From positions 1-64,000 of the forward strand of contig JALCHN010000002.1 of NCBI GenBank assembly GCA_022644775.1: a stretch of DNA of 64,000 bases, in the 5' to 3' direction. The notes under the pieces were generated by a model. The model did no database searches. It was given only the letters and a program-made list of their open reading frames with translations, and was not told the DNA's origin. This stretch comes from Eggerthellaceae bacterium. GTDB taxonomy: Bacteria; Actinomycetota; Coriobacteriia; Coriobacteriales; Eggerthellaceae. Below, one piece after another: positions 1-64,000 of the stretch. The translations under genes were made by a program, and so were the position numbers. The number at the start of each line of letters is the position of its first letter. The first letter of the stretch is position 1.

Positions 1-44
1 CGCGCGTGATGTTGTCACACGAGCGTGTGACAACATCACGCGCG
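1..44. promoter_or_regulatory. Perfect 44-base palindrome, candidate operator
   Basis: Two 21-base arms (1-21 and 24-44) are exact reverse complements separated by the two bases AG. The core reads TTGTCACACG-AG-CGTGTGACAA. A further half-site, GTTGTCACACG, follows at 48-58. No T-run follows, so it is not a standard terminator. It lies about 130 bases upstream of the DUF1858 operon, which suggests an operator for a dimeric regulator. The regulator family cannot be named from the sequence, and a stem belonging to a gene left of the window remains possible. Confidence 0.6.
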
Positions 45-173
45 GTCGTTGTCACACGATGGAAAACCAATGCGTTGGTATGAAAAACAACGTTCCTTTG
101 CCCTGTCGGCTCGTAGGATAGCCTCAAACGAAAGCGAACGACGCCCCGCAGGGCGTCAGGCGAAAGGACTCGT

Positions 174-374
174 ATGAGCGCTCAGACCTACAACGGCGAC
201 ATGCTCGTCGGCGAAATCATCCGCATGGATTCCCGCAACATCGCGATTCTCGAAAGCGCCGGCATGGGCTGCGTGGGCTGCCCGGCCTCGCAGAGCGAAT
301 CGCTCAACGACGCCTGCATGGTGCACGGCATGAACAGCGAAGCCGTCCTTGCCATGCTGAACGGGGCCGAATAA
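174..374 (+). CDS. DUF1858 domain protein (redox disulfide domain)
   Basis: This 66-residue cytoplasmic protein is essentially one DUF1858 domain, the small domain known from hybrid-cluster-protein contexts and from the N-terminus of ScdA-type proteins. The diagnostic stretch GMGCVGCPASQSESLNDAC carries a CxxC pair and a third cysteine. The start ATG is preceded by GAAAGGA. The stop overlaps the next ATG by one base (TAATG), so translational coupling is likely. The downstream hemerythrin suggests a role in nitrosative or oxidative stress or iron-sulfur repair; that role is inferred from context. Confidence 0.8.
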   Translation: MSAQTYNGDMLVGEIIRMDSRNIAILESAGMGCVGCPASQSESLNDACMVHGMNSEAVLAMLNGAE

Positions 375-955
375 TGAGCGCGTTCCTGGGCCCCATCCAC
401 TACCGCATGTTCGAAAAGGCCCGCTCGGTCGACGGCCTGGCGCGTAGAATCGCCGCCTACGCCGACGCCCAGGGTTGGACCGAAGGCCATGCCGCGGCGC
501 TCGACGCGTCGAACCCGCGCCTCGAAGGCGAGATCACCGATCACATCGACCTCTCGCAGATCCACGCCAGCCTCGACGCGCTCGTGCACGACTCCGAAGC
601 CGCCCTCGCGGCTGCGTGCGCCCCGCTCGCCGGCCACATCGACGAGGTCTGCGCCTACGCTCGCACGCTCGGTGCCCAGGCGGCCGAATCCGACGGCGCC
701 ACAGCCGATGCCGACGTCAAGCAGATCTGGCAGCTGGTCGACGGCCACTGGCTCGACGGCATGCCCTGCGACGGTTTCGTGACGGTTACGGGCGGTGAGC
801 CCGACGCGGTTTCGTGGACCATCAACCTGGCCCCGCACACGGCCGCCGGCTACGAACGGCTGCGCACCGCTTGGACCGCCGGTTACCTTGACGTCGTCGA
901 CGTGCAGCTCGAAAGCTTCGGTAACGGCGCCTACCGTATGGCGAAGGCGGCGTAG
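374..955 (+). CDS. Conserved protein of the DUF1858-hemerythrin operon, function unknown
   Basis: The product is 193 residues with no signal peptide or membrane segment, so probably cytoplasmic. I do not recognise a named domain. Visible features are an N-terminal GPIHYRMFEKA motif, a mostly helical acidic middle, and a C-terminal half with HWLDGMPCDGF followed by an alternating, beta-like segment. Conserved-looking histidines (residue 8 and in HWLDG) and the single late cysteine could bind metal or a cofactor. Its start overlaps the stop of the DUF1858 gene, and the hemerythrin gene starts 4 bases after its stop. The three products probably act together. Confidence 0.7.
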   Translation: MSAFLGPIHYRMFEKARSVDGLARRIAAYADAQGWTEGHAAALDASNPRLEGEITDHIDLSQIHASLDALVHDSEAALAAACAPLAGHIDEVCAYARTLGAQAAESDGATADADVKQIWQLVDGHWLDGMPCDGFVTVTGGEPDAVSWTINLAPHTAAGYERLRTAWTAGYLDVVDVQLESFGNGAYRMAKAA

Positions 956-959
956 GGCC

Positions 960-1505
960 ATGGCCGACATCGACCTTTCGGAATTCCCCGACCTGCCCGA
1001 CACCAAGGGTATGGACATCGTCGACGCGATGCTTGCCGAACACGACCGCATTCTCATCGAGGCCGACGACCTCGAGCGCATGTGCCGCGACCTTGTCGCC
1101 ACGGGCGCCTTCAACGTCGGCGACTTCGACTACAAGGTGCGCTTCATCCGCGAGTTTTCCGATGCGGCCCACCATCGCAAGGAAGAGGACGTCCTCTACT
1201 CCTACATGCTCGAGCATCTGGGTCAGGTGGCCGAAAACCTCATTCGCCACGGCATGCTCGTCGACCACGATCGCGGTCGCGCCTGCGTGAAGCGCATGGA
1301 AGACGCTGCGCACGTCTACGATGCCGATCCGTCGGTCGAAAACCGCGTCGAGCTCGTGTCCTGGGCCATGGAATACGTGCACCTGATCCGCGCGCACGTG
1401 CAGCGCGAGAACACGGTGGCCTATCCCTTTGCCCGCCGGTCAATCGACCCGGCGGTCATGGCCGAGCTCACGGCCAAGGCGCAAAGCTACGAGCCCCACT
1501 TCTAA
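960..1505 (+). CDS. Hemerythrin-like domain protein
   Basis: The 181-residue protein has the four-helix hemerythrin pattern: an early EHDRIL, HHRKEEDVLYSYM (HxxxE), a later VDHDRGR, and RAHVQRENTVAYPF near the end. These supply the histidine and carboxylate ligands of a diiron site that binds O2 or NO. There is no transmembrane segment. The ATG at 960 is chosen because it starts at the hemerythrin-family N-terminus directly after the upstream stop; an in-frame extension further upstream would lie inside the previous gene. Together with the DUF1858 protein it resembles the two halves of ScdA/RIC-type di-iron repair proteins, split into separate genes. Confidence 0.85.
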   Translation: MADIDLSEFPDLPDTKGMDIVDAMLAEHDRILIEADDLERMCRDLVATGAFNVGDFDYKVRFIREFSDAAHHRKEEDVLYSYMLEHLGQVAENLIRHGMLVDHDRGRACVKRMEDAAHVYDADPSVENRVELVSWAMEYVHLIRAHVQRENTVAYPFARRSIDPAVMAELTAKAQSYEPHF

Positions 1506-1566
1506 ACCGCTCCTGCCGTGGGCGGCACCCCGGTCAACCTCCTTGTCGGCCCAAGCCGCCCCAATT

Positions 1567-1608
1567 GAAAGAAGCCTACGTCGCAGAATCGCGGCGTGGG
1601 CTTCTTCG
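1567..1608. terminator. Bidirectional intrinsic terminator
   Basis: A 16-base stem (1569-1584 with 1591-1606, containing G-T pairs) around an AGAATC loop lies between the convergent hemerythrin and rsfS genes. It ends in CTTCTTC on one strand and TTTC on the other. Confidence 0.7.
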
Positions 1609-1635
1609 TGTCTGGGGCCAGATGACGGGGGAGGG

Positions 1636-2082
1636 CTATGCCTCTTCTTCGCCCGCCTGCGCGGCCTTGCCCATGAGCTCGGCGATGCGGTCGGAATATT
1701 CGGCGTCGGTGATGCCGGCTTCCTTCAGATCGACCACCGGCGCGTCGTTCCACAGCTCCTCGAGGCGGTAGTAGGAACGCGCTTCGGGCTGGAAGACGTG
1801 CACGACCACGCCGCCGTAATCGAGCAGGGCCCAGGTGCCCTGGCCCATGCCCTCGGACGAGATGGGGCTCAGGTCGCACTGCTCGCGGACGTCCTTGCGC
1901 ACCTCGTCGATGATCGCATCGACCTGGCGGTTGTTGGCAGCGGTCGCGATCACGAAGTAGTCGGTCACCGACGAAAGCCCGCGCAAGTCCTGCACCATGA
2001 TGTCGGTGGCCTTCTTGTTGTCGGCCGCCTTGGCCGCCGTGAGGGCCACGGCGCGGCTGTCGTAGTTCAAAGTCTTTGCCAT
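1636..2082 (-). CDS. rsfS: Ribosomal silencing factor RsfS
   Basis: The 148-residue protein matches the RsfS/Iojap family along its length: DIMVQDLRGLSSVTDYFVI, then NRQVDAI, GTWALLDYGGVVVHVF and YYRLEELW. RsfS binds ribosomal protein uL14 and blocks joining of the subunits when nutrients are limiting. A short glutamate-rich tail extends past the family core. The start is preceded by AAAGGAGAA. It shares the minus strand with the methyltransferase gene upstream of it (about 100 bases away) and is convergent with the hemerythrin gene. Confidence 0.92.
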   Translation of the reverse strand: MAKTLNYDSRAVALTAAKAADNKKATDIMVQDLRGLSSVTDYFVIATAANNRQVDAIIDEVRKDVREQCDLSPISSEGMGQGTWALLDYGGVVVHVFQPEARSYYRLEELWNDAPVVDLKEAGITDAEYSDRIAELMGKAAQAGEEEA

Positions 2083-2184
2083 TGTTCTCCTTTACGGTTT
2101 CTTGTGATGGGCTTATCTTACGCTTTCGCTTCGCCGGGGGCTCTGTGAAGGGGCCGGCTGTAGGGAATCTGCGAATGGACCCGG

Positions 2185-3501
2185 TTAGAGCCTGCGGAAG
2201 ATGCTCACCACTTCGTTGTGGAAGGTCTGCGGGAAGAGGTCGACGGGCGTGGCGCGCTCGAGGGCGTAGCCGGCCGTTTCCATGCGGGCCACGTCGCGCG
2301 CCCAGGTCGCCGGGTCGCAGCTCACGTAGGCCACGCGCCCGGGGCCGGCCGCCGCGATGCTTTCGGGGACGCCGTCGGCCAGGCCCGCGCGCGGCGGGTC
2401 GACCACGAGCGCGTCGAGCGCGCCCAGCTGGGGGAGCTCGCGGGCGCTGTCGCCGCCCATCACGTCGACCCACACGCCGTTGTCGTCGGCGTTGCGACGC
2501 AAATCGCGCACGCTCGACGCGGCGCTTTCCACGGCCACCACATCGTCGCAGATGTCGGCCAGGGGCAGGGTGAAGGTGCCCACGCCGCAGTAGAGGTCGG
2601 CGACGCGGCCGTGGGAGGGTACGTGCAGGCCGTCGCGCACGAGCTCGATGAGCTTTTCGGCCTGCGCGGTGTTGACCTGGAAGAAGCTCGGCGCGCTCAC
2701 CTTATAGGTGAAATCGCCCAATCGCTCGGTCCAGTTGCCGGCGCCGTAGAGCACCTCGACTCCCTTGATCGCCCGCGACTTGCCCGGGTCGGCCATTACG
2801 CGCACGATGCTCGTGGCGTGCAGGGCGCTCTTCAGGGTTTTGGCCGCGGCGGCGCGGGGGAAGGCGCCCGGCTTGGTCCACAGGGCGATTTCGGTCGCGC
2901 GCGTGCGGTCGCTGTGGCGCACGCCCACGCGGAAGAGCTGCAGATCGCTCGACCCCTGCAGAAAGCGCAGGGCGCCCTGCAGGGCCTTCGGGGCCTTTTC
3001 GATCGCCTTGTGGGCCAAGGGGCAGGCGGGCACGCTCGCCAGCTCGTGCGAGCGGTTGCGGTGCAGCCCTAGGATCATGCGCCCTGCGGCGTCGGTGCCC
3101 ACGCCCATCTCGAGCTTGTTGCGGTAGCCCCAGGGCTTCTTGCAAGGCACGCAAGGGGCCACGAGCGCTTCGGCGGCCGCGCGGTCGAAACGGGCCACGC
3201 GTACGAGCTGGGCCACGGTGTTGGCGCGCTTTGCTTCGAGCTGGGCCTCGTAGGACACGTGCGCCCAGGGACAGCCCCCGCACTGTGCGGCCGCCGGGCA
3301 GCGGGGCGCCACGCGGGCCTCGCCGGGCTCGAGCACCTCGACGGCGCGGCCGTGCGCGAACTTCTTCTTGTCTTCGTCGATGGCGACCCTGACCAGGTCG
3401 CCGGGGGCGGCGTCTTCCACGAAGACGGCCTTGCCGTCCGCGGCGTGGGCGATGGCCGCCGTGCCGTAGGTGAGCGCTTCGATGCGCAGCGTAGCTTCCA
3501 T
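2185..3501 (-). CDS. Class I SAM-dependent 23S rRNA/tRNA (uracil-C5) methyltransferase, RlmD/TrmA family
   Basis: The 438-residue protein has an N-terminal TRAM RNA-binding domain (about residues 1-60), then a cluster-type cysteine set in PRCPAAAQCGGCPW with a later CPLA, as in RlmD-type enzymes. A Rossmann methyltransferase domain follows with DLYCGVGTFTLPLA (SAM binding), VVDPPRAGL, and YVSCDPATWARD holding the catalytic cysteine. It methylates a uridine at C5 in rRNA or tRNA; the exact position cannot be read from sequence. Length is normal for the family. The start ATG lies just upstream of the tRNA-Arg region, transcribed the other way. Confidence 0.88.
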   Translation of the reverse strand: MEATLRIEALTYGTAAIAHAADGKAVFVEDAAPGDLVRVAIDEDKKKFAHGRAVEVLEPGEARVAPRCPAAAQCGGCPWAHVSYEAQLEAKRANTVAQLVRVARFDRAAAEALVAPCVPCKKPWGYRNKLEMGVGTDAAGRMILGLHRNRSHELASVPACPLAHKAIEKAPKALQGALRFLQGSSDLQLFRVGVRHSDRTRATEIALWTKPGAFPRAAAAKTLKSALHATSIVRVMADPGKSRAIKGVEVLYGAGNWTERLGDFTYKVSAPSFFQVNTAQAEKLIELVRDGLHVPSHGRVADLYCGVGTFTLPLADICDDVVAVESAASSVRDLRRNADDNGVWVDVMGGDSARELPQLGALDALVVDPPRAGLADGVPESIAAAGPGRVAYVSCDPATWARDVARMETAGYALERATPVDLFPQTFHNEVVSIFRRL

Positions 3502-3570
3502 GAAACCAGGGGTCCTTTGCGGTGAGTTTGAGATTTATACGCGCGTTTTCGCGCGTGACACAGTTTAGCG

Positions 3571-3576
3571 TATAAT
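3571..3576 (+). promoter_or_regulatory. -10 element of the tRNA-Arg promoter
   Basis: A perfect TATAAT lies 14 bases before the mature tRNA 5' end. The hexamer 17 bases upstream (TTCGCG) is a poor -35, which can be tolerated with a consensus -10. Confidence 0.6.
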
Positions 3577-3590
3577 CACACTCTGGTTAT

Positions 3591-3666
3591 GCCCTCGTAG
3601 CTCAGGGGATAGAGCGTCTGCCTCCGGAGCAGAAAGTCGCAGGTTCGAATCCTGTCGAGGGCACCA
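3591..3666 (+). tRNA. tRNA-Arg (anticodon CCG)
   Basis: A full cloverleaf can be folded: acceptor GCCCTCG with CGAGGGC, anticodon stem TCTGC/GCAGA around CTCCGGA (anticodon CCG, reading CGG), and a T-arm with GGTTCGAATCC. Discriminator A and the CCA end (3664-3666) are encoded. Confidence 0.95.
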
Positions 3667-3692
3667 TCTTTTAGAATACGAAGGAGCAGTGC

Positions 3693-4226
3693 ATGGCCCA
3701 GTACACACCCAATTACAAGCCCAACGGCAACGAAGTCGCCGTCATCGTCACCTCGAAGGGCACCGTGCGGGTGCAGCTGGCCGGAAACGATGCTCCTATT
3801 CATGTGGGCAACTTCGTCGAACTCGCTCAGAAGGGCTTCTACGACAACCTGAAGTTCCACCGCTACGTCCCGAACTTCGTCATCCAGGGCGGCGACCCCA
3901 ACACCCGCGATCTCGACACCGATCAGGTCATCGCGGCGGCCGACAACCCCTTCAGCGGCTTGGGCACGGGCGGTCCCGGCTACACGATCAAGGAAGAGTA
4001 CACCGTCAACCCGCACAACAGCCACGAAGACGGTGCCCTCGCCATGGCGCGCAGCCAGAACCCCAACAGCGCCGGCTCTCAGTTCTACCTGTGCCTCGGT
4101 GCCCAGCACTTCCTCGACCCGAACTACACCGTGTTCGGCCAGACCATCGAAGGCAAAGACGTTATCAAGCAGCTGCGCGTGGGCGACGTGATCGAATCGA
4201 TCACGATCGAAGGCGCCAACGCGTAA
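3693..4226 (+). CDS. Cyclophilin-type peptidyl-prolyl cis-trans isomerase
   Basis: The 177-residue protein is a single cyclophilin domain. The sequence FHRYVPNFVIQGGDP holds the catalytic arginine region, and the domain continues with an expected Asn-Ser-Ala-Gly-Ser-Gln-Phe type segment (NPNSAGSQFYLCL) and an HFLDPNYTVFGQ end. It has no signal peptide, so it acts in the cytoplasm, catalysing prolyl isomerisation during protein folding. AAGGAG lies 6 bases before the ATG. It follows tRNA-Arg by 26 bases and may share its transcript. Confidence 0.92.
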   Translation: MAQYTPNYKPNGNEVAVIVTSKGTVRVQLAGNDAPIHVGNFVELAQKGFYDNLKFHRYVPNFVIQGGDPNTRDLDTDQVIAAADNPFSGLGTGGPGYTIKEEYTVNPHNSHEDGALAMARSQNPNSAGSQFYLCLGAQHFLDPNYTVFGQTIEGKDVIKQLRVGDVIESITIEGANA

Positions 4227-4280
4227 ATCGGCGGTGCTTCCGCACGGCCCTAAGCGCTGCACGAGAGGACGATCGAATTT

Positions 4281-5651
4281 ATGAACAACGTGTTATTCCA
4301 GCAGGCGCGCCAGGCCTACAACGCTAACGACTACGTGTCGGCGTTGGAAGGCTTCACGCAGTGCCTGCAAGGGGCTAACAACGGGGAAGAGCTCGCCGCC
4401 GGCGAGCTCGGCCTTCTTTATCATCAGATCGGCAACTGCTTAATGAAGTTGCACGACTACGACGAGGCCATCCATGCCTACACCCAGGCCACGACCGACA
4501 ACGCCTATGACGGCATCGGTGCGGTCAACTGCAACCTGGGCAACAGCTATGCGGCCCTGCACGATTACGAAGACGCGGTGAAGCACTTCGAGATCGCCGT
4601 GTCCGACAAGAAGTACGCCACGCCCTACAAGGCCTATTCGGGTATGGGCAAGGCCTACCTGAAGTTGGGCAAGTCCGCCGAAGCCGGCAGCGCCTTCCGT
4701 TCGGCCGCCCTCGACGAGGCCAACCCCAACCCGGCGCAGGCCCTGCTCAATTTGGGTATCTGCTTCATGGCGCTCAACCGCCCCAACGACGCGGTCGCTT
4801 CTTACGAAAGCGCCCTGCAGTTCAGCATGAACAGCGCCACCAAGAACAAGCTCTACGCCAACTTGGGCCAAGCTTACACGAGCTGCGGCCAGATGCAGAA
4901 GGCCGTCGACGCCTTCGAGCGCGCCCTGGCCGACAAGACCTACTTCTTGAACGACGCCGCGTCGGTCGATTACCAGCGCGCGGTGGGCGCGGTGGCCCAG
5001 GGCACCCAGGTCATGGAACCGGTGAAGCCGGGCGAAACCGCGGGCATCACGGGCGCCATGGACGATCTGTCGGGCCTCGACGTGCCGGCCGACGGCACGC
5101 CCGCCTACGACGCCAACGCCGCCTATGAGCAGAACCCCTACTATTACCAGGAGCAGTATCCGGGCCAGGACCAGTACCAGAATCCCGACGACCGCTTCTT
5201 CAACGCTTCCGAAGAGGAAATCGAGCAGTGGTCGAAGGGCGTCGCCAAACAGGACCGCAAGCGTCGCAACGTGGGCCTGAAGGTCGTCGTGACCCTCATC
5301 GTCATCCTGCTCCTCCTCGCTGCGGCGGGCGGCTTCGCCTACTACAAGGGCTACGGCTATCCCACCCAGGAATCGGTCGTGCAGTCGCTCTTTGCCGACA
5401 AGGAAGCAGCCGCTTCGAGCGAGTTCTCCTCGAGCCTCGATGAATCGAGCATCCAGAACATGCTCGACCCGGTGGTGGAAGACGCTTCCGTTTCGATCGA
5501 CGGCATCGACCGTTCGATGAACCAGTCCACCGTCTACGCGACGGCCACCACGAGCGAGGGTGGTTCGATCCAGTACAAGGTCACGCTCGCCCGCGACGGC
5601 ATCGGCTGGAAGATCAGCAACATCGAGCTGTATTTCCCCAGCCAGAACTAA
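4281..5651 (+). CDS. TPR repeat protein with one C-terminal membrane segment
   Basis: The 456-residue protein begins with about six tetratricopeptide repeats (residues 1-225), recognisable by repeating patterns such as [28 protein letters not shown] and [13 protein letters not shown]. An acidic Tyr/Gln/Pro-rich linker (about 235-315) and a KQDRKRR basic cluster follow, then one hydrophobic helix (about 334-354) and a roughly 100-residue exported domain. The topology is therefore TPR inside, tail outside. TPRs mediate protein-protein contacts; the partner is unknown. The exported part resembles an NTF2-like fold only loosely. It lies between a cyclophilin gene and ndk. Confidence 0.75.
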
Positions 5652-5718
5652 GGAACGTCGGGGTTCGCCCCGCAGTCATTGGGTCGCAAGGCCCGAACGC
5701 GAAAGGAATGTGCAGAAC

Positions 5719-6123
5719 ATGGCAATCGAAAAGACCTACAGCATGATCAAGCCCGACGGTGTGCGCAACGGCCACATCGGCGAGATCGTCGCCCGCTTCG
5801 AGCGCGCCGGCCTCAAGATCGAGCGCCTCGAACTCGGCATGGTGACGCTTGACCAGGCCAAGGCCAACTACGCCGAGCACGAAGGCAAGCCCTTCTATGA
5901 TGGTCTGATCTCCTACATCACGTCCGGCCCGGTCGTGAAGATGGTCATCTCCGGCGAAGGCGCCGTAAAGAAGGTCCGCTCTCTCATGGGCGCCACCAAC
6001 CCGGCGGAAGCCGCCCCTGGCACCATCCGCGGCGACTTCGGTCTGATCATGGACGAAAACGTGATCCACGGCTCCGACAGCGTCGAATCCGCCGAGCGCG
6101 AGATCGGCATCTTCTTCAACTAA
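5719..6123 (+). CDS. ndk: Nucleoside diphosphate kinase
   Basis: The 134-residue protein matches the NDK family over its full length: [14 protein letters not shown] at the start, [19 protein letters not shown] in the middle, and the catalytic phosphohistidine in NVIHGSDS, with [10 protein letters not shown] at the end. It transfers the gamma phosphate between nucleoside triphosphates and diphosphates. The ATG at 5719 is chosen from family length and the preceding AAAGGAATG; an in-frame extension upstream would run into the TPR gene. A strong terminator follows 22 bases after the stop. Confidence 0.95.
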
Positions 6124-6144
6124 GAAGCGCCGCATACGCCTTTG

Positions 6145-6173
6145 AAACGCCTCCCCTCGGGGAGGCGTTTTTC
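6145..6173 (+). terminator. Intrinsic terminator after ndk
   Basis: A perfect 12-bp stem (6145-6156 with 6159-6170) is closed by two loop bases and followed by T residues. Confidence 0.9.
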
Positions 6174-6492
6174 GTGCGGGCGCAGGCGGGGGAGAGCGGG
6201 GGAGCTCTGCTGTCGCGGAACTTGCACGGGCTCTTCCCGAAACACGCGCGCATCCGCCTCGAATCAGGCGCGCGCCCAGCGCGCAATCCTCGTCGGCGGG
6301 CCCCGGCATCTGCAGCGTTCTCGCCTTGAAACCCGCGCGAAAAGCTATGCGGATTTTCATCACGGATGCCCTCTTCCGTATGGTATAACGCCTCGTGACC
6401 CAATATAGTAGGCGTGTGTATTTCAAAGTTCGCGTAAACCCCTGTGCTAATATTTGGTTTCGCGAATTTACGAGGATAAAGGACAGACGTTT
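6174..6492 (+). other. Intergenic leader of the mreB operon
   Basis: About 320 bases without a supported gene. The right part becomes AT-richer and holds TAATAT at 6448-6453, a possible -10 without a convincing -35, followed by GAGGATAAAGGAC before the mreB start. A second -10-like TATAAC lies at about 6384. No conserved RNA motif is evident. Confidence 0.4.
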
Positions 6493-7542
6493 ATGTCGTT
6501 TATGGATTGGTTCAACTCTGCCGGTGCGTCGTACGACCTGGCTATCGACTTGGGTACCGCGAATACCTTGGTCGCCATTACGGGCGAGGGCATCGTCATC
6601 AACGAACCGTCTGTCGTCGCCATCGAAAAGTCGACGCATCGCGTCCTCGCCGTTGGCCACGAAGCTAAGAACATGATCAACCATACGCCCGATGCGTTTT
6701 CGGCCGAACACCCTCTGCACGACGGTGTAATCGCCGATTATGACGTCACCGAGGCCATGCTGTCCGCATTCATCAACAAGGCGGTTGAGCGCAAGTACCC
6801 CTGGCAGCCCAAGCCCCGCATCGTCGTATGCATTCCCTGCGGCGCCACGTCGGTCGAAAAGCGCGCCGTGTTCGAGGCCACCATCCAGGCGGGCGCCCGC
6901 CAGGCCTACCTGATCGAAGAGCCCATGGCGGCCGCTATGGGCGCCGATCTGCCTGTGACCGAACCCACCGGTTCGATGGTCGTCGACATCGGCGGCGGCA
7001 CGACCGAAGTCGCCGTCATCTCCCTAGGCGGCATCGTGACCTCCTCGTCGCTGCGCCTGGCCGGCAACCGCATGGACGAAGCCATCGCCATGTACCTGCG
7101 CGACCTTCTGGGCATCAAGATCGGCGAGCGCACGGCCGAAGTCATCAAGATCAAGATCGGCTCGATTCTGCCCTTCGCGGACGGCCGTGAACGCGACATG
7201 ATCATCAGCGGTCAGGACGTGCTCACCGAACAGCCCAAGGAAGTCACGATCCAGTCCGAAGACGTGCGCGCCGCCCTGCAGCCTTCCTGCGACGAAATGG
7301 TCCTGCACATCAAGGAAACCTTCAAGAAGACCAACCCCGACCTGGCCAGCGATATCATCCAAAACGGCATCCTGCTCACTGGCGGCGGCGGCCTTCTGTC
7401 GGGCCTCGACCAGTACATGTCCCAGGCGCTCGAAATCCCCGTGTGGGTGAGCGAAACGGCCCTTACCAACGTGGTAATGGGCTGCCTGAAGGTTCTGGAA
7501 ACGCCGTCCGCCCTCAAGCAGACGCTCATGCGTTCCCGATAG
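6493..7542 (+). CDS. mreB: Rod-shape actin-like protein MreB
   Basis: The 349-residue protein has the actin/MreB signatures: DLAIDLGTANTLV (phosphate 1), VVCIPCGATSVEKRAV, EEPMAAAMGADLP, VVDIGGGTTEVAVISLGG (phosphate 2) and ILLTGGGGLLSGLD (adenosine). It polymerises under the membrane and positions lateral wall synthesis. The ATG at 6493 fits the usual N-terminus and has AGGATAAAGGA upstream; a 13-codon upstream extension is not family-like. First gene of the mreB-mreC-mreD-mrdA-rodA cluster, with 16 bases to mreC. Confidence 0.95.
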   Translation: MSFMDWFNSAGASYDLAIDLGTANTLVAITGEGIVINEPSVVAIEKSTHRVLAVGHEAKNMINHTPDAFSAEHPLHDGVIADYDVTEAMLSAFINKAVERKYPWQPKPRIVVCIPCGATSVEKRAVFEATIQAGARQAYLIEEPMAAAMGADLPVTEPTGSMVVDIGGGTTEVAVISLGGIVTSSSLRLAGNRMDEAIAMYLRDLLGIKIGERTAEVIKIKIGSILPFADGRERDMIISGQDVLTEQPKEVTIQSEDVRAALQPSCDEMVLHIKETFKKTNPDLASDIIQNGILLTGGGGLLSGLDQYMSQALEIPVWVSETALTNVVMGCLKVLETPSALKQTLMRSR

Positions 7543-7558
7543 GGGCGAATAGAACGAT

Positions 7559-8494
7559 ATGCCGTTCAATTTCAAACAGGAGCCATCAGCGCTGAGAACT
7601 TACGTGCTGCTGGTCGCCTTGGTCGTGGTCTCGCTCGTCTTGGTGTCGGTCTACGACAACGAAGGCGAAAACGGCTTCCTCCATGGCATGCAGGGCGGGC
7701 TTTCCACGGTCGTCTCTCCGCTCAAGCTGGCGAGCGGAGCCATCAGCGCCGGGGAAGACTCTGCTCAAAACGCCGCCGAGGACGCTTCGGCCAACGCCGA
7801 TACGCTCAACGCCCTGCGCGACCAGAACAACCAGCTGCGCGAAGAGGTGGCCGAACTCGAAGAGTACCGCCAGGAGGCCCAGCGCCTGCAGGACATCCTC
7901 GATCTGAAGGACTACTACTCGATCGAGGGCACCACCTGCCGCGTGCTCGCCCGTTCCACCGATGCGTGGAGCCAGACGGTCACGCTCGACAAGGGTTCCA
8001 ACGACGGCGTCGTCTACGGCGCGCCGGTCGTGGGCGCGAGCGGCTTGGTCGGCCAGGTCATCTCGGTCGACTCCTTCACCTGCACGGTGCGCCTGTTGCA
8101 GGACCCGCAGTTCGGCGTCGCGGCCATGATCCAGAGCAACCGCGCCCAGGGCGTGCTCCAAGGCAACATCGACGGCCTGCTCTACCTGGAAGATGTCGAC
8201 AGCGATGCCGAAGTCAACGCCGGCGACGTGGTCATCACGTCGGGTTTGGGCGGCGGCTTCAGCCGCGGCATCATGATCGGCACCGTGGTGAAGGTCGACG
8301 GCCAGCAGGGCGACACCAACCGCCGCATCGTCGTCGAGCCGAGCGATACGGTCTCCACGCTTGAAGAGGTCACCGTCGTCTCTTCGATGGGCTCCGATGG
8401 CCTCGCGTCCGATTCGTCGAGCTCCAGCTCTTCGAGCTCTTCCAGTTCGTCGAGTTCCAGCAGTTCAAGTTCCTCGAGTTCCAGCAGCCGATAG
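7559..8494 (+). CDS. mreC: Rod-shape protein MreC with poly-serine tail
   Basis: The 311-residue protein has a short cytoplasmic start, one membrane helix (about 14-32), a coiled coil (about 80-118, RDQNNQLREEVAELEEYR) and the two small beta domains of MreC (SNDGVVYGAPVVGASGLVGQV, then AGDVVITSGLGGGFSRGI). MreC is the extracytoplasmic scaffold of the elongasome. The last residues are unusual: after GLASD come 25 consecutive serines and a final Arg. These serines use all six serine codons in mixed order. mreD starts 9 bases after the stop. Confidence 0.93.
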   Translation: MPFNFKQEPSALRTYVLLVALVVVSLVLVSVYDNEGENGFLHGMQGGLSTVVSPLKLASGAISAGEDSAQNAAEDASANADTLNALRDQNNQLREEVAELEEYRQEAQRLQDILDLKDYYSIEGTTCRVLARSTDAWSQTVTLDKGSNDGVVYGAPVVGASGLVGQVISVDSFTCTVRLLQDPQFGVAAMIQSNRAQGVLQGNIDGLLYLEDVDSDAEVNAGDVVITSGLGGGFSRGIMIGTVVKVDGQQGDTNRRIVVEPSDTVSTLEEVTVVSSMGSDGLASDSSSSSSSSSSSSSSSSSSSSSSSSSR

Positions 8495-8503
8495 GGGGTA
8501 GGA

Positions 8504-9031
8504 ATGCAGCCTGAAGCAAAGATTTCCATCGTCGGCGCCGTCGTGATCTTCATCTTGCAGATCGTCGTGGCCCCCAATATCGCCCTGTTCGGCATCGTCC
8601 CGAACCTGCTGCTCATCTACGCCATCGTCGTGGCCATGCTGCTGCCCACCAACTCGTCGTTGGTGCTCGCCTTCGTCTGCGGGCTCGCAAGCGACCTGCT
8701 CGGCTTCGGCCCCGTGGGCTCGCTCGCCTTCCTGCTCGTGGTGGCCGCCTTCGCCGCGTCCCGCCTCTACGCGGTTTTCGCCAACGGCCGCGTGGGCACG
8801 GCCCTGCTCACGATGATCGTATTCACCCTGGTGGTTAACCTGCTCTACGCCCTGTTCATCCTGGGCGCGTCGGCGGCGCTCAGCCCGCTCGACGCCTTCC
8901 TCTACCGGGCGCTTCCCTGTACGCTCTACGAATGCGTCCTCGGCTTGCTCATCTACCCGCTCATGTCCCACCTTCTGGTGGGCCGCGCTCCCACGATGGG
9001 CTCGGCAACGCCGTCTCTGCGGTTCCGCTAA
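8504..9031 (+). CDS. mreD: Rod-shape membrane protein MreD
   Basis: The 175-residue protein is almost entirely hydrophobic, with about five or six membrane helices, and has the size expected for MreD. Recognisable parts are the start (QPEAKISIVGAVVIFILQ), PNLLLIYAIVVAML and the acidic FVCGLASDLLGFGPVG loop typical of the family. It is an integral membrane partner of MreC and RodA in lateral wall synthesis. It sits between mreC and mrdA with gaps of 9 bases on each side, so it is almost certainly co-transcribed with them. Confidence 0.9.
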   Translation: MQPEAKISIVGAVVIFILQIVVAPNIALFGIVPNLLLIYAIVVAMLLPTNSSLVLAFVCGLASDLLGFGPVGSLAFLLVVAAFAASRLYAVFANGRVGTALLTMIVFTLVVNLLYALFILGASAALSPLDAFLYRALPCTLYECVLGLLIYPLMSHLLVGRAPTMGSATPSLRFR

Positions 9032-9040
9032 GGGGTCGAC

Positions 9041-11191
9041 ATGCTGCTCGCGATTCTCGCCGGCATAGCAGCGCTCGCGGTCGTTCTCGCGATCGTCTAT
9101 GCGCTCTACAGGCGATCGAAGAAGAAAACCGAAGACACCGTCCCCCATACCAAGGACTTAAAGCAGGTCGACACCTACGGCGTCGAGCCTCTGAAGCAGA
9201 AGACGAGTTTCGGCACTACGGGCACGACCGAAGTGCCCCAGCACACCACGAGCAGCGGCACGGCGGGGGAGATGCTCAACTCGCGTTTCGTCGCCATGGG
9301 CGTGCTCGCCGCCGCGATTTTCGGCACCCTCTCCGCCAAGCTGTGGAGCATGCAGATTCTGCAGGCCTCCGACTACCGCAAGCAGGCCGAAGCCAACCTC
9401 TACACGACCGTCTACACGCCGGCGCCCCGCGGGATCATCTACGACGCCAACGGCGTGCCGCTCGTGACCAACCGGTCCTCCTACACGGTGATCGCCGATT
9501 CGAGCGTGGCCGACGACCGCGACGTCTGCCTACGCCTATCCACGATTCTGGGCATTCCCTACCAGGTGGTTCGCCAGAACATCCAGGACTCCTCGACGGG
9601 CGCCCAGAACAACCGCGTGGTGGCCACCGACGTCTCGCTGCGCAACATCGCCTTCATCAGCGAGCACGCCGATGCGTTTTCGGGCATCTCGACCGAAATG
9701 CGCACCGCCCGCGCCTATCCCTACGGGGCCCTAGCCGCCCACGTCCTGGGCTATGCAAGCACGGCTTCGTCGAGCGACCTGCAGAATGCCGACGAGGGCC
9801 GCAACGTCCTTTCGGGCGACGTGGTGGGCAAGAGCGGCGTGGAATACACCTACGAGAATCTGCTCGCCGGCGACCACGGCACGCGCACCCTGCTCACCAA
9901 CGCGAGCGGCGTCGTGCAGCGCATCGTGTCGGAAACCAACCCCACGCGCGGCAACGACATCTACCTTACGATCAAGGCCCCCGTGCAGGAAGCCGCCGAC
10001 AAGGCCATGCGCTCGACGCTGGCGCCCAACGGCCAGCTGGGCGCGGGCAATGGGTCGGGCGCGGGGCTCGTGTGCCTCGACGCGACCAACGGCGAGATCA
10101 TCGCCCTGTCGAACTTCCCCAGCTACGCGCCGGGCAACTTCGTGGGCGGCATCTCCTCCGACGTGTGGAACTCTTTCAACAGCGAATCGTCGCACTATCC
10201 CCTCATGGACCGCGTGGTGCAGGGCACCTATCCCGCTGCGTCGACCTTTAAGGGCTTCACATCGTTCGCCGCCCTGCAGTGCGGGGTGGCCACGTCCTCT
10301 TCGACCTACTACTGCTCCGGCACGTGGACCGGCTTCGGCAGCTCGTACGCACAGAAGTGCTGGAACCATTCGGGCCACGGCACCTTGAACCTCGTGGGCG
10401 GCATCGCCCATTCCTGCGACGTCGTCTTCTACGAAATCGCCAAGGGCTTCTACGACCAGCGCGCCACGCTCGGCGAAACCGCTATGCAGGACTACGTGAA
10501 GGAATACGGCCTGGGCTCCAAGCTCGGCATCGACCTTTCGGGCGAAGCTGAAGGCCGCATTCCCACGCCCGAATGGAAGGCCGAATACTTCAAAGACGCG
10601 CCCGAAGAGGCCCAGTGGCTGCCGGGCGACATGACCAACATGGCCATCGGCCAGGGCTACGTGCTCGTCACGCCGCTGCAGATCGCCGCCGGCTACGCGG
10701 GCATCGCCACGGGCACGGTCTACCGGCCCCACGTGATGAAGGAAGTGCGTAACTCCCTGGGCGAAACGGTGCTCTCCTTCGAGCCCGAAGTCATCGCCAC
10801 GCCCACCCAGTCGGAAGCCAACGCCAAGCTCGTGCGCGAGGGCCTCAAAGAGGTCATGACCGTCAACAACTACGACGACCGCTTCTTCAGCGGCCTGAAC
10901 TACACGGTGGCGGGCAAGACCGGCACGGCCCAGGTGTCGGGCAAGAAGGACTACAGCTGGTTCGTGTGCTACGCGCCGGCCGACAACCCCAAGTACGTGT
11001 GCGCCTGCCTCACCGAAGAGGGCGTCTCTTCCACGGTGTGCAGTATGCCCATGTGCGCCACGGTCATCCAGGCGGCCATGAGCCTCGACGCCGGCAACAT
11101 CGACTCCACGTCGGTCGAGTACATCGACGGGTCCTACACCACGGTGGCGAGCAGCAGCTCCTCATCGACGTCCACGGCTCGGGAGGACTAA
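9041..11191 (+). CDS. mrdA: Penicillin-binding protein 2 (elongasome transpeptidase)
   Basis: The 716-residue class B PBP has a membrane anchor at about 86-105, a dimerisation domain (about 125-300) and a transpeptidase domain with PAASTFKGF (SxxK), HSCDVVFYE (SxD, as usual in PBP2) and AGKTGTAQV (KTG). It crosslinks peptidoglycan together with RodA. Two oddities: an additional hydrophobic helix at residues 1-23 followed by a basic patch and a 60-residue polar linker before the usual anchor, and a C-terminal Ser/Thr run ending in TARED. The ATG at 9041 is well spaced from AAGGGG. Its stop overlaps the rodA start by one base. Confidence 0.93.
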   Translation: MLLAILAGIAALAVVLAIVYALYRRSKKKTEDTVPHTKDLKQVDTYGVEPLKQKTSFGTTGTTEVPQHTTSSGTAGEMLNSRFVAMGVLAAAIFGTLSAKLWSMQILQASDYRKQAEANLYTTVYTPAPRGIIYDANGVPLVTNRSSYTVIADSSVADDRDVCLRLSTILGIPYQVVRQNIQDSSTGAQNNRVVATDVSLRNIAFISEHADAFSGISTEMRTARAYPYGALAAHVLGYASTASSSDLQNADEGRNVLSGDVVGKSGVEYTYENLLAGDHGTRTLLTNASGVVQRIVSETNPTRGNDIYLTIKAPVQEAADKAMRSTLAPNGQLGAGNGSGAGLVCLDATNGEIIALSNFPSYAPGNFVGGISSDVWNSFNSESSHYPLMDRVVQGTYPAASTFKGFTSFAALQCGVATSSSTYYCSGTWTGFGSSYAQKCWNHSGHGTLNLVGGIAHSCDVVFYEIAKGFYDQRATLGETAMQDYVKEYGLGSKLGIDLSGEAEGRIPTPEWKAEYFKDAPEEAQWLPGDMTNMAIGQGYVLVTPLQIAAGYAGIATGTVYRPHVMKEVRNSLGETVLSFEPEVIATPTQSEANAKLVREGLKEVMTVNNYDDRFFSGLNYTVAGKTGTAQVSGKKDYSWFVCYAPADNPKYVCACLTEEGVSSTVCSMPMCATVIQAAMSLDAGNIDSTSVEYIDGSYTTVASSSSSSTSTARED

Positions 11192-12393
11192 TGAGCACGA
11201 TGAACTATCCCCAGCGTATGCGCCAGGTGACATCGGTCAAGCATCCCGACGCGCGCTTGGTCGCCGCCACGGCGCCGCGCCGGTTCAAGTACCTCAACAT
11301 CCCCTTCCTGCTCGTGGTCATCGCGCTCGTGGCCTACGGCCTGTTCATTGTCTATTCGGCCACCGTGAACAACGACACCTATAACTTCTCCCGCCAGGCT
11401 GCGGGCGTTCTGGTGGGCGCCGTGCTCATGTTCCTGCTCTTCCGCTATGACTACCATCAGCTGTCCCACTACATGGTCTTCTTCCTGATCGTGAACGTGG
11501 TGCTCATCCTCATGCCCCACGTGCCGGGCATCGGCGCCACGGCGAAGGGCGCCACGTCCTGGGTCAACATCGGGCCGGTGAACTTCCAGCCCGGCGAGTT
11601 CGCCAAGGTCACTGTGATCCTGCTCGACGCCTGCGTGATCAGCAAGTACGGCGGCAAGCTCACCAATCCCGTCGACTTCCTTAAGGCCCTGGGCATCATG
11701 ATCGTGCCCTTCGTCTGCATCATGACCCAGCCCGACCTGGGCACGGGCCTCGTCTACCTCTTCATCGCCGCGGTGGCCCTGGTGGTGGGCGGCGCCGACG
11801 TGAAGTTTCTGCTCATAACCCTCGCCGTGCTCGTTGCGGGCGTGGCGGCGGTCCTCATTCTCGACCCCATCCTCGACAACATGGCCGGCCACGACGTCCT
11901 GCTGAAGGACTACCAGAAGTCCCGCCTGCTCGTGTTCTTGGACAACAACTACGATCCCACCGGCGACGGCTACAACCTCAAGCAGGCCAAGATCGCCATC
12001 GGCTCGGGCGGCTTTCTGGGCAAGGGCTACATGAATGCCACGCAGAGCGCCCTAGGCTACCTGCCCGAATCGCCGACCGACTTCATTTTCTGCGTGCTCG
12101 CTGAAGAGTTCGGCTTCGTGGGGTCCCTCGCGCTCATCGCCCTCTACGCCCTGCTCGTGTACCTGTGCTACCGTATCGCCTATGGGGCGAAGGACCTCTT
12201 CGGTACCCTGATCGTCATGTGCATCACCGGCATGTGGCTCTTCCAGGTGCTCGAAAACATTGGCATGTGCTGCGGCCTCATGCCCATCACCGGCATTCCG
12301 CTGCCGTTCATGAGCTACGGCACGTCGTTTATGGTGGTGAATTTCACCCTGCTCGGTTTGATCGGTTCGGTGTGGGCGCACAGCGGCCGATAG
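11191..12393 (+). CDS. rodA: SEDS glycosyltransferase RodA
   Basis: The 400-residue SEDS protein has about ten membrane helices. Family landmarks are LFIVYSATVNN, GATSWVNIGPVNFQPGEFAKV, QPDLGTGLVY, KIAIGSGGFLGKGYMNATQS, LPESPTDFIFCVLAEEFGFVG and PLPFMSYGTS. It polymerises lipid II glycan strands and works with PBP2. The ATG at 11191 overlaps the mrdA stop (TAATG) and has GGGAGGA directly upstream; a longer reading would run back inside mrdA. Confidence 0.95.
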   Translation: MSTMNYPQRMRQVTSVKHPDARLVAATAPRRFKYLNIPFLLVVIALVAYGLFIVYSATVNNDTYNFSRQAAGVLVGAVLMFLLFRYDYHQLSHYMVFFLIVNVVLILMPHVPGIGATAKGATSWVNIGPVNFQPGEFAKVTVILLDACVISKYGGKLTNPVDFLKALGIMIVPFVCIMTQPDLGTGLVYLFIAAVALVVGGADVKFLLITLAVLVAGVAAVLILDPILDNMAGHDVLLKDYQKSRLLVFLDNNYDPTGDGYNLKQAKIAIGSGGFLGKGYMNATQSALGYLPESPTDFIFCVLAEEFGFVGSLALIALYALLVYLCYRIAYGAKDLFGTLIVMCITGMWLFQVLENIGMCCGLMPITGIPLPFMSYGTSFMVVNFTLLGLIGSVWAHSGR

Positions 12394-12406
12394 GAAGGAT
12401 GCGCGC

Positions 12407-13792
12407 ATGAATGCTCCCATTGACGTGAAGGAAGCCGTCAAGACCATCGTCGACGTCGAAGCGGCCCGCAACATGCCGGTGCACGTGATCGTGATGGTCG
12501 ACCCTTCGGCCCCCGAAGACGTAGCGGGCGTCGTGCGCGCCGCGTTCGCGACGACGGCTCCCAACGGTTGGGTGGAATACCGCGACTGGAGCGTGGAATC
12601 TACCAAGACCCCGGCGGGCGCCGATCTGGGCGTGCTCGTTGCGGGCCTCGACCCCGAAACGGGAGCTATCGCCGCCGGCCTGCGCGCGGCGGGTGTGCCG
12701 GTCCTCACCGTGACGAGCATGCCCCAGCTTGTCTGCGGCATCGCCGCCGACCAGGGATGCGAGCTCATCGAGGAAGACGTGGTGGCGCCCAAGCCCTACG
12801 TCGATGGAGCAAAGGCGCCCGCCGACGACCCCTTCAACATCGAGCCCTATCCGCTCACGATCGACCGCACGCGCACCTTGGTCGACGCAATCGGCACCTG
12901 GATTGCGGTGACCTTCGCGGCCAAGGGGCTCGCCTTCGCGATTGCCTTCGACTTCGTGCCCCGTCCCTATGCGATCGAATGCATCAACGCGACCTCCCTG
13001 CAGAACGCCGGCATCGGCGCGGTGTTCTTCATTCCCGGCGCCGATCTGCCCCTCATGACGATGAACCAGGCCAAGATGGTCCTGCAGATCGCGGGCGCCT
13101 ACGGGGTCGAGATGGGCGCTTCGAATTGGAAGGAGCTCGCGGCCGTCGTCGCGGGCGGCTTCGCCTGCCGCAGCGTGGCGCGCGAACTGGCTCCGCTCGT
13201 TCCGGGTGCCGGCTGGCTCGTGAAAGCCGGCGTGGGCGCGGCGGGCACCCAGGCCATCGGCCGCGCGGCGCTCGCGTACCTGAGCGGCACGCCCGACGGC
13301 CGTCCGGCAGACGACCGCTTTGCGGCGCCCGAGCCGGTTTCCCAGGCGGTGCACGACTTCCAGGTGGGCGTTATGCCCTACGTGAGCGCCGCGGGCGCCG
13401 TGGCGTCTGCGGTGGGCTTCACCGCCGCAGAAGCCGCCAAGAACGTTATTGCTACCGTGGCTCCCGCCGTCGACGCCGTCGCCGACGCGGCCCGCCCCAT
13501 CGTGTCCGAAGCCTGCAATTACCTGGCGCCCGTCGCCGAGGGCACCGCCTCCTTCGCGGCGACCCAAGCGGCCGCCTGCGCCCGTCAGGTGCGCGCCGCG
13601 GCGGAACCCGTGGCCCAGGACGTCGCCCGCACGGCGGGTCCCCGCGTCGAGCGCGCCTTCCCGCATGTCGTCGCCGCCGCCCGCAAGGCCGCGCCCCAGG
13701 TGGGTTCTGCCGTGGCCCAGGCCAAGGACAAGGCGCCCGCCCTCGTCGCCAAGGTTCGCACGGCCGCATCCACCGTTCGAAAGGGGAATTAA
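12407..13792 (+). CDS. DUF697-like membrane-associated protein with alanine-rich helical tail
   Basis: The 461-residue protein has three parts. Residues 1-140 form a Rossmann-like domain with alternating hydrophobic strands (VHVIVMVDPS, LGVLVAGLD, PVLTVTSMPQL), similar in layout to a GTPase core but without P-loop or NKxD motifs. Residues 145-305 resemble DUF697: a hydrophobic segment, IPGADLPLMTMNQAKMVLQIA and LAPLVPGAGWLVKAGVGAA. Residues 320-461 are alanine-rich, amphipathic and lysine-ended, like an apolipoprotein or LEA helix. It starts 13 bases after rodA and ends 3 bases before the next gene. Function is unknown; membrane remodelling or elongasome attachment would fit. Confidence 0.65.
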   Translation: MNAPIDVKEAVKTIVDVEAARNMPVHVIVMVDPSAPEDVAGVVRAAFATTAPNGWVEYRDWSVESTKTPAGADLGVLVAGLDPETGAIAAGLRAAGVPVLTVTSMPQLVCGIAADQGCELIEEDVVAPKPYVDGAKAPADDPFNIEPYPLTIDRTRTLVDAIGTWIAVTFAAKGLAFAIAFDFVPRPYAIECINATSLQNAGIGAVFFIPGADLPLMTMNQAKMVLQIAGAYGVEMGASNWKELAAVVAGGFACRSVARELAPLVPGAGWLVKAGVGAAGTQAIGRAALAYLSGTPDGRPADDRFAAPEPVSQAVHDFQVGVMPYVSAAGAVASAVGFTAAEAAKNVIATVAPAVDAVADAARPIVSEACNYLAPVAEGTASFAATQAAACARQVRAAAEPVAQDVARTAGPRVERAFPHVVAAARKAAPQVGSAVAQAKDKAPALVAKVRTAASTVRKGN

Positions 13793-13795
13793 CGC

Positions 13796-15688
13796 ATGCC
13801 GCAGCCCACCACTGACCTCTGGCCGAGGTTGCGCGATCTTCTGCCTCTTGCCGAGCGTCCTGTACGCTACTTGAACCACGAGTTCGGCAGCGTTTACCGC
13901 ACCCCGGAAGACGACCCTGCCGACACCTCGTTCGTGATGGTCTATCCCGACACCTACGAGTTGGGCCAGGCCAACCAGGCCATTCGCATCCTTGTGAATT
14001 GCGTGAACGCCCAGCCGGGCATGTACGCCGAGCGCGCCTACCTGCCCGCGGCCGAATTCGCCGACCAGATGCGGGAGGCGGGCTTGCCCCTGTTCTCGCT
14101 CGAATCGTGCGCGCCCCTGCGCGAATTCGACGCGATCGGCATCACGCTGCCCCACGAGCTCGCGGCCACCAACGTCCTCGAAGTGCTCGACCTGGCCGGC
14201 CTCGCCCTGCGCGCCGAAGACCGGGCCGAAGCCGATCCGATCGTGCTCGGCGGAGGCCCCTGCGCCTTCAACCCGGAACCCTATTCTGCGTTCTTCGACG
14301 CGATCTGCATCGGGGAAGGGGAGGAGGCCATGCCCGAAATGGTGGCCTGCATCGGCGCCGGACGGGCGGCGGGGAAGACCCGGCAGGAGATTCTCGAGGA
14401 TCTGGCCGACATCCCCGGCACCTACGTGCCCGGCTTCTACCGCGTCCTTCCCGACGAGGAAGCCGCCGCCTGGGGCTACCGCGTGAAGCCCGTGAACGGC
14501 CACGCCCTGCCTGAAATCCAGAAACGGGTTTTCGAAGGCTTCGCCCAGTCGCCTGCCTGGGAGCCCTGCATCGTGCCCTTCGCCGATTTGGTGCACGACC
14601 GCCTTTCGGTAGAGATCCTGCGCGGCTGCACGCGCGGCTGCCGCTTCTGCCAGGCGGGCATGATGTACCGTCCCGTGCGCGAGCGCTCGGCCGACAACAT
14701 CGTCGAAGGCGCGCTCGATGGCCTCAAGCAGACCGGCTACGACGAGGTGAGCCTCACGAGCCTTTCGACGACCGACCATTCGCAGATCAAAGAGATTCTC
14801 GAGCGCATGAACGCGGCAGTGGCCGGCAAGGGCATACAGGTCTCCATTCCCAGCCAACGTCTCGACTCCTTCGGCGTCGACATGTCGGCCTTGGTCGCAG
14901 GCGAGAAGCGCGGCGGCCTTACGTTCGCTCCCGAAGCCGGCACCCAGCGCCTGCGCGACGTCATCAACAAGAACGTTACAGAAGAGGACGTCTTCTCGTC
15001 GATCACCGCGGCTTTCCGCGAAGGCTGGCGCCGCTGCAAGCTCTACTTCATGATCGGCCTGCCTACCGAAACCGACGACGACATCCGCGGCATCGCGAGC
15101 CTGGTGACCCGCGTCTACGAAGCGGCCCGCGAGGTCACGCCGCCCGATCAGCGCGGCCGCGTGCGCGTGAGCGTGTCGTTGAGTCTCTTCGTGCCCAAAG
15201 CGGGCACGCCCTTCCAGTGGGACGGGCAGATCGCTCCCGAAGAGGCCCTGCGCCGCGTGAACCTACTGCGCCATTCGATCAAGTTCCGCGCGATCGACGT
15301 CAACTGGCACGACCCGGCCACGAGCTTCGTGGAAGCCGTGATGAGCCGGGGCGGCCGCGAATGCTGCGACGTGATCGAGGGCGCGTTCAAGCGGGGCGCC
15401 CGCATGGACGCCTGGACCGAGCACTTCAGGCCCGAAGCCTGGCGCGCGGCGGCCGAAGAGGCGGGCGTCGACGCCGAGGCCCTGGCCCAGCGCACCTTCG
15501 ACCTCGCCGAAGTCCTGCCCTGGCAACATATCTCGAGCGGTGTGCACCTGTCCTACCTGCGTTTGGAGCACAAGCGCGCCTTCAAGGAGCAGACCACGCC
15601 CGACTGCAGCTTCGGCACGTGCACGGGCTGCGGGCTCTGCCCCGACTACGGCATCGACGTCGAGACCCAGGAGGTGCGCGTTGGCTAA
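13796..15688 (+). CDS. TIGR03960-family radical SAM protein
   Basis: The 630-residue protein has an N-terminal B12-binding-like Rossmann region (VYPDTYELGQANQAI, then EYDAIGITLPHE-type strands and VLGGGPCAFNPEP), a radical SAM core with GCTRGCRFCQ holding the three 4Fe-4S cysteines (around residue 276), SLTSLSTTDHSQI, FAPEAGTQRLR, and a C-terminal Cys-rich end with FGTCTGCGLC. The reaction of this family is not established. It is nearly always followed by a DUF2344 gene, as here, with an 8-base overlap. The two are commonly placed near ribosome or tRNA functions. Confidence 0.85.
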   Translation: MPQPTTDLWPRLRDLLPLAERPVRYLNHEFGSVYRTPEDDPADTSFVMVYPDTYELGQANQAIRILVNCVNAQPGMYAERAYLPAAEFADQMREAGLPLFSLESCAPLREFDAIGITLPHELAATNVLEVLDLAGLALRAEDRAEADPIVLGGGPCAFNPEPYSAFFDAICIGEGEEAMPEMVACIGAGRAAGKTRQEILEDLADIPGTYVPGFYRVLPDEEAAAWGYRVKPVNGHALPEIQKRVFEGFAQSPAWEPCIVPFADLVHDRLSVEILRGCTRGCRFCQAGMMYRPVRERSADNIVEGALDGLKQTGYDEVSLTSLSTTDHSQIKEILERMNAAVAGKGIQVSIPSQRLDSFGVDMSALVAGEKRGGLTFAPEAGTQRLRDVINKNVTEEDVFSSITAAFREGWRRCKLYFMIGLPTETDDDIRGIASLVTRVYEAAREVTPPDQRGRVRVSVSLSLFVPKAGTPFQWDGQIAPEEALRRVNLLRHSIKFRAIDVNWHDPATSFVEAVMSRGGRECCDVIEGAFKRGARMDAWTEHFRPEAWRAAAEEAGVDAEALAQRTFDLAEVLPWQHISSGVHLSYLRLEHKRAFKEQTTPDCSFGTCTGCGLCPDYGIDVETQEVRVG

Positions 15689-16346
15689 GCGAACCATGCC
15701 TGTGCCCGCCGTGCGCTACGAGCGCGACGCAAACGGGGGAGAGCTCCTCTACCGCCTGCGCTTCCGCTACTGCGAGAAGGGGCGTCTCGCCATGCTCTCG
15801 CATCTGGAAGTGGCCCACTACCTCGAGCGGGTCGTGCGCCGGGCCGAGCTGCCCTTCGCGATTACGAACGGCTTCTCGCCCCACATGCGCATCTCGTTCG
15901 GCGGGGCCCTGCCGGTGGGCGTGGGCGGCACCTGCGAGATCTTCGACCTGCTGCTCTACCGCGACGTTTCGCCCGAAGAGGCGCTTGGGGCCGTGCGGGC
16001 GGCATCGGTGCCCGACCTTCTGCCCTACGCCTGCGAGCGCATCGACCGCCGGGCCAAGGCGGCGAGCGTTGCCTATCCCAAGAGTACCTACGAAGTGGTC
16101 TTCGACCGCCCGGTGGCATCGCTTGCCGTGCCCGAAGCGGTCGAGGTGGTTCGCAAGAAGAAGACGCGCGTGCTCGCGCCGGCCGACTTCCTCATAGAGC
16201 CGCCTGCCTTCGCGGGCGACACGATGACCCTCAAGCTCGTATCGAAGGACACGGGCAGCCTGCGCCCCGATGTGCTCGTGCGCGCGATGACGGCCGGCAC
16301 CGACGTGAAGGTCGCCTCGATCACGCGCACGGCTTTGGCCGAATAA
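15681..16346 (+). CDS. TIGR03936 / DUF2344 family protein
   Basis: The 221-residue protein carries the DUF2344 signature: YRLRFRYCEKGRLAMLSHLEV-like start, FAITNGFSPHMRISFGGALPVGVGG, and a C-terminal half with LRPDVLVRAM. It is the partner of the preceding radical SAM protein and is fused to it in some bacteria; function is unestablished. I choose the TTG at 15681 because GGAGG ends 6 bases before it, and it overlaps the upstream stop. An ATG at 15696 is possible but has no ribosome binding site. Confidence 0.82.
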   Translation: MAKRTMPVPAVRYERDANGGELLYRLRFRYCEKGRLAMLSHLEVAHYLERVVRRAELPFAITNGFSPHMRISFGGALPVGVGGTCEIFDLLLYRDVSPEEALGAVRAASVPDLLPYACERIDRRAKAASVAYPKSTYEVVFDRPVASLAVPEAVEVVRKKKTRVLAPADFLIEPPAFAGDTMTLKLVSKDTGSLRPDVLVRAMTAGTDVKVASITRTALAE

Positions 16347-16353
16347 CCCCTTT

Positions 16354-16376
16354 GCGCCGGCTGCCCGTGCCGGCGC
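16354..16376 (+). terminator. Hairpin between the DUF2344 gene and murB
   Basis: A perfect 8-bp GC stem (GCGCCGGC/GCCGGCGC) with a 7-base loop is followed by TCGTTTC. The weak U-run suggests partial termination or transcript stabilisation. Confidence 0.5.
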
Positions 16377-16395
16377 TCGTTTCATTGGAGGACAC

Positions 16396-17313
16396 ATGCT
16401 TGCACCGAACGTCACAAGCGCGCTGAAGGAGGCTCTGGGCCCCGACGCGGTCTTCGAGCGCGAGCCCATGAGCGCCCACACCACCTTCAAGATCGGCGGT
16501 CCGGCCGACGTGCTCGTGCGCCCGTCGTCGGTTGCGCAGGTGCAGGCCGTCGTGCGCATCTGCCGCGAGACCGCAGCCAAGCTGTGGGTCATCGGCTGCG
16601 GAAGCGACCTGCTCGTGGCCGACGCGGGCCTTGCGGGCGTCGTGATGGAATGCGGCGAGCGCCTCGCCCGCATTACCGTGGAGGGCACGCGCCTCACCGC
16701 CCAGGCGGGCGCGACCAACGCCGCCGTCTCCGAAGCCGCCTGCGCTCACGGCCTTTCCGGCTACGAGTTCGCCTGCGGCATCCCCGGCACCGTGGGCGGC
16801 GCCGCCATCATGAACGCGGGTGCCTACGAGGGCGCCTTCGCCGATGTGGCGCGCGAGCTTACCTGCGTCGACGGCGACGGCAACCTCGTGCACGTGTCCC
16901 ACGACGAGGCCGATTGGGGCTACCGCCACAGCATGATGAGCGACCGGGGGCTCATCGTCGTCGAAGCCACACTCGAGCTTGCGCCGGCGCCCCAGGCCGC
17001 CATTCGCGCCAAAATCGACGATCTCACGGCCCGTCGCGAAGCCAAGCAGCCCCTCGACATGCCGAGCGCCGGCAGCACCTTCAAGCGTCCCGAAGGCTAT
17101 TTCGCCGGCAAGCTCATTCAGGATGCGGGTCTGCGCGGCTACCGGGTGGGCGGCGCCCAGGTGTCCGAAAAGCACACGGGCTTCGTCGTGAACGCAGGCG
17201 GGGCCACGGCCGCCGACGTCCGCCAGCTCATCTGCGACGTGCAGGACCGGGTGCGCGCCACCCAGGGCGTCGACCTTCATCCCGAAGTGCGCATGTGGGG
17301 GTTCGAGGCGTAG
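16396..17313 (+). CDS. murB: UDP-N-acetylenolpyruvoylglucosamine reductase MurB
   Basis: The 305-residue FAD enzyme reduces UDP-GlcNAc-enolpyruvate to UDP-MurNAc in the cytoplasm. Visible motifs are HTTFKIGGPADVLV near the start, WVIGCGSDLLVAD, CGIPGTVGGAAIMNAGAYEG (FAD binding), YRHSMM, and SAGSTFKRPEGYFAGKLIQ with the catalytic Ser, ending in VSEKHTGFVVN and HPEVRMWG. This is the MurB form with the Y-loop, RHS and full C-terminal domain. GGAGG precedes the ATG. Confidence 0.95.
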   Translation: MLAPNVTSALKEALGPDAVFEREPMSAHTTFKIGGPADVLVRPSSVAQVQAVVRICRETAAKLWVIGCGSDLLVADAGLAGVVMECGERLARITVEGTRLTAQAGATNAAVSEAACAHGLSGYEFACGIPGTVGGAAIMNAGAYEGAFADVARELTCVDGDGNLVHVSHDEADWGYRHSMMSDRGLIVVEATLELAPAPQAAIRAKIDDLTARREAKQPLDMPSAGSTFKRPEGYFAGKLIQDAGLRGYRVGGAQVSEKHTGFVVNAGGATAADVRQLICDVQDRVRATQGVDLHPEVRMWGFEA

Positions 17314-17436
17314 GGGTTCTGCGAATTCCGCGCGCAGCTCCCGTCAACCGTTTATGAAGGCACGGTATCGAAACGGTGGCAGGCCTTCCAGAGGCGCTAC
17401 GCTAGGCATCCGTGAGAGACAAGGAGCGTGCGTAAC

Positions 17437-18465
17437 GTGACAAGCAGAAAGCAAACCGTACCCGTCCGGCAGGCCGCGGCGGCATCCGCGGCAGCCGCCG
17501 AAGAAGATAAGAAGCCCTCGCTCTTTTCCAACATTTCGGCCGTGCAGGTGGTCGCCACGGGTCTGGCCGCCCTCACGTCGATGATGCTTTCGTCTCAGAT
17601 CGGCGTGCTCGGATCCGTCGTGAGCGTTTTCGTGAGCTCTGCGGTATCCACCGTTTCGGCACAGGTCTACAAGAACGTGCTGGCCGGCGGCGCCCAGAAG
17701 GTCAAGAAGAGGGTCAACGACAACACCGTTCAATACGACGCCGAATCGGGCGCCGCCTTCGCCGAGCCCGCCCGCACCGCTCAGATTGGGAGCGCCCACG
17801 CCCAACAGACAGGCGCCACGACCGCGCTGCCCGCCGATGCGACTCGCGTCCTTCCCAAAGACGCGACGACCGTTCTGCTCGACAAGGACGGCACGGCCGA
17901 CGGAGACGCCTATGCCCGCGAGGCCCTGGAAAAGGCCCATGCCCGCCGCGCGTCGAAGTCGAAGAGCCAGAAGATGGCCATCGTGGTCGCCGTCGTGTCG
18001 GCTTTCGTCGCAATCGGCATCACGGCCGGCATCGTGAACCTCACCTCTTCGGGCAACGGCTGGGGCGAAAAGACCGAAACGATCCCCACCGTGTCCTCGA
18101 TTGTTGCCCACCATCAGCAGGCGACGAGCTCGTCTTCGTCTTCGGCTGCCGAGCCGTCGAGCAAGGTCGCCGAAAGCAGCACGTCGAGCACGTCGTCCGA
18201 AAACGCCGCTGCCTCTTCGTCGAGCTCGCAGGCCTCTACGTCCAACCAGAGCGCCGCATCCTCGTCGTCGAGCTCACAGCAGGAATCGCAGACGTCCGCG
18301 AGCAAGAGCAGCAGTTCGAGCTCGTCGTCGTCCAAGCAGAACACCGCGGCCTCGTCGTCGAGCACGTCGTCCTCGTCGAGCAGCGCGTCGGATTCGAGCA
18401 GCTCCACCTCGTCGTCGAGCTCGAGCAACCAGGGCAGGGCCGCGTCGACGGGGAGCGCGAGCTAG
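17437..18465 (+). CDS. Membrane protein with very serine-rich exported tail
   Basis: The 342-residue protein has no recognised domain. An Ala-rich N-terminus precedes one long hydrophobic region (about 30-75, glycine-zipper-like), an Asp/Ala-rich linker, a second membrane helix (about 185-205), and then about 130 residues made largely of serine with scattered Ala, Gln, Glu and Lys. The tail is expected outside the cell and could be a wall-spanning or glycosylated stalk. GTG at 17437 is preferred over GTG at 17428 because AAGGAG then has a 10-base spacing instead of 1. It is convergent with the MFS gene, the two stop codons overlapping by 3 bases. Confidence 0.7.
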   Translation: MTSRKQTVPVRQAAAASAAAAEEDKKPSLFSNISAVQVVATGLAALTSMMLSSQIGVLGSVVSVFVSSAVSTVSAQVYKNVLAGGAQKVKKRVNDNTVQYDAESGAAFAEPARTAQIGSAHAQQTGATTALPADATRVLPKDATTVLLDKDGTADGDAYAREALEKAHARRASKSKSQKMAIVVAVVSAFVAIGITAGIVNLTSSGNGWGEKTETIPTVSSIVAHHQQATSSSSSSAAEPSSKVAESSTSSTSSENAAASSSSSQASTSNQSAASSSSSSQQESQTSASKSSSSSSSSSKQNTAASSSSTSSSSSSASDSSSSTSSSSSSNQGRAASTGSAS

Positions 18466-19673
18466 TTCATCGCCGCCTTGCGGGCCCGGTAGATCGCGAC
18501 CACCACAATGCCTGCATAGACGGTGATCGCGCACATGATCGCGTACGACGACACGTACGTGCCGGTGATCGTCTTCAGCGGGCCGGGGATGCTGTTCATC
18601 AGAAAGCCGCCCAGGGCGTAGGCGATCTGGCAGCGCTTGACGAAGCGGGTGGTCGATCCGCCGTCGGTGAGTTCGAGCGACCACATCGAAATGCCCACGG
18701 TGCCCAGCGAGATGCCGGCGCCGAGCAGGGCCGCTGCGATGGCCGCGATCACCGGCGACCCGCCCGACGAGACGATGCAGAGGGCCAGCCCCACGGTGAG
18801 GACGCCGAACATGAGGGCGGAGCCTCGGCGCGTCCCGATCGCATCGAAGAGCCTGCCGGTCACGAACTTGGCGATTGTGAGGCAGATGCCCATCACTGAA
18901 AGCAGGGTGGCTGCAAAGACCGCGTCGATGCCCGATGAAGTGAACAGAACCGAAAGGTACGTGCCGCCGCCCACGGCCACGGCGCCCACGGCCACGAGCG
19001 CGCCCATGAAGAGGGCGCGCCAAGCGGGCGAGAGCCTATAAGGCGCGCGGACGGGGCGCCCCGTGCCCCCTTCGAGCGCGGGGTCTTCGAGCTCGATGCC
19101 CAAATCGGAAGGGCGGTTGCGCAGCAGCAGCAGGACGAGCGCGCCCAGGCCGAGGGCCACGCCCGCCTCGAGCGCGAAGGCCGCGTGCAGCGATTGGGCG
19201 TGGATCACCTGCACGGCGGCGAGCGGCACGAGAATCGAGGCCACTCCGCTGCCGACCGAGGCGACGCCCATGGCCGTGCCGATGCCTTTGCGGTACCAGC
19301 GGTTGGTGAGGATCGTCATCGCCACCATGCCGCCGAATCCGTAGCCCATGCCCGAAAGGACGGCGCCCAGCAGGTAGACGGGCATGCTACCGCCTACGGC
19401 ATAGAGTCCGAAGCCGGCCGCGGTCATCGCGCAGGCGAGCGCCACGCCCCGGCGGGCGTCGAGGTTGGAATAGTAGCGGTCGACGAAGAACATCGCGCAC
19501 AGCGATACGAGCGTGCGCACGGCGAGGATGGCCGAAGCGCCCAGGTCGCCCACGGCGTCTTGGGCGATCAGATAGGGCTGGTAGACGTTGAACGAGGTGC
19601 TCGGGAAGCCGATATTGACGAAAAGGAACAGGAAGCAACAGAAGGTGATGACCTTCTCGTAATGTGATTTCAT
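18462..19673 (-). CDS. Major facilitator superfamily transporter
   Basis: The 403-residue protein has about twelve membrane helices in two halves joined by a central basic/acidic loop (residues about 190-220). MFS hallmarks include GMGYGFGGMVAMTILTNRWYRKGIGTAMG-like helices 4-5 and a FVTGRLFDAIGTRRGS loop 8-9 motif. It resembles the oxalate/formate antiporter-like group of anaerobes, but the substrate cannot be told. It stands alone on the minus strand; the gene that follows it on that strand reads into it only from far upstream. Confidence 0.82.
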   Translation of the reverse strand: MKSHYEKVITFCCFLFLFVNIGFPSTSFNVYQPYLIAQDAVGDLGASAILAVRTLVSLCAMFFVDRYYSNLDARRGVALACAMTAAGFGLYAVGGSMPVYLLGAVLSGMGYGFGGMVAMTILTNRWYRKGIGTAMGVASVGSGVASILVPLAAVQVIHAQSLHAAFALEAGVALGLGALVLLLLRNRPSDLGIELEDPALEGGTGRPVRAPYRLSPAWRALFMGALVAVGAVAVGGGTYLSVLFTSSGIDAVFAATLLSVMGICLTIAKFVTGRLFDAIGTRRGSALMFGVLTVGLALCIVSSGGSPVIAAIAAALLGAGISLGTVGISMWSLELTDGGSTTRFVKRCQIAYALGGFLMNSIPGPLKTITGTYVSSYAIMCAITVYAGIVVVAIYRARKAAMN

Positions 19674-19743
19674 GCGGCGTGCGACCTTCTAGATATGCAG
19701 TAAGGGGAACAGGCCCACGCTACCGCAAAAGCTCGCTCGCACG

Positions 19744-20547
19744 CTACGCCGTAAGGCGAATCCCCACATACATCGCCGTTTCCGGCAGGCCCTTCACGTT
19801 GTGGACCTCGTTGAGCGGGCAGGTGCTCACCGTCCAGGTCATGCCGTTGGCGCTTCCCGTGCGGTAGGTGTTGCCGCTTGCGTCTTTTGCGCTCGCCGAA
19901 GCGGTGCTCGCGTCGAAGCCCTGCGCCTCGATCGCGGCGTCGATCGCCGAATCGGCGTCGGTCGCCTGAAAGTCGGCGTAGTGCAGGCGCAGGTCGGTGG
20001 TGGGCGCGTTGGTCTGCTCCAAGCGGAAGGACCCCGAAAGGAACCGTGCCGCGGTGGCGGGGTCGATCGATTCCACGCCGGAAAGGTAGGCGGCGGCCGC
20101 ATCGTCGACGCCCATGTCCTGCGGAATCTTCACCAAATCGAAGGAGCCCGTGCTCGCGGCCCCCTTGATCTCGTCGACGTCGATAATCGTGTAGCCGGCG
20201 TTCTGCAGACTTTCTTTGACGGCCGCTCCGTCCATGTTCACGCAGCTCGTGAGCACGGGCGCGTCGATCGTGGCGCCGCGGGCCAGCGCCGCGTCGACGC
20301 TTTCCTGCGTTTCGCGGTTGGTGGACACGACGTTGCCGTAGTAGGTTCCGAAGAGCACCGCCGCGATGACGATGGCCGCCGCGAGGATGGCGAAGAGGGC
20401 GGGGCGTTCGGCGGCAGGGATGCGGGCCGGCCGGTAGAGCGCGCTTGCATCGGGGTAGCGCACCGGGCCCCCGACGCCAGCGCGCAGGGGCGCAGCACTC
20501 GTTTCGGGCGCGCGATTCGGTTCGGTTGTCGACGGCATCCGGTCCAT
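19744..20547 (-). CDS. Single-pass membrane-anchored protein, function unknown
   Basis: The 267-residue protein has a Pro/Arg-rich cytoplasmic start of about 45 residues, one membrane helix (ALFAILAAAIVIAAVLFGTYY) and an exported domain of about 190 residues. The domain contains two alternating alpha/beta segments (VNMDGAAVKESLQNAGYTIIDVD; HYADFQATDADSAIDAAIEAQGF) and ends YVGIRLTA. I do not recognise a family. The ATG at 20547 is chosen because CAAAGGAGCAGG lies directly upstream. It is divergent from the terC riboswitch region. Confidence 0.65.
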   Translation of the reverse strand: MDRMPSTTEPNRAPETSAAPLRAGVGGPVRYPDASALYRPARIPAAERPALFAILAAAIVIAAVLFGTYYGNVVSTNRETQESVDAALARGATIDAPVLTSCVNMDGAAVKESLQNAGYTIIDVDEIKGAASTGSFDLVKIPQDMGVDDAAAAYLSGVESIDPATAARFLSGSFRLEQTNAPTTDLRLHYADFQATDADSAIDAAIEAQGFDASTASASAKDASGNTYRTGSANGMTWTVSTCPLNEVHNVKGLPETAMYVGIRLTA

Positions 20548-20647
20548 CCTGCTCCTTTGGCTGTCTGGGCAAAGTATAGCAAAGCCCAGCTCGCGGCTTC
20601 TTGTGTGCACGTTGTGGGGCGTCTTCGGCGGCGGCGCCCCTTCGTGG

Positions 20648-20754
20648 TAGTATGTGCTCCACCCAGTGGGGGAGTAGTTGGCAAGCCGCCTTCGGCTTGC
20701 GGCGCATCAACAATCTCGACGGCCCCGGCCGTCTGGTGCAGCCTTGATTAACGA
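20648..20754 (+). ncRNA. yybP-ykoY manganese riboswitch aptamer
   Basis: The leader of the TerC gene contains the conserved pieces of the yybP-ykoY aptamer: GGGGGAGTAG near the 5' side, a GC-rich helix GCAAGCC/GGCTTGC, CATCAACAATCTCG, a further GGCC hairpin, and the closing GGTGCAGCC with CGAGAC. This class senses Mn2+ and commonly controls TerC-family exporters. TAGTAT at 20648-20653 may be the promoter -10, so the true 5' end could lie slightly later. Confidence 0.85.
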
Positions 20755-20793
20755 GACTCACGACGCATTGTCAGTGCGTCGGAGTCTTTTTTT
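20755..20793 (+). terminator. Riboswitch expression platform terminator
   Basis: A two-part stem, GACTC/GAGTC plus CGACGCA/TGCGTCG, is followed by seven T residues. Its 5' strand begins inside the aptamer's closing CGAGAC, so metal binding could compete with terminator folding and switch terC on. Confidence 0.88.
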
Positions 20794-20839
20794 GTGCTCC
20801 GACGCGGCCGGAAACCGGCAGATCGCAAGGAGGAGCACA

Positions 20840-21787
20840 TTGTTCGACCTGTCCATCTTCACGACCCCCGAGGCATGGATCAGCCTGCTCACGCTGATGT
20901 TTTTGGAAATCGTCTTGGGGTTCGACAACATCGCCTTCATCGCGGTGACCACCAACCGCCTTCCCAAGGACAAGCAGCACATCGGCCGTAAGCTCGGCCT
21001 GGCCGGCGCTATGGTCTCGCGCATCATCTTCCTGTGCTTCGCTTCGTGGCTCGTGCACATGGTCGACCCCGTCTTCACGATCGACCTGGGCCCCTACGTT
21101 CACGGCTTCAGCATCCGCGATATCGTGCTCGCCCTGGGCGGAATCTACCTGATATACAAGGGCATCGACGAGCTCAAGAGCATGCTCGACCTGGAGGAGA
21201 TCAAAGCTGACCACGAAGAGTCCACCACCGGCAAGCGCAAGACGATCAGCCTGGGCCAGGCCGTGGGCACGATCATGGTCATGGACGTCGTGTTCTCCAT
21301 TGATTCCGTTATCACGGCCGTGGGCATGGCCGAGCATCTGATCATCATGATCATTGCCGTCATGGCCGCCATCCTGCTCATGATGGTCTTCATCGACGCC
21401 GTGTCCGAATTCATCAACGGCCACCCCGAGATCAAGATCCTCGCCCTGATCTTCATCACCGCAATCGGCATCCTGCTCACGATCGACGGCCTGGGCTTCC
21501 ACACCGGCATCGAGATCGAGGCTCTGGGCATGCCGCTCGAGAAGGTGCTCGTCTACTTCGCGATGATCTTCTCGCTGATCATGGAGCTCATCCAGATGGT
21601 CTACAACAAGCGCGCCGCCGATTTCTACCGCGAAAAGGAAATCGAGCAGGCCAAGGCCGAATACGCCAAGGAGGCCCGCGAGCAGTACAAGGCCGAAGCG
21701 AAGGCTCTCTTCGACGCCGAGCAGAAGGGCCGCGTGAGCGCCGACGCCCACGAGATCAAGAACATGCCCGAAAGCGACGACAAATAG
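20840..21787 (+). CDS. TerC family membrane protein (probable Mn2+ exporter)
   Basis: The 315-residue protein has about eight membrane helices and the TerC acidic motifs: FLEIVLGFDNIAF in an early helix and VVFSIDSVITAVG in a middle one. It ends in a long charged cytoplasmic helix (about 255-315, AKAEYAKEAREQ). TerC members such as Alx and MeeY export manganese; the riboswitch upstream supports that role here. The TTG start at 20840 is chosen because AAGGAGG ends 6 bases upstream and the protein then begins at the family's usual N-terminus. Confidence 0.9.
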   Translation: MFDLSIFTTPEAWISLLTLMFLEIVLGFDNIAFIAVTTNRLPKDKQHIGRKLGLAGAMVSRIIFLCFASWLVHMVDPVFTIDLGPYVHGFSIRDIVLALGGIYLIYKGIDELKSMLDLEEIKADHEESTTGKRKTISLGQAVGTIMVMDVVFSIDSVITAVGMAEHLIIMIIAVMAAILLMMVFIDAVSEFINGHPEIKILALIFITAIGILLTIDGLGFHTGIEIEALGMPLEKVLVYFAMIFSLIMELIQMVYNKRAADFYREKEIEQAKAEYAKEAREQYKAEAKALFDAEQKGRVSADAHEIKNMPESDDK

Positions 21788-21811
21788 CCGCAAGCTCGTT
21801 CCAATATCGAC

Positions 21812-21845
21812 GCGGCCCCCATGGATGCGCATCCATGGGGGCCGC
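21812..21845. terminator. Palindromic terminator after terC
   Basis: Two 17-base arms meet with no spacer and form a perfect hairpin ending in TATTG. It separates terC from the convergent lipid kinase gene and may act on both strands. Confidence 0.7.
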
Positions 21846-21974
21846 TATTGCGAAAGGGACAGGCGCGAGGTGCGTGGGGCCACCCGAACGGCCAGGTTCC
21901 CTGAACGGGACCAATGCCGCACATGTCCGAGCGTGTGCATGCTACTCGGGCACGGGGCGCCTGCCGCCGTGACG

Positions 21975-22898
21975 CTAGGGTTGGGCGTCGGTGCGAGCGT
22001 ATTCGTCGTAGCCGTCGTCGCTCACTATCAGTTTAGTCGATGCGGGCAAAACGCGCGCAGTATACGGCGTAGTCGCCTCGACCGGTTCTCCGTCGTACTG
22101 CACCGGCATGGGCGGGTCGGCGACGACGTTGATGTTCTTGCCGCGATAGAAGACGAGGGCGTTGCTCGCCTTCAGGGGCTTGCCGCTGTGGTCGAAGGCC
22201 GCGCCGATCACGGGCGGCAGCAGATCCCAGGCGGTTTGCGTCGTGAGCACGAGCACGTCGAGCTCTCCGTCGTTGGGATTGTTCTCGAGCCCGATCGAGA
22301 TGTCGAACTGGATCTTGCTGAAGTTGAGCAGCAGGACGCCCACGCCCTCGTGCTTGTGGTGCACGCCGTCGATCTCGATGTCGAACTTCGACACCTGGGG
22401 GCTGGGGTTGGCGAAGGCGGCCTTGAAGTAGGCGGCGGCGCCCCAGCGCTTTTTCAACGCCTTGGCGTCGCCCATGATCTTGGCGTCGTAGCCGCAGCCG
22501 GCCATCATCGAGAACCCGAAGGTCCCCTTGTCGGTGGTGAGCTCGCCCAGATCGAAATCGAGGCGCTTGCCGTTGCGCGTGAGCTTAGCGAGCGCGTGCG
22601 GTTCGATGGGAGAGTGGATGTTCTGCGCGAGCAGGTTAGCGGTGCCGGCGGGGAAGGCGAGCACGGGCACGCCCGAATAGCGGGTGAGGTAGCAGGCCGA
22701 AGCCACGGTGCCGTCGCCGCCCGCCGCGATGAGCGCGTCGAAGTCGCCCACGTCGGCCAGGGCGTCCGCGAAGCTCGAGTTCTGGTCCACGCACCGCACG
22801 ATGAACTCGTCTTCGGGCTGCGCGAAGGCGCGCATGAAGTCGTACACCGCGCCATCGCCCAGGCCGGACGAAAGATTGTTCAGAACGAGCAGTTTCAC
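21975..22898 (-). CDS. Diacylglycerol/lipid kinase family protein
   Basis: The 307-residue protein belongs to the DagK/YegS/sphingosine kinase group. It shows the nucleotide-binding AAGGDGTVASACY motif near residue 60, PVLAFPAGTANLLAQN, and a C-terminal beta-rich lid with YDGEP. It phosphorylates a lipid such as diacylglycerol on the inner membrane face. The N-terminal LVLNNLSSG replaces the more usual NPxSG. It is divergent from rnd; the 76-base gap carries a palindrome. Confidence 0.87.
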   Translation of the reverse strand: MKLLVLNNLSSGLGDGAVYDFMRAFAQPEDEFIVRCVDQNSSFADALADVGDFDALIAAGGDGTVASACYLTRYSGVPVLAFPAGTANLLAQNIHSPIEPHALAKLTRNGKRLDFDLGELTTDKGTFGFSMMAGCGYDAKIMGDAKALKKRWGAAAYFKAAFANPSPQVSKFDIEIDGVHHKHEGVGVLLLNFSKIQFDISIGLENNPNDGELDVLVLTTQTAWDLLPPVIGAAFDHSGKPLKASNALVFYRGKNINVVADPPMPVQYDGEPVEATTPYTARVLPASTKLIVSDDGYDEYARTDAQP

Positions 22899-22925
22899 AT
22901 GTACCCTTTCAGTTGGTATTATGCA

Positions 22926-22941
22926 TTGATGTTAACATCAA
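22926..22941. promoter_or_regulatory. 16-base perfect palindrome between divergent genes
   Basis: TTGATGTTAACATCAA is a perfect inverted repeat midway between the lipid kinase start (22898) and the rnd start (22975), a good place for a shared operator. It has FNR-like half-sites (TTGAT/ATCAA), but they are spaced by six bases instead of four. Confidence 0.5.
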
Positions 22942-22974
22942 TCGTCAGGTACGCACCTGTAAGGACTATCCAGA

Positions 22975-24114
22975 GTGTTCATTACCGATCAAGCGGATTT
23001 CGAAGCGTTCGCAAAGCGAGCGCGCGGGTCGTCGCTTCTCGCCATCGATACGGAATTCCTTCGCGAGAAAACCTATTACGCCAAACTTTGCCTTCTGCAG
23101 ATGCAAACCGACGATGAAACGGTAATCGTCGATCCTTTCGCGGTAAGCGACCTTACCGTGCTCGCCCCCGTTTTCACCGATCCTGCCGTGCTCAAGCTCT
23201 TCCATGCCGGCTCGCAGGATATCGAGATCCTCTATCGCGCCGTGGGCGTTATGCCCGCGCCTATCTTCGACACCCAGCTCGCCGCCGCGCTCCTGGGCCA
23301 CACCCAGCAGATCGGCTACGGATCGCTCGTGGGCCTTTTCTGCGGCGTCCAGCTGAAGAAGATCGATTCCTACACCGATTGGTCGCGTCGCCCGCTGTCG
23401 CCCAGCCAGGTGGAGTACGCGGCCGATGACGTGATCTACCTGCCGGAAGTGTATCGGAAGATGAGCGCCCAGCTTGAGAGCCTGGGCCGTACCCACTGGC
23501 TCGACCCCGACTTCGCCGCGCTCGTCGATCCGAAAAAGTACGCGATCAACGAGCGCGACCGCTACCGCCGCTTGAAGCGCGTGGGCCAGCTCAAGCGCCG
23601 CCAGCTTTCCGCCGCCCGCGAGGTGGCCGAATGGCGCGAGCTCAAGGCCGAGCGCAGCGACATCCCACGCAAATGGGTCATGACCGACGAGCAGATCGTC
23701 GAGGCCTGCAAGCGCGAGGCCACTTCGATCGACGAGCTGTTCATGGTGCGCGGCCTTTCCGACAAGCTGTCGACCCGCGACGCCCGCGAGGTCGTGAAGT
23801 GCATCGTGCGCGGCCTGAACGCCCCGGCCGACGACTGGCCCGACCAGGACAAGCCCTCCCGCAACGAAGCCAACGTCGACGTCGTGGTCGACCTCATGAG
23901 CGCGATCGTGCGCAAACGGGCGCGCCAGAACAACATCGCCTTCCAGACGCTCGCCAACCATTCCGATCTGGCAAAGGTTGCCCGCGGCTACGCCGACGTG
24001 GCCATCCTGCAGGGCTGGCGGCGCGACATCGTGGGCAACGAGCTGCTCGACCTGCTCGCCGGCAAGCTTTCGGTCTACGTGCACGAGGGCACCGTCGAGG
24101 TAACAAAGCGATAG
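22975..24114 (+). CDS. rnd: Ribonuclease D
   Basis: The 379-residue protein has a DEDDy 3'-5' exonuclease domain (residues 1-175): SLLAIDTEFLREKTYY (Asp and Glu), LFHAGSQDIEILY, and YAADDVIYLPEVY. An HRDC domain follows (about 205-290; WRELKAERSDIPRKWVM, IDELFMVRGLSD), then a second HRDC-like helical part. It trims tRNA and other RNA 3' ends. The GTG start gives the usual N-terminus. Length matches the family. Confidence 0.9.
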   Translation: MFITDQADFEAFAKRARGSSLLAIDTEFLREKTYYAKLCLLQMQTDDETVIVDPFAVSDLTVLAPVFTDPAVLKLFHAGSQDIEILYRAVGVMPAPIFDTQLAAALLGHTQQIGYGSLVGLFCGVQLKKIDSYTDWSRRPLSPSQVEYAADDVIYLPEVYRKMSAQLESLGRTHWLDPDFAALVDPKKYAINERDRYRRLKRVGQLKRRQLSAAREVAEWRELKAERSDIPRKWVMTDEQIVEACKREATSIDELFMVRGLSDKLSTRDAREVVKCIVRGLNAPADDWPDQDKPSRNEANVDVVVDLMSAIVRKRARQNNIAFQTLANHSDLAKVARGYADVAILQGWRRDIVGNELLDLLAGKLSVYVHEGTVEVTKR

Positions 24115-24203
24115 CAAGCCGCCGTTTTCTTTTCGCAATCCGTCGTCCCGCCGCCGTGCTTCCGTACAATGGGCTAAACGATTCCGAAAGCGAAAGGCCT
24201 TCA

Positions 24204-24866
24204 ATGTCATACGGCTATCTGATGCTCATCTTGGTGTCCACCATCATCGGCATGGGCGCCCAGTTCTACGTGAACAACCAAATCAAGAAGTACTCGAGCG
24301 TGCCTACCTCCACCGGGCTCACCGGCGCCCAGGCGGCGGCCAACATGCTCGCCTTCCACAACGTTCAGGGCGTGCCGATCACCCAGGGCGGCGAGGGCCA
24401 GGACTACTTCGATCCGCGCAGCAACTCGATCACGATCGACCCGCACGCCTACGGCTACAATTCGGTCACGGCCCTTGCCACCGCCTGCCACGAAGTGGGC
24501 CATGCCTGCCAGTACGCCAAGGGTTACTGGCCCATGTCCTTCCGTTCGGCGCTCGTCTCCGTGGTCAACTTCGCCTCGAACGCCTGGATGATCGCGCTCA
24601 TCGTGGGCATCGCGCTCAACTCGGTGGGCCTGGTCGACGTGGCCATCCTGCTCTATGCCTTCGCCGTGCTCTTCCAGCTCGTCACGCTGCCGGTGGAATT
24701 CAACGCGAGCCACCGCGCGATGGACTACCTGCAGACGGTCGGCATGCCGGCCGAAGAGCGCGCCGGCGCCTTCAACGTCCTGCGCGCCTGCGCCCTTACC
24801 TACGTGGCCGCCGCCCTCGTGTCGGCCCTGCAGCTTTTCTGGCTGATCGGCCAGAGGGAGCAGTAG
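24204..24866 (+). CDS. Zinc metallopeptidase, YugP family
   Basis: The 220-residue membrane protease has an N-terminal helix (LMLILVSTIIGMGAQFYV), the metal site CHEVGHACQYAKGY with HExxH, two more helices in the middle (ALIVGIALNSVGLVDVAILLYAF), a conserved PVEFNASHRA segment that supplies the third ligand, and a final helix. The active site faces a membrane surface; substrates are unknown. Start and stop fit the family length, and xseA starts 2 bases later. Confidence 0.88.
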   Translation: MSYGYLMLILVSTIIGMGAQFYVNNQIKKYSSVPTSTGLTGAQAAANMLAFHNVQGVPITQGGEGQDYFDPRSNSITIDPHAYGYNSVTALATACHEVGHACQYAKGYWPMSFRSALVSVVNFASNAWMIALIVGIALNSVGLVDVAILLYAFAVLFQLVTLPVEFNASHRAMDYLQTVGMPAEERAGAFNVLRACALTYVAAALVSALQLFWLIGQREQ

Positions 24867-24868
24867 CC

Positions 24869-26242
24869 ATGGAAGGCGCGCCCGAAGAGGCCAAACGGCC
24901 CCTTACCGTTTCCCAGGCCATGGCGCTCGCCAAGGGCGCCTTGGAAAACTGCGTGGTCACCCTGGTGGGCGAGGTGTCGGAAGTGTCGGTGAAGCCCGGC
25001 TACAAGGCCGCCTACTTCACGGTGAAGGACACGGGCGCCAGCATGCCCTGCATGATGTGGACCAACCGCTACCGGGCCTCGGGCGTGCAGCTGCGGGTGG
25101 GCATGCTCGTGCAGATGACGGGCCGCTTCACCCTCTACGCTCCGAAGGGCCGCATGAACTTCGACGTCTTCAGCCTGTCGATGGCAGGTGAAGGCGATCT
25201 GCGCAAGCAGGTGGCCGACCTGGCCGAAAAGCTCCGCAAGCAGGGGCTCATGGCGCCCGAGCGCAAGCGGGCGCTACCGGCCGTGCCGCACACGATAGGC
25301 CTGGTCACAAGCCCGCGCGGTGCTGCCGTGCACGACGTTCTGCGCACACTGCGCCGCCGGTGGCCGGCCGCCCGCGTGGTGCTTGCCGGCGTGCCTGTGG
25401 AAGGCAAGGTGGCGCCGGGCGCCCTTATGACGGGGATGAAGGCCGTCGTCGACGCCGGGGCCGAAGTCGTCCTGCTCGTGCGCGGCGGCGGGTCCTTCGA
25501 AGACCTCATGCCCTTCAACGACGAACGGCTCGCGATCACGATCTCGCGTTGCCCGGTGCCCGTGGTGACCGGCATCGGCCACGAGCCCGACACCTCGATC
25601 GCCGACATGGTGGCCGACGTGCGCGCCTCGACTCCTACGGCCGCCGCCGAGGCCGCCGTTCCCAGCGCAGCCGACGTGCGCGCCCAGCTTGCCGCCGCAA
25701 GCGATCGCATGGCCGCGCTCGTGCGCGCCCAGCTGCGCACGCATGAGCGCGAGGTAGACGCCGTGGTGGGCCGGCCGGTGTTCAAAGACCCCGCGATCCT
25801 TTTCGCCACCGATGCGCAGACGCTCGACATCCTGGGCGATAGGCTCCATCGGGCGATACCGGCGAGCGTCGAGCGCGACCGGGCCGTGCTCGCTTCCTAT
25901 GGCACCCGGCTCGCCACGCGCGGGCGCACGCTCACGCGTGCCTTCTGCATGAAGACCGACGAAGAGGGGCGCGTCCTCCTCTCGCGGGGCGCCGCGCTCG
26001 TGGAGGGCTACGACGCTCAGTGGAAGCTCGCCGCTTCGCGCTTGAACGACCTTTCGCCGCTGGCGGTCATCGGCCGCGGCTACGCTCTGGCCCGCAACGA
26101 CGAGGGGCGCATCGTCTCCTCGATCGCCGACGCGCCGGTGGGCAGCCGCATCGCCGTGCGGGTCGCCGACGGCACCCTTTCCGCCGACGTGGTGGCCGCC
26201 ACCCATGACGAACAGACCGAAATTCCCTGGAAGGAAGCATGA
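24869..26242 (+). CDS. xseA: Exodeoxyribonuclease VII large subunit
   Basis: The 457-residue protein has an N-terminal OB fold (residues about 12-110, VTLVGEVSEVSVKPGYKAAYFTVKD), then the nuclease region with LVTSPRGAAVHDVLRTLRRRWP, VVLLVRGGGSFEDLMPFNDE, TGIGHEPDTSIADMVADVRASTPTAAAE-type motifs, and a C-terminal segment ending VIGRGYALARNDEGRIV. It degrades single-stranded DNA with XseB. Its stop overlaps the xseB start by 4 bases (ATGA). Length is family-typical. Confidence 0.94.
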   Translation: MEGAPEEAKRPLTVSQAMALAKGALENCVVTLVGEVSEVSVKPGYKAAYFTVKDTGASMPCMMWTNRYRASGVQLRVGMLVQMTGRFTLYAPKGRMNFDVFSLSMAGEGDLRKQVADLAEKLRKQGLMAPERKRALPAVPHTIGLVTSPRGAAVHDVLRTLRRRWPAARVVLAGVPVEGKVAPGALMTGMKAVVDAGAEVVLLVRGGGSFEDLMPFNDERLAITISRCPVPVVTGIGHEPDTSIADMVADVRASTPTAAAEAAVPSAADVRAQLAAASDRMAALVRAQLRTHEREVDAVVGRPVFKDPAILFATDAQTLDILGDRLHRAIPASVERDRAVLASYGTRLATRGRTLTRAFCMKTDEEGRVLLSRGAALVEGYDAQWKLAASRLNDLSPLAVIGRGYALARNDEGRIVSSIADAPVGSRIAVRVADGTLSADVVAATHDEQTEIPWKEA

Positions 26243-26508
26243 TGGAAGACACGCAGAAGGAAGCCACGCCCATCGAGGAGCTCACGTTCCGCCAGGCCAT
26301 GGCCGAGCTCGACGGCATCGTCGCCAAGCTAGAAAGCAATACGATGGAACTCGAAGACAGCCTGGCCGCCTACGAGCGCGGCGTCGCGCTCTTGCGCGCC
26401 CTGCGCGGCCGCCTGGACGATGCCCAGCAGAAGGTCGACGTGCTTATGGGCGAGCTCGAGCAGGACGCTTCCGACGAAGAGATCGACACGACCCTGCACA
26501 AGGCCTAG
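26239..26508 (+). CDS. xseB: Exodeoxyribonuclease VII small subunit
   Basis: The 89-residue helical protein matches XseB: TFRQAMAELDGIVAKLES, then LEDSLAAYERGVALLRALRGRLDDAQQKV, followed by an acidic tail. Several copies bind each XseA. The ATG at 26239 overlaps the xseA stop; the ATG at 26242 is an equally good start because the two are adjacent. Confidence 0.93.
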   Translation: MMEDTQKEATPIEELTFRQAMAELDGIVAKLESNTMELEDSLAAYERGVALLRALRGRLDDAQQKVDVLMGELEQDASDEEIDTTLHKA

Positions 26509-26680
26509 GCGTCCATCGCGGGCGTTTCGGCGCCTGCTTGGCGGAAGGGGGCGTTCGGCCGATTGCCCGCCGTTTTGCGCGAGAGCGGCCTGCCTGTTCG
26601 CCTTCCGTGGACGACCTTTTGCCCGCTGCCGTGTTTGGAGTACTATAGTCTGCGCTAGTATCGACCGAGAGGAGCACGCT

Positions 26681-27112
26681 GTGCAAGACGATAACTGCAT
26701 TTTCTGCAAGCTTGCGAAGCACGAGATCCCGACCAACATCGTCTACGAAGACGAGCATGTGCTCGCCTTCGACGACATGGAACCGCTCATGCCCGTGCAT
26801 GTCCTGATCATCCCCAAGGACCACTACGCCGACATCGCCGACGACGTCCCCGAAGAGACGCTCGGTCATGTGTTCGCTGCCGTCAAGAAGGTCGCCGAGA
26901 TCAAGGGCATCCGCGAAGACGGCTTCCGCTGCATGATCAACACGGGCGAAAACGCCAGCCAGAGCGTCAAGCACTTCCACGTGCACGTGCTCGGCGGCGG
27001 CTGGATGCCGCGTCCCAACGACCAGGACTGGGGCCCCAACGCCACCAACGTGGAATGGCGCACCCAGCATCGCGAAGAGATCCAGCAGGAAATGGCCCGT
27101 CACGCCGAATAG
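26681..27112 (+). CDS. HIT family nucleotide hydrolase
   Basis: The 143-residue protein is a HINT-type histidine triad protein: CIFCKLAKHEIPTNIVYED at the start, a zinc-type C-x2-C, PVHVLIIPKDHYA, and HFHVHVLGGGWM with the catalytic triad histidines. It hydrolyses AMP-linked substrates such as adenosine phosphoramidates. The GTG start follows GAGAGGAG by 6 bases. Two-gene spacing on both sides suggests its own promoter; TATAGT at 26644-26649 is a candidate -10. Confidence 0.9.
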   Translation: MQDDNCIFCKLAKHEIPTNIVYEDEHVLAFDDMEPLMPVHVLIIPKDHYADIADDVPEETLGHVFAAVKKVAEIKGIREDGFRCMINTGENASQSVKHFHVHVLGGGWMPRPNDQDWGPNATNVEWRTQHREEIQQEMARHAE

Positions 27113-27120
27113 TCTTCCGC

Positions 27121-27170
27121 AACGGCGCAGGGTGCACCCATCGGGCGATGGGACGCGCCCTGCGCCGTTT
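27121..27170 (+). terminator. Terminator after the HIT gene
   Basis: A 12-bp stem (AACGGCGCAGGG with CCCTGCGCCGTT) encloses a smaller inner hairpin (CCCATCG/CGATGGG) and is followed by T residues. Confidence 0.75.
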
Positions 27171-27245
27171 GCCGATTGCGCGCCTGAACTGCTGGTTTCA
27201 CCGCGCGTAATAGGTAGAATCACTGTTTGAGAGTGGAGGTGGCCC

Positions 27246-28466
27246 GTGAACATACTCGTGATCAACGCTGGATCTTCCTCGCTGAAGTACCAGCTCATCG
27301 ATGTCGTAACCGAAAAGGTGCTCGCCAAGGGGCTCTGCGAACGCGTGGGCTCGCGCGACTCGTTCCATAAGCACGGCGTCGACGAACGCGAGGTCGTTAT
27401 CGACAGCTACCTGCCCGACCACACGGCTGCGGTCGACTGCGTGCTCGACGAGCTCATCCACGGCGAGAATTCGCCGATCGATTCGGTCGAGGACATCGAC
27501 GCGGTGGGCCATCGCGTCGTGCAGGGCGGCGCCTACTTCGACAAATCGGTCGCCATCACGCCCGATGTGGTCGACAAGATCCGCGAACTGGCCGAACTCG
27601 CTCCCTTGCACAACATGGCTGCGCTCGCCGGCATCGAGGCCTGCACCGAGCTGCTGCCCCATGCCGAGCAGGTGGCCGTCTTCGACACGTCGTTCTTTCA
27701 GACGCTGCCGCCCAAGGCCTACATGTACGCCTTGCCCTACGACCTCTACGAACGCTACGGCATTCGCAAGTACGGCGCTCACGGCACGAGCCATCGCTAC
27801 ATTTCCCATCGCGCGGCCGAGCTTCTGGGCGAGTCGCTTTCCGATCTGAAGATGATCACCTGCCATTTGGGCAACGGCTGCTCGGTGTCGGCGATCGACC
27901 ATGGGGTTGCCGTCGACACGTCGATGGGCATGACTCCTCTCGACGGCCTTATGATGGGTACCCGCTGCGGGTCGATCGACCCCGCCATCGTGCCCTTCAT
28001 CATGGACCACGAGGGCCTGTCCACGTCCGAAGTTACCGACCTCATGAACAAAAAGTCGGGCCTGCTGGGCATTTCGGGCATCAGCAACGATCTGCGCAGC
28101 GTCGGCGAGGCCATCGACCGCGGCGACGAGCGCGCCCTGCTCGCCTACGACATGTATTCGAACGCGGTGAAGAAGTACATCGGCCAGTACATGGCCGTCA
28201 TGGCTGGCGTCGACGTGATCGTGCTCACCGGCGGCGTGGGCGAAAACGACCAGCGCATGCGCCGCATGATCTTCGCCGGCCTGCAGCCCATGGGCATCGT
28301 CATCTCCGAAGCGCGCAACCGCCAGAAGGGCTTCGAGCGCGTGATCTCGAGCGACCGGTCGAAGGTGCGCATCATCGTCGTGCCCACCAACGAAGAGCTC
28401 ATGATTGCCCGCGACACCTACGAGATCATGCACGAGCACAGCCAGATCGTGCCCTACGAGGGCTAG
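27246..28466 (+). CDS. ackA: Acetate kinase
   Basis: The 406-residue protein shows the acetate kinase signatures in order: LVINAGSSSLKYQLID, GHRVVQGG, HNMAALAGIEA, FDTSFFQTLP, YGAHGTSHRYIS, HLGNGCSVSAID, TRCGSIDPAI and LTGGVGEND. It converts acetyl phosphate and ADP to acetate and ATP, the energy-conserving end of fermentation. The GTG start has GGAGGT upstream, and TAGAAT at 27215-27220 may be the -10. Its partner pta lies convergently 256 bases downstream instead of in the same operon. Confidence 0.96.
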   Translation: MNILVINAGSSSLKYQLIDVVTEKVLAKGLCERVGSRDSFHKHGVDEREVVIDSYLPDHTAAVDCVLDELIHGENSPIDSVEDIDAVGHRVVQGGAYFDKSVAITPDVVDKIRELAELAPLHNMAALAGIEACTELLPHAEQVAVFDTSFFQTLPPKAYMYALPYDLYERYGIRKYGAHGTSHRYISHRAAELLGESLSDLKMITCHLGNGCSVSAIDHGVAVDTSMGMTPLDGLMMGTRCGSIDPAIVPFIMDHEGLSTSEVTDLMNKKSGLLGISGISNDLRSVGEAIDRGDERALLAYDMYSNAVKKYIGQYMAVMAGVDVIVLTGGVGENDQRMRRMIFAGLQPMGIVISEARNRQKGFERVISSDRSKVRIIVVPTNEELMIARDTYEIMHEHSQIVPYEG

Positions 28467-28624
28467 CGTTTTCGCAGGCGGGGTAGGGGGTGCGCGTCAA
28501 TCCCCGGGACGGCGGATCCTCGCTGCGGGCCGTGTGCTGCTTCGCAGGCACAGGGTGAGCGTCTTTCCTGCGTGAGGCACGGGGGTTCCATCGACGTCGT
28601 GCGCCGCACGTCGCTTCAGCTACC

Positions 28625-28674
28625 AAAAGCGCCCCGCCGCCTCCTTCGATGGGAGAGCGGCGGGGCGCTTTTTG
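28625..28674. terminator. Bidirectional terminator between ackA and pta
   Basis: A 12-bp GC stem (GCGCCCCGCCGC/GCGGCGGGGCGC) is flanked by AAAA on the left and TTTTT on the right, so it works on both strands. The remaining intergenic bases (28467-28624) show nothing else. Confidence 0.88.
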
Positions 28675-28722
28675 CGTGCGGGGTGCACGGGCGGACCCGT
28701 GCGGGGCGAGCAAGCGGTCCCG

Positions 28723-29724
28723 TTAGTTCTTCTTGCGCGCCTGGGCCTGGACGCAGGTGATCGCAATCACGCCCATGATGTCGTCGGCCGAAGCGCCGCG
28801 CGACAGGTCGTTGACCGGGGCGGCGATGCCCTGTGTGATGGGGCCGTAGGCTTCCGCTTTGGCGAGGCGCTGCACGAGCTTGTAGGCGATGTTGCCCGTG
28901 TCGAGGTCGGGGAAGATGAGCACGTTTGCGCGCCCGGCGACCGGCGAACCCGGGGCCTTCGAGGCGCCTACGGCCGGCACGATCGCAGCGTCGGCCTGCA
29001 GCTCGCCGTCGATCGTGAGCTCGGGGGCCGCCTCGCGGGCGAGCTTGGTGGCCTCGATCACCTTGTCACGGTCGGCGTTGGGCACGGCCGAACCCTTGGT
29101 GGAATGCGACAGCATCGCGATGGCGGGCTCGCTGTCGAACAGCATCTTCCAGCTCTTGCCCGTGCTCACGGCGATGTTGGCGAGTTTTTCGGCGTCGGGC
29201 TGAATTTCCAGGCCGCAGTCGGCGAAGAGGAAGACGCCCTTGTCGCCGAAGTCGCAGTCGGGCACGGCCATCACGAAGAAACTGCTCACTGATTTCACGC
29301 CCGGAGCGGTCTTCAAAATCTGCAGGGCCGCGCGCAAGACGTCGGCCGTCGCGTGGCAGCAGCCGCAGGTCATGCCGTCGGCGTCGCCCAGCTTCACCAT
29401 CATGGTGCCGAAGTAGACCACGTCATCCATCTTGGCGCGCGCGTCTTCGATCGTGACGCCCTTGTGCTTGCGCAGCTCGTAGAACGCCTGCGCGTAGCGC
29501 TCGCGGTCGGGGCTCGTGGCAGGGTCGACGATCGTTGCGCCGTCGAGCTTGTAGGGGGACGCTTCGATGCCGGCGGCGTCGCCCAAGATCACCACGCGGG
29601 CGATGCCGCGCTCGAGCACCTTTTCGGCGGCGGCGAGGGTGCGTTCGTCGTTGCCTTCCGGCAAGACGATGGTCTGCACGTCGGCTTGGGCGCGTGCAAT
29701 CATGGATTCGATGAATGAGCTCAT
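28723..29724 (-). CDS. pta: Phosphate acetyltransferase
   Basis: The 333-residue protein is the short Pta form (no N-terminal regulatory domain). Motifs include IVLPEGNDERTLAAAE, VYFGTMMVKLGDADGMTCG, FLFADCGLEIQPDAEKLA, AMLSHSTKGSA, and NVLIFPDLDTGNIAYKLVQ with GPITQGIAAPVNDLSRGA at the end. It interconverts acetyl-CoA and acetyl phosphate. AGGAGG lies 6 bases from the ATG. Confidence 0.95.
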   Translation of the reverse strand: MSSFIESMIARAQADVQTIVLPEGNDERTLAAAEKVLERGIARVVILGDAAGIEASPYKLDGATIVDPATSPDRERYAQAFYELRKHKGVTIEDARAKMDDVVYFGTMMVKLGDADGMTCGCCHATADVLRAALQILKTAPGVKSVSSFFVMAVPDCDFGDKGVFLFADCGLEIQPDAEKLANIAVSTGKSWKMLFDSEPAIAMLSHSTKGSAVPNADRDKVIEATKLAREAAPELTIDGELQADAAIVPAVGASKAPGSPVAGRANVLIFPDLDTGNIAYKLVQRLAKAEAYGPITQGIAAPVNDLSRGASADDIMGVIAITCVQAQARKKN

Positions 29725-29843
29725 AGGGCCTCCTAGATTGTCCTGTTTGTATGATGATAGCCGATGGCCGCGAGCGCGATTTGTACAATACTGCCTGCGG
29801 CTGATTTCGGCCGGCTGTCACACCTGCTCGAAGGATTCTGTAC

Positions 29844-30866
29844 GTGAAGACCATCTCTTTCGCCGTTCCCTGCTATAATTCCGCAGCCTATATGGACAAG
29901 TGCATCGAATCGCTGCTTCGCTGCGGCGACGACATCGAGATCATCTTGGTCAACGATGGCTCGCAGAAGGACAACACGAGCGAAAAGGCGCACGAGTGGG
30001 AATCGAAGTACCCGGGCATCATCCGCGCCATCGACCAGGAGAACCGCGGCCACGGCGGGGCGGTCAACCACGGGCTCGCCGAAGCGACCGGCCTCTACTT
30101 CAAGGTGGTCGATTCCGACGACTGGCTCGACGACATGGCCATGCTGCGCGTGATGAACTACCTGCGCCGCCAGGTCGAGCGCAAGGATCCCACCGATCTG
30201 GTGGTGGCCAACTACGTCTACGAAAAGGTGCACGAAAACGCGAGCATCGTGATGAACTACCGCAACGTCTTCCCGGTGGGCGAAGAGTTCACCTGGGACG
30301 AGGTGGGGCATTTCCGCCAGAGCCAGTACCTGCTCATGCATTCGGTCATCTACCGTACCCAGCTTTTGAAAGATTGCGGGCTCCAGCTGCCCGAGCACTG
30401 CTTCTACGTTGACAACATCTTCGTCTACGTGCCTCTGCCGCACGTGCGCACGCTTTACTACCTCGACGCCGACATGTACCGCTACTTCATCGGCCGCGAG
30501 GATCAGAGCGTCAACGAAAAAGTCATGCTCTCCCGCGTCGACCAACAGCTGCGCATCACCAAGGTCATGATCGATGCGGTCAACCCGATCGAAGACGTGC
30601 CCCAGCCCAAACTTGCGCACTACATGGAAAACTACCTGTCGATGATGATGTGCATCTGCAGCGTGTTTTTGCGTATGGGCGGCACCGAAGAAGACGAGCG
30701 CAAGCGCGACGAGATCTGGGAGTACCTGCGCGCTCGCGACGAGAAGCTCTACCGCCACGTGCGGCGCAGCGTGCTCAACATGGGCACCAACCTGCCCACG
30801 AAAGCAGGCCGCAAGCTGGGCCTGGGCGGGTATCACATCGCCCAGAAGATTTTCAAGTTCAACTAA
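29844..30866 (+). CDS. Family 2 glycosyltransferase
   Basis: The 340-residue GT-A protein starts with the nucleotide-sugar fold: ISFAVPCYNSAAYMDKCIESL, IEIILVNDGSQKDNT, ENRGHGGAVNHGL, and FKVVDSDDWL holding the DxD metal motif (residue about 93). A C-terminal helical region follows without membrane segments. It probably transfers a sugar to a wall or lipid glycan; the acceptor is unknown. The GTG start is at the usual N-terminus. TACAAT at 29784-29789 is a possible -10. Confidence 0.88.
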   Translation: MKTISFAVPCYNSAAYMDKCIESLLRCGDDIEIILVNDGSQKDNTSEKAHEWESKYPGIIRAIDQENRGHGGAVNHGLAEATGLYFKVVDSDDWLDDMAMLRVMNYLRRQVERKDPTDLVVANYVYEKVHENASIVMNYRNVFPVGEEFTWDEVGHFRQSQYLLMHSVIYRTQLLKDCGLQLPEHCFYVDNIFVYVPLPHVRTLYYLDADMYRYFIGREDQSVNEKVMLSRVDQQLRITKVMIDAVNPIEDVPQPKLAHYMENYLSMMMCICSVFLRMGGTEEDERKRDEIWEYLRARDEKLYRHVRRSVLNMGTNLPTKAGRKLGLGGYHIAQKIFKFN

Positions 30867-30871
30867 CGCCG

Positions 30872-30895
30872 AGCGCCCCGCATGGGGCGCTTTTT
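30872..30895 (+). terminator. Terminator after the glycosyltransferase gene
   Basis: An 8-bp stem AGCGCCCC/GGGGCGCT with a GCAT loop is followed by TTTT. Confidence 0.88.
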
Positions 30896-31232
30896 GATGG
30901 CAGGCAGAGGCGGCTTGGCGCTTGCCGTTTTTGGCACCGCCCCTTATGAGGGGCGCTATTCAGTGGCGGGTGGTGGCGCCTTTGCGCTCGCCGTTGTTGC
31001 CACCGGCTCGCATGAGGGAGCTTTTGAGGGCGGTGGAGTCGCTTCGCCTTTTCCCTCTCTCTTTCTAGCTTTCCGCGGCGGGACGATTTTCGCGGCTGGG
31101 AGAGCTCTTTGAGCGCCTCCTTCTTCTCGCCTTTGCCCCCGCAACGGGGCGATTTTCGCGGACTCTATGCGCGAACAGGGGGTGTGGCCAGTTGCGATGA
31201 AATCCGGAACGGGGCGTTTTCGATAGACTCCG

Positions 31233-31322
31233 GGCGCATCCCACGCGAGCGCGGGCGCTCTCGCTACCGACGGCAAGAGCGGCGAAATGGTTCGGCGCAT
31301 CCTACGCGAGCGCGGGCGCTCT
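31233..31322. repeat. 29-base direct repeat with 61-base period
   Basis: Positions 31233-31261 and 31294-31322 are identical except for one C/T change. The copies contain CACGCGAGCGCGGGCGCTCT. Confidence 0.85.
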
Positions 31323-31395
31323 GTGCCTTGCGCACGCGGGCGGTGCACGTTGCCGGACGCGGGTGGTGCACAGAGGACACGGCCGGTCGCAGCTA

Positions 31396-31547
31396 TTGAC
31401 GTACATATCTCTATTTCGCACGATTTGTTTGGCTTGATCGCACATACCTGTACAAAATATAAGATTCAGTTCACTAACGTCATTCCAAACAGGCGATGCC
31501 GCCCTCTACAGCGCTTAGGCTCCGCGAAATAGAGATATTTACGTCAA
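31396..31547. repeat. 24-base inverted repeats flanking an AT-rich 104-base core (MITE-like)
   Basis: The left arm 31396-31419 begins TTGACGTACATATC and ends TATTTCGC. The right arm 31524-31547 is its reverse complement with one mismatch. The core contains TACAAAATATAAG and no open frame. No clear target duplication flanks the arms, so a mobile origin is only a possibility. Confidence 0.65.
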
Positions 31548-31686
31548 AACCTCTCTTTGCGCGTGCGGAAGAGGGCCGGGTGCTTTGGCCGGGAGCGAGC
31601 GGCGGCTTCCTTTTGCTTTGCGATCGGATGGGGCGGCCCGGTCGAGATTCGTGCAGGGCTCGAGTCTCGGGTTTCCGGAAGCAAGG

Positions 31687-31771
31687 GCCGCATGGGGCTC
31701 GCGTCGCGGGCGGCAGGTTCGAGGTGCCGCATGGGGCTCGGGTCGCGGGCGGCAGGTTCGAGGGGCCGCAT
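31687..31771. repeat. 39-base tandem repeat, two full copies plus start of a third
   Basis: Units 31687-31725 and 31726-31764 differ at two positions, and a third begins GCCGCAT at 31765. The unit length is a multiple of three, which keeps frames open across it and explains some of the spurious ORFs. Confidence 0.85.
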
Positions 31772-32501
31772 CAAGAGGCGCAAAGTCGTGACAGCATTCG
31801 AGAGCAATCGGGGCAGGTGGATTCGCGATTGGCGGGCCCCTTCGGCACAACCGCGTCCGTGATCTGCGGCCCCCTTCGGCACGAGCGCGTGTGCGCTTCT
31901 TGGATCTTTTTCAATCAGGGGCTCTATTTGTGAAAGCCTTCGGTACGCACGAGCCTCGTTCCGCGGCTTCCTCGGCTTACGCGGCTCCTGACGTTTGGGT
32001 CTCGGGGCATGCGGGCCCCTGACCATCAGCTCCGCGGGAAATGCAGGTCCTCGATTCTCGGATCCCTCTCAGACCGTGCGACCCCCCCCAACTTGCGGAT
32101 CCTTTCGGGAACGCTTGAAGCCTGGGTATGGCGTGCCGATCAAGTTTTCGACAGAATTCGAATCCAATGTAGCGGGATTGGGTATTGATGCTGAACACAA
32201 CTAACCAAACAGTCCAATATCGGTGTCACTTGACGTGCATTTCGCTCGAAAACTTAATCGGGAGACCGTAACGGCGCCCGTTTTGTTTCAGGCTGGCCTG
32301 AAGGAAGGCGGCGGCTGGGATCGAAGGCTGTGAGCGTTTCAACGAAATCGGGACGAGCGGAACTGTGCGACTGAGCAAGTCTAACGGTCGCCGCCTGTTC
32401 GTGTCGTTCCATCGCGATCGGGTCGAGCGGAAAGGCGCGACTTACTGTGCTTGGGGTAGGGGCTCCACCTTAGTGTCGCATGGCGCGTGCGGCAGGCACG
32501 T

Positions 32502-32578
32502 CTGCTCTTCGATGATGCAGGGCGTTGGATTGATCGAGCTGCGGTGTACAGCGCTGGCGGAACTGCTCTTCGATGATG
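32502..32578. repeat. 16-base direct repeat with 61-base period
   Basis: CTGCTCTTCGATGATG occurs at 32502-32517 and again at 32563-32578. The 61-base offset equals that of the direct repeat at 31233. Confidence 0.75.
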
Positions 32579-32687
32579 TGGGGACGGGGCGGCTCCCCGT
32601 GGAAAGCTGCCGGTACGCGGTGACTGTGGCCGCGCACCGCCCGAAGCAACGTCTCACCCGACGCAACCCATCCCGCGCCGCGTGGGG

Positions 32688-34076
32688 CTAGCGCGGGTTC
32701 TTGTAGTCGGCGGGGTTCTTGCTCGTCGTGCCCGTGAGGTTGCCCTTGGTGCGCAGTTCGCGGCCGAATTGCACGGCGCCCTCGCCGAATCGGTCGCGCA
32801 CGATGTCGGTCGCCTTCGTCAGTCCCGCCCGCACCTGCTCCTGAGCCATGCGGTTGCGCTGCCTGCCCTGCACGGTGGCGTCGTCTGCAGTCGATGCGGG
32901 TTCTTCGTCGTCGAAGAGGGAGGCCTGCTGGGGCGCGGCCCCGTCGAATCGGGAGGCGGCCATGCCCACCAGCCGCAGAGCCGTGCCCGGCGCCCACACC
33001 TTGTCAAGCAGCGCATAGAGGACGGGTGCGAACACGTACTCGTCGGCGCAGGGTTCGCTGAGCTGCTGCTGGGCGGTGCGCACCGCCAAGTTGGAAAGGC
33101 GCACCTTCAGCGTGACCGTCGACGCTTCGAGCCCGTTCATGCGCAGGCGGCGGCCCACTTTGGCCGCGACCGTGGCGAGCGCCGCTTCGATGTCGGCTCG
33201 ATTGGTGAGGTCGGTTGCGAAGCTGATCTCGTTGCTCACCGATTTTGCGGGTTCGCCCTCGTAGACGACCGGGTCGGTGTCGGCGCCCATGCAGCGCGCC
33301 CGCATCAACTGGGCGTTCTTCCCGAACACTTGGCGCAGGACGCCCTCGTCGGCGTCGGCCACGTCGCCCAGGGTGGTGATCCCGAACCGGTGGAGCGCCT
33401 TCTGCGACGCCGGCCCGATCCCGCTCATCCGGGCGATGGGCAGGGGAGCGAGGAAGGCCCGCTGGCGGCCGGGGTAGACCACGGTGATCCCATGCGGTTT
33501 GTTCTCTTCGCTCGCGACCTTGGCCACGGTCTTGCTCGCGCCCAGACCCACCGAGCAGGTGACGCCCAGCTCGTCGACGCGCTTTTGGATGCGCCGGGCC
33601 ACCTCGACGGGGCTTTCGGTGCCGAAGGCTCCCGGCGTAACGTCGAGGAAGGCCTCGTCGATGCTCACCTGCTGCAGGAAGGGGCTCTCGTCGCGCATGA
33701 TCGCCATGACCGTCTGCGACATCTCGCGGTAGCGGTCGTAGTGGCCGCTCGTCCAGATGGCGTCGGGGCAGAGCCTACGGGCCACGGTGGCCGCCATGGC
33801 CGAATGGACCCCGAAGGCGCGCGCTTCGTAGGAAGCCGTTGACACGACGCCGCGGCGGTCGGCCGATCCGCCCACGATCACCGGCCTGCCCCGCCAATCG
33901 GGGTGGTCCAACTGTTCGACCGAAGCGAAGAAGGCATCGAGATCGACGAGCAGAATCGCCCGCCCTTCCCAGTGAAGGGGCGCATCGAGCGCAGCGTTCT
34001 GTGGGCTTTCGGGGGAGGCTTGTGACCCCGCGCCCGCAGGCCTCAAGATGTGGTGGCTGTCGTGGCTCGAAATCAT
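32688..34076 (-). CDS. dinB: DNA polymerase IV (Y-family)
   Basis: The 462-residue translesion polymerase shows AILLVDLDAFFASVEQ (first catalytic Asp), VVSTASYEARAFGVHSAMA, QQVSIDEAFLDV (catalytic Asp-Glu), SVGLGASKTVAKVASE, a helix-hairpin-helix MSGIGPASQKAL and a little-finger domain. A C-terminal ASLFDDEE resembles a beta-clamp binding motif (consensus QxxLF). The extra 40 residues before the palm are variable. ATG 34076 is chosen over an upstream in-frame ATG because a probable promoter and LexA box lie immediately before it. Confidence 0.92.
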   Translation of the reverse strand: MISSHDSHHILRPAGAGSQASPESPQNAALDAPLHWEGRAILLVDLDAFFASVEQLDHPDWRGRPVIVGGSADRRGVVSTASYEARAFGVHSAMAATVARRLCPDAIWTSGHYDRYREMSQTVMAIMRDESPFLQQVSIDEAFLDVTPGAFGTESPVEVARRIQKRVDELGVTCSVGLGASKTVAKVASEENKPHGITVVYPGRQRAFLAPLPIARMSGIGPASQKALHRFGITTLGDVADADEGVLRQVFGKNAQLMRARCMGADTDPVVYEGEPAKSVSNEISFATDLTNRADIEAALATVAAKVGRRLRMNGLEASTVTLKVRLSNLAVRTAQQQLSEPCADEYVFAPVLYALLDKVWAPGTALRLVGMAASRFDGAAPQQASLFDDEEPASTADDATVQGRQRNRMAQEQVRAGLTKATDIVRDRFGEGAVQFGRELRTKGNLTGTTSKNPADYKNPR

Positions 34077-34090
34077 CGAACGAGTGTACC
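34077..34090 (-). promoter_or_regulatory. Probable LexA (SOS) box of dinB
   Basis: CGAACGAGTGTACC matches 12 of 14 positions of the Gram-positive/actinobacterial LexA consensus CGAACRNRYGTTYG. It directly abuts the dinB start codon, where a bound repressor would block transcription. Confidence 0.55.
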
Positions 34091-34181
34091 ATATACGCCC
34101 TTCGGGGTGTCCTGTGCTAGAGTGGGAATCTGTCAAATTCATTCAAGGCGCCCGTGCGCCCAGGTACCGGGGAGGGCGGTT

Positions 34182-35309
34182 ATGATCGGGTTCGAACGCG
34201 ATATCGAGTTTCGCGAGGGCCATGTGCCCACGACGTCGAAGCCGGTCTCCCTGCCCTACGAGCTGCGCACCGAAATGACCTGGATCGACTTCTGCCATCC
34301 CATGAACCCCTTGGGCGCTCCCAAGGAGATTCTTTCGGCCATGCACACGGCCCTCGTCGACGGCGAGCTCTCCTACGCGCCCGACCCGGCCGGCCACGCC
34401 CTGCGCGACGCCCTGGCCAAGCGATTCGGCCTTTCGAGCGACGCCTTCCTCATCGGCACGTCCCCCAGCGAGCTCATTCGGTCCGCCGCCCAGGCCTTTT
34501 GCCCCTGCCGCGTGGGCGTCGTCGCTCCGGCCCCTTCGGAATACGCGCTTGCGGTCGAAAACGCCGGGCACGAGCACGTTGATCTGGTCAACCCGGTGTC
34601 CTTCGCCACCGTCGACGCCTATACGGCCCGCAAATCGGCGGGCGATTTCGAAGGCGTCGTGCTCGCCAACCCGGCCTATCCCGCGTCCCGTCTGCTCACG
34701 CGCGGCACGCTCGTGCACTATCTGGAAACCTGCAACTGGGTCGTCGTCGACGAAAGCTACATCGAGCTTTCTTTCGGCGGCGAAAGCGTGGTGCCGCTCG
34801 TGGCCGAATACCCCAACCTCGTCGTGGTGCGCAACCCGTCGGTGACCTACGCGATGCCGGGCGTGCCGATCAGCTACGCCGTGGCCAACCCGCTCACGAT
34901 CAAAGAGATCAAGCGCTTCCATGACGGCACGGGTACCACGATGTTCGCCGAAGTCTTGGCCAAGCTCCTGGTGGGCCAGCAGGGCTTTTTGGAAGACACC
35001 CACGATTTCCTCGACAAGGAGATCCCCTGGATGCAGTGCATGCTGAGCCTCATCCCGGGCATCGGCATCCATCCGGCCGAAGGCAACTTCGTGCTCTGCG
35101 AGTTCTCGCCGGCCGACGGCATGCGGCTCGGCGTCACCTGCGCCGAAGAGCTCGTCGTCCGCTTGCAGCTTTCGGGCTTCCTCGTGCGGCCGCTGAAGAA
35201 CGTGCCGGGGCTCGATTCGCAGGAGTACTTTTGCGTCGCCGTGCGCACGCGCCAGGAGAACCAGCGCCTGCTCGACGCCCTGCGCGGCATCGTGTCGTCG
35301 GGGGAGTAG
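34182..35309 (+). CDS. Aminotransferase-fold protein lacking the PLP lysine (CobD/HisC-like)
   Basis: The 375-residue protein follows the class I/II aminotransferase layout closest to CobD/HisC: WIDFCHPMNPLGAPKEIL at the start, ELSYAPDPAGHALRDALAKRFG, FLIGTSPSELI, VVVDESYIELSFGG, and a small C-terminal domain. At the cofactor site, where relatives have S/T-K-x-x-x-x-x-G-L-R, it reads NPSVTYAMPGVPISY: the Schiff-base lysine is replaced by Val and the phosphate-binding Arg by Pro. Reading frame and codon use are intact, so it is not a decaying gene. It is probably not a PLP transaminase. The ATG at 34182 follows GGGGAGGG. Confidence 0.75.
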   Translation: MIGFERDIEFREGHVPTTSKPVSLPYELRTEMTWIDFCHPMNPLGAPKEILSAMHTALVDGELSYAPDPAGHALRDALAKRFGLSSDAFLIGTSPSELIRSAAQAFCPCRVGVVAPAPSEYALAVENAGHEHVDLVNPVSFATVDAYTARKSAGDFEGVVLANPAYPASRLLTRGTLVHYLETCNWVVVDESYIELSFGGESVVPLVAEYPNLVVVRNPSVTYAMPGVPISYAVANPLTIKEIKRFHDGTGTTMFAEVLAKLLVGQQGFLEDTHDFLDKEIPWMQCMLSLIPGIGIHPAEGNFVLCEFSPADGMRLGVTCAEELVVRLQLSGFLVRPLKNVPGLDSQEYFCVAVRTRQENQRLLDALRGIVSSGE

Positions 35310-35412
35310 GGCGCGCTTCCGGCCAAGGGACTTGCGCACGGTGCCTCGGCATGAGGCGACGGCGTTGGCTGGCTAGCAGCGCGCCCGCGCGCCCTGTGCG
35401 CCAGCTCGGGTC

Positions 35413-36294
35413 CTAGTCCCGGCTTTTCGCCATGTAGAACAGGGCGAGCGTGCCCGGCCCCGAATGGGCGCCGATCACCGGGTCGACGTAGTTCACGATC
35501 ACGTCTTCCACTTCGAGCGCGCGGTCGTCGCGGATCATCTGCGCCAGTTCCTGGGCGTCCTTCATGCAGTCGCCGTGTGAAATGGCCACGGTCTGCGGGC
35601 CGAAATCGGCATCCCACGACTTCTTCAGGTGGTCGAAGAGGGCCTTTACCGAACGGCGGCGGCCCCGCACCTTTTCGACCGGCACGAGAGCGCCGGCGTC
35701 GTCCATGTGCAGCACGGGCTTGATCGACAGGAAGGCGGCTGCCGTGGCGGCCGGCCGGCTCACGCGCCCGCCCCGGTAGAGGTACATGAGGTCGTCGACG
35801 GTGAACCAGTGGGCCAGGCGGAAGCGCGCGTCGTCAAGCCATGCGGCCACCTCGTCGAGCGAATGGCCCAGCTCGCGCTTGCGGGCCGCGTAGAGTACGA
35901 GCAGCCCTTCGCCGAGCGATGCCCCGCGCGTGTCGACGGCTGTGTGGCGGCGGTCGGGGTAGGCGGCGCCGATTTCGTCGAGCAGGGCGGCCGTGGCTTC
36001 GTAGGTGCCCGACAGCTTACTCGAGAAGCCGATGTAGAGGATGTCGTTGCCGCGCTCGAACTCGGTGCGGATGATATCGGTCGAAAGCTGCTGGTTGGGC
36101 AGGCTCGTGGTGAAGACCTTGCCGTCGCGCATCATCGTGTAGAAGGCCGCCAGGTCGGTGACCTTGCCCTTTAAAAAGCTCACGTATTCTTTGCCCTCGC
36201 TCATGAAGCGCAGGGGGAGCACTTCGATCCCGTAGCGCTCGATAAGGGCTTCGGGCAGGTTGCAGCTCGAATCGGTGACGATGGTGTAGGACAT
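35413..36294 (-). CDS. DegV family fatty-acid-binding protein
   Basis: The 293-residue protein has the DegV fold: YTIVTDSSCNLPEAL, LPLRFMSEGKEY, VFTTSLPNQQLSTD, YIGFSSKLSGTYEAT (fatty-acid carboxylate site) and DLMYLYRGGRVSRPAA, then KPVLHMDDAGALVPVEKVRG. Members such as FakB carry fatty acids to the kinase FakA. It ends convergently with the aminotransferase-like gene and is divergent from ileS. Confidence 0.9.
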   Translation of the reverse strand: MSYTIVTDSSCNLPEALIERYGIEVLPLRFMSEGKEYVSFLKGKVTDLAAFYTMMRDGKVFTTSLPNQQLSTDIIRTEFERGNDILYIGFSSKLSGTYEATAALLDEIGAAYPDRRHTAVDTRGASLGEGLLVLYAARKRELGHSLDEVAAWLDDARFRLAHWFTVDDLMYLYRGGRVSRPAATAAAFLSIKPVLHMDDAGALVPVEKVRGRRRSVKALFDHLKKSWDADFGPQTVAISHGDCMKDAQELAQMIRDDRALEVEDVIVNYVDPVIGAHSGPGTLALFYMAKSRD

Positions 36295-36628
36295 GCGGAC
36301 TCCTCACGTGCTCGGTGAGCCTATCATACCGCCCGCGCCCGCCGGCCCACAGGGCGTCCGTGCATCTCCAAAGCATGGGCACGCGATGCTAAGTGCCCAA
36401 AAGCGCGCACGCATCGCTTGTGGTCCCGTTTCCGCGCAGCGCCCCGACCCACACCTTCTTCACATGTGTCCCGCTTGGGGCATGTCGTGCTGGTCGGAGC
36501 GCTAAACTGCGATAGAATACAACTTTGTCTTGCGGGTAGGCTGCGGCGCGAAGCCGCGGTCGGGCGTGAAAACACGACGGTTGTAGCGCAGGCGCATAGG
36601 GCGTCACCCGGACGTGGAAGGTAAGACA
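36295..36628 (+). other. Intergenic region upstream of ileS
   Basis: About 330 bases between the divergent degV and ileS genes. TAGAAT at 36513-36518 is the best -10 candidate for ileS. A short GGCTGCGGCGCGAAGCCGC hairpin lies in the leader. I looked for the T-box signature expected before some ileS genes (TGGNACCGCG) and did not find it. Confidence 0.45.
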
Positions 36629-39490
36629 GTGGCAAACGCTTACAAGAAATCGATGAACCTCCCGAAGACCGACTTCTCGATGCGCGCCAATCTCGCGCAG
36701 AACGAGCCGAAGCGCCTTCAGTGGTGGGACGAAATCGACATTTACCATAAAGTGCTCGACAAGAACCGCGACAACACCCCCTTCGTCCTGCACGACGGTC
36801 CTCCCTACGCCAACGGCCCGATCCACATCGGCCATGCGTTCAACAAGACCCTGAAGGACATAGTCAACAAGGTCCATGCCCAGCGCGGCTACTACACCCC
36901 CTACATCCCGGGGTGGGACTGCCACGGCCAGCCGATCGAGCACGAGGTCGAAAAGAAAATCGGCACTGAAAAGATGAACGAGCTCCCGCAGGCGACCATC
37001 CGCAAGATGTGCCGCGAATGGGCCGAAAAGTTCGTCGACATCCAGCGTAACGGCTTCAAGCGCCTGGGCGTCAACGCTGACTGGGACCATCCCTACCTCA
37101 CCTTCCAGCACAGCTACGAATCTGCCAACGTCGAGGCGTTCAAGCAGATGTACCTGGACGGGGCCGTCTACCGCGGCCATAAGCCGATCCACTGGTGCAC
37201 GCACTGCCACACCGCGCTCGCCGAAGCCGAAATCGAATACGGCGACGAGGTCTCGCCTTCGATCTACGTGACCTTCAAGCTCAACAAGGTCCCCGCTGCC
37301 TTTGCCAAAGCCGGCGTCGCGCTCGAAGACGCCTACGTCCTCATCTGGACGACGACCCCCTGGACCCTGCCCGCCAACACGGCCGTGTGCCTGGGCCCCG
37401 ACTTCGACTACGTCTTCGTGAAGGTGGGCGGCCGCTACTTGCTCTTCGCCCAGGAACTGGTCGAAACGGTGGCCGAAGTCGCCGGCTGGGATAGCTACGA
37501 CGTGGTGTCGGTCGACGGCGAGCCCCTTACGATGAAGGGCTCCGAACTCACCGACATCACCTACGAGACCCCGATCATGCACGAAGTGGAAGGCCGCTTC
37601 ATCTACGGCGACCACGTCACGCTCGACTCCGGCACCGGCGCCGTCCACACGGCTCCCGGCCACGGCATCGAGGACTACAAGGTCGCCGAAAGGTTCGGCG
37701 TGAAGATGATCATGCCGGTCGACGACGACGGCAAGCTCATGGAGTACGTGCCCTACTTCGGAGGCATGGGCACCGACGAGGCCAACCCCCACATCATCGA
37801 ATGGCTCGACGAGCACGGCATGCTCGTGGCCCACGTCGACATCCACCACAGTTACCCGCACTGCTGGCGCTGCCACCAGCCGGTCATCTTCCGCGCGACC
37901 GACCAGTGGTTTGTGTCGATGGACAAGACGGGCCTGCGCGACAAGGCGCTCGACGCCATCCACAACAAGGTGCGCTGGATTCCCGAATGGGGCCAGAACC
38001 GCATCGGCGCCATGGTCGAGGAGCGCCCGGACTGGTGCATTTCCCGCCAGCGCAACTGGGGCGTGCCCATCCCCGTGTTCAAGTGCGCCAAGTGCGGCGA
38101 GACCATTGCCACCGAAGCCACCTTCGACGCGGTCATCGACCTGTTCAACAACGAAGGCGCCGACGCCTGGTTCACCAAAAAGCCGAGCGAGTACCTGCCC
38201 GAAGACACCTGCTGCCCCAAGTGCGGCGCCCACGGCGACGACATCCTGCCCGAAAAGGACATCCTCGACGTGTGGTGGGAATCTGGCGTGTCGAACATCG
38301 GCGTGCTGCGCCATCGCATGGAAGCCGACCGCCTCACCTGGCCGGCCGACATGTACCTGGAAGGCTCCGACCAGCACCGCGGCTGGTTCCAGAGCTCGCT
38401 GCTCTGCGGCATCGGGACCTACGGCGCCGCGCCCTACAAGAGCGTCTTCTGCTGTGGCTTCACCGTCGACGAAAACGGCGAGAAGATGTCGAAGTCGAAG
38501 GGCAACGGCATCGACCCCAACGAAGTGTGCAACAAATACGGCGCCGACGTCTTGCGCCTGTGGGTGGCCTCCTGCGACTATTCGGTCGACGTGTCGGTGG
38601 GCGAGAACATCTTGAACCGCACGTCCGACGCCTATCGTCGCTTCCGCAACACCTACCGCTTCATCTTGGGCAACCTGTCCGACTTCGACGACCGCACCGA
38701 CGCCGTGCGCGACTTCGACGACCTGCTGCCCGCCGACCAGTGGGCGCTCGTGCGCCTGGCGCGTCTGCTCGACGAGGTCGACGAGAACTACGACAAGTAT
38801 CTCTTCCACCGCGTCTACCGCGCGGTCTACGACTACATCGTGGGCGACCTTTCGGCCGTCTACATGGACGAGCTGAAGGACCGTCTCTATTCCGAGGCGC
38901 CCAACAGCCACGCCCGCCGCAGCGCGCAGACGGTGCTCTTCGACATCCTCGAGGTGCTCGTGCGCGTGATGGTGCCCATCCTGTCGTTCACGACCGAAGA
39001 GGTCTGGCAGCACTATCCCGAAGCCATGCGCACCCGCGAGGGCCGCGAGATCTCGGTGCAGCTGGCCGGCTGGCCGACCAAGGAAGGCTTCGTGCCCGCA
39101 CTGCCCGCCGACGCCGACGCGGTCGCTGCGCGCTTCGATGCCGTGCTCGCCGCGCGCGAAGCCGTGACCAAGGCGCTCGAAGAGGCGCGCACGGCCGGAG
39201 TGATCGGCAAGAGCCAGGAAGCCGAGGTCGCCGTCGCCGCTCCGGCTGACGCCCTGGAGGCCCTAAACTCCTTCAACGCCGATTTCTACCGCGAGTTCTT
39301 CATCGTGGCCGACGCGACCTTCACGGCCACCGAAGGCGACGAGTACGCGGTCACGGTGACCAAGACCGCCCTCGACCGCTGCCCGCGCTGCTGGAACCAT
39401 CGCGCGCTCGGCGGCAACGCCAACCACCCCGACGTGTGCGAGCGCTGCGGCGACGCGCTCGATGCGATCGGGTTCTCGGTCGAGGAGTAG
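36629..39490 (+). CDS. ileS: Isoleucyl-tRNA synthetase
   Basis: The 953-residue class I synthetase shows PYANGPIHIGHAFNK (HIGH), a large editing domain with TTTPWTLPANTAV and SGTGAVHTAPGHG, WCISRQRNWGVPIPVF, GEKMSKSKGNG (KMSKS), the anticodon-binding helices, and a C-terminal zinc site CPRCWNH...CERCGDAL. It charges tRNA-Ile and edits Val-tRNA-Ile. The GTG at 36629 is chosen because GGAAGG precedes it by 6 bases; a GTG at 36614 would overlap that site. lspA begins 2 bases after the stop. Confidence 0.96.
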   Translation: MANAYKKSMNLPKTDFSMRANLAQNEPKRLQWWDEIDIYHKVLDKNRDNTPFVLHDGPPYANGPIHIGHAFNKTLKDIVNKVHAQRGYYTPYIPGWDCHGQPIEHEVEKKIGTEKMNELPQATIRKMCREWAEKFVDIQRNGFKRLGVNADWDHPYLTFQHSYESANVEAFKQMYLDGAVYRGHKPIHWCTHCHTALAEAEIEYGDEVSPSIYVTFKLNKVPAAFAKAGVALEDAYVLIWTTTPWTLPANTAVCLGPDFDYVFVKVGGRYLLFAQELVETVAEVAGWDSYDVVSVDGEPLTMKGSELTDITYETPIMHEVEGRFIYGDHVTLDSGTGAVHTAPGHGIEDYKVAERFGVKMIMPVDDDGKLMEYVPYFGGMGTDEANPHIIEWLDEHGMLVAHVDIHHSYPHCWRCHQPVIFRATDQWFVSMDKTGLRDKALDAIHNKVRWIPEWGQNRIGAMVEERPDWCISRQRNWGVPIPVFKCAKCGETIATEATFDAVIDLFNNEGADAWFTKKPSEYLPEDTCCPKCGAHGDDILPEKDILDVWWESGVSNIGVLRHRMEADRLTWPADMYLEGSDQHRGWFQSSLLCGIGTYGAAPYKSVFCCGFTVDENGEKMSKSKGNGIDPNEVCNKYGADVLRLWVASCDYSVDVSVGENILNRTSDAYRRFRNTYRFILGNLSDFDDRTDAVRDFDDLLPADQWALVRLARLLDEVDENYDKYLFHRVYRAVYDYIVGDLSAVYMDELKDRLYSEAPNSHARRSAQTVLFDILEVLVRVMVPILSFTTEEVWQHYPEAMRTREGREISVQLAGWPTKEGFVPALPADADAVAARFDAVLAAREAVTKALEEARTAGVIGKSQEAEVAVAAPADALEALNSFNADFYREFFIVADATFTATEGDEYAVTVTKTALDRCPRCWNHRALGGNANHPDVCERCGDALDAIGFSVEE

Positions 39491-39491
39491 C

Positions 39492-40019
39492 GTGCAGAAG
39501 CCTTCTAACGAAACCTCTGCGACGATGCGGCGGCGAGCCTTGGCGTTCGCCGCCGTCGTCGTTGCCTGGATCGCGATCGACCGCGCCTCGAAGCTTTCCA
39601 TGGACGTCGTTTCCGTGGGCACCACGCTCGCGCACAACGTCCTGGGGCTCTTCGACTTCACTCTGGTGCACAACACCGGCGGCGCCTGGGGCGTCTTCGG
39701 CGGCTCGACGGTGCCCTTGGGCATCTTCAGCGTCGCTGTGTGCGCGGCCCTCGCCGTCTTCCTGTTCGCCTATCTGCGCAACGAGGCGACCTGGCTCGAA
39801 ACGATTTCGGTCGCCCTCATCGTCGCAGGCGGCTTGGGCAACGCCTGGGACCGCTTCGCCTACGGCTACGTGGTCGACTTCTTCAACTGCACTTTCATCG
39901 ATTTCCCCGTCTTCAACGTGGCCGATATCGGCGTGACCTGCGGCATCGCTCTGCTCGTCATCGCGCTGATCGCGCGTCCGGGCGAGGGACGCGACGACGC
40001 GCGAGCGGGGGAGGACTAG
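39492..40019 (+). CDS. lspA: Lipoprotein signal peptidase
   Basis: The 175-residue membrane aspartyl protease has four helices and the family motifs DRASKL, LVHNTGGAWGVF, NAWDRFAYGYVVDFF (first catalytic Asp) and VFNVADIGVTCG (second Asp). It removes signal peptides from prolipoproteins and would process the Tat lipoprotein in this window. The GTG start has GAGGAG inside the end of ileS; the two genes are two bases apart, and rluD starts 3 bases after lspA. Confidence 0.94.
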   Translation: MQKPSNETSATMRRRALAFAAVVVAWIAIDRASKLSMDVVSVGTTLAHNVLGLFDFTLVHNTGGAWGVFGGSTVPLGIFSVAVCAALAVFLFAYLRNEATWLETISVALIVAGGLGNAWDRFAYGYVVDFFNCTFIDFPVFNVADIGVTCGIALLVIALIARPGEGRDDARAGED

Positions 40020-40022
40020 GCC

Positions 40023-41057
40023 ATGGCCGCTTCCCGATCCCTGTTCGCCGGCGCGTCCGATGCGGGCATGCGGCTCGACGCCTTGCTCGCCGCCCACGCC
40101 TGCTATCCCTCGCGCAGCGCGGCCGCCAAGCAGATCGAAGCCGGCAAGGTGCTCGTCAACGGCGAGCCCGGCAGCAAGAAGACCAAAGTCGCCGCGGGCG
40201 ACGTGATCATCTACGAAGACCTTCCCGAAGAGGAGCACGCGGCCCTGCTCGCCGAGCCCATTCCGCTCGACGTGCGCTACGAAGACGACGACATGCTCGT
40301 GATCTCCAAGCAGGCGGGCCTGTGCGTGCATCCGGCCCCGGGGCATCCGGCGGGCACATTGGTCAACGCCCTGCTCTACCGCTATGGGCGCGACAACTTG
40401 GCCCACGTGCAGGGCGACGATAGGCCCGGCATCGTCCACCGGCTCGACATGGACACGAGTGGGCTCATGATGTGCGCCAAGTCCGACACGGCCGGCGCGA
40501 TTCTGCAGCAGCTCATTCGCGACCATGACGTCGACCGCCGTTACCTTACGCTCGTGCACGGCAACATCGCCTACGACACGGGGCAGATCGACGAGCCTAT
40601 AGGCCGCGAGGGCGCCGACCGCCTGCGGATGCGCATTTCCTACCGGCCAAGCGCCCGCAACGCGCTGACCACCTTCACGGTGCTCGAGCGCTTCGAGGCC
40701 GGCCCCAAGGACAACGGCTACACCCTGCTCGAGTGCAAGCTCTACACGGGCCGCACCCACCAGATTCGCGTGCACATGGAATACATCGGCCACTGCTGCG
40801 TGGGCGACCCCCTCTACAAGTGGGGCAGCGACACCGCCCAGCTGGGGCTCACCCGTCAGTTCTTGCATTCCTACGCCCTCAACGTGACCCAGCCCCTCAC
40901 CGGCGAGCCGATCGGTCTGCTCGACGGTTTCCCGCCCGATTTGGCGGCGGTCATGGCCTCGCTTCAGGAGCGGAGCATGGGGCGCACGCAGGCGGGCGAG
41001 CGCATTCTGGGCTCGCTTGCCGGCGCCCCGCATCAGACAGACGACCTTCAGTTCTAG
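40023..41057 (+). CDS. RluA/RluD family pseudouridine synthase
   Basis: The 344-residue protein has an N-terminal S4 RNA-binding domain (MRLDALLAAHACYPSRSAAAK) and a RluA-type catalytic domain: LCVHPAPGHPAGTLVNALL, PGIVHRLDMDTSGLMM with the catalytic aspartate, and YTGRTHQIRVHMEYIGH. It isomerises uridines in 23S rRNA, likely the RluD sites. The last 30 residues form a charged tail. It belongs to the ileS-lspA operon, an order common in actinobacteria and firmicutes. Confidence 0.92.
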   Translation: MAASRSLFAGASDAGMRLDALLAAHACYPSRSAAAKQIEAGKVLVNGEPGSKKTKVAAGDVIIYEDLPEEEHAALLAEPIPLDVRYEDDDMLVISKQAGLCVHPAPGHPAGTLVNALLYRYGRDNLAHVQGDDRPGIVHRLDMDTSGLMMCAKSDTAGAILQQLIRDHDVDRRYLTLVHGNIAYDTGQIDEPIGREGADRLRMRISYRPSARNALTTFTVLERFEAGPKDNGYTLLECKLYTGRTHQIRVHMEYIGHCCVGDPLYKWGSDTAQLGLTRQFLHSYALNVTQPLTGEPIGLLDGFPPDLAAVMASLQERSMGRTQAGERILGSLAGAPHQTDDLQF

Positions 41058-41081
41058 CGTAAGGAAAGGAGCTGCATCGAA

Positions 41082-42224
41082 ATGAAGACCGGCGTGATCC
41101 TGGCCAACACCGGATCCCCTTCCTCGCCCGAACCCGACGACGTCGAAGCCTATCTGCGCCAATTCCTGTCCGACCCCTACATTCGGCAGATGCCCGAAAA
41201 GCCGTGGAAGCTGCTTGTGAACCACATGATCCTTCCCAAGCGCAAGTTCGCTTCGGCCGAACGCTACGGGCGCATCTGGCGCAAAGACGGCTCGCCGCTG
41301 ATCGCCGACATGCAGCGCTTGGTCGACATCGTCCAGCGGCTCTATTTCCTGCAGAGGCGGGCCCATCCCGAAACCGACGAGGTCCTGGTCCGCAGCGGCA
41401 TGAGCTACGGACAGCCGGCCATTCTCGACGTGCTCGAAGAGCTGCGCTTCCGCGAATGCGAGCGCATCGTGCTTCTGCCCCTGTACCCGCAGAGCGCCTT
41501 TGCGCCCACTCAATCGGTCATCAAGTCGTTCAAGGACGCGCTGAAGTCGATGGAATGGCTGCCCGACGTGCGCATCATCGAGCACTACGGCACCAACCCG
41601 CTCTACATCAAGGCCATCGCCGATTCGATTCGCGCCACGGGCTTCGACCCTGCGGCCGGCGATAGGCTCGTGCTGAGCTTCCACGCCATTCCCCTGAAGG
41701 ACCAGCAGGCGGGCGACACCTACTGCGCCCAGGTCGAGGCGAGCGTTGAGTTGGTGGCGCGCGAGCTCGGCATCGAGCCCGATGCGGTGACCGTGGGCTA
41801 TCAGAGCGTGTTCGGGCCCAAGGAAAGCGAATGGGTGAGCCCGCTCACGCGCAACATCCTCGACGAGTGGCGTGGGGACTTCGACGGCCGCGTGATCCTG
41901 GCCTGCCCGGGCTTTTCGATCGACTGCCTGGAAACGATAGACGACGTGGTGCGCGAGTTCGTGTCGCGCGTGGAGTTTGGCGTGCCGGCGGGCGACATCG
42001 ACCGCATCGCCGCGGAAGGCGACGAGCAGGCGGCCGCCGACGCCGAGCGGCTCGTGCAGGTCGAGAAGCTCTTGGGCCGCGGCGTGCATATCGGGTCGTA
42101 TTCGATTGGCGGGCGGTTCGTGGGCGTGCAATCGCTCGGGCCCACCGAAGAGCATGCGCGTATTATCAAAGACGTTTTGGACCGAGCGCTCGTAGACGTG
42201 CCGAGCGCCGTATTGGAAGGGTAG
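41082..42224 (+). CDS. hemH: Ferrochelatase
   Basis: The 380-residue protein starts GVILANTGSP, then SYGQPAILDVLEEL and LLPLYPQSAFAPTQS, the metal-site LSFHAIPLKD (His), YQSVFGPKESEWVSP, and PGFSIDCLETIDDVVRE with the conserved Glu. It inserts Fe2+ into a porphyrin in the cytoplasm. Whether the substrate is proto- or coproporphyrin is not decidable from this alone. A roughly 50-residue C-terminal extension (RGVHIGSYSIGGRFVG onward) exceeds the catalytic core. No other heme gene is nearby. Two-base to four-base spacing ties it to coaBC. Confidence 0.88.
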   Translation: MKTGVILANTGSPSSPEPDDVEAYLRQFLSDPYIRQMPEKPWKLLVNHMILPKRKFASAERYGRIWRKDGSPLIADMQRLVDIVQRLYFLQRRAHPETDEVLVRSGMSYGQPAILDVLEELRFRECERIVLLPLYPQSAFAPTQSVIKSFKDALKSMEWLPDVRIIEHYGTNPLYIKAIADSIRATGFDPAAGDRLVLSFHAIPLKDQQAGDTYCAQVEASVELVARELGIEPDAVTVGYQSVFGPKESEWVSPLTRNILDEWRGDFDGRVILACPGFSIDCLETIDDVVREFVSRVEFGVPAGDIDRIAAEGDEQAAADAERLVQVEKLLGRGVHIGSYSIGGRFVGVQSLGPTEEHARIIKDVLDRALVDVPSAVLEG

Positions 42225-42227
42225 ACC

Positions 42228-43430
42228 ATGCACAGCGATAAGAAGACGGTACTCCTCGGCGTGACCGGGGGCATCGCCGCTTACAAGTCCTGCGAGATCG
42301 TGCGGGGCCTGCAGAAGGCGGGCGTGCGCGTGAAGGTCGTGATGACCGAACACGCCACCAAGTTCGTGACGCCCCTCACTTTCCGCGCGCTCACCCACGA
42401 GGAAGTGGCCGTGGGCATGTTCGACGATGCGCCGTCCGACCCTATCCATCACATCAGCCTGGCCGAAGAGGCCGATTTGTTCCTCATCGCGCCGGCTACG
42501 GTCAACGTGATTGCCAAGATCGCCAACGGCATCTGCGACGACTTGCTCACCACCACGGCGTGCGCCTGCACGGCGCCGCTGATCGTGTGCCCGGCGGCCA
42601 ACGTGCATATGTACGAAAGCCCCGCCAACCAGCGCAACATGGGCCTGCTCACCCTGCACGGGGCCAAGATCATCGAGGCCGACGCGGGGTATCTGGCCTG
42701 CGGTGACGTGGGGAAGGGGCGTCTGGCCGACGTCGACGAGATCGTGCGCCAGACCCTGCTCGAGCTGGGGCTCACCGGCGACATGCGGTCGACGAGCGTG
42801 CTCATCACGGCCGGTCCCACGATCGAGCCGATCGACCCGGTGCGCTACATCACTAACTTCAGCAGCGGCAAGACAGGCTATGCGCTGGCCAAGGCGGCGC
42901 ACGAGCGCGGTGCCGACGTGACGATCGTGTCGGGCCCGGTTGCGGTGGAGGCGCCCGAAGGGGTGCACGTGGTGCACGTGCGCACCGCGCGCGAGATGCG
43001 CGATGCGGTGGCAGAAGCCTTCCCCAAGTGCGATATCGGCATCTTCGCGGCGGCGGTGGCCGATTTGCGTCCCAAGGGCGAGGCCGACCACAAGCTGAAG
43101 AAGGGCGTCGACGATGCGGCCCTGCAGACGATCGAGCTCGCGCAGAACCCCGATATCCTGGCCGAGATGGGCGCTCACAAGCAAGAGGGTCAGGTGGTCG
43201 TGGGCTTCGCTGCCGAAACCAACGACGTGATCGCCAACGCGCGCAAGAAGCTCATCGCCAAGCATGCCGACATGATTATTGCTAACCACGTGGGGCGGGG
43301 CCTGGCTTTCGGCACCGAAGGCAACGAGATCTGGATGATCACGCCCGATACCGAAGAACACGTGCCCTATATGCTCAAGCCTGAGCTCGCTCATGTGATT
43401 TTGGACAAAACAATCGAACTTTTGGGTTGA
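42228..43430 (+). CDS. coaBC: Bifunctional phosphopantothenoylcysteine decarboxylase/synthetase
   Basis: The 400-residue protein joins the FMN-dependent CoaC decarboxylase (residues 1-185: LLGVTGGIAAYKSCEIVRGL, HISLAEEADLFLIAPATVNVIAKIANGICDD-type core, ACGDVGKGRLAD) to the CoaB synthetase (190-400: VLITAGPTIEPIDPVRYITN, SSGKTGYALAKAA, FAAAVADLRP and VGFAAET). It performs two steps of coenzyme A synthesis. The decarboxylase loop reads PAANVHMY where PAMNxxM is usual. It is the last gene before the tRNA-Pro promoter. Confidence 0.94.
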   Translation: MHSDKKTVLLGVTGGIAAYKSCEIVRGLQKAGVRVKVVMTEHATKFVTPLTFRALTHEEVAVGMFDDAPSDPIHHISLAEEADLFLIAPATVNVIAKIANGICDDLLTTTACACTAPLIVCPAANVHMYESPANQRNMGLLTLHGAKIIEADAGYLACGDVGKGRLADVDEIVRQTLLELGLTGDMRSTSVLITAGPTIEPIDPVRYITNFSSGKTGYALAKAAHERGADVTIVSGPVAVEAPEGVHVVHVRTAREMRDAVAEAFPKCDIGIFAAAVADLRPKGEADHKLKKGVDDAALQTIELAQNPDILAEMGAHKQEGQVVVGFAAETNDVIANARKKLIAKHADMIIANHVGRGLAFGTEGNEIWMITPDTEEHVPYMLKPELAHVILDKTIELLG

Positions 43431-43454
43431 TTTCCTTCCTAGGTTTGGTATTAT
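43427..43454 (+). promoter_or_regulatory. tRNA-Pro promoter
   Basis: TTGATT (43427-43432) and TATTAT (43449-43454) are separated by 16 bases. The -35 box overlaps the end of coaBC. Confidence 0.6.
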
Positions 43455-43490
43455 ATCGTTCGTTGCTTGAGAGAGCAGCACAAATCGAAT

Positions 43491-43567
<77 letters not shown>

Positions 43568-43577
43568 TTCGAAATCG

Positions 43578-43612
43578 AAAGGCCGTCGTTTTACGACGGC
43601 CTTTTTCTTTTT
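43578..43612 (+). terminator. Terminator after tRNA-Pro
   Basis: GGCCGTCGT/ACGACGGCC with a three-base loop, preceded by AAA and followed by TTTTTCTTTTTT. Confidence 0.92.
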
Positions 43613-43715
43613 TCCCAAACGGACTGCAACTTTCTGCCTGTAACCCCGCTTTTCGCATTATGGCTGGTGCTGCGCGCGGGATACGGCATGCGCGCTGGGT
43701 CGCACCGCACGAAGT

Positions 43716-43962
43716 CTGGCAGAGAATGGCCGATGTGCAGTAGTTTTCAAGGGTCGTTGGCAGAGATAGGCCGAAGTGCAGTATCCGAACGTGCGGAATC
43801 GCGTGAATCGCGTCCTTTGATCGTGCAGCCTTTCGTAAAAGCCCAGGTCAGGGTTTCGCGTACGAAGCCGGGCTGAGAGGTGCCGGCTCTTGCATACTGC
43901 ACAACGCGCTATCTGTGCCAGGAGACGGCGAAATATACTGCACTTCGCACGATTTCTGCCAC
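43716..43962. repeat. Four-copy 27-base repeat array, two direct and two inverted
   Basis: Copies lie at 43716-43742 and 43757-43783 on the plus strand and at 43895-43921 and 43936-43962 on the minus strand. Each reads approximately TGGCAGA, a variable centre containing CG, then GTGCAGTA. Copy starts are 41 bases apart in both pairs, so the array is a symmetric 68-base inverted arrangement around a 111-base centre. No open frame is supported here. Confidence 0.85.
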
Positions 43963-44007
43963 CGAAGTGAAGGTCACGGCCGGAAGTGCCGAGACGAGTC
44001 ATCGAGG

Positions 44008-44028
44008 GGCAGGCCACAGCGGCCTGCC
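44008..44028. repeat. Small perfect hairpin
   Basis: GGCAGGCC and GGCCTGCC flank a five-base loop. No U-run follows. It lies just outside the repeat array. Confidence 0.6.
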
Positions 44029-44328
44029 AGAGTAGCACCCGCAACTGCGACCTGTTAAACAAAGACCCTACGTTCCGAGAAGTACCTTTAGCAAAGTTTT
44101 TAATTCTGGCATTAATGATGAACAATGACGAAACGGGACGTACGATTTGAAGCCTCATCATATCGGGGCAGCGAGCCGCAGCATCGTTCCAAGATAGAAC
44201 CCGTGAAGCGATCCGCACGGTTTGCTGAACGCTCTGCATACAGCGCGCGCCGTGCTCCTTGCGAGCCCGGCCCTTCTGCGGGGGAGGGGCTCCCCGATCT
44301 CGGAACCCTCTCCCGGATACCGTGCGCC

Positions 44329-44819
44329 CTACAGTTTGCTGCTCCGGCGCATGAGCTTGGGAATCGACACGGTGATGAACACGGTGAGCAAGTCGCCCAC
44401 GTAGGCGAAGAGTTTAGTCTGCCAGGTGTTCAGATGGAGCAGAATAGAAAAGGCGTCGCCGACGCAGGCGCCGTAGGACATGTCCAGGATGTCGGGAGGG
44501 CGAGCGGGTTCTGGAACACACCCTGGTAGGCGGCGCCCGAAAGCTCAAGCGGCGCGCCGATGAGGATGACGGCGATTACGCGCGGAAGGCGCACGTTCAT
44601 GATCACGTTGCATTCGTTGGCCGTCCAGGTGATGCCCTACTGCGTGAACGTCGACAGCAGGATGCGCACCGTTTCCGCCGCGTCTACCTGGTGGCGACTC
44701 AGGCAGAGGGTCAGGATCCCCAGGTCGAGCACGACGATGCAGCAGACCAGGGACACGATCGAGAGCGGGGTGCTCCGCACGTCCCTTCGCCTGCGGATGG
44801 CCGCCTTCTGAGCAGCCGA
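44329..44819 (-). pseudogene. Truncated FecCD/BtuC-type ABC permease
   Basis: Read on the minus strand, the DNA encodes recognisable FecCD permease text: a first membrane helix (STPLSIVSLVCCIVVLDLG), an in-frame TAG, then NVRLPRVIAVILIGAPLEL with SGAAYQGVFQNPLA. A frameshift near 44490 follows, then DILDMSYGACVGDAFSILL and a stop after KLMRRSSKL. In intact relatives this region reads ...GxxxQxxxxNPLAsPdilGvs.GA. About 150 of roughly 340 residues remain. It would have imported an iron chelate, heme or cobalamin. Confidence 0.8.
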
Positions 44820-45065
44820 TGCAGCGCCGCCTCCTGCCGATGGCTGGATGGAGCGGCATCACCGCCGTGAAGAACAAGGACGTCTACGCCAACCCGTTGG
44901 GCGTGTTCCTCTGGGACCGCTATTCGTGCGAAGAGAAGCTGCAGGTGCTCTGGGCCGCGCAGAAGCTCAGCCCCTCGACTTCTACAGCGCTTGCTACGGC
45001 TACGAGCTCACCGAGGACGAGGCGAACCTGATTCTCGCCGCGAAGAAGATAATCTTATGGCTTAG
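44819..45065 (+). pseudogene. Fragment of an iron-type ABC transporter substrate-binding protein
   Basis: One frame gives GWSGITAVKNKDVYANPLGV followed by FLWDRYSCEEKLQVLWAAQKL. After a shift near 44967 another frame continues LDFYSACYGYELTEDEANLI. Together this is the C-terminal part of a TroA/FecB-like binding protein, with a deletion of about ten codons at the shift. The N-terminal two thirds, including the signal peptide, are absent. It faces away from the permease fragment, so the original operon has been rearranged. Confidence 0.78.
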
Positions 45066-45070
45066 CGAAG

Positions 45071-45104
45071 CGGGCGGCCCTCCCAGTGAGGGACGCCCGA
45101 TTTT
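45071..45104 (+). terminator. Terminator after the binding-protein fragment
   Basis: A bulged stem (CGGGCG/CGCCCG plus CCCTC/GAGGG) is followed by TTTTG. It is probably the surviving end of the decayed operon. Confidence 0.65.
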
Positions 45105-45146
45105 GTATCGAAGCAATGAGATGCGTCTAGAACGGCGCATTTGAAC

Positions 45147-45197
45147 TGGTCGGGTTAACGGGATTCGAACCTGCGACCCCTTGACCCCCAGTCAAGT
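45147..45197 (-). pseudogene. 3' half of a second tRNA-Pro(GGG), inverted
   Basis: On the minus strand the bases match tRNA-Pro from the anticodon stem through the CCA end. The first 31 bases equal the intact gene at 43491, and three changes follow in the T-arm and acceptor. The 5' half (acceptor 5' strand, normal D-arm) is missing; only a TTTGG remnant lies before it. It cannot form a functional tRNA. Confidence 0.85.
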
Positions 45198-45887
45198 ACG
45201 AGAGCCAAAGACGGAGCTCGAGCTTATCAGCTCTCGTCTAACTTTTTATGCATGCAGAAGGGGAGCTGTAAGCGCATTAGCTTAGCTTTCTGTTTCCTTA
45301 TTTTACGGGATCGAACGTTTGTTGCAACTCGATTTGTGTTCACAGAGCTGCCTAGAGGTGCTTCTTGCAACTCCGATAATCGATCCCGAAACCACAATAT
45401 AAATCGCGAAGACCCTTCCGCAAGCCTTAGCCGCCCTTCGCTTGCGTGCAGGCCGGCGGCTTGGTGTGTAAGGCGCTATAGGAATCGAGATGTCTGGGTG
45501 CCGGACTCGCTTCCCGTGCATCGTTTCAGCCGCGCGGAAGCGGCTTTTTCGTTCTGGACAGGAAAAGCATCGAAATGGCGCTCCCCGTACGATGCAACAA
45601 TCAGAGGCGGTATTTGGCGCATTTGTTCTAGTCTGCACCTTCTCGGAAGGACGTGGGTCGATTTACGCTTCACGGACGTGATCGCATTCTCCGCAGAGGC
45701 TCTACGGATTGGCTCGATACATGTGCCGTCGTCAATCGTGGGTCGGTTTCAGCCGTCGCTAAATCGCATAAGCTTTCGCTATCAGATGTCGGCGGCCTTT
45801 CCCGCCTGACCGTGCTTCGTTCAGGGAAGAGGATGGCTTTCGGCTCGCTGCCGAGGACCATTCTCTGCGCAGAGGCAATCCCGGCGC
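45198..45887. other. Intergenic stretch with no supported gene
   Basis: About 690 bases, AT-richer at 45240-45420 than the surroundings. Frames that stay open show no protein family or plausible composition. The only structural feature is a terminator-like hairpin at 45528-45549. Confidence 0.5.
45528..45549 (+). terminator. Orphan intrinsic terminator
   Basis: AGCCGC/GCGGCT with a GCGGAA loop is followed by TTTT. No intact gene upstream uses it. Confidence 0.65.
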
Positions 45888-46439
45888 CTAACCTGCAAGA
45901 AGCCTGCCGAGCGGCCGATAGCAGGCCACGGTGACGGCGGCGTTCACGGACGCCTTCCCCAGGTTGAACGGCGCCACGGCCGAAGGCACGAGGGACGTGA
46001 CGTCCTGATAGGTGACGTCGTGCACCACGAGCGGCGTAATCGCCATGTTGAGGCAGGACATGACGGCCACGACGGCCGCCACTCCCACAAGGGCGCCCAC
46101 GATCGCGAAGCCGAAGGTCGGCTTGCGGCGGTAGACGGCGCTCATCGTGAGCAGGAGCACGGTAGTCGAGGCGATGTTCATCAACGACCCCACGGGCGAG
46201 ACGATGAGGTGGGGAACCCAGGCGAGCACTGCGACGACCATCCCGACGGCCGGTCCGTAAAGCAGGGCGGCGAGCAGGGGCACGATGCCCGATGGGTCGT
46301 ATTTGAGCCAGTGGGCCTGGGGCGCCACGGGCAGTTCGATGAAGCTCAAGGTCATCGTGAGCAGCACGAGGATCACGATCGCGACGATCTGCTTGGCCGA
46401 ACGCTCGCTCCAGCCTTGCGGCAGTATGTCGGTCATCAT
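45888..46439 (-). CDS. ECF transporter S component, RibU-like (riboflavin)
   Basis: The 183-residue protein has about six membrane helices and matches the RibU style of ECF substrate-binding subunits: SFIELPVAPQAHWLKYDPSG, VPLLAALLYGPAVGMVVAVL, and a middle GSLMNIASTT loop. RibU captures riboflavin from outside and needs the EcfAAT module, which is not in this window. The nearby FMN-domain lipoprotein and apbE support a flavin substrate. The ATG has GAAGGAGC upstream, and a consensus TATAAT lies at 46483-46478. Confidence 0.75.
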   Translation of the reverse strand: MMTDILPQGWSERSAKQIVAIVILVLLTMTLSFIELPVAPQAHWLKYDPSGIVPLLAALLYGPAVGMVVAVLAWVPHLIVSPVGSLMNIASTTVLLLTMSAVYRRKPTFGFAIVGALVGVAAVVAVMSCLNMAITPLVVHDVTYQDVTSLVPSAVAPFNLGKASVNAAVTVACYRPLGRLLAG

Positions 46440-46477
46440 GAGGCGCTCCTTCGTGTCGTTGGGCCGTTGGGCCCTTC

Positions 46478-46524
46478 ATTATACGGCGCGCCCCCATCGC
46501 GGGAGGGGACGCGATGGGGGCGCG
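46478..46524 (-). promoter_or_regulatory. Promoter -10 next to a 15-bp perfect palindrome
   Basis: On the minus strand a palindrome (46524-46510 with 46501-46487, CGCGCCCCCATCGCG arms) ends 3 bases before TATAAT (46483-46478). The arms cover the -35 region. It could be the terminator of the preceding lipoprotein gene, although there is no U-run, or an operator for the RibU-like gene. Confidence 0.5.
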
Positions 46525-46566
46525 GCATGCGCCGCTGCAGAGGGCGCATGAAGCGAATAGCCGCCT

Positions 46567-47589
46567 TTAGGCCGCTTGCGCTGCGGTCTGCGCCGCTTTG
46601 GCGTAGGCGGCGGTGTCGACGAGCGTGGCGCCCGATACGGCATCGGGACCCGAGAGCTTGACCTGGTCGACGCTCTTGCCGGCGAGCGCGTTCTCGATCG
46701 CTGTCATCGAATCGAGCCAGGGGGTCGTCGCCTGGGCCTTTTCCTTCATCATCTGGGAATAGACGGTGTTGTTGGCTGCCTTCGAGGCGAGCACCTTGCC
46801 TTCGGCGTAGCCCTGGCCGAAGCCCTTGTCTGAATTGGGCACGGGGGTAAGCCCTGCGGTCGTGGCGTCGAAGAACTGGAATTCGTCGATGTTGGTGGCC
46901 ACCAGCGTCGATCCCTGCACGAGCGACACGGCGTCGCCGAATGCCTTCGTCCCGTGGCACGCTGCATTCGTGCGGCCCAGCTTCAAATCGGACCCGTCGC
47001 CGGTGTAGGTGCCCTGCACGGTGATCGTGTCATCCTGCGCTACCTGGGCGATGAGCTTCAGATAGCCGTTCGTGTCGACGAGCGTGGCGCCCGACACGGC
47101 GTCGGTGCCGGCTGACTGGATCTTATCGGGCGTTTTGCCCACGCAGTAGGCCTCGATGGCCTGAATGGACGCGAGCCAGTTCTGTGTGGAATTGGCGCTC
47201 TTCTTGATGAGTGCCGAATAGACTTCGTCGTTATCCGACTTCGAGATGAGAGTCTTGCCCGCGGCAAAGCCCTGGCCGAAGTCCTTGTCCGCATTCGGGA
47301 CGGGCGCGAGGCCTTCGGTCGTGGCGTCCATGAACTGGTAGTCGTCGACGCTCACGGCAAGGATGGTGCCGTCTTCGGCGGTGGCAACGACGGCTTGGCC
47401 AAAGCACTTCTCCCCGTGCGTGACCCCGTAGCCGCGTCTGAGCGTGACGGTTCCGCCCGCCTGGGAGCTCGCGCTGCTCGAGGAGGCGCTCCGGCCGGCG
47501 CAGGCGGTAAGCGCCCCGGCGCTCATCGCTCCCACGGCCATGACGATGCTTCCTTTGATGAAGTCGCGGCGGCTGAATTGAATGCTCAT
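46567..47589 (-). CDS. Tat-exported lipoprotein with two FMN-binding-like domains
   Basis: The 340-residue protein starts with a twin-arginine signal (FSRRDFIKGS), a hydrophobic stretch and the lipobox-like LTAC, so it is probably anchored outside the membrane. A short Ser linker is followed by two homologous domains (about 47-190 and 195-335). Both contain PVPN.DK.FGQG and end in DAVSGATLVDT, which fits the D-x-x-S-G-A-T flavinylation site used by ApbE (threonines near residues 169 and 322). The N-terminal halves (GYGVTHGEKCF; AACHGTKAFG) are unlike standard FMN_bind domains. It lies between a membrane LuxR regulator and a RibU-like gene, with apbE nearby. Confidence 0.85.
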   Translation of the reverse strand: MSIQFSRRDFIKGSIVMAVGAMSAGALTACAGRSASSSSASSQAGGTVTLRRGYGVTHGEKCFGQAVVATAEDGTILAVSVDDYQFMDATTEGLAPVPNADKDFGQGFAAGKTLISKSDNDEVYSALIKKSANSTQNWLASIQAIEAYCVGKTPDKIQSAGTDAVSGATLVDTNGYLKLIAQVAQDDTITVQGTYTGDGSDLKLGRTNAACHGTKAFGDAVSLVQGSTLVATNIDEFQFFDATTAGLTPVPNSDKGFGQGYAEGKVLASKAANNTVYSQMMKEKAQATTPWLDSMTAIENALAGKSVDQVKLSGPDAVSGATLVDTAAYAKAAQTAAQAA

Positions 47590-47719
47590 GCTGAATCCTT
47601 TCCCTCATGTCCCAGCGGCTCCATCCTGGGCCACGATGTGGGCGCTTGTGAATCGTCGCAGGGGTGGAAATCAGCGGGCGTGGCGGTGCGCGCGGCCTCG
47701 ACGAAAAGGGGGAGAGGGC

Positions 47720-49228
47720 TTATTTGCCCAGGTCAACTCCTTCGATGAGGTCCATGAGCTCCTCCCGGGAGGAAATGCCGAGTTTCTGGTAGATGTTCTT
47801 GCGGTGGGTGCGGATCGTGGATTCGGCGACCACGAGCTCCTGGGCGGCCCGTACCGCCGAGCGGCCGCGGCCGAGCAGGGCGAGCACATCGGTCTCGCGC
47901 GGCGTGAGCTTGTAGGCCGCCGCGATCGCCTCGCAGCGCTCGGCGTAGGTATCGACTGCCTGTTGAGCGGATTTCACCGAATCGATGCCCGCCAAGAGCC
48001 CGCGCCACAGGCGCTGGCCCGGCACGACGGCGAACAGGGCGACCGTGCCCGCCATGAGCGCGACGGCGGTGGGGTAGAGCGCAGCGGTGGCGCTGTCGAT
48101 GTGCAGGGGCGCGTTCACGATCAAATCGACCAGGCAGAGCGTGACGAGTGCCAGGCTCGCACCCGGCAGGGCGAGCGAGGACATGCGGCCGGCGGCCACG
48201 ACGAGCATGGTGCCCATGAGGGCGGCATAGACCACGCAGTAGGCCACGGCCCCGCTCATGACGGCCGCCCGCGTCTGCGCGGGGTCGACGAGCACCCCTA
48301 CAGCAAAGGTGGCGAAGGCGACGAGGGGCAAGAAGAAGCGATATGCGAAGGTGATGAGCCCCTGGTCGCTTTTGAAGCGGGCGAGCGGCGTCAACGCTGC
48401 GAGCCCCGCCATCGCGCAGACGGCATCGGGCAGGTCGGCTGCCTGGCGCACCGTGGGCATAAGGCCGCAGACCGCGTCGAAGAGGAGCAGCACGGCCAGG
48501 GGCGCCACGATGAAGAAGAGGGCGCGGGCAACGGGCGATTCTATTTGGCCGCCGTCGAGCAACGAAGCGTCCATATGGCCGAAGACGTCCCACCAGTTGC
48601 TCTGCTCGGAATCGTTGTGTCGGGAAGCGCCGCCGCGTCGTGCAGAGGCGTGCAGGCACCCCGCGATAGCGACGACGGCGCTTGTAGCCAAGAGAGCGCG
48701 GGTGACGTCGGGGCCGGCGAAGGCGAGCGCGATGCTCGCCGCCCCGATTGCCAAGCAGATGCCCACGGTGGTCGCGAGCGCGCGTCGGAAGTCGGCGATG
48801 CCCAAAAGGCTGAACCAGGTGAGGGCGAGCACGGCCGACCCTGCGCCCGTAAGCAGGCCGGCCGTCGTTTCCCAGGCGAAGCCCGAAAGGATGCCGAAGC
48901 TCCAGGAGGCAAGCACTGCGGCGCCCGCCGCATAACAGGTGGCGCCCGCAAGGAGCACGGGGCGGCCAATTCGTGCGTAGGCGGTTTTCAGCAGGCAGAC
49001 GAACAGGTAGCCGAGCGCAACTGCCATGACCGCCAGACAGAAGGCGTGCAGAAAGGGGGCCGACGAATCGAGGACCCGGCTCTCTCCGTCGGCGCCCCGA
49101 GCGATGACCTTGTCCCAGGCGCCCAAAGCGGGAAGGGTGAGCGGGCTCGTGGCGGCGAAGACGAACAGGGCGACCGCGTCGAAGCCGCGAAGCGAGCCTG
49201 CTTGCCAGTGTCGGTCTTCTGATCGCAT
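47720..49228 (-). CDS. LuxR-type regulator with polytopic membrane sensor
   Basis: The 502-residue protein has about twelve membrane helices (residues 15-410) and a C-terminal LuxR helix-turn-helix (about 432-495: LTPRETDVLALLGRGRS, VVAESTIRTHRKNIYQKLGI). This architecture is greatly expanded in Eggerthellaceae, often beside respiratory or flavin-dependent enzymes. The sensed signal is unknown. ATG 49228 is chosen because AAAGGAAGG precedes it and the hydrophobic region starts normally; the much longer open frame upstream is antisense to apbE. It is divergent from apbE and upstream of the flavoprotein gene on the same strand. Confidence 0.88.
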   Translation of the reverse strand: MRSEDRHWQAGSLRGFDAVALFVFAATSPLTLPALGAWDKVIARGADGESRVLDSSAPFLHAFCLAVMAVALGYLFVCLLKTAYARIGRPVLLAGATCYAAGAAVLASWSFGILSGFAWETTAGLLTGAGSAVLALTWFSLLGIADFRRALATTVGICLAIGAASIALAFAGPDVTRALLATSAVVAIAGCLHASARRGGASRHNDSEQSNWWDVFGHMDASLLDGGQIESPVARALFFIVAPLAVLLLFDAVCGLMPTVRQAADLPDAVCAMAGLAALTPLARFKSDQGLITFAYRFFLPLVAFATFAVGVLVDPAQTRAAVMSGAVAYCVVYAALMGTMLVVAAGRMSSLALPGASLALVTLCLVDLIVNAPLHIDSATAALYPTAVALMAGTVALFAVVPGQRLWRGLLAGIDSVKSAQQAVDTYAERCEAIAAAYKLTPRETDVLALLGRGRSAVRAAQELVVAESTIRTHRKNIYQKLGISSREELMDLIEGVDLGK

Positions 49229-49360
49229 GACGCCCTTCCTTTCGTTACGGGACATTCGTGCCCTCGGTTGGGCGTGGCGTACAGTATAGTTGAAGGCCGA
49301 ACGAGCAGCGCCGACGTCCGCCGCTTGCGCCGGCTGCCTAACTGAAAGGGGCTCATCGCC

Positions 49361-50293
49361 ATGGATACGCGGGAATTCTTCCTTTTCGACACGGTCAACA
49401 CCGTGACGGCGCCCGTCCTTTCCGACGAGACGATGGCGGCGGTCGAGTCTGCCTGCCTGCGCTACGAAAAGCTCTTTTCTCGCTTTGACGAAGGCGGCGA
49501 GCTCTACCGCGTCAACCATGCGCGCGGCCGCGAAGTCGAGGTCGACCCCGAACTTGCCTGCTTCATCGCCCGGGCGCTCGACTACTGCGCCGCTTCCGAC
49601 GGGCTCTTCGACATCACGATGGGCGCGGTCACGCGTTTGTGGGACTTCAAGCACGGCACGGTGCCCGCCGAAGACGACGTGCGGGCTGCCCTTTCCCACG
49701 TCGATTGGCGCGGCGTGCACGTGGGGGAGGCGAGCGTACGGCTCGACGACCCCGAAGCGGTTCTCGAGCTCGGCGGCATCGCCAAGGGCTACATCGCCGA
49801 CGGCGTGCTCGACGTCCTTGCCGATCGCGGGGTCGACCATGCGATCGTGAACCTGGGCGGCAACGTGGCCGTGCGGGGAGGCCGTCCCGACGGGACCCCT
49901 TGGCAGGTGGGTCTGCGCCAGCCGCTTGCCTCGCACGACATGCCGATTCTCCAATCCTTCGCCGTGGTGGGCGTGACGAACGGGTCTGTGGTGACGAGCG
50001 GCGTCTACGAGCGGGCCTTCGAGCGCGATGGGCGGTCCTATCACCACATCCTCGACCCGCGCACGGGCTTTCCGGCCCGCACCGACGTCGTGAGCGCGAC
50101 CGTGATCTCGCCCACCTCCCTCGACGGCGACGGGTATTCCACGACGCTCGTGCTGATGGGCGTCGACCGCGCGCTCGAGTTCGCCCTCGCCCGGCCCGAC
50201 CTCGACATCGTCTTGGTCGACGACCACGGCCAGGTGCTCGCCACGCCTGGGGTGGGCGAGCGCATTCCTTTCCGGCTGGTCGACGGCCAGTAG
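49361..50293 (+). CDS. apbE: FAD:protein FMN transferase ApbE
   Basis: The 310-residue protein is ApbE: FFLFDTVNTVTA, FSRFDEGGELYRVN, ELGGIAKGYIADGVLDVL, IVNLGGNVAVRG, GSVVTSGVYERAF, HHILDPRTGFPA and VISPTSLDGDGYSTTLVLMG (Mg2+ and FAD binding). It attaches FMN from FAD to a Ser/Thr of the D-x-x-S/T-G-A-T motif. The divergent lipoprotein with two such motifs is the obvious substrate. No signal peptide or lipobox is visible, so an internal location, with flavinylation before Tat export, is possible. TATAGT at 49285-49290 is a candidate -10. Confidence 0.94.
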   Translation: MDTREFFLFDTVNTVTAPVLSDETMAAVESACLRYEKLFSRFDEGGELYRVNHARGREVEVDPELACFIARALDYCAASDGLFDITMGAVTRLWDFKHGTVPAEDDVRAALSHVDWRGVHVGEASVRLDDPEAVLELGGIAKGYIADGVLDVLADRGVDHAIVNLGGNVAVRGGRPDGTPWQVGLRQPLASHDMPILQSFAVVGVTNGSVVTSGVYERAFERDGRSYHHILDPRTGFPARTDVVSATVISPTSLDGDGYSTTLVLMGVDRALEFALARPDLDIVLVDDHGQVLATPGVGERIPFRLVDGQ

Positions 50294-50299
50294 GGCGCG

Positions 50300-51193
50300 C
50301 TAGGAGCGCTCGCTCCGCGTGAAGGCGGCCATGCGCTCCAGCGCATCCTTGTGCTCGGGGAAGGCGCTCATGAGGGCGCCGCAGTGGGGCAGGTCCTCGT
50401 AGCAGTGCGCCTCGACGCGCACGTCGCTTGCGCGCATCTCGTCTGTGAGCAGCTCGTTCTGCTCGCGGTACATTTCCCGGCCCCCGTAGAGTAGAAGCGT
50501 GGGCGGGAAATGGTGGTCGAAGGTGATGCTGCGCGGGTTCACGAGCGCGCTTTCCAGCGAGAGCGGGCCGAAGAAGCTCTTCTGCATCGTTTCGGGGAAG
50601 GCGCTCGACACGAGCTGGTCGGCGCCCTCGTGGGCCTTAAGGCTCGCGCGCTGTTCCCCTTCGGCCAGGCCCGTGTCGGGCGAGACGCAGATGAGGCCCG
50701 TGGGCTTGGCGTCGGTCTGGGCGCAGATCGCCAGGCAGAGGTTGGCGCCGATGCCATCGCCGGCGAGATAGGTGTTCTCCTTGCCCTGCTGCACGTAGGC
50801 GTCGATGTAGAGCCGCTCGATCCAGTTCATCGCGTCGATCGCGTTGTGGCCGGGGCCTTTGGGGTAGCGGCCCACGATCACGCGGGCCTGGGCCGCTGCG
50901 GCCAGGCGGGCGGCCGCAACCAGCTGGAAGGACAGGGGCTCGAGCGTGCCGGCGCCGCCGGGGGCGCACACGATCGCCGTGCGGGGCGCCGCGCCTTTAG
51001 GCTCGAAGGCGACGTAGAGGAAGTCTCGGAAGGCGCCCTCCTCTACACGCGCCGTGCGGGCGGCGGCGCGGGGTACGTGCATGTCGGTGCCGGGGTCGGC
51101 GGCATAGGCTCGAAGCGACGACTTCACCAGGTTGCCCAGCTGGTGGTTGACGAAGCCGGCGACGGCGTCGAAGGCCCGTGCGCGCTTGCTCAT
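50300..51193 (-). CDS. Alpha/beta-hydrolase of the HSL type with substituted nucleophile
   Basis: The 297-residue protein follows the hormone-sensitive-lipase layout: APGGAGTLEP where HGGG is usual, ARVIVGRYPKGPG, the nucleophile elbow AGDGIGANLCLA, TLLLYGGREMYREQ and EDLPHCGAL with the late His. In relatives the elbow reads GDSAGGN; here the serine is glycine, so hydrolase activity is doubtful. The ATG at 51193 overlaps the ygiQ stop (ATGA), so it is translated with ygiQ. Confidence 0.8.
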   Translation of the reverse strand: MSKRARAFDAVAGFVNHQLGNLVKSSLRAYAADPGTDMHVPRAAARTARVEEGAFRDFLYVAFEPKGAAPRTAIVCAPGGAGTLEPLSFQLVAAARLAAAAQARVIVGRYPKGPGHNAIDAMNWIERLYIDAYVQQGKENTYLAGDGIGANLCLAICAQTDAKPTGLICVSPDTGLAEGEQRASLKAHEGADQLVSSAFPETMQKSFFGPLSLESALVNPRSITFDHHFPPTLLLYGGREMYREQNELLTDEMRASDVRVEAHCYEDLPHCGALMSAFPEHKDALERMAAFTRSERS

Positions 51194-53274
51194 CGTGCGC
51201 TCGCCCCCGTCGTGCCGCGTCCCGATTGGGTCCGGGTGCCTGCGCGCTTCGTGCCGCCCTTGCCGCGTGTGCCGGCTGCGCCGTTTGTGCGGTTGTCCTT
51301 GCCGTGCGCGCCCCGGGCCCGCGCGCTTGCGCCGGAGCGGCCGTTGGCGCCCTTGCGCGAACGGCCCTCCTGCGCCGGGCGCCGGCCGTTGCTGGCGCCT
51401 CCGCGTTTCGCCTTGTCGCCGGCGTGCGGGCGACTTTCGCCCTTTTCGGGCTTCACCAGGCACTTCGGCCCGTAGCCGATAAGGTCCTCGCGATGGGCGG
51501 CCATAAGCGCCTCCCGCACGAGGGGTCGGTTCTTGGGGTTGCGGTACTGGATGAGCGCCCGCTGCATGGCTTTTTCGTGCGGGCTGCGCGGGCAGTAGAC
51601 CGCCTCCATCGTGCGCGGGTCGACGCCCGTGTAGTAGATGCAGGTCGAAATCGTCGAGGGCGTGGGGTAGAAGTCCGACACCTGTTCGGGGTTGAAGCCC
51701 AAATCGCGGCAGAATTCGGCGAGCTCGACGGCCTCCTTCATCGTGGATCCGGGATGCGAGGACATGAGGTAGGGCAGGACGTACTGCTCCTTGCCAATTT
51801 CCCTCGTGTAGTCGTTGAAGGCGTCGACGAACCGCTCGTAGACCGCATTGCTCGGCTTGCCCATCACCTTGAGCACCGTGTCGGACACGTGCTCGGGTGC
51901 GAGCCGCAGCTGGCCGCTCACGTGGTAGCGCACGAGCTCGTGGAAGAAGGTGGGGTCGGGATCGAGCAGGACGTAGTCGAAGCGGATCCCGCTGCGGATG
52001 AAGACCTTCTTCACTCCGGGCAGGGCGCGCAGCTCACGTAAGAGCTCCACGTAGTCCTCGTGCGTAACGGTGAGCTTGCTGCAGGGTTCGGGCGACAGGC
52101 ACCGCTTGGTGGGGCAGGCCCCGTGCTTGGCCTGCTTGGCGCAGGCGGGCACGCGGAAGTTGGCGGTGGGGCCGCCCACGTCGTGGATGTAGCCCTTGAA
52201 ATCGGGGTCGCGAATCATCTCTTTCGCTTCGGCCACGATGCTCTCCCGGCTGCGGGCTTGGATGATCCGCCCCTGGTGGAAGTTGAGCGAGCAGAAGGCG
52301 CAGTCGCCCAGGCAGCCGCGGTTGCTCGTGAGGCTGAACTTCACTTCGGCAAGGGCCGGGATGCCGCCCGCGGCCGCGTAGTCGGGGTGCCAGGTGCGCG
52401 TGTAGGGGAAGCGGTAGAGCTCGTCGAATTCGGGCGTGGACAGGGGCTCGCTCGGCGGGTTCTGCACCACGTAGACGCCGTGGGGGTATTCCTCCACAAG
52501 CGTGCGGGCCGAAAAGGGGTCGAGGTTGCGGTACTGCACGCCGAAGCTGCGGGCGTAGTTGAGCTTGTCGGCTTCCAGCTCTTCCCAACTGGGCAGCATG
52601 ACGGGACGGTCGCAGTGGTCGATCGACCGGCATCGGTAGACCGTGCCCGGAATGAAGGTGAGGTCGGCGACCGAAAGGCCGGCATCGAGCGCTTCGGCGA
52701 TAGCGACGATCGACTTCTCGCCCATGCCGTAGCTAATAAGGTCGGCGCCCGAATCGAGCAGGATCGACCGCTTGAGCTTGTCCTGCCAGTAGTCGTAGTG
52801 GGCCAGGCGGCGAAGGCTTGCCTCGATGCCGCCGAGCACGATCGGCACGTCCTTGTAGGTGCGGCGGATCAGGTTGCCGTAGACGACCGCGGCATGGTCG
52901 GGGCGCAGGCCCATCTCTCCGCCGGGCGAATAGTAGTCGTAGCGGCGGCGGCGCTTGGCCACCGTGTAGTGGTTGACCATCGAGTCCATCGCGCCGGCGG
53001 AGACTAAAAAGGCCAGGCGCGGGCGGCCGAAGACGTCGATCGAGGCGGGGTCGTGCCAGTCGGGCTGGGCGATGATGCCCACCGAATAGCCGTGCGCTTC
53101 CAGCAGCCGGGTGAGGATCGCCATGCCGAAGGAGGGATGGTCGACGTAGGCGTCGCCCGACACGAAGACGAAATCGACTTCGTTCCACCCGCGCGCTGCC
53201 GCATCGGCGCGGGTGACGGGCAGGAAGGCCGACCGGTCGGGCAGGGGCGCGGGTTCGTGCTTCTTGTGCGCCAT
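51190..53274 (-). CDS. YgiQ family radical SAM protein with basic tail
   Basis: The 694-residue protein matches YgiQ (UPF0313): FVFVSGDAYVDHPSFG, YYSPGGEMGLRPDHA, VLGGIEASLRRLAHYDYW, and the cluster motif NRGCLGDCAFCSLNFHQGR (CxxxCxxC near residue 317). Its substrate is not established. The last 80 residues are a low-complexity Arg/Gly/Lys/Ala tail, likely RNA-binding or disordered, absent from many relatives. It is the middle gene of a tcdA-ygiQ-hydrolase operon (4 bases to tcdA, overlap to the hydrolase). Confidence 0.9.
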   Translation of the reverse strand: MAHKKHEPAPLPDRSAFLPVTRADAAARGWNEVDFVFVSGDAYVDHPSFGMAILTRLLEAHGYSVGIIAQPDWHDPASIDVFGRPRLAFLVSAGAMDSMVNHYTVAKRRRRYDYYSPGGEMGLRPDHAAVVYGNLIRRTYKDVPIVLGGIEASLRRLAHYDYWQDKLKRSILLDSGADLISYGMGEKSIVAIAEALDAGLSVADLTFIPGTVYRCRSIDHCDRPVMLPSWEELEADKLNYARSFGVQYRNLDPFSARTLVEEYPHGVYVVQNPPSEPLSTPEFDELYRFPYTRTWHPDYAAAGGIPALAEVKFSLTSNRGCLGDCAFCSLNFHQGRIIQARSRESIVAEAKEMIRDPDFKGYIHDVGGPTANFRVPACAKQAKHGACPTKRCLSPEPCSKLTVTHEDYVELLRELRALPGVKKVFIRSGIRFDYVLLDPDPTFFHELVRYHVSGQLRLAPEHVSDTVLKVMGKPSNAVYERFVDAFNDYTREIGKEQYVLPYLMSSHPGSTMKEAVELAEFCRDLGFNPEQVSDFYPTPSTISTCIYYTGVDPRTMEAVYCPRSPHEKAMQRALIQYRNPKNRPLVREALMAAHREDLIGYGPKCLVKPEKGESRPHAGDKAKRGGASNGRRPAQEGRSRKGANGRSGASARARGAHGKDNRTNGAAGTRGKGGTKRAGTRTQSGRGTTGASAR

Positions 53275-53278
53275 GGGC

Positions 53279-54067
53279 CTACGCGTCCTGTTCCGCGTCG
53301 GCTTCGATCGCGGGCGCCACGAGGTCGCGCACCGCTTCCGACGCGCAGATCATCCCCACCACGGGCGGGACGAAGGGGCTCGAGCCGGGGATGTCGCGCT
53401 TGTCGGTGCAGTGGCGCTGGGCTTCGGGCGGGCAGACGCAGTGGTAGCGGCAGCTGATCGACACGTCGTTGACGGGGCGGATCGGGCGCTCTTTGGAATA
53501 GACCACCTTCACGTGGTCGATCCCGCGCTTGCGCAGTTCCTTGCGGACGATTTTAGCCAGGGGGCAGACGCTCGTCTTGGATATGTCGGCCACCTCGAAG
53601 GCCGTGGGGTCGAGCTTGTTGCCCGCGCCCATGCTCGAGATGATCGGCGTGCCGGCACCGTGCGCCCGCTCGATCAGGGCGAGCTTGGCGGTGACCGTGT
53701 CGACCGCGTCGACGATGTAGTCGTAATCGGCGAAGTCGAACCGGTCGGCCGTCTGCGGCAGGTAGAAGCATTTGTGCACGCGCACCTGGCAGTGGGGGTT
53801 GATCGCGCGGATGCGCGCGGTCATGACATCGGCCTTGTACTGGCCGATCGTTTCGGTCGTGGCGACGATCTGCCGGTTGATGTTGGTGAGGCATACGACG
53901 TCGTCGTCCACCAGGTCGATTGCGCCGACGCCGCTGCGCGCGAGCCCTTCGGCCGCGTAGCCGCCCACGCCCCCCACGCCGAACACGGCGACGCGGGCGT
54001 TGGCGAGCGCGTCCATCGCGGCGGCGCCTAAGAGCAGTTGGGTGCGGGAGAATTGGGAAAGTGCCAT
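53279..54067 (-). CDS. tcdA: tRNA threonylcarbamoyladenosine dehydratase (TcdA/CsdL)
   Basis: The 262-residue ThiF/E1-like enzyme starts FSRTQLLLGAAAMDALANAR, with the ATP site VAVFGVGGVGGYAAEGLARSG, NRQIVAT, and DAVDTVTAKL. It cyclises t6A to ct6A at position 37 of tRNA. Between the core and the FVPPVVGM end, an unusual ISCRYHCVCPPEAQRHC segment holds four cysteines in 14 residues. The ATG at 54067 fits the family; a longer frame upstream lacks a ribosome site. Confidence 0.88.
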   Translation of the reverse strand: MALSQFSRTQLLLGAAAMDALANARVAVFGVGGVGGYAAEGLARSGVGAIDLVDDDVVCLTNINRQIVATTETIGQYKADVMTARIRAINPHCQVRVHKCFYLPQTADRFDFADYDYIVDAVDTVTAKLALIERAHGAGTPIISSMGAGNKLDPTAFEVADISKTSVCPLAKIVRKELRKRGIDHVKVVYSKERPIRPVNDVSISCRYHCVCPPEAQRHCTDKRDIPGSSPFVPPVVGMICASEAVRDLVAPAIEADAEQDA

Positions 54068-54276
54068 GACCGTCTTTCGTTTGAGGAAGGGATTTTCCAG
54101 GCAAGTATAGGAGATGCGGAAGACGCCGACAAAGGGCTCCCGCCACACTGCGCAGCATCGCCATCTGCATCCGAAGCGCCGCGCTTCCGTTGAAGATTTT
54201 GTTGTTGCCGCGGTCTCAAAAATGCACGAGTTCTCTCACATTTGTCCAAATGCGCGTGTTTTCCCTGTTCATCTTA

Positions 54277-54305
54277 TTGAACGGCACCGCGCGCGCCATT
54301 ACACT
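54277..54305 (+). promoter_or_regulatory. Promoter of the radical SAM gene at 54360
   Basis: TTGAAC (54277-54282) and TACACT (54300-54305) are separated by 17 bases. The rest of the 292-base gap (54068-54359) shows nothing further. Confidence 0.65.
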
Positions 54306-54359
54306 CCCAAGAGTTATTGAGAACGCGTATTCATTCGGCACGAAAAAAGAGGATGGAAT

Positions 54360-55709
54360 ATGGCAAACAAAGTAGCTGACTTCGGCATCCGCACGGGGAT
54401 CAAGCTCCTCCGCACGAATCCGGACAAGGCCCTTCCCATGCTTCTCAAGGGCTTCGACGCCATCTCCCATGGCGAAATGCCCTCGCAGCGCAAGGTGTTC
54501 CACGACGTCATCGACGACCCGAACTCCAACGGCTATCACATGATCAAGAAGGCTCTGGAAGACTTCGACCCGGGCGTTATCGAAACGTTCGTGTCTAACT
54601 TCCTGCTCAATGCGAGCATGACCGGTTGGCAGCGCCAGCAGGAATGCCGCGAAAAGTACGGCTGCAACATCCCGTGGGCCATCCTGCTCGATCCCACGAG
54701 CGCCTGCAACCTGCACTGCAAGGGCTGCTGGGCGGCCGACTACGGCAACCGCATGAACCTGTCCTTCGAGGACATCGACTCGATCATCACGCAGGGCAAA
54801 GAGCTCGGCGTCTACATGTACATCTACACCGGCGGCGAGCCCCTGGTACGCAAGAAGGACATCATTCGCCTGTGCGAGAAGCACAGCGACTGCGTCTTCC
54901 TCTGCTTCACCAACGGCACGCTCATCGACGAGGAATTCTGCGAGGACCTGCTGCGCGTGAAGAACTTCATGCCGGCCATCTCGATCGAGGGCAACGAAGA
55001 GACCACCGACGCGCGCCGCGGCGACGGCGTCTACGATTCGGTGCAGCGCGCCATGAAGCTCATGCGCGACCATCGCCTGCCCTTCGGCACGAGCTGCTGC
55101 TACACGCGCCAGAACATGGAGCGCATCTCCGACGACGCTTTCATGGACATGCTCGTGAAGAACGGCGCCATGTTCGCTTGGTACTTCCACTACTTCCCGG
55201 TGGGATCCGACGCCGACCTCGAGCTGCTCCCCACGCCCGAACAGCGCAAGGAGATGTACAAGCGCATCCGCTACTACCGCCATCACAAGGACCTCTTCGT
55301 CATGGACTTCCAGAACGACGGCGAGTACGTGCAGGGCTGCATCGCGGGCGGCCGCCGCTACTTCCACATCAACGCCAACGGCGACTGCGACCCCTGCGTG
55401 TTCATCCACTTCAGCGACCGCAACATCCATGACTACAGTCTGCTCGACTGCCTGCGCGGGCCGCTTTTCATGGCCTACCACGACGGTCAGCCCTTCAACG
55501 AGAACATGCTCAAGCCCTGCCCGCTGCTCGAGAACCCGGGCAAGCTCACCGAAATGGTGAACAAGACGGGCGCCAAGTCGACCAACCTCGAGGCCGACGA
55601 AACGGCAGAAGAGCTGCAGGCGCGCGCCGAGAAGTACGCCGCCGACTGGTCGGACACCGCCGACGACATCTGGAAGAAGCATCCGCACAAGATGATCTTC
55701 ACCCGCTAA
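54360..55709 (+). CDS. Radical SAM protein, function unknown
   Basis: The 449-residue protein has a helical N-terminal region (about 1-100), a radical SAM domain with TSACNLHCKGCWAADYG (CxxxCxxC), YIYTGGEPLVRK, and SIEGNEETTDARRG. A C-terminal segment contains additional cysteines (GDCDPCVFIHFSD, KPCPLLENP), which suggests an auxiliary cluster, SPASM/twitch style. The substrate is unknown. It has its own promoter and terminator. Relatives are common in anaerobes. Confidence 0.82.
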   Translation: MANKVADFGIRTGIKLLRTNPDKALPMLLKGFDAISHGEMPSQRKVFHDVIDDPNSNGYHMIKKALEDFDPGVIETFVSNFLLNASMTGWQRQQECREKYGCNIPWAILLDPTSACNLHCKGCWAADYGNRMNLSFEDIDSIITQGKELGVYMYIYTGGEPLVRKKDIIRLCEKHSDCVFLCFTNGTLIDEEFCEDLLRVKNFMPAISIEGNEETTDARRGDGVYDSVQRAMKLMRDHRLPFGTSCCYTRQNMERISDDAFMDMLVKNGAMFAWYFHYFPVGSDADLELLPTPEQRKEMYKRIRYYRHHKDLFVMDFQNDGEYVQGCIAGGRRYFHINANGDCDPCVFIHFSDRNIHDYSLLDCLRGPLFMAYHDGQPFNENMLKPCPLLENPGKLTEMVNKTGAKSTNLEADETAEELQARAEKYAADWSDTADDIWKKHPHKMIFTR

Positions 55710-55726
55710 TCCGCATCGATGGGGAA

Positions 55727-55756
55727 GGGGAGCCGCGCAGAGCGGCTCCCCTTTTT
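55727..55756 (+). terminator. Terminator after the radical SAM gene
   Basis: GGGGAGCCG/CGGCTCCCC with a seven-base loop, followed by TTTTT. Confidence 0.9.
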
Positions 55757-55839
55757 CGTGTCGGTTACCGGCTGGTCGCCGTGCGCGGGCTCCGCGCCCG
55801 CATTGCTACAATAGGGTCACCCGACAAAGGAGAGTCTGC

Positions 55840-56634
55840 ATGCGTATTGGTTTCATCGGCGCGGGCAACATGGCGCGCGCCATCATCGGCGGCATCATTA
55901 AAAGCGGCGTGGCGGCGCCCGGCGACCTGGTCGCGAGCGCTCCCACCCAGGCGACGCGCGACGCGGTCGCGGCCGATCTGGGCATTCGCACCACGGCCAG
56001 CAACGTCGAGGTCGTGCGCGAAAGCGACGTCGTCGTGCTCGCCGTCAAGCCCGGCGTGCTCGAAAGCGTGATCGACGAGATCAGCGACGAGCCCTTCGAC
56101 GAGAAGCTCGTCGTGTCGATCGCCGCGGGCAAGGACATCCACTGGCTCGAAGACGCCTTCGGCAAGGAGATGCGGCTCGTGCGTACCATGCCCAACACGC
56201 CCGCCCTGGTGGGCGAGGGCTTCACGGCCATCTGCCCCAACGAAGACGCGACCGAAGAGGACGTCGACGCGGTTTTCCGCATCTTCCGTAGCGTGGGGTC
56301 GGCCGAGCAGATGTCCGAACGCATGGTCGACGTGGTCGGCGCGCTCGCCGGCTCGAGCCCGGCCTACGTCTTCATGTTCATCGAGGCGCTGGCCGACGCC
56401 GCTGTTGCCGAAGGCATGCGCCGCAACGTGGCCTATCGCGTGGCCGCGCAGGCGGTGCTCGGCAGCGCCAAGATGGTGCTCGATTCGGGCGAGCACCCCG
56501 CCGCGCTCAAGGACATGGTCTGCAGCCCGGGCGGCACGACGATCGAAGGCGTGCAGGTCCTCGAAGAGGGCGGCATGCGGGCGGCGGTCATGAACGCGAT
56601 CCGCGCGGCCGTGGCCAAGACCCAGGTCCTCTAG
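55840..56634 (+). CDS. proC: Pyrroline-5-carboxylate reductase
   Basis: The 264-residue protein has an N-terminal NAD(P) Rossmann motif (GFIGAGNMARAIIGG), VVLAVKPGVLESV, RTMPNTPALVGEGFTA, and the C-terminal dimer domain with SPAYVFMFIEALADAAVAEGM and SPGGTTIEGVQVLEEGG. It makes proline from pyrroline-5-carboxylate. AAAGGAG precedes the ATG. The LOG gene follows after 15 bases. Confidence 0.95.
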   Translation: MRIGFIGAGNMARAIIGGIIKSGVAAPGDLVASAPTQATRDAVAADLGIRTTASNVEVVRESDVVVLAVKPGVLESVIDEISDEPFDEKLVVSIAAGKDIHWLEDAFGKEMRLVRTMPNTPALVGEGFTAICPNEDATEEDVDAVFRIFRSVGSAEQMSERMVDVVGALAGSSPAYVFMFIEALADAAVAEGMRRNVAYRVAAQAVLGSAKMVLDSGEHPAALKDMVCSPGGTTIEGVQVLEEGGMRAAVMNAIRAAVAKTQVL

Positions 56635-56649
56635 GGAAGGCGGCAGCTG

Positions 56650-57213
56650 GTGAAGATCTGCGTCTACTGCGGTTCGTCGGGCGCGGCGGCGCCCGTGTAT
56701 AGGGAAGCGGCACGCGATTTGGGGCTGGCCATCGGGCGCGCGGGCCACGCCCTCGTCTTCGGCGGCTTCGACCAGGGGCTCATGGGGGCGGTGGCGCACG
56801 GCACGCACGATGCGGGCGGCGAGGTCTTCGGCGTCGTGCCCGCTTCGGTCGACTACTTCAAGATGCGCAGTGCCCAGGTCTTCCCCTGTGACGAGGAGAT
56901 CGAGGTGGCCGACCTCGCGGCCCGCAAGGCCATAATGGAAGAGATTTCCGACGCCTTCATAGCCCTGCCCGGATCCTTCGGCACCCTCGACGAATACTAC
57001 AACGTCCTCGCCCAGGGCAAGATCCGCACCACCTGCAAACCTATAGCTCTTTTGAATGTGAACGGGTTCTACGATTCGCTCGCCTTATTGCACCGGCGCA
57101 TGGTCGACGACGGCTTCATGGGCGCCGCTGAACTCGAATCTGCCCATCTATCTGCGGATTCTTCCGATGCCATCCGATATGTGGAAGAGCGCGCGGCCGC
57201 CGGCGGGCTCTAG
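56650..57213 (+). CDS. LOG family protein (TIGR00730), nucleotide phosphoribohydrolase-like
   Basis: The 187-residue protein begins CVYCGSSGAAAPVYREAARDLG and contains VFGGFDQGLMGAVAHG, RKAIMEEISDAFIALPGSFGTLDEYY and a C-terminal helix. Family members split nucleotide 5'-monophosphates into base and ribose phosphate. The usual PGGxGTxxE motif is PGSFGTLDE, with Gly replaced by Ser, but the Glu is kept. The GTG start follows AAGGCGGCAGC. Confidence 0.85.
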   Translation: MKICVYCGSSGAAAPVYREAARDLGLAIGRAGHALVFGGFDQGLMGAVAHGTHDAGGEVFGVVPASVDYFKMRSAQVFPCDEEIEVADLAARKAIMEEISDAFIALPGSFGTLDEYYNVLAQGKIRTTCKPIALLNVNGFYDSLALLHRRMVDDGFMGAAELESAHLSADSSDAIRYVEERAAAGGL

Positions 57214-57232
57214 GCGCCGCCTCCGCGCTCGT

Positions 57233-57261
57233 TTGACAGCAGGGGACGGGTTGCGTAAGGT
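57233..57261 (+). promoter_or_regulatory. Promoter of the rib operon
   Basis: TTGACA (57233-57238) and TAAGGT (57256-57261) are separated by 17 bases and lie directly upstream of the FMN riboswitch. Confidence 0.75.
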
Positions 57262-57276
57262 GTCTGCAGCACAAAA

Positions 57277-57386
57277 CTTCAGGGCGAGGCGCAATTCCTC
57301 ACCGGCGGTACAGCCCGCGAACCTGGCAACAGGCCGATTCGGTGCAATTCCGAAGCCGACAGTATAGTCTGGATGGAAGAAGTTGG
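57277..57386 (+). ncRNA. FMN riboswitch (RFN element)
   Basis: The highly conserved RFN blocks are present in order: AGGGCGAGGCGCAATTCC, TCACCGGCGGTACAGCCCGC, GATTCGGTGCAATTCCGAAG, CCGACAGTATAGTCTGGATG and GAAGAAG. It binds FMN and lowers expression of the riboflavin genes that follow. Confidence 0.97.
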
Positions 57387-57410
57387 GCGGGGCTCGACGG
57401 GCCCTGCTTT

Positions 57411-57446
57411 GCCCCGTGTTCGCGTGCGCGAATGCGGGGCTTTTTT
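57411..57446 (+). terminator. Riboswitch terminator of the rib operon
   Basis: GCCCCG...TTCGCG pairs with CGCGAA...CGGGGC and is followed by six T residues. It is the expected FMN-controlled terminator. Confidence 0.92.
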
Positions 57447-57491
57447 CTGTGAGGCGCACAGCGCTCGCCCGTGCATGGGAAAGGAGCAGCT

Positions 57492-58610
57492 GTGTCGACA
57501 GACGAAGAATTCATGTTGCATGCGCTGCAGCTGGCCAAGCGGGGCTTCGGCCGCGTGGCGCCCAACCCAGCGGTGGGCGCCGTCATCGTGGCGAGCAACG
57601 GCCGCGTGATCGGCGAGGGCTGGCACGAGCGTTTCGGCGGCTTGCATGCCGAGCGCAACGCGTTCGCCCACTGCACCGATGACACGCAAGGCGCCACCCT
57701 CTACGTGACGCTCGAGCCCTGCTGCCATTGGGGCAAGACGCCGCCCTGCACCGACATCATCATCGAGAAGAAGATCGGCCGCGTCGTCGTGGGGTCGATG
57801 GACCCCAACCCGCTCGTCGCGGGCAAGGGCGTGCGTATCCTGCGCGAGGCCGGCATCGACGTCGTCACGGGCGTGTGCAAGAAGGCCTGCGATGATTTGA
57901 ACCGTCCCTTCTTCCACTACATCACCACCAAGCGCCCCTACGTGATCTTGAAGTACGCGATGACGCTCGACGGCAAGATCGCCACGCGCACGGGCGCGAG
58001 CAAGTGGATCACCGGCGAAGAGGCGCGCTTCCGCGTGCATCAGGACCGTAACCGCTACGGCGCTGTTTGCGTAGGCGTGGGCACGGTCCTCGCCGACGAC
58101 CCCCGTCTCACCTGCCGCGTCGAAGGCGGCGCCAACCCCCTGCGCGTCGTCGTCGACTCGCATCTGGCCACGCCGGTCGATGCAGTCCTCGTCCGAACCG
58201 CCTCCGAGGTGCCCACGCTGATCGCCACCTGCGAGGAGGGCGCCGAAGCCCGTGCGCCCTATGTGGCCGCAGGCGTCGAGGTGGCCTGTCTGCCCGGCGC
58301 CGACGGCCGCGTCGACGTCAACGCCCTGCTCGACTATCTGGGCGCCAAGGGCATCGACAGCATGATCGTCGAAGGGGGCGCCACGCTCGCGGCGACCTTT
58401 TTGGAAGAGGGCCTTGTCGACGAGGTCAACGCCTACATCGCGCCCAAGATCTTCGGCGGCGCCGACGCCAAGGGCCCCGTAGCGGGCGCGGGCGTGGAAA
58501 ACCCTGCCGCCGCCTACCGCTTCGGGGCGCCCTTCATCGTGCAGCTGGGCAACGACGTCATGCTGCGCGCGTACGCAGAGCACGACGCGCTGGAAGGCGG
58601 CGAGGCCTGA
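57492..58610 (+). CDS. ribD: Bifunctional riboflavin deaminase/reductase RibD
   Basis: The 372-residue protein has an N-terminal zinc deaminase (HALQLAKRGFGRVAPNPAVGA, HAERNAF, EPCCHWGKTPPC) and a C-terminal reductase with ILKYAMTLDGKIATRTGASKWITG-type start and IVEGGATLAATFLEEGLVDEV. It carries out the second and third steps of riboflavin synthesis. The GTG at 57492 is chosen because AAGGAG precedes it by 5 bases; an ATG 7 codons upstream would overlap that site. It overlaps ribE by one base. Confidence 0.95.
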   Translation: MSTDEEFMLHALQLAKRGFGRVAPNPAVGAVIVASNGRVIGEGWHERFGGLHAERNAFAHCTDDTQGATLYVTLEPCCHWGKTPPCTDIIIEKKIGRVVVGSMDPNPLVAGKGVRILREAGIDVVTGVCKKACDDLNRPFFHYITTKRPYVILKYAMTLDGKIATRTGASKWITGEEARFRVHQDRNRYGAVCVGVGTVLADDPRLTCRVEGGANPLRVVVDSHLATPVDAVLVRTASEVPTLIATCEEGAEARAPYVAAGVEVACLPGADGRVDVNALLDYLGAKGIDSMIVEGGATLAATFLEEGLVDEVNAYIAPKIFGGADAKGPVAGAGVENPAAAYRFGAPFIVQLGNDVMLRAYAEHDALEGGEA

Positions 58611-59272
58611 TGTTCACCGGAATCGTCGAGGAAATCGGCACCGTGCGGTCCCTGCGACGCGGCGCGCATTCAGCCGTGCTCGAAATCGCCTGCTCGAAGG
58701 TGCTCGCCGACGTCCACGTGGGCGACAGCATCTGCACCAACGGGGTGTGCCTTACCGTAACCGATTTCGGGCGCGGAGCCTTCCGCGCCGACGTCATGCA
58801 TGAAACGCTCGACCGCAGCGGGCTGGGCTCTCTTGCGCCCGGTTCCCGCGTCAACCTCGAGCGCGCGATGGCGGCCAACGGCCGTTTCGGCGGCCATATC
58901 GTATCGGGCCACATCGACGGCACGGGCACGATTTCCTCAATCGAGTACGACGACAACGCGGTCTGGTTCACGATCGAAGCGGCCCCCGAGCTCTTGCGCT
59001 ACATCGTCGAGAAAGGCTCGATCGCAATCGACGGCATCTCGCTGACGGTGGCGCGCGTGTCGGACGCTGATTTCGCCGTGTCGACCATCCCGCACACCAA
59101 CGCGGTCACCACGCTCGGCGACCGACGGGCGGGGGATAGGGTCAATCTCGAGACCGACATCATAGGCCGCTACGTCGACAAGCTCATGCGCCTCGACGCT
59201 CCCGCGGATGCCTCTGCGGCGCCCGCGCCCTCAGGCATCACTGCAGCCTTCCTCGCTGCGAACGGATTTTAG
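58610..59272 (+). CDS. ribE: Riboflavin synthase alpha chain
   Basis: The 220-residue protein has two similar lumazine-binding barrels: MFTGIVEEIGTVRSL and GDSICTNGVCLTVTDF in the first, GGHIVSGHIDGTGTI and GSIAIDGISLTVARV in the second. It dismutates two lumazines into riboflavin. Its start overlaps the ribD stop (TGATG). A 15-residue Ala/Pro linker and GITAAFLAANGF end lie past the family core. Confidence 0.95.
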   Translation: MFTGIVEEIGTVRSLRRGAHSAVLEIACSKVLADVHVGDSICTNGVCLTVTDFGRGAFRADVMHETLDRSGLGSLAPGSRVNLERAMAANGRFGGHIVSGHIDGTGTISSIEYDDNAVWFTIEAAPELLRYIVEKGSIAIDGISLTVARVSDADFAVSTIPHTNAVTTLGDRRAGDRVNLETDIIGRYVDKLMRLDAPADASAAPAPSGITAAFLAANGF

Positions 59273-59312
59273 GAACCCGGGCCCCTTCGGCCCCTACGGT
59301 TAGGAGAGACAA

Positions 59313-60515
59313 ATGACGACGATTGCTGAGATCCCCGAGGTCCTCGAAGAGATGAAGGCCGGCCATGTGGTCATGGTCATCGACGACCCCGACCGCGAGA
59401 ACGAGGGCGACTTCATCTGCGCCGCCCAGTTCGCCACGACCGCCAACGTCAACCTGATGGCGAGCCGCGCCAAGGGGCTCATCTGCATGCCCATGTCGCG
59501 CGCGTACGTCAACAAGCTTCAGCTGCCCCAGATGGTGGCCAACAACACCGACAACCACGAGACCGCCTTCACCGTATCGATCGACGCGATCGACACCACG
59601 ACGGGCATTTCGGCCGAAGAGCGGTCGATGACGGCCATGCGCACGGTGGCCGACGACGCCACGGCGCTCGACTTCCGCCGCCCGGGCCACATGTTCCCCC
59701 TGCTCGCCCGCGACAACGGCGTGCTCGAGCGCAACGGCCACACCGAGGCCACCGTCGACCTCTGTCGCCTGGCGGGGCTCAAAGAGGTGGGCCTGTGCTG
59801 CGAGATCATGCGCGACGACGGCACGATGATGCGCACCACCGAGCTTCTGCAACTTGCGGACGAACTGGACCTCAAGGTCACCACGATCAAGAAGCTCCAG
59901 GACTACCGCAAGATTCACGACAAGCTCGTGACCTGCGAGGCGAGCCCGCTTCTGCCCACCAAGTACGGCAATTTCCGCGCCTTCGGCTACGTGAACAAGC
60001 TCAACGGCGAGCACCATGTGGCGCTTGTGAAGGGCGAGATCGGCGACGGCCAGGACGTGCTCGTGCGCGTGCACAGCGAATGCCTCACCGGCGACGTTTT
60101 CGGCAGCATGCGCTGCGACTGCGGCGACCAGCTACACACGGCCATGAGCCAGATCGAGGCCGAAGGCCGCGGCATCCTGCTCTACATGCGCCAGGAAGGC
60201 CGCGGCATCGGGCTGATAAACAAGCTCAAGGCCTACGAGCTCCAGCAGCAGGGTATGGACACGGTCGAAGCCAACCTTGCCCTGGGCTTCAAAGAGGACG
60301 AGCGCGAGTACTTCATCGGCGCGCAGATTCTGAGCGATCTGGGCGTGAAGACCATGCGCCTGCTCACCAACAACCCCGACAAGATCTACCAGCTCGAAGG
60401 CTTCGGGATGGAGATTACCGAGCGCGTGCCCATCGAGATCCCGGCCAACGCCGTCGACCATGACTACCTGCTCACCAAGCAGGAGAAGATGGGCCACGCC
60501 CTCCATGTGAAATAA
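59313..60515 (+). CDS. ribBA: Bifunctional DHBP synthase / GTP cyclohydrolase II
   Basis: The 400-residue protein joins RibB (residues 1-200: [34 protein letters not shown]) to RibA (205-400: [20 protein letters not shown] with zinc cysteines, [31 protein letters not shown]). It produces both precursors of the pathway, from ribulose 5-phosphate and from GTP. GGTTAGGAGAG precedes the ATG. It sits between ribE and ribH. Confidence 0.96.
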
Positions 60516-60560
60516 AACGTACCCTCAAAAGAACGACCGCTGCAAACGAAAGGAATCACC

Positions 60561-61028
60561 ATGGCAGTCTTCGAAGGAAACCTCTACGCGAACGACATCA
60601 AAATCGGCATCGTCAACGCCCGCTTCAACGAGTTCATCACCGGCAAGCTTCTCACCGGCGCGCTCGACGGCCTGCACCGTCGCGGCGTCACCGACGACAA
60701 CATCGACGTCGCCTGGGTGCCGGGCGCCTTCGAGATTCCTCTGATCGCGAAGAAGATGGCCACCAGCGGCAAGTACGACGCGGTCATCGCCCTTGGCGCC
60801 GTGATCCGCGGGGCCACGAGCCACTACGAGGCGGTCGTCAACGAGGTGTCCAAGGGCATCGCGGCGACCTCGCTCGAAAGCGGCGTGCCGGTCATGTTCG
60901 GCGTCCTCACCACCGAAAACATCGAACAGGCCATCGAGCGCGCCGGTTCGAAGGCGGGCAACAAGGGCAGCGAGTGCGCCGAGGGCGCGATCGAGATGGT
61001 CAACCTCATCCGTCAGATCGAAGCGTAG
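60561..61028 (+). CDS. ribH: 6,7-dimethyl-8-ribityllumazine synthase
   Basis: The 155-residue subunit shows [36 protein letters not shown], and [19 protein letters not shown] with the catalytic His. It condenses the RibBA and RibD products and assembles into a 60-mer shell in many bacteria. GAAAGGA is upstream. Its 3' end overlaps the convergent TetR gene by 16 bases. Confidence 0.96.
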
Positions 61029-61684
61029 GCTTCCTGCAGCTTGCGGACGGCGCCCTGCACGGGCGCGTCCGCAAGGGCGTTGCGCGGGGTGAGCGCGTAG
61101 ACCTGCGCCATGGGGTAGCCGAGCGCGGTGGCCAGCGCCTTCATGACGGGGGAGAGGGCCTCGCCCGCATCGAGCGCGCCGCCCCGTTCGAGCTCGTAGT
61201 AGAGCAGTTCGTAGAAGCCGCCCAGGTGCCCCACCAACGTGCGCACCGCCTTGGCGTCCCCGTCGTATTCGTAGGTGCCTTGGGCGTCGGCCACGTGACC
61301 CAAGATCCACGGGGCGTTGAAGGCGCACGCATCGCGGGTGAGGGCGCGGCTCTTCAGGACGTCGGAAAGGAAGAGGCGAAAGCCCCCTTCGCTTTCCATA
61401 TACGTGAAGTAGACGGTGCCCACCGCGTAGACCCCTTCGAGGTCGTTGCGCAGATCGTCGTCGCCCAAGCCCAAAGCTTGGCACGTACGGGAAAGGACGT
61501 CGTCGAAGAGCTCTGCGGCGAGTTGGTCCTTTTTGGGGAAATGGTACTGCACGAGGTTGCGGCTGATCCCCACCGCTTCGGCTATGGCCGTGTACGATGT
61601 CGCCTCGTAGCCTTCAGTCGCGAACAGCCTCCATGCTGCCGCGCGGATACGTCCTTTAAGTTTCTCGTTTTTGGGGCGCGCCAT
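61013..61684 (-). CDS. TetR family transcriptional regulator
   Basis: The 223-residue protein has the TetR helix-turn-helix at residues 8-57 ([29 protein letters not shown], then [15 protein letters not shown]) and a helical ligand-binding region with several aromatic residues. It overlaps ribH at its end. No effector or operator is evident, and its own upstream 62 bases separate it from murI. Confidence 0.85.
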
Positions 61685-61746
61685 GTTCCCTCGTTTCCTA
61701 GCTGCGTACAGGTGCAGTATAGCAGGTGGGAGCGGACGCAAGCGGC

Positions 61747-62520
61747 CTAGAGCTTGGCCTTGTAGAGGCGCTCGTAGAGGGCGAGCTCTTCGGGCGTGTT
61801 CTTGCTGCTGCGCAAAATCACGCCGCCCGTCTGTCCCGCCGGCGCCATGAGGCCGGCCGCTTCGAGGCGGCGGTGCAGCTGGCGGGCGGTGCCTTGGGTG
61901 CTGTCGAAGACGGGCACCGGTCCCAGCGTGTCGAGGATGGCCTTCTTCACGAAGGGGTAGTGGGTGCAGCCCAGCACCACGCTGTCGACCTTGCCCTGGT
62001 AGGCGCCGATCGTCTTGTCCAGGTAGGCGTGCACGGCCTCGCCGTCGACCTCGCCGGTTTCCACCAGGTCGGCCAAGCCGGAACAGGCCACCGAAATCAC
62101 GTGCGACGTGCTGCCGTAGGTGCGGGCCAGGCGCTGGAACTTGTCGAGGTGCAGGGTCACGCGGGTGGCCATAACGAGGATCCGGTCGTGTGCGGCGGCT
62201 TCGGTCGCGGGCTTCAGGGCGGGCTCGACGCCCACGATGGGGACCTGGGGCCAGGTGGCGCGCAAGAGGGGGGCGGCGGCGCTCGTGGCCGTGTTGCAGG
62301 CGATCACGACCGCCTTGCAGCCGTTGCCCACCATCGCGGCGACGATGCGGCGCGAGAGCTCGGCCACCTCTTCTTTGGTCTTGTCCCCGTAGGGGGCGTT
62401 GGCGCTGTCGCCGAAGTACACGAAGCGCTCGCCGGGGAGCTCGCGTTCGAGCCCTTTGAGAATGGATATGCCGCCCACGCCGGAGTCGAACACGCCGATC
62501 GAGCCATCGTATGCCGCCAT
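61747..62520 (-). CDS. murI: Glutamate racemase
   Basis: The 257-residue protein shows IGVFDSGVGGISILKGL, YFGDSANAPYG, AVVIACNTATSAA (first catalytic Cys) and VVLGCTHYPFVKKAI (second Cys). It supplies D-glutamate for peptidoglycan. ATG 62520 is chosen because AGAAAGG lies 6 bases upstream and the start fits the family; an earlier in-frame ATG adds 21 unrelated residues. Confidence 0.95.
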   Translation of the reverse strand: MAAYDGSIGVFDSGVGGISILKGLERELPGERFVYFGDSANAPYGDKTKEEVAELSRRIVAAMVGNGCKAVVIACNTATSAAAPLLRATWPQVPIVGVEPALKPATEAAAHDRILVMATRVTLHLDKFQRLARTYGSTSHVISVACSGLADLVETGEVDGEAVHAYLDKTIGAYQGKVDSVVLGCTHYPFVKKAILDTLGPVPVFDSTQGTARQLHRRLEAAGLMAPAGQTGGVILRSSKNTPEELALYERLYKAKL

Positions 62521-62630
62521 AGCAACCTTTCTTTCGCCTGTGTGCATCATAGCGCACCGGCTATGGTGCGCCTTCGGGCCCATTTATGACGATACCTCCA
62601 CGAAAGTGGCGCATTCCCAGCTCGCATGGT

Positions 62631-62636
62631 ATAAAG
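62631..62636 (+). promoter_or_regulatory. Candidate -10 of the rimP-nusA operon
   Basis: TATAAA lies about 125 bases before rimP, in the gap between divergent murI and rimP. No clear -35 is seen. Confidence 0.4.
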
Positions 62637-62760
62637 ATACAGGTATGTGCGCGGAAGCGCTCAGAGACAACTTTCGATGGATGCGGAAAGTGGGCTTTGT
62701 CCCGCTTTCTTTTATTCTGGGGCCCTTTTCCGGGCTCCCTACGAAGAAGGAGGTGGCCAC

Positions 62761-63231
62761 GTGCTCACGGGAAAAGAGAAGCTTCTGCTCGAGGCCCTCG
62801 AACCCACCGCTGCCGAAAAGGGCATCGAGATCGTCACGGTCGAAGTGGTCGGGGCGCGCAAGGCTCCCACGATCCGCGTCTACATCGACACGCCCGACGG
62901 GGTGAGCTTCGACGAGCTCGCCAGCGCCCAGGAATGGATCAACGCCATCATGGACGACATCGATCCCTTCCCCGGCGCCTACACCTTGGAGGTGTCGTCG
63001 CCCGGCATCGATCGGCCCCTGCGCACGCCCGAACATTTCGACCGCTTCGCCGGCGAAGACGTGCAGGTGGTCCTGCGCGGCCCGGTGAACGGCCGCGCCA
63101 AATGGACGGGCGAACTGCTGGGGATGCGCGACGGCGAGGTGGCGCTTTCCGTCGACGGCGAGAGCGTGACCTTCCCCCTCGAAGCGATCAAACGGGCCAA
63201 CGTTAAAGGCCGTATCGACTTTTCTAAGTAA
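62761..63231 (+). CDS. rimP: Ribosome maturation factor RimP
   Basis: The 156-residue protein has the RimP layout: LLLEALEPTAAEKGIEIVTVEVVG, TIRVYIDTPDGVSFDELA, YTLEVSSPGIDRPLRTPEHF, and the C-terminal Sm-like part with VTFPLEAIKRANVKG. It assists 30S maturation. The GTG start follows AAGGAGG by 8 bases; an upstream in-frame extension is not RimP-like. It leads the rimP-nusA-infB type operon. Confidence 0.93.
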   Translation: MLTGKEKLLLEALEPTAAEKGIEIVTVEVVGARKAPTIRVYIDTPDGVSFDELASAQEWINAIMDDIDPFPGAYTLEVSSPGIDRPLRTPEHFDRFAGEDVQVVLRGPVNGRAKWTGELLGMRDGEVALSVDGESVTFPLEAIKRANVKGRIDFSK

Positions 63232-63246
63232 GAAAGGACCTACTCT

Positions 63247-64000
63247 ATGGCGAGTTCAGAGCTGGTTGAGGCGCTGCAGGCGCTTGCTCACGAGCGAAAG
63301 ATCGACGAGTTCTACCTCATCGACCGCTTGGAGGCGTCGTTGGCCAAGACCTATCAGAACATCCTCGACCTTGAATGGGACGCACGCGTCACGATCGACC
63401 GCAACACCGGTAAGATCTACGTGTACGAAATGGTGCCCAAGGGCGAGCCCGACCCCGAAACGGGCGAGTACAGCGAGTTCGAAGAGCGCGACGTCACGCC
63501 CGACGACGTGAGCCGCATCGCCGCCCAGAACGCCAAGAGCGTCATCAGCTCGATCGTGCGCGAAGCCGCCCGCCAGAGCATCTACGAAGAGTTCAGCCAG
63601 CGCGTGGGCGACCTGGTCACCGGCACCGTGCTGCAGGGCACGCCCGACTTCACCATCATCAAGATCCGCGACGGCGTGGAAGCCGAGCTGCCGCACTACG
63701 ACCTCAAGCGCTTCCCCAACGAGCGCAACGAGCGCCCGGCCAACGAACGCTACCGTCACAACCAGCGCCTGAAGACGCTGATCATCGAAGTGCGCAACCC
63801 CAACAGCGAGGAAGTGCGCGCCCGCGGCGAGCAGACCCGCCCGTCGATCGTGGTCTCGCGCACCCATCCCGACCTGATCCGCCGCCTCTTCGAAATCGAG
63901 GTGCCCGAAATCTACGACGGCCTGGTGGAAATCAAGTCGATCGCCCGCGAGCCCGGCGCCCGTTCCAAGGTGGCCGTGTTCAGCCGCGAGCGCAACCTCG
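63247..64000 (+). CDS. nusA: Transcription termination/antitermination factor NusA (cut by window end)
   Basis: The first 251 codons are present. The NusA N-terminal domain (LIDRLEASLAKTYQN, then IYEEFSQRVGDLVTGTVLQG entering S1, ELPHYDLKRFPNER) and the start of KH1 (THPDLIRRLFEIEVPEIYDG, IKSIAREPGARSKVAV) are clear. It binds RNA polymerase and nascent RNA. AGAAAGGAC lies upstream, 15 bases after rimP. The 3' part lies outside the window. Confidence 0.95.
   Translation, partial: MASSELVEALQALAHERKIDEFYLIDRLEASLAKTYQNILDLEWDARVTIDRNTGKIYVYEMVPKGEPDPETGEYSEFEERDVTPDDVSRIAAQNAKSVISSIVREAARQSIYEEFSQRVGDLVTGTVLQGTPDFTIIKIRDGVEAELPHYDLKRFPNERNERPANERYRHNQRLKTLIIEVRNPNSEEVRARGEQTRPSIVVSRTHPDLIRRLFEIEVPEIYDGLVEIKSIAREPGARSKVAVFSRERNL

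Follow-up and report, generated by a model that had tools for sequence, protein, structure and literature searches.

We describe here a conserved locus in a 64,000-nucleotide stretch of DNA from an Eggerthellaceae bacterium (the window, analysed at its full length) whose product appears, from its sequence, to be a membrane-anchored protein with two covalently bound flavins. Four genes lie at 45888-50293 in the order ApbE <> LuxR - lipoprotein - RibU-like protein (Table 1). The reading that we favour, and consider fairly probable, is that they specify a flavin electron carrier that is loaded inside the cell and exported by the Tat system, with the RibU-like protein as a solitary flavin-binding partner in the membrane.

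In such a scheme, the membrane LuxR would sense a signal and switch the locus on. ApbE, which has no signal peptide, would act in the cytoplasm and move FMN from cytosolic FAD onto the folded lipoprotein, at T169 and T322 in its two domains, a route in which FAD export would be unnecessary. The Tat system would then export the flavin-loaded lipoprotein, which, lipid-anchored outside the membrane, would relay electrons between a donor in the membrane and acceptors outside the cytoplasm. The RibU-like protein would be a membrane partner of this carrier (a facilitator, a sensor or a redox partner) and not an ECF importer.

Table 1. Features of the flavin locus and of the riboflavin synthesis region in the window.
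Feature	Position	Strand	Evidence
RibU-like S-component, 183 aa; helix-1 docking pair V22/L26, not Ala/Ala	45888..46439	-	
Tat lipoprotein (predicted), 340 aa, two ~150-aa FMN-bind2-type domains	46567..47589	-	
Tat motif S-R-R-D-F-I-K, then lipobox LTAC	47554..47574	-	sequence
Predicted flavinylation motif 1, DAVSGAT (T169)	47083..47103	-	sequence
Predicted flavinylation motif 2, DAVSGAT (T322)	46624..46644	-	sequence
Membrane LuxR regulator, 502 aa, ~11-12 TM helices; C-terminal HTH ~47750-47908	47720..49228	-	
ApbE FAD:protein FMN transferase, 310 aa, without signal peptide	49361..50293	+	PF02424 E=1.2e-79
FMN riboswitch, before riboflavin synthesis operon	57271..57388	+	RF00050 108.8 bits
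ribD, then following riboflavin synthesis genes	57471-58610		ORFs

The first-pass annotation of this DNA had recognised the four genes, with apbE divergent, and all of them are confirmed in the window. It had also staked its reading on the conservation of the gene order in relatives, and since the order is indeed kept there, the reading came through on this point. Of 13 lipoprotein-bearing Coriobacteriales genomes, eight have the complete gene order (Hugonella, Eggerthella with E. lenta DSM 2243 among its members, and Paraeggerthella), although the genomes of Coriobacteriales are related to one another and counts over them are therefore not independent events. The RibU-like partner is retained in 12 of the 13, and the lipoprotein of the exceptional genome also lacks an export signal. 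The source genome is ~95% complete. The intergenic regions yielded no promoter consensus that would point to shared regulatory sites, and the hairpin between the lipoprotein and RibU-like genes is absent as a conserved element in the congener.

The two D-A-V-S-G-A-T sites that had been reported in the lipoprotein are present at the sequence level, and no other match to D.[VI]SGAT occurs among the 127,996 residues of the window's six-frame translation. In the alignment of 13 homologues, D163, G167 and T169 are invariant, as are D316, G320 and T322. The protein consists of two ~150-aa repeats that share 47% identity (68/145), each with its DAVSGAT, in keeping with the ~160-aa domains, usually even in number and each with an S/T-G-A-T-type site, that are described for FMN-bind2 proteins (PMC10979944). 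This fit, the invariance of the D, G and acceptor Thr at both sites in 13/13 homologues, the linkage to ApbE and the homologue that adjoins ApbE in a full extracellular-electron-transfer (EET) locus make it hardly credible that the lipoprotein is unflavinylated and its DAVSGAT likeness incidental, even though the Pfam FMN_bind score (11.3 bits) falls below the 22-bit cut-off and searches of the PDB by sequence and fold gave nothing significant (no fold match at E<=0.001). The structural model itself is confident (pLDDT 86). The homologue in question, 39% identical, is an FMN-bind2 lipoprotein in a complete Firmicutes EET locus (L175). We rejected the identification of our lipoprotein with PplA because its match is this other EET-locus lipoprotein and not the FMN_bind one (P0006), with which no homology was detectable (hhalign probability 2.8). 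A plasmid search for the lipoprotein gave no match.

Several observations point to Tat as the export route. The N-terminal SRRDFIK and LTAC conform to the S/T-R-R-x-F-[LI]-K motif followed by a lipobox, and the RR pair is found in 11/11 aligned homologues with an intact N-terminus. Two signal models, however, fall just short of their thresholds, TIGR01409 with 16.2 of the required 16.7 bits and PF10518 with 18.5 of 22.7 bits. TatC was found in 13/13 genomes. Coriobacteriales homologues with an intact N-terminus are all Tat-type; nearly all Firmicutes homologues have Sec-type lipoprotein or Sec signals.

Where would the flavins be attached? The ApbE motifs IAKG, SG.YER, HHILDP.TG and DG.ST align to 7esa and place the protein in its family, and an in-frame stop lies five codons upstream of its ATG. 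In this ApbE and in those linked homologues that could be read clearly, 1-5 residues precede the fold and stops lie close upstream; none of these proteins has a signal peptide. The gene is present in one copy in the source genome, as it is in a 99%-complete congener. A signal-less ApbE together with a Tat-type lipoprotein makes the cytoplasm the probable site of flavin attachment, a point that the first-pass annotation had missed, and we regard cytosolic flavinylation as the most likely arrangement.

A survey of 83 ApbEs from Coriobacteriales bears on this point. The exported ApbEs all lie beside the FAD exporter EetB (23/23), while the signal-less ones all lack an adjoining EetB (60/60). Signals were called by a simple hydropathy rule, and three calls were corrected by eye: in L201 and L242 the apparent signal belongs to the ApbE fold itself, and L186 proved to be an EetA-ApbE fusion anchored in the membrane. 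We examined five genomes with EetB, and in each of them a Sec- or TM-type FMN_bind protein lies within ~4 kb of the EetB-ApbE pair; where the N-terminus could be read, the other FMN_bind proteins are mostly Tat-type. However, Sec export is not strictly tied to an exported ApbE, since genomes whose ApbEs are all signal-less can also have a small Sec-type FMN_bind lipoprotein, such as L002 of the source genome. The strict split between ApbEs with and without EetB supports, on independent genomic grounds, the role of EetB as the FAD exporter. It also suggests that in gut Coriobacteriales, which are rich in FMN_bind reductases, flavins are mostly loaded inside and the proteins exported by Tat.

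In Listeria and many Firmicutes, apbE is linked to the gene for EetB, an S-type ECF protein that exports FAD (PMC9973259). As an S-component is linked to apbE here too, one could imagine a Listeria-type arrangement in which ApbE would be at work outside, supplied with FAD by the RibU-like protein in the manner of EetB. We consider this decidedly improbable, given the signal-less ApbEs, the constant association of exported ApbEs with EetB in the order, and the lack of any PF07456 match, either in the RibU-like protein, whose identification with EetB we therefore rejected, or elsewhere in the source genome.

That the protein beside the lipoprotein is RibU-like, as annotated, is confirmed by both sequence and fold. 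It matches the ECF S-component family PF12822 (E=2.5e-10), its best relatives in the PDB are RibU crystal structures (TmRibU 5kbw, E=1.7e-15, profile 7.8e-33), and its AF2 model (pLDDT 86) has 5kbw as best Foldseek match (TM 0.93, rmsd 1.5 A). Residues L45, D48, N131, N159 and K162 are invariant across the locus proteins and the riboswitch-linked RibUs, and the source genome has three EcfT genes. All this would agree with the earlier proposal of a working ECF riboflavin importer feeding the locus. However, the helix-1 AxxxA motif, through which S-components dock to EcfT of the ECF motor, is lost in 10/10 RibU-like proteins of Eggerthellaceae loci (V..L/M in nine, G..L in one), whereas it is kept in 9/9 riboswitch-linked RibUs; in ThiT, mutation of either AxxxA alanine abolished transport (PMC11109136). 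Furthermore, a separate riboswitch-linked RibU is found in 9/11 genomes, with EcfT nearby in all five checked, and the source organism, by its gene content, makes its own riboflavin (Table 1; RF00050 has no second match in the genome). We thus think it unlikely that the protein imports riboflavin for the locus, and it is probably not an ordinary importer at all. The claim of a self-contained, regulated carrier with its own flavin supply therefore stands in part: a conserved, dedicated module for a doubly flavinylated exported lipoprotein, with its own ApbE and membrane LuxR, is supported, but supply through a RibU importer is not.

Another role for the RibU-like protein would be that of a flavin sensor (transceptor) informing LuxR, neither transporter nor redox partner. 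A 5TM-5TMR_LYT match just over the cut-off (24.8 against 24.6 bits) and the bulky residues that S-fold receptors also have at the AxxxA positions (PMC11109136) agree with it. We nevertheless find it improbable, as the protein has no signalling domain, its conserved residues are common to ordinary RibUs and LuxR has a membrane domain of its own. The regulator carries a GerE HTH (PF00196, E=1.2e-12, residues 441-493), and the about twelve membrane helices first attributed to it are consistent with the 11 hydrophobic segments of a crude hydropathy scan, within the range of the 10-12-TM LuxR family. Such a membrane LuxR family is known in Coriobacteriia (PMC9734109).

As for the electrons, the annotation had seen no reductase or quinone-linked partner at the locus, and we likewise found no electron donor or acceptor gene linked to it; Ndh2 and demethylmenaquinone genes are missing among the four genes and their conserved neighbours. 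Two candidate sources were rejected: Rnf or Nqr, as the genome has no RnfG/NqrC-type FMN_bind protein beyond L001 and L002, and NrfH-type cytochromes as a universal donor, as PF03264 matches are weak and patchy. A bolder version of the partnership, to which we give little credence, would make the RibU-like protein an S-component that has abandoned transport; as a flavoprotein of the membrane it would dock with the double-FMN lipoprotein and hand electrons to it, the two proteins forming a minimal flavin wire free of heme and iron-sulfur centres.

The route that we favour, with loading inside before export, is one that could easily be overlooked. A broad survey of extracytosolic flavinylation left out those ApbE and FMN-binding genes that lacked a signal peptide (PMC8238504), and inside loading would therefore often be lost in such filtering; the lipoprotein is, moreover, missed by Pfam FMN_bind. 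E. lenta DSM 2243, an organism open to genetic work (PMC9734109), has the orthologous locus at about 3,256,800-3,261,300 of its chromosome and would allow a direct test of the prediction. A RibU relative that has kept the fold and lost the motor-docking motif would represent a new role for the S-component fold.

We infer that the locus is a so far undescribed variant of the known flavinylation and EET systems. With the flavin-based EET locus of Listeria and Lactobacillales (Ndh2, DmkA-type UbiA, ApbE/FmnB, PplA, EetA, EetB, FmnA) it has in common ApbE and a lipoprotein with two, here predicted, flavins; PplA, of the FMN_bind type, is likewise a lipoprotein with two flavinylation sites. However, the present cluster is without Ndh2, UbiA, EetA and EetB, it has a RibU-like S-protein in the place of EetB, and the membrane LuxR is an addition. 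Its signal-less ApbE and Tat lipoprotein stand against the exported ApbE (FmnB) and Sec lipoprotein of the Listeria-type system, which attaches flavins outside, whereas loading here is predicted to occur inside before export. In Klebsiella pneumoniae, too, ApbE is cytoplasmic, has no signal peptide and modifies its substrate inside the cell (reviewed in PMC12052999), as we propose here, but that substrate is a cytoplasmic fumarate reductase and ours is exported. Like FMN-bind2 proteins, with their even number of ~150-160-aa domains, one ApbE site in each, the lipoprotein is poorly seen by Pfam FMN_bind; the Coriobacteriales form differs in its predicted Tat export and its pairing with a RibU-like protein. 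The latter shares fold and conserved residues with the RibU of ECF riboflavin transporters, but it lacks the AxxxA motif and a riboswitch and is linked to a lipoprotein. Finally, the LuxR resembles the 12-TM regulators DadR, CadR and HcdR of E. lenta (PMC9734109) in adjoining the genes that it may control, which are here a flavinylation module and there a dehydroxylase.

The first-pass annotation had described a regulated extracytoplasmic electron carrier with its own flavin supply, and the four genes on which it drew are all present where it had placed them, in a source genome of 1.96 Mb that is 95% complete. Searching the order Coriobacteriales, we found the lipoprotein in 13 of 149 genomes, and the complete order, with apbE divergent from luxR-lipoprotein-ribU-like, in 8 of these 13 (the window genome, the congener Hugonella, Paraeggerthella, Eggerthella sinensis, E. 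lenta DSM 2243 (G069) and the genomes G003, G010 and G028). Conservation of the gene order, on which that annotation had staked its reading, is thus borne out. Of the lipoprotein's neighbours, the RibU-like gene is the one most consistently retained (12/13 genomes); the adjacent apbE is missing in two Raoultibacter genomes. Berryella is the sole lipoprotein genome without the RibU-like gene, and its lipoprotein gene also lacks an export signal; this homologue (L027:8163-9074), likewise without a LuxR gene, adjoins a signal-less apbE and may be decaying.

Features of the flavin locus and its surroundings in the window
Feature	Position	Strand	Evidence or remark
RibU-like S-component	45888-46439	-	Pfam ECF_trnsprt 2.5e-10
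Strong GC-rich hairpin between lipoprotein and RibU-like genes	46480-46527		Followed closely by TATAAT on - strand; hairpin not conserved in the congener
Lipoprotein, 340 aa	46567-47589	-	Tat motif SRRDFIK, lipobox LTAC
LuxR protein, 502 aa	47720-49228	-	Pfam GerE/LuxR 1.2e-12
apbE, divergent from the other three genes	49361-50293	+	Pfam ApbE 1.2e-79
Presumed YgiQ-type radical-SAM protein (by eye)	51190-53274		Long C-terminal tail rich in Gly/Arg/Lys
FMN riboswitch, then ribD and further riboflavin genes	57271-60515		A second RibU follows the riboswitch instead in 9/11 relatives

Both DAVSGAT sites reported for the Tat lipoprotein were found, one in each of two halves that are 47% identical, and no further site of this type occurs in the other frames of the window. 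In a 13-sequence alignment of homologues, D163/G167/T169 and D316/G320/T322 are invariant. The AlphaFold2 model (pLDDT 86) shows two similar domains and resembles no PDB chain at E<=0.001; against Pfam FMN_bind the protein scores 11.3 bits, for a cut-off of 22. Judged by its sequence, it appears to fit the published FMN-bind2 class, of about 160 aa, even copy number and detection by BLAST rather than Pfam (PMC10979944). When GTDB genomes were scanned, 145 relatives emerged, the best 80 of which are mostly from Firmicutes, and 34 of 394 Lactobacillales genomes contain one. The relative in L175, 39% identical to the window lipoprotein, sits in a complete Firmicutes extracellular electron transfer (EET) locus together with ApbE, UbiA, a pyridine-nucleotide oxidoreductase, NusG_II (EetA), PF07456 (the FAD exporter EetB) and an FMN_bind lipoprotein with no detectable relationship to that of the window. 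Another Firmicutes relative (L083:4642-7353, 903 aa, membrane-anchored) has five flavinylation motifs, four of them within FMN-bind2-like repeats.

The RibU-like protein is a RibU by sequence and fold, L45, D48, N131, N159 and K162 being among the residues invariant in both the locus proteins and the riboswitch-linked RibUs. Its helix-1 EcfT-docking pair, however, is V/L, V/M or G/L in 10/10 Eggerthellaceae locus members, against A/A in 9/9 riboswitch-linked RibUs of the same genome set. In ThiT, mutation of either alanine abolishes ECF association and transport, and bulky residues at these positions mark S-fold proteins other than ECF transporters (PMC11109136). Moreover, the FMN riboswitch lies ahead of genes for riboflavin synthesis in the window genome and the congener, and ahead of a second RibU in nine others. 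The altered docking pair and the riboswitch placement together make an importer dedicated to flavin supply unlikely; the protein is more likely a solitary flavin-binding partner, with facilitator, sensor or redox partner as candidate roles. The earlier observations hold and their interpretation holds in part: the conserved gene order stands, and the dedicated flavin importer is not supported.

Membrane LuxRs of this architecture form a known, expanded family in Coriobacteriia, three of which were shown to activate neighbouring enzymes upon substrate (PMC9734109). Neither an electron donor nor an acceptor is encoded in the cluster. Elsewhere in the genome, L001 encodes a Tat FMN_bind/FAD reductase and L002 a cytochrome-linked FMN_bind set, both of them candidate partners; the genome has no other FMN_bind protein at the threshold used, and hence shows no sign of an Rnf or Nqr complex.

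Where is the flavin loaded? An in-frame stop lies five codons upstream of the ATG of the window apbE, and the encoded fold begins immediately; the clearly readable linked homologues resemble this ApbE at the N-terminus. Neither a second ApbE nor EetB was found in its genome (95% complete). We classified 86 Coriobacteriales ApbEs by N-terminal signal and neighbouring EetB, with the neighbourhood checked for 83: exported ApbEs lie beside EetB in 23/23 cases and signal-less ones lack it in 60/60 (Fisher p about 5e-21, related genomes being counted as independent). A Sec- or TM-type FMN_bind protein occurs within about 4 kb of the EetB-ApbE pair in 5/5 EetB-positive genomes examined, and most FMN_bind proteins away from such pairs, among those with a readable N-terminus, are Tat-type. 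Nearly all Firmicutes lipoprotein relatives have Sec-type signals and the Coriobacteriales relatives with intact N-termini Tat-type ones; TatC is present in 13/13 lipoprotein genomes.

The simplest reading is that Coriobacteriales may possess two topologically matched flavinylation routes. In the first, FAD would be exported and the flavin loaded outside; in the second, the flavin would be loaded inside and the protein then exported by Tat. The window locus, again on the simplest reading, is predicted to follow the second. One protein type does not fit this split: a small Sec-type FMN_bind lipoprotein, adjoining an NrfH-like multi-CxxCH cytochrome and a Tat FAD reductase in the window genome (L002:1456-2613, contig 24), and found also in several other genomes seemingly with only signal-less ApbEs. 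Separately, L186:4515-5939 encodes an EetA-like membrane-anchored domain with ApbE fused behind it, in an operon that also has ECF ATPase, EcfT and EetB genes.

The split between inside and outside ApbEs is a general result in Coriobacteriales, wider than the window locus, and we found no account of it in the open-access literature searched, subscription papers being beyond the reach of the search. The locus is a new variant of flavinylation/EET-type modules, with predicted flavinylation, localisation and electron transfer. For an ApbE that works in the cytoplasm, Klebsiella offers a precedent; there, however, the substrate is itself cytoplasmic (PMC12052999).
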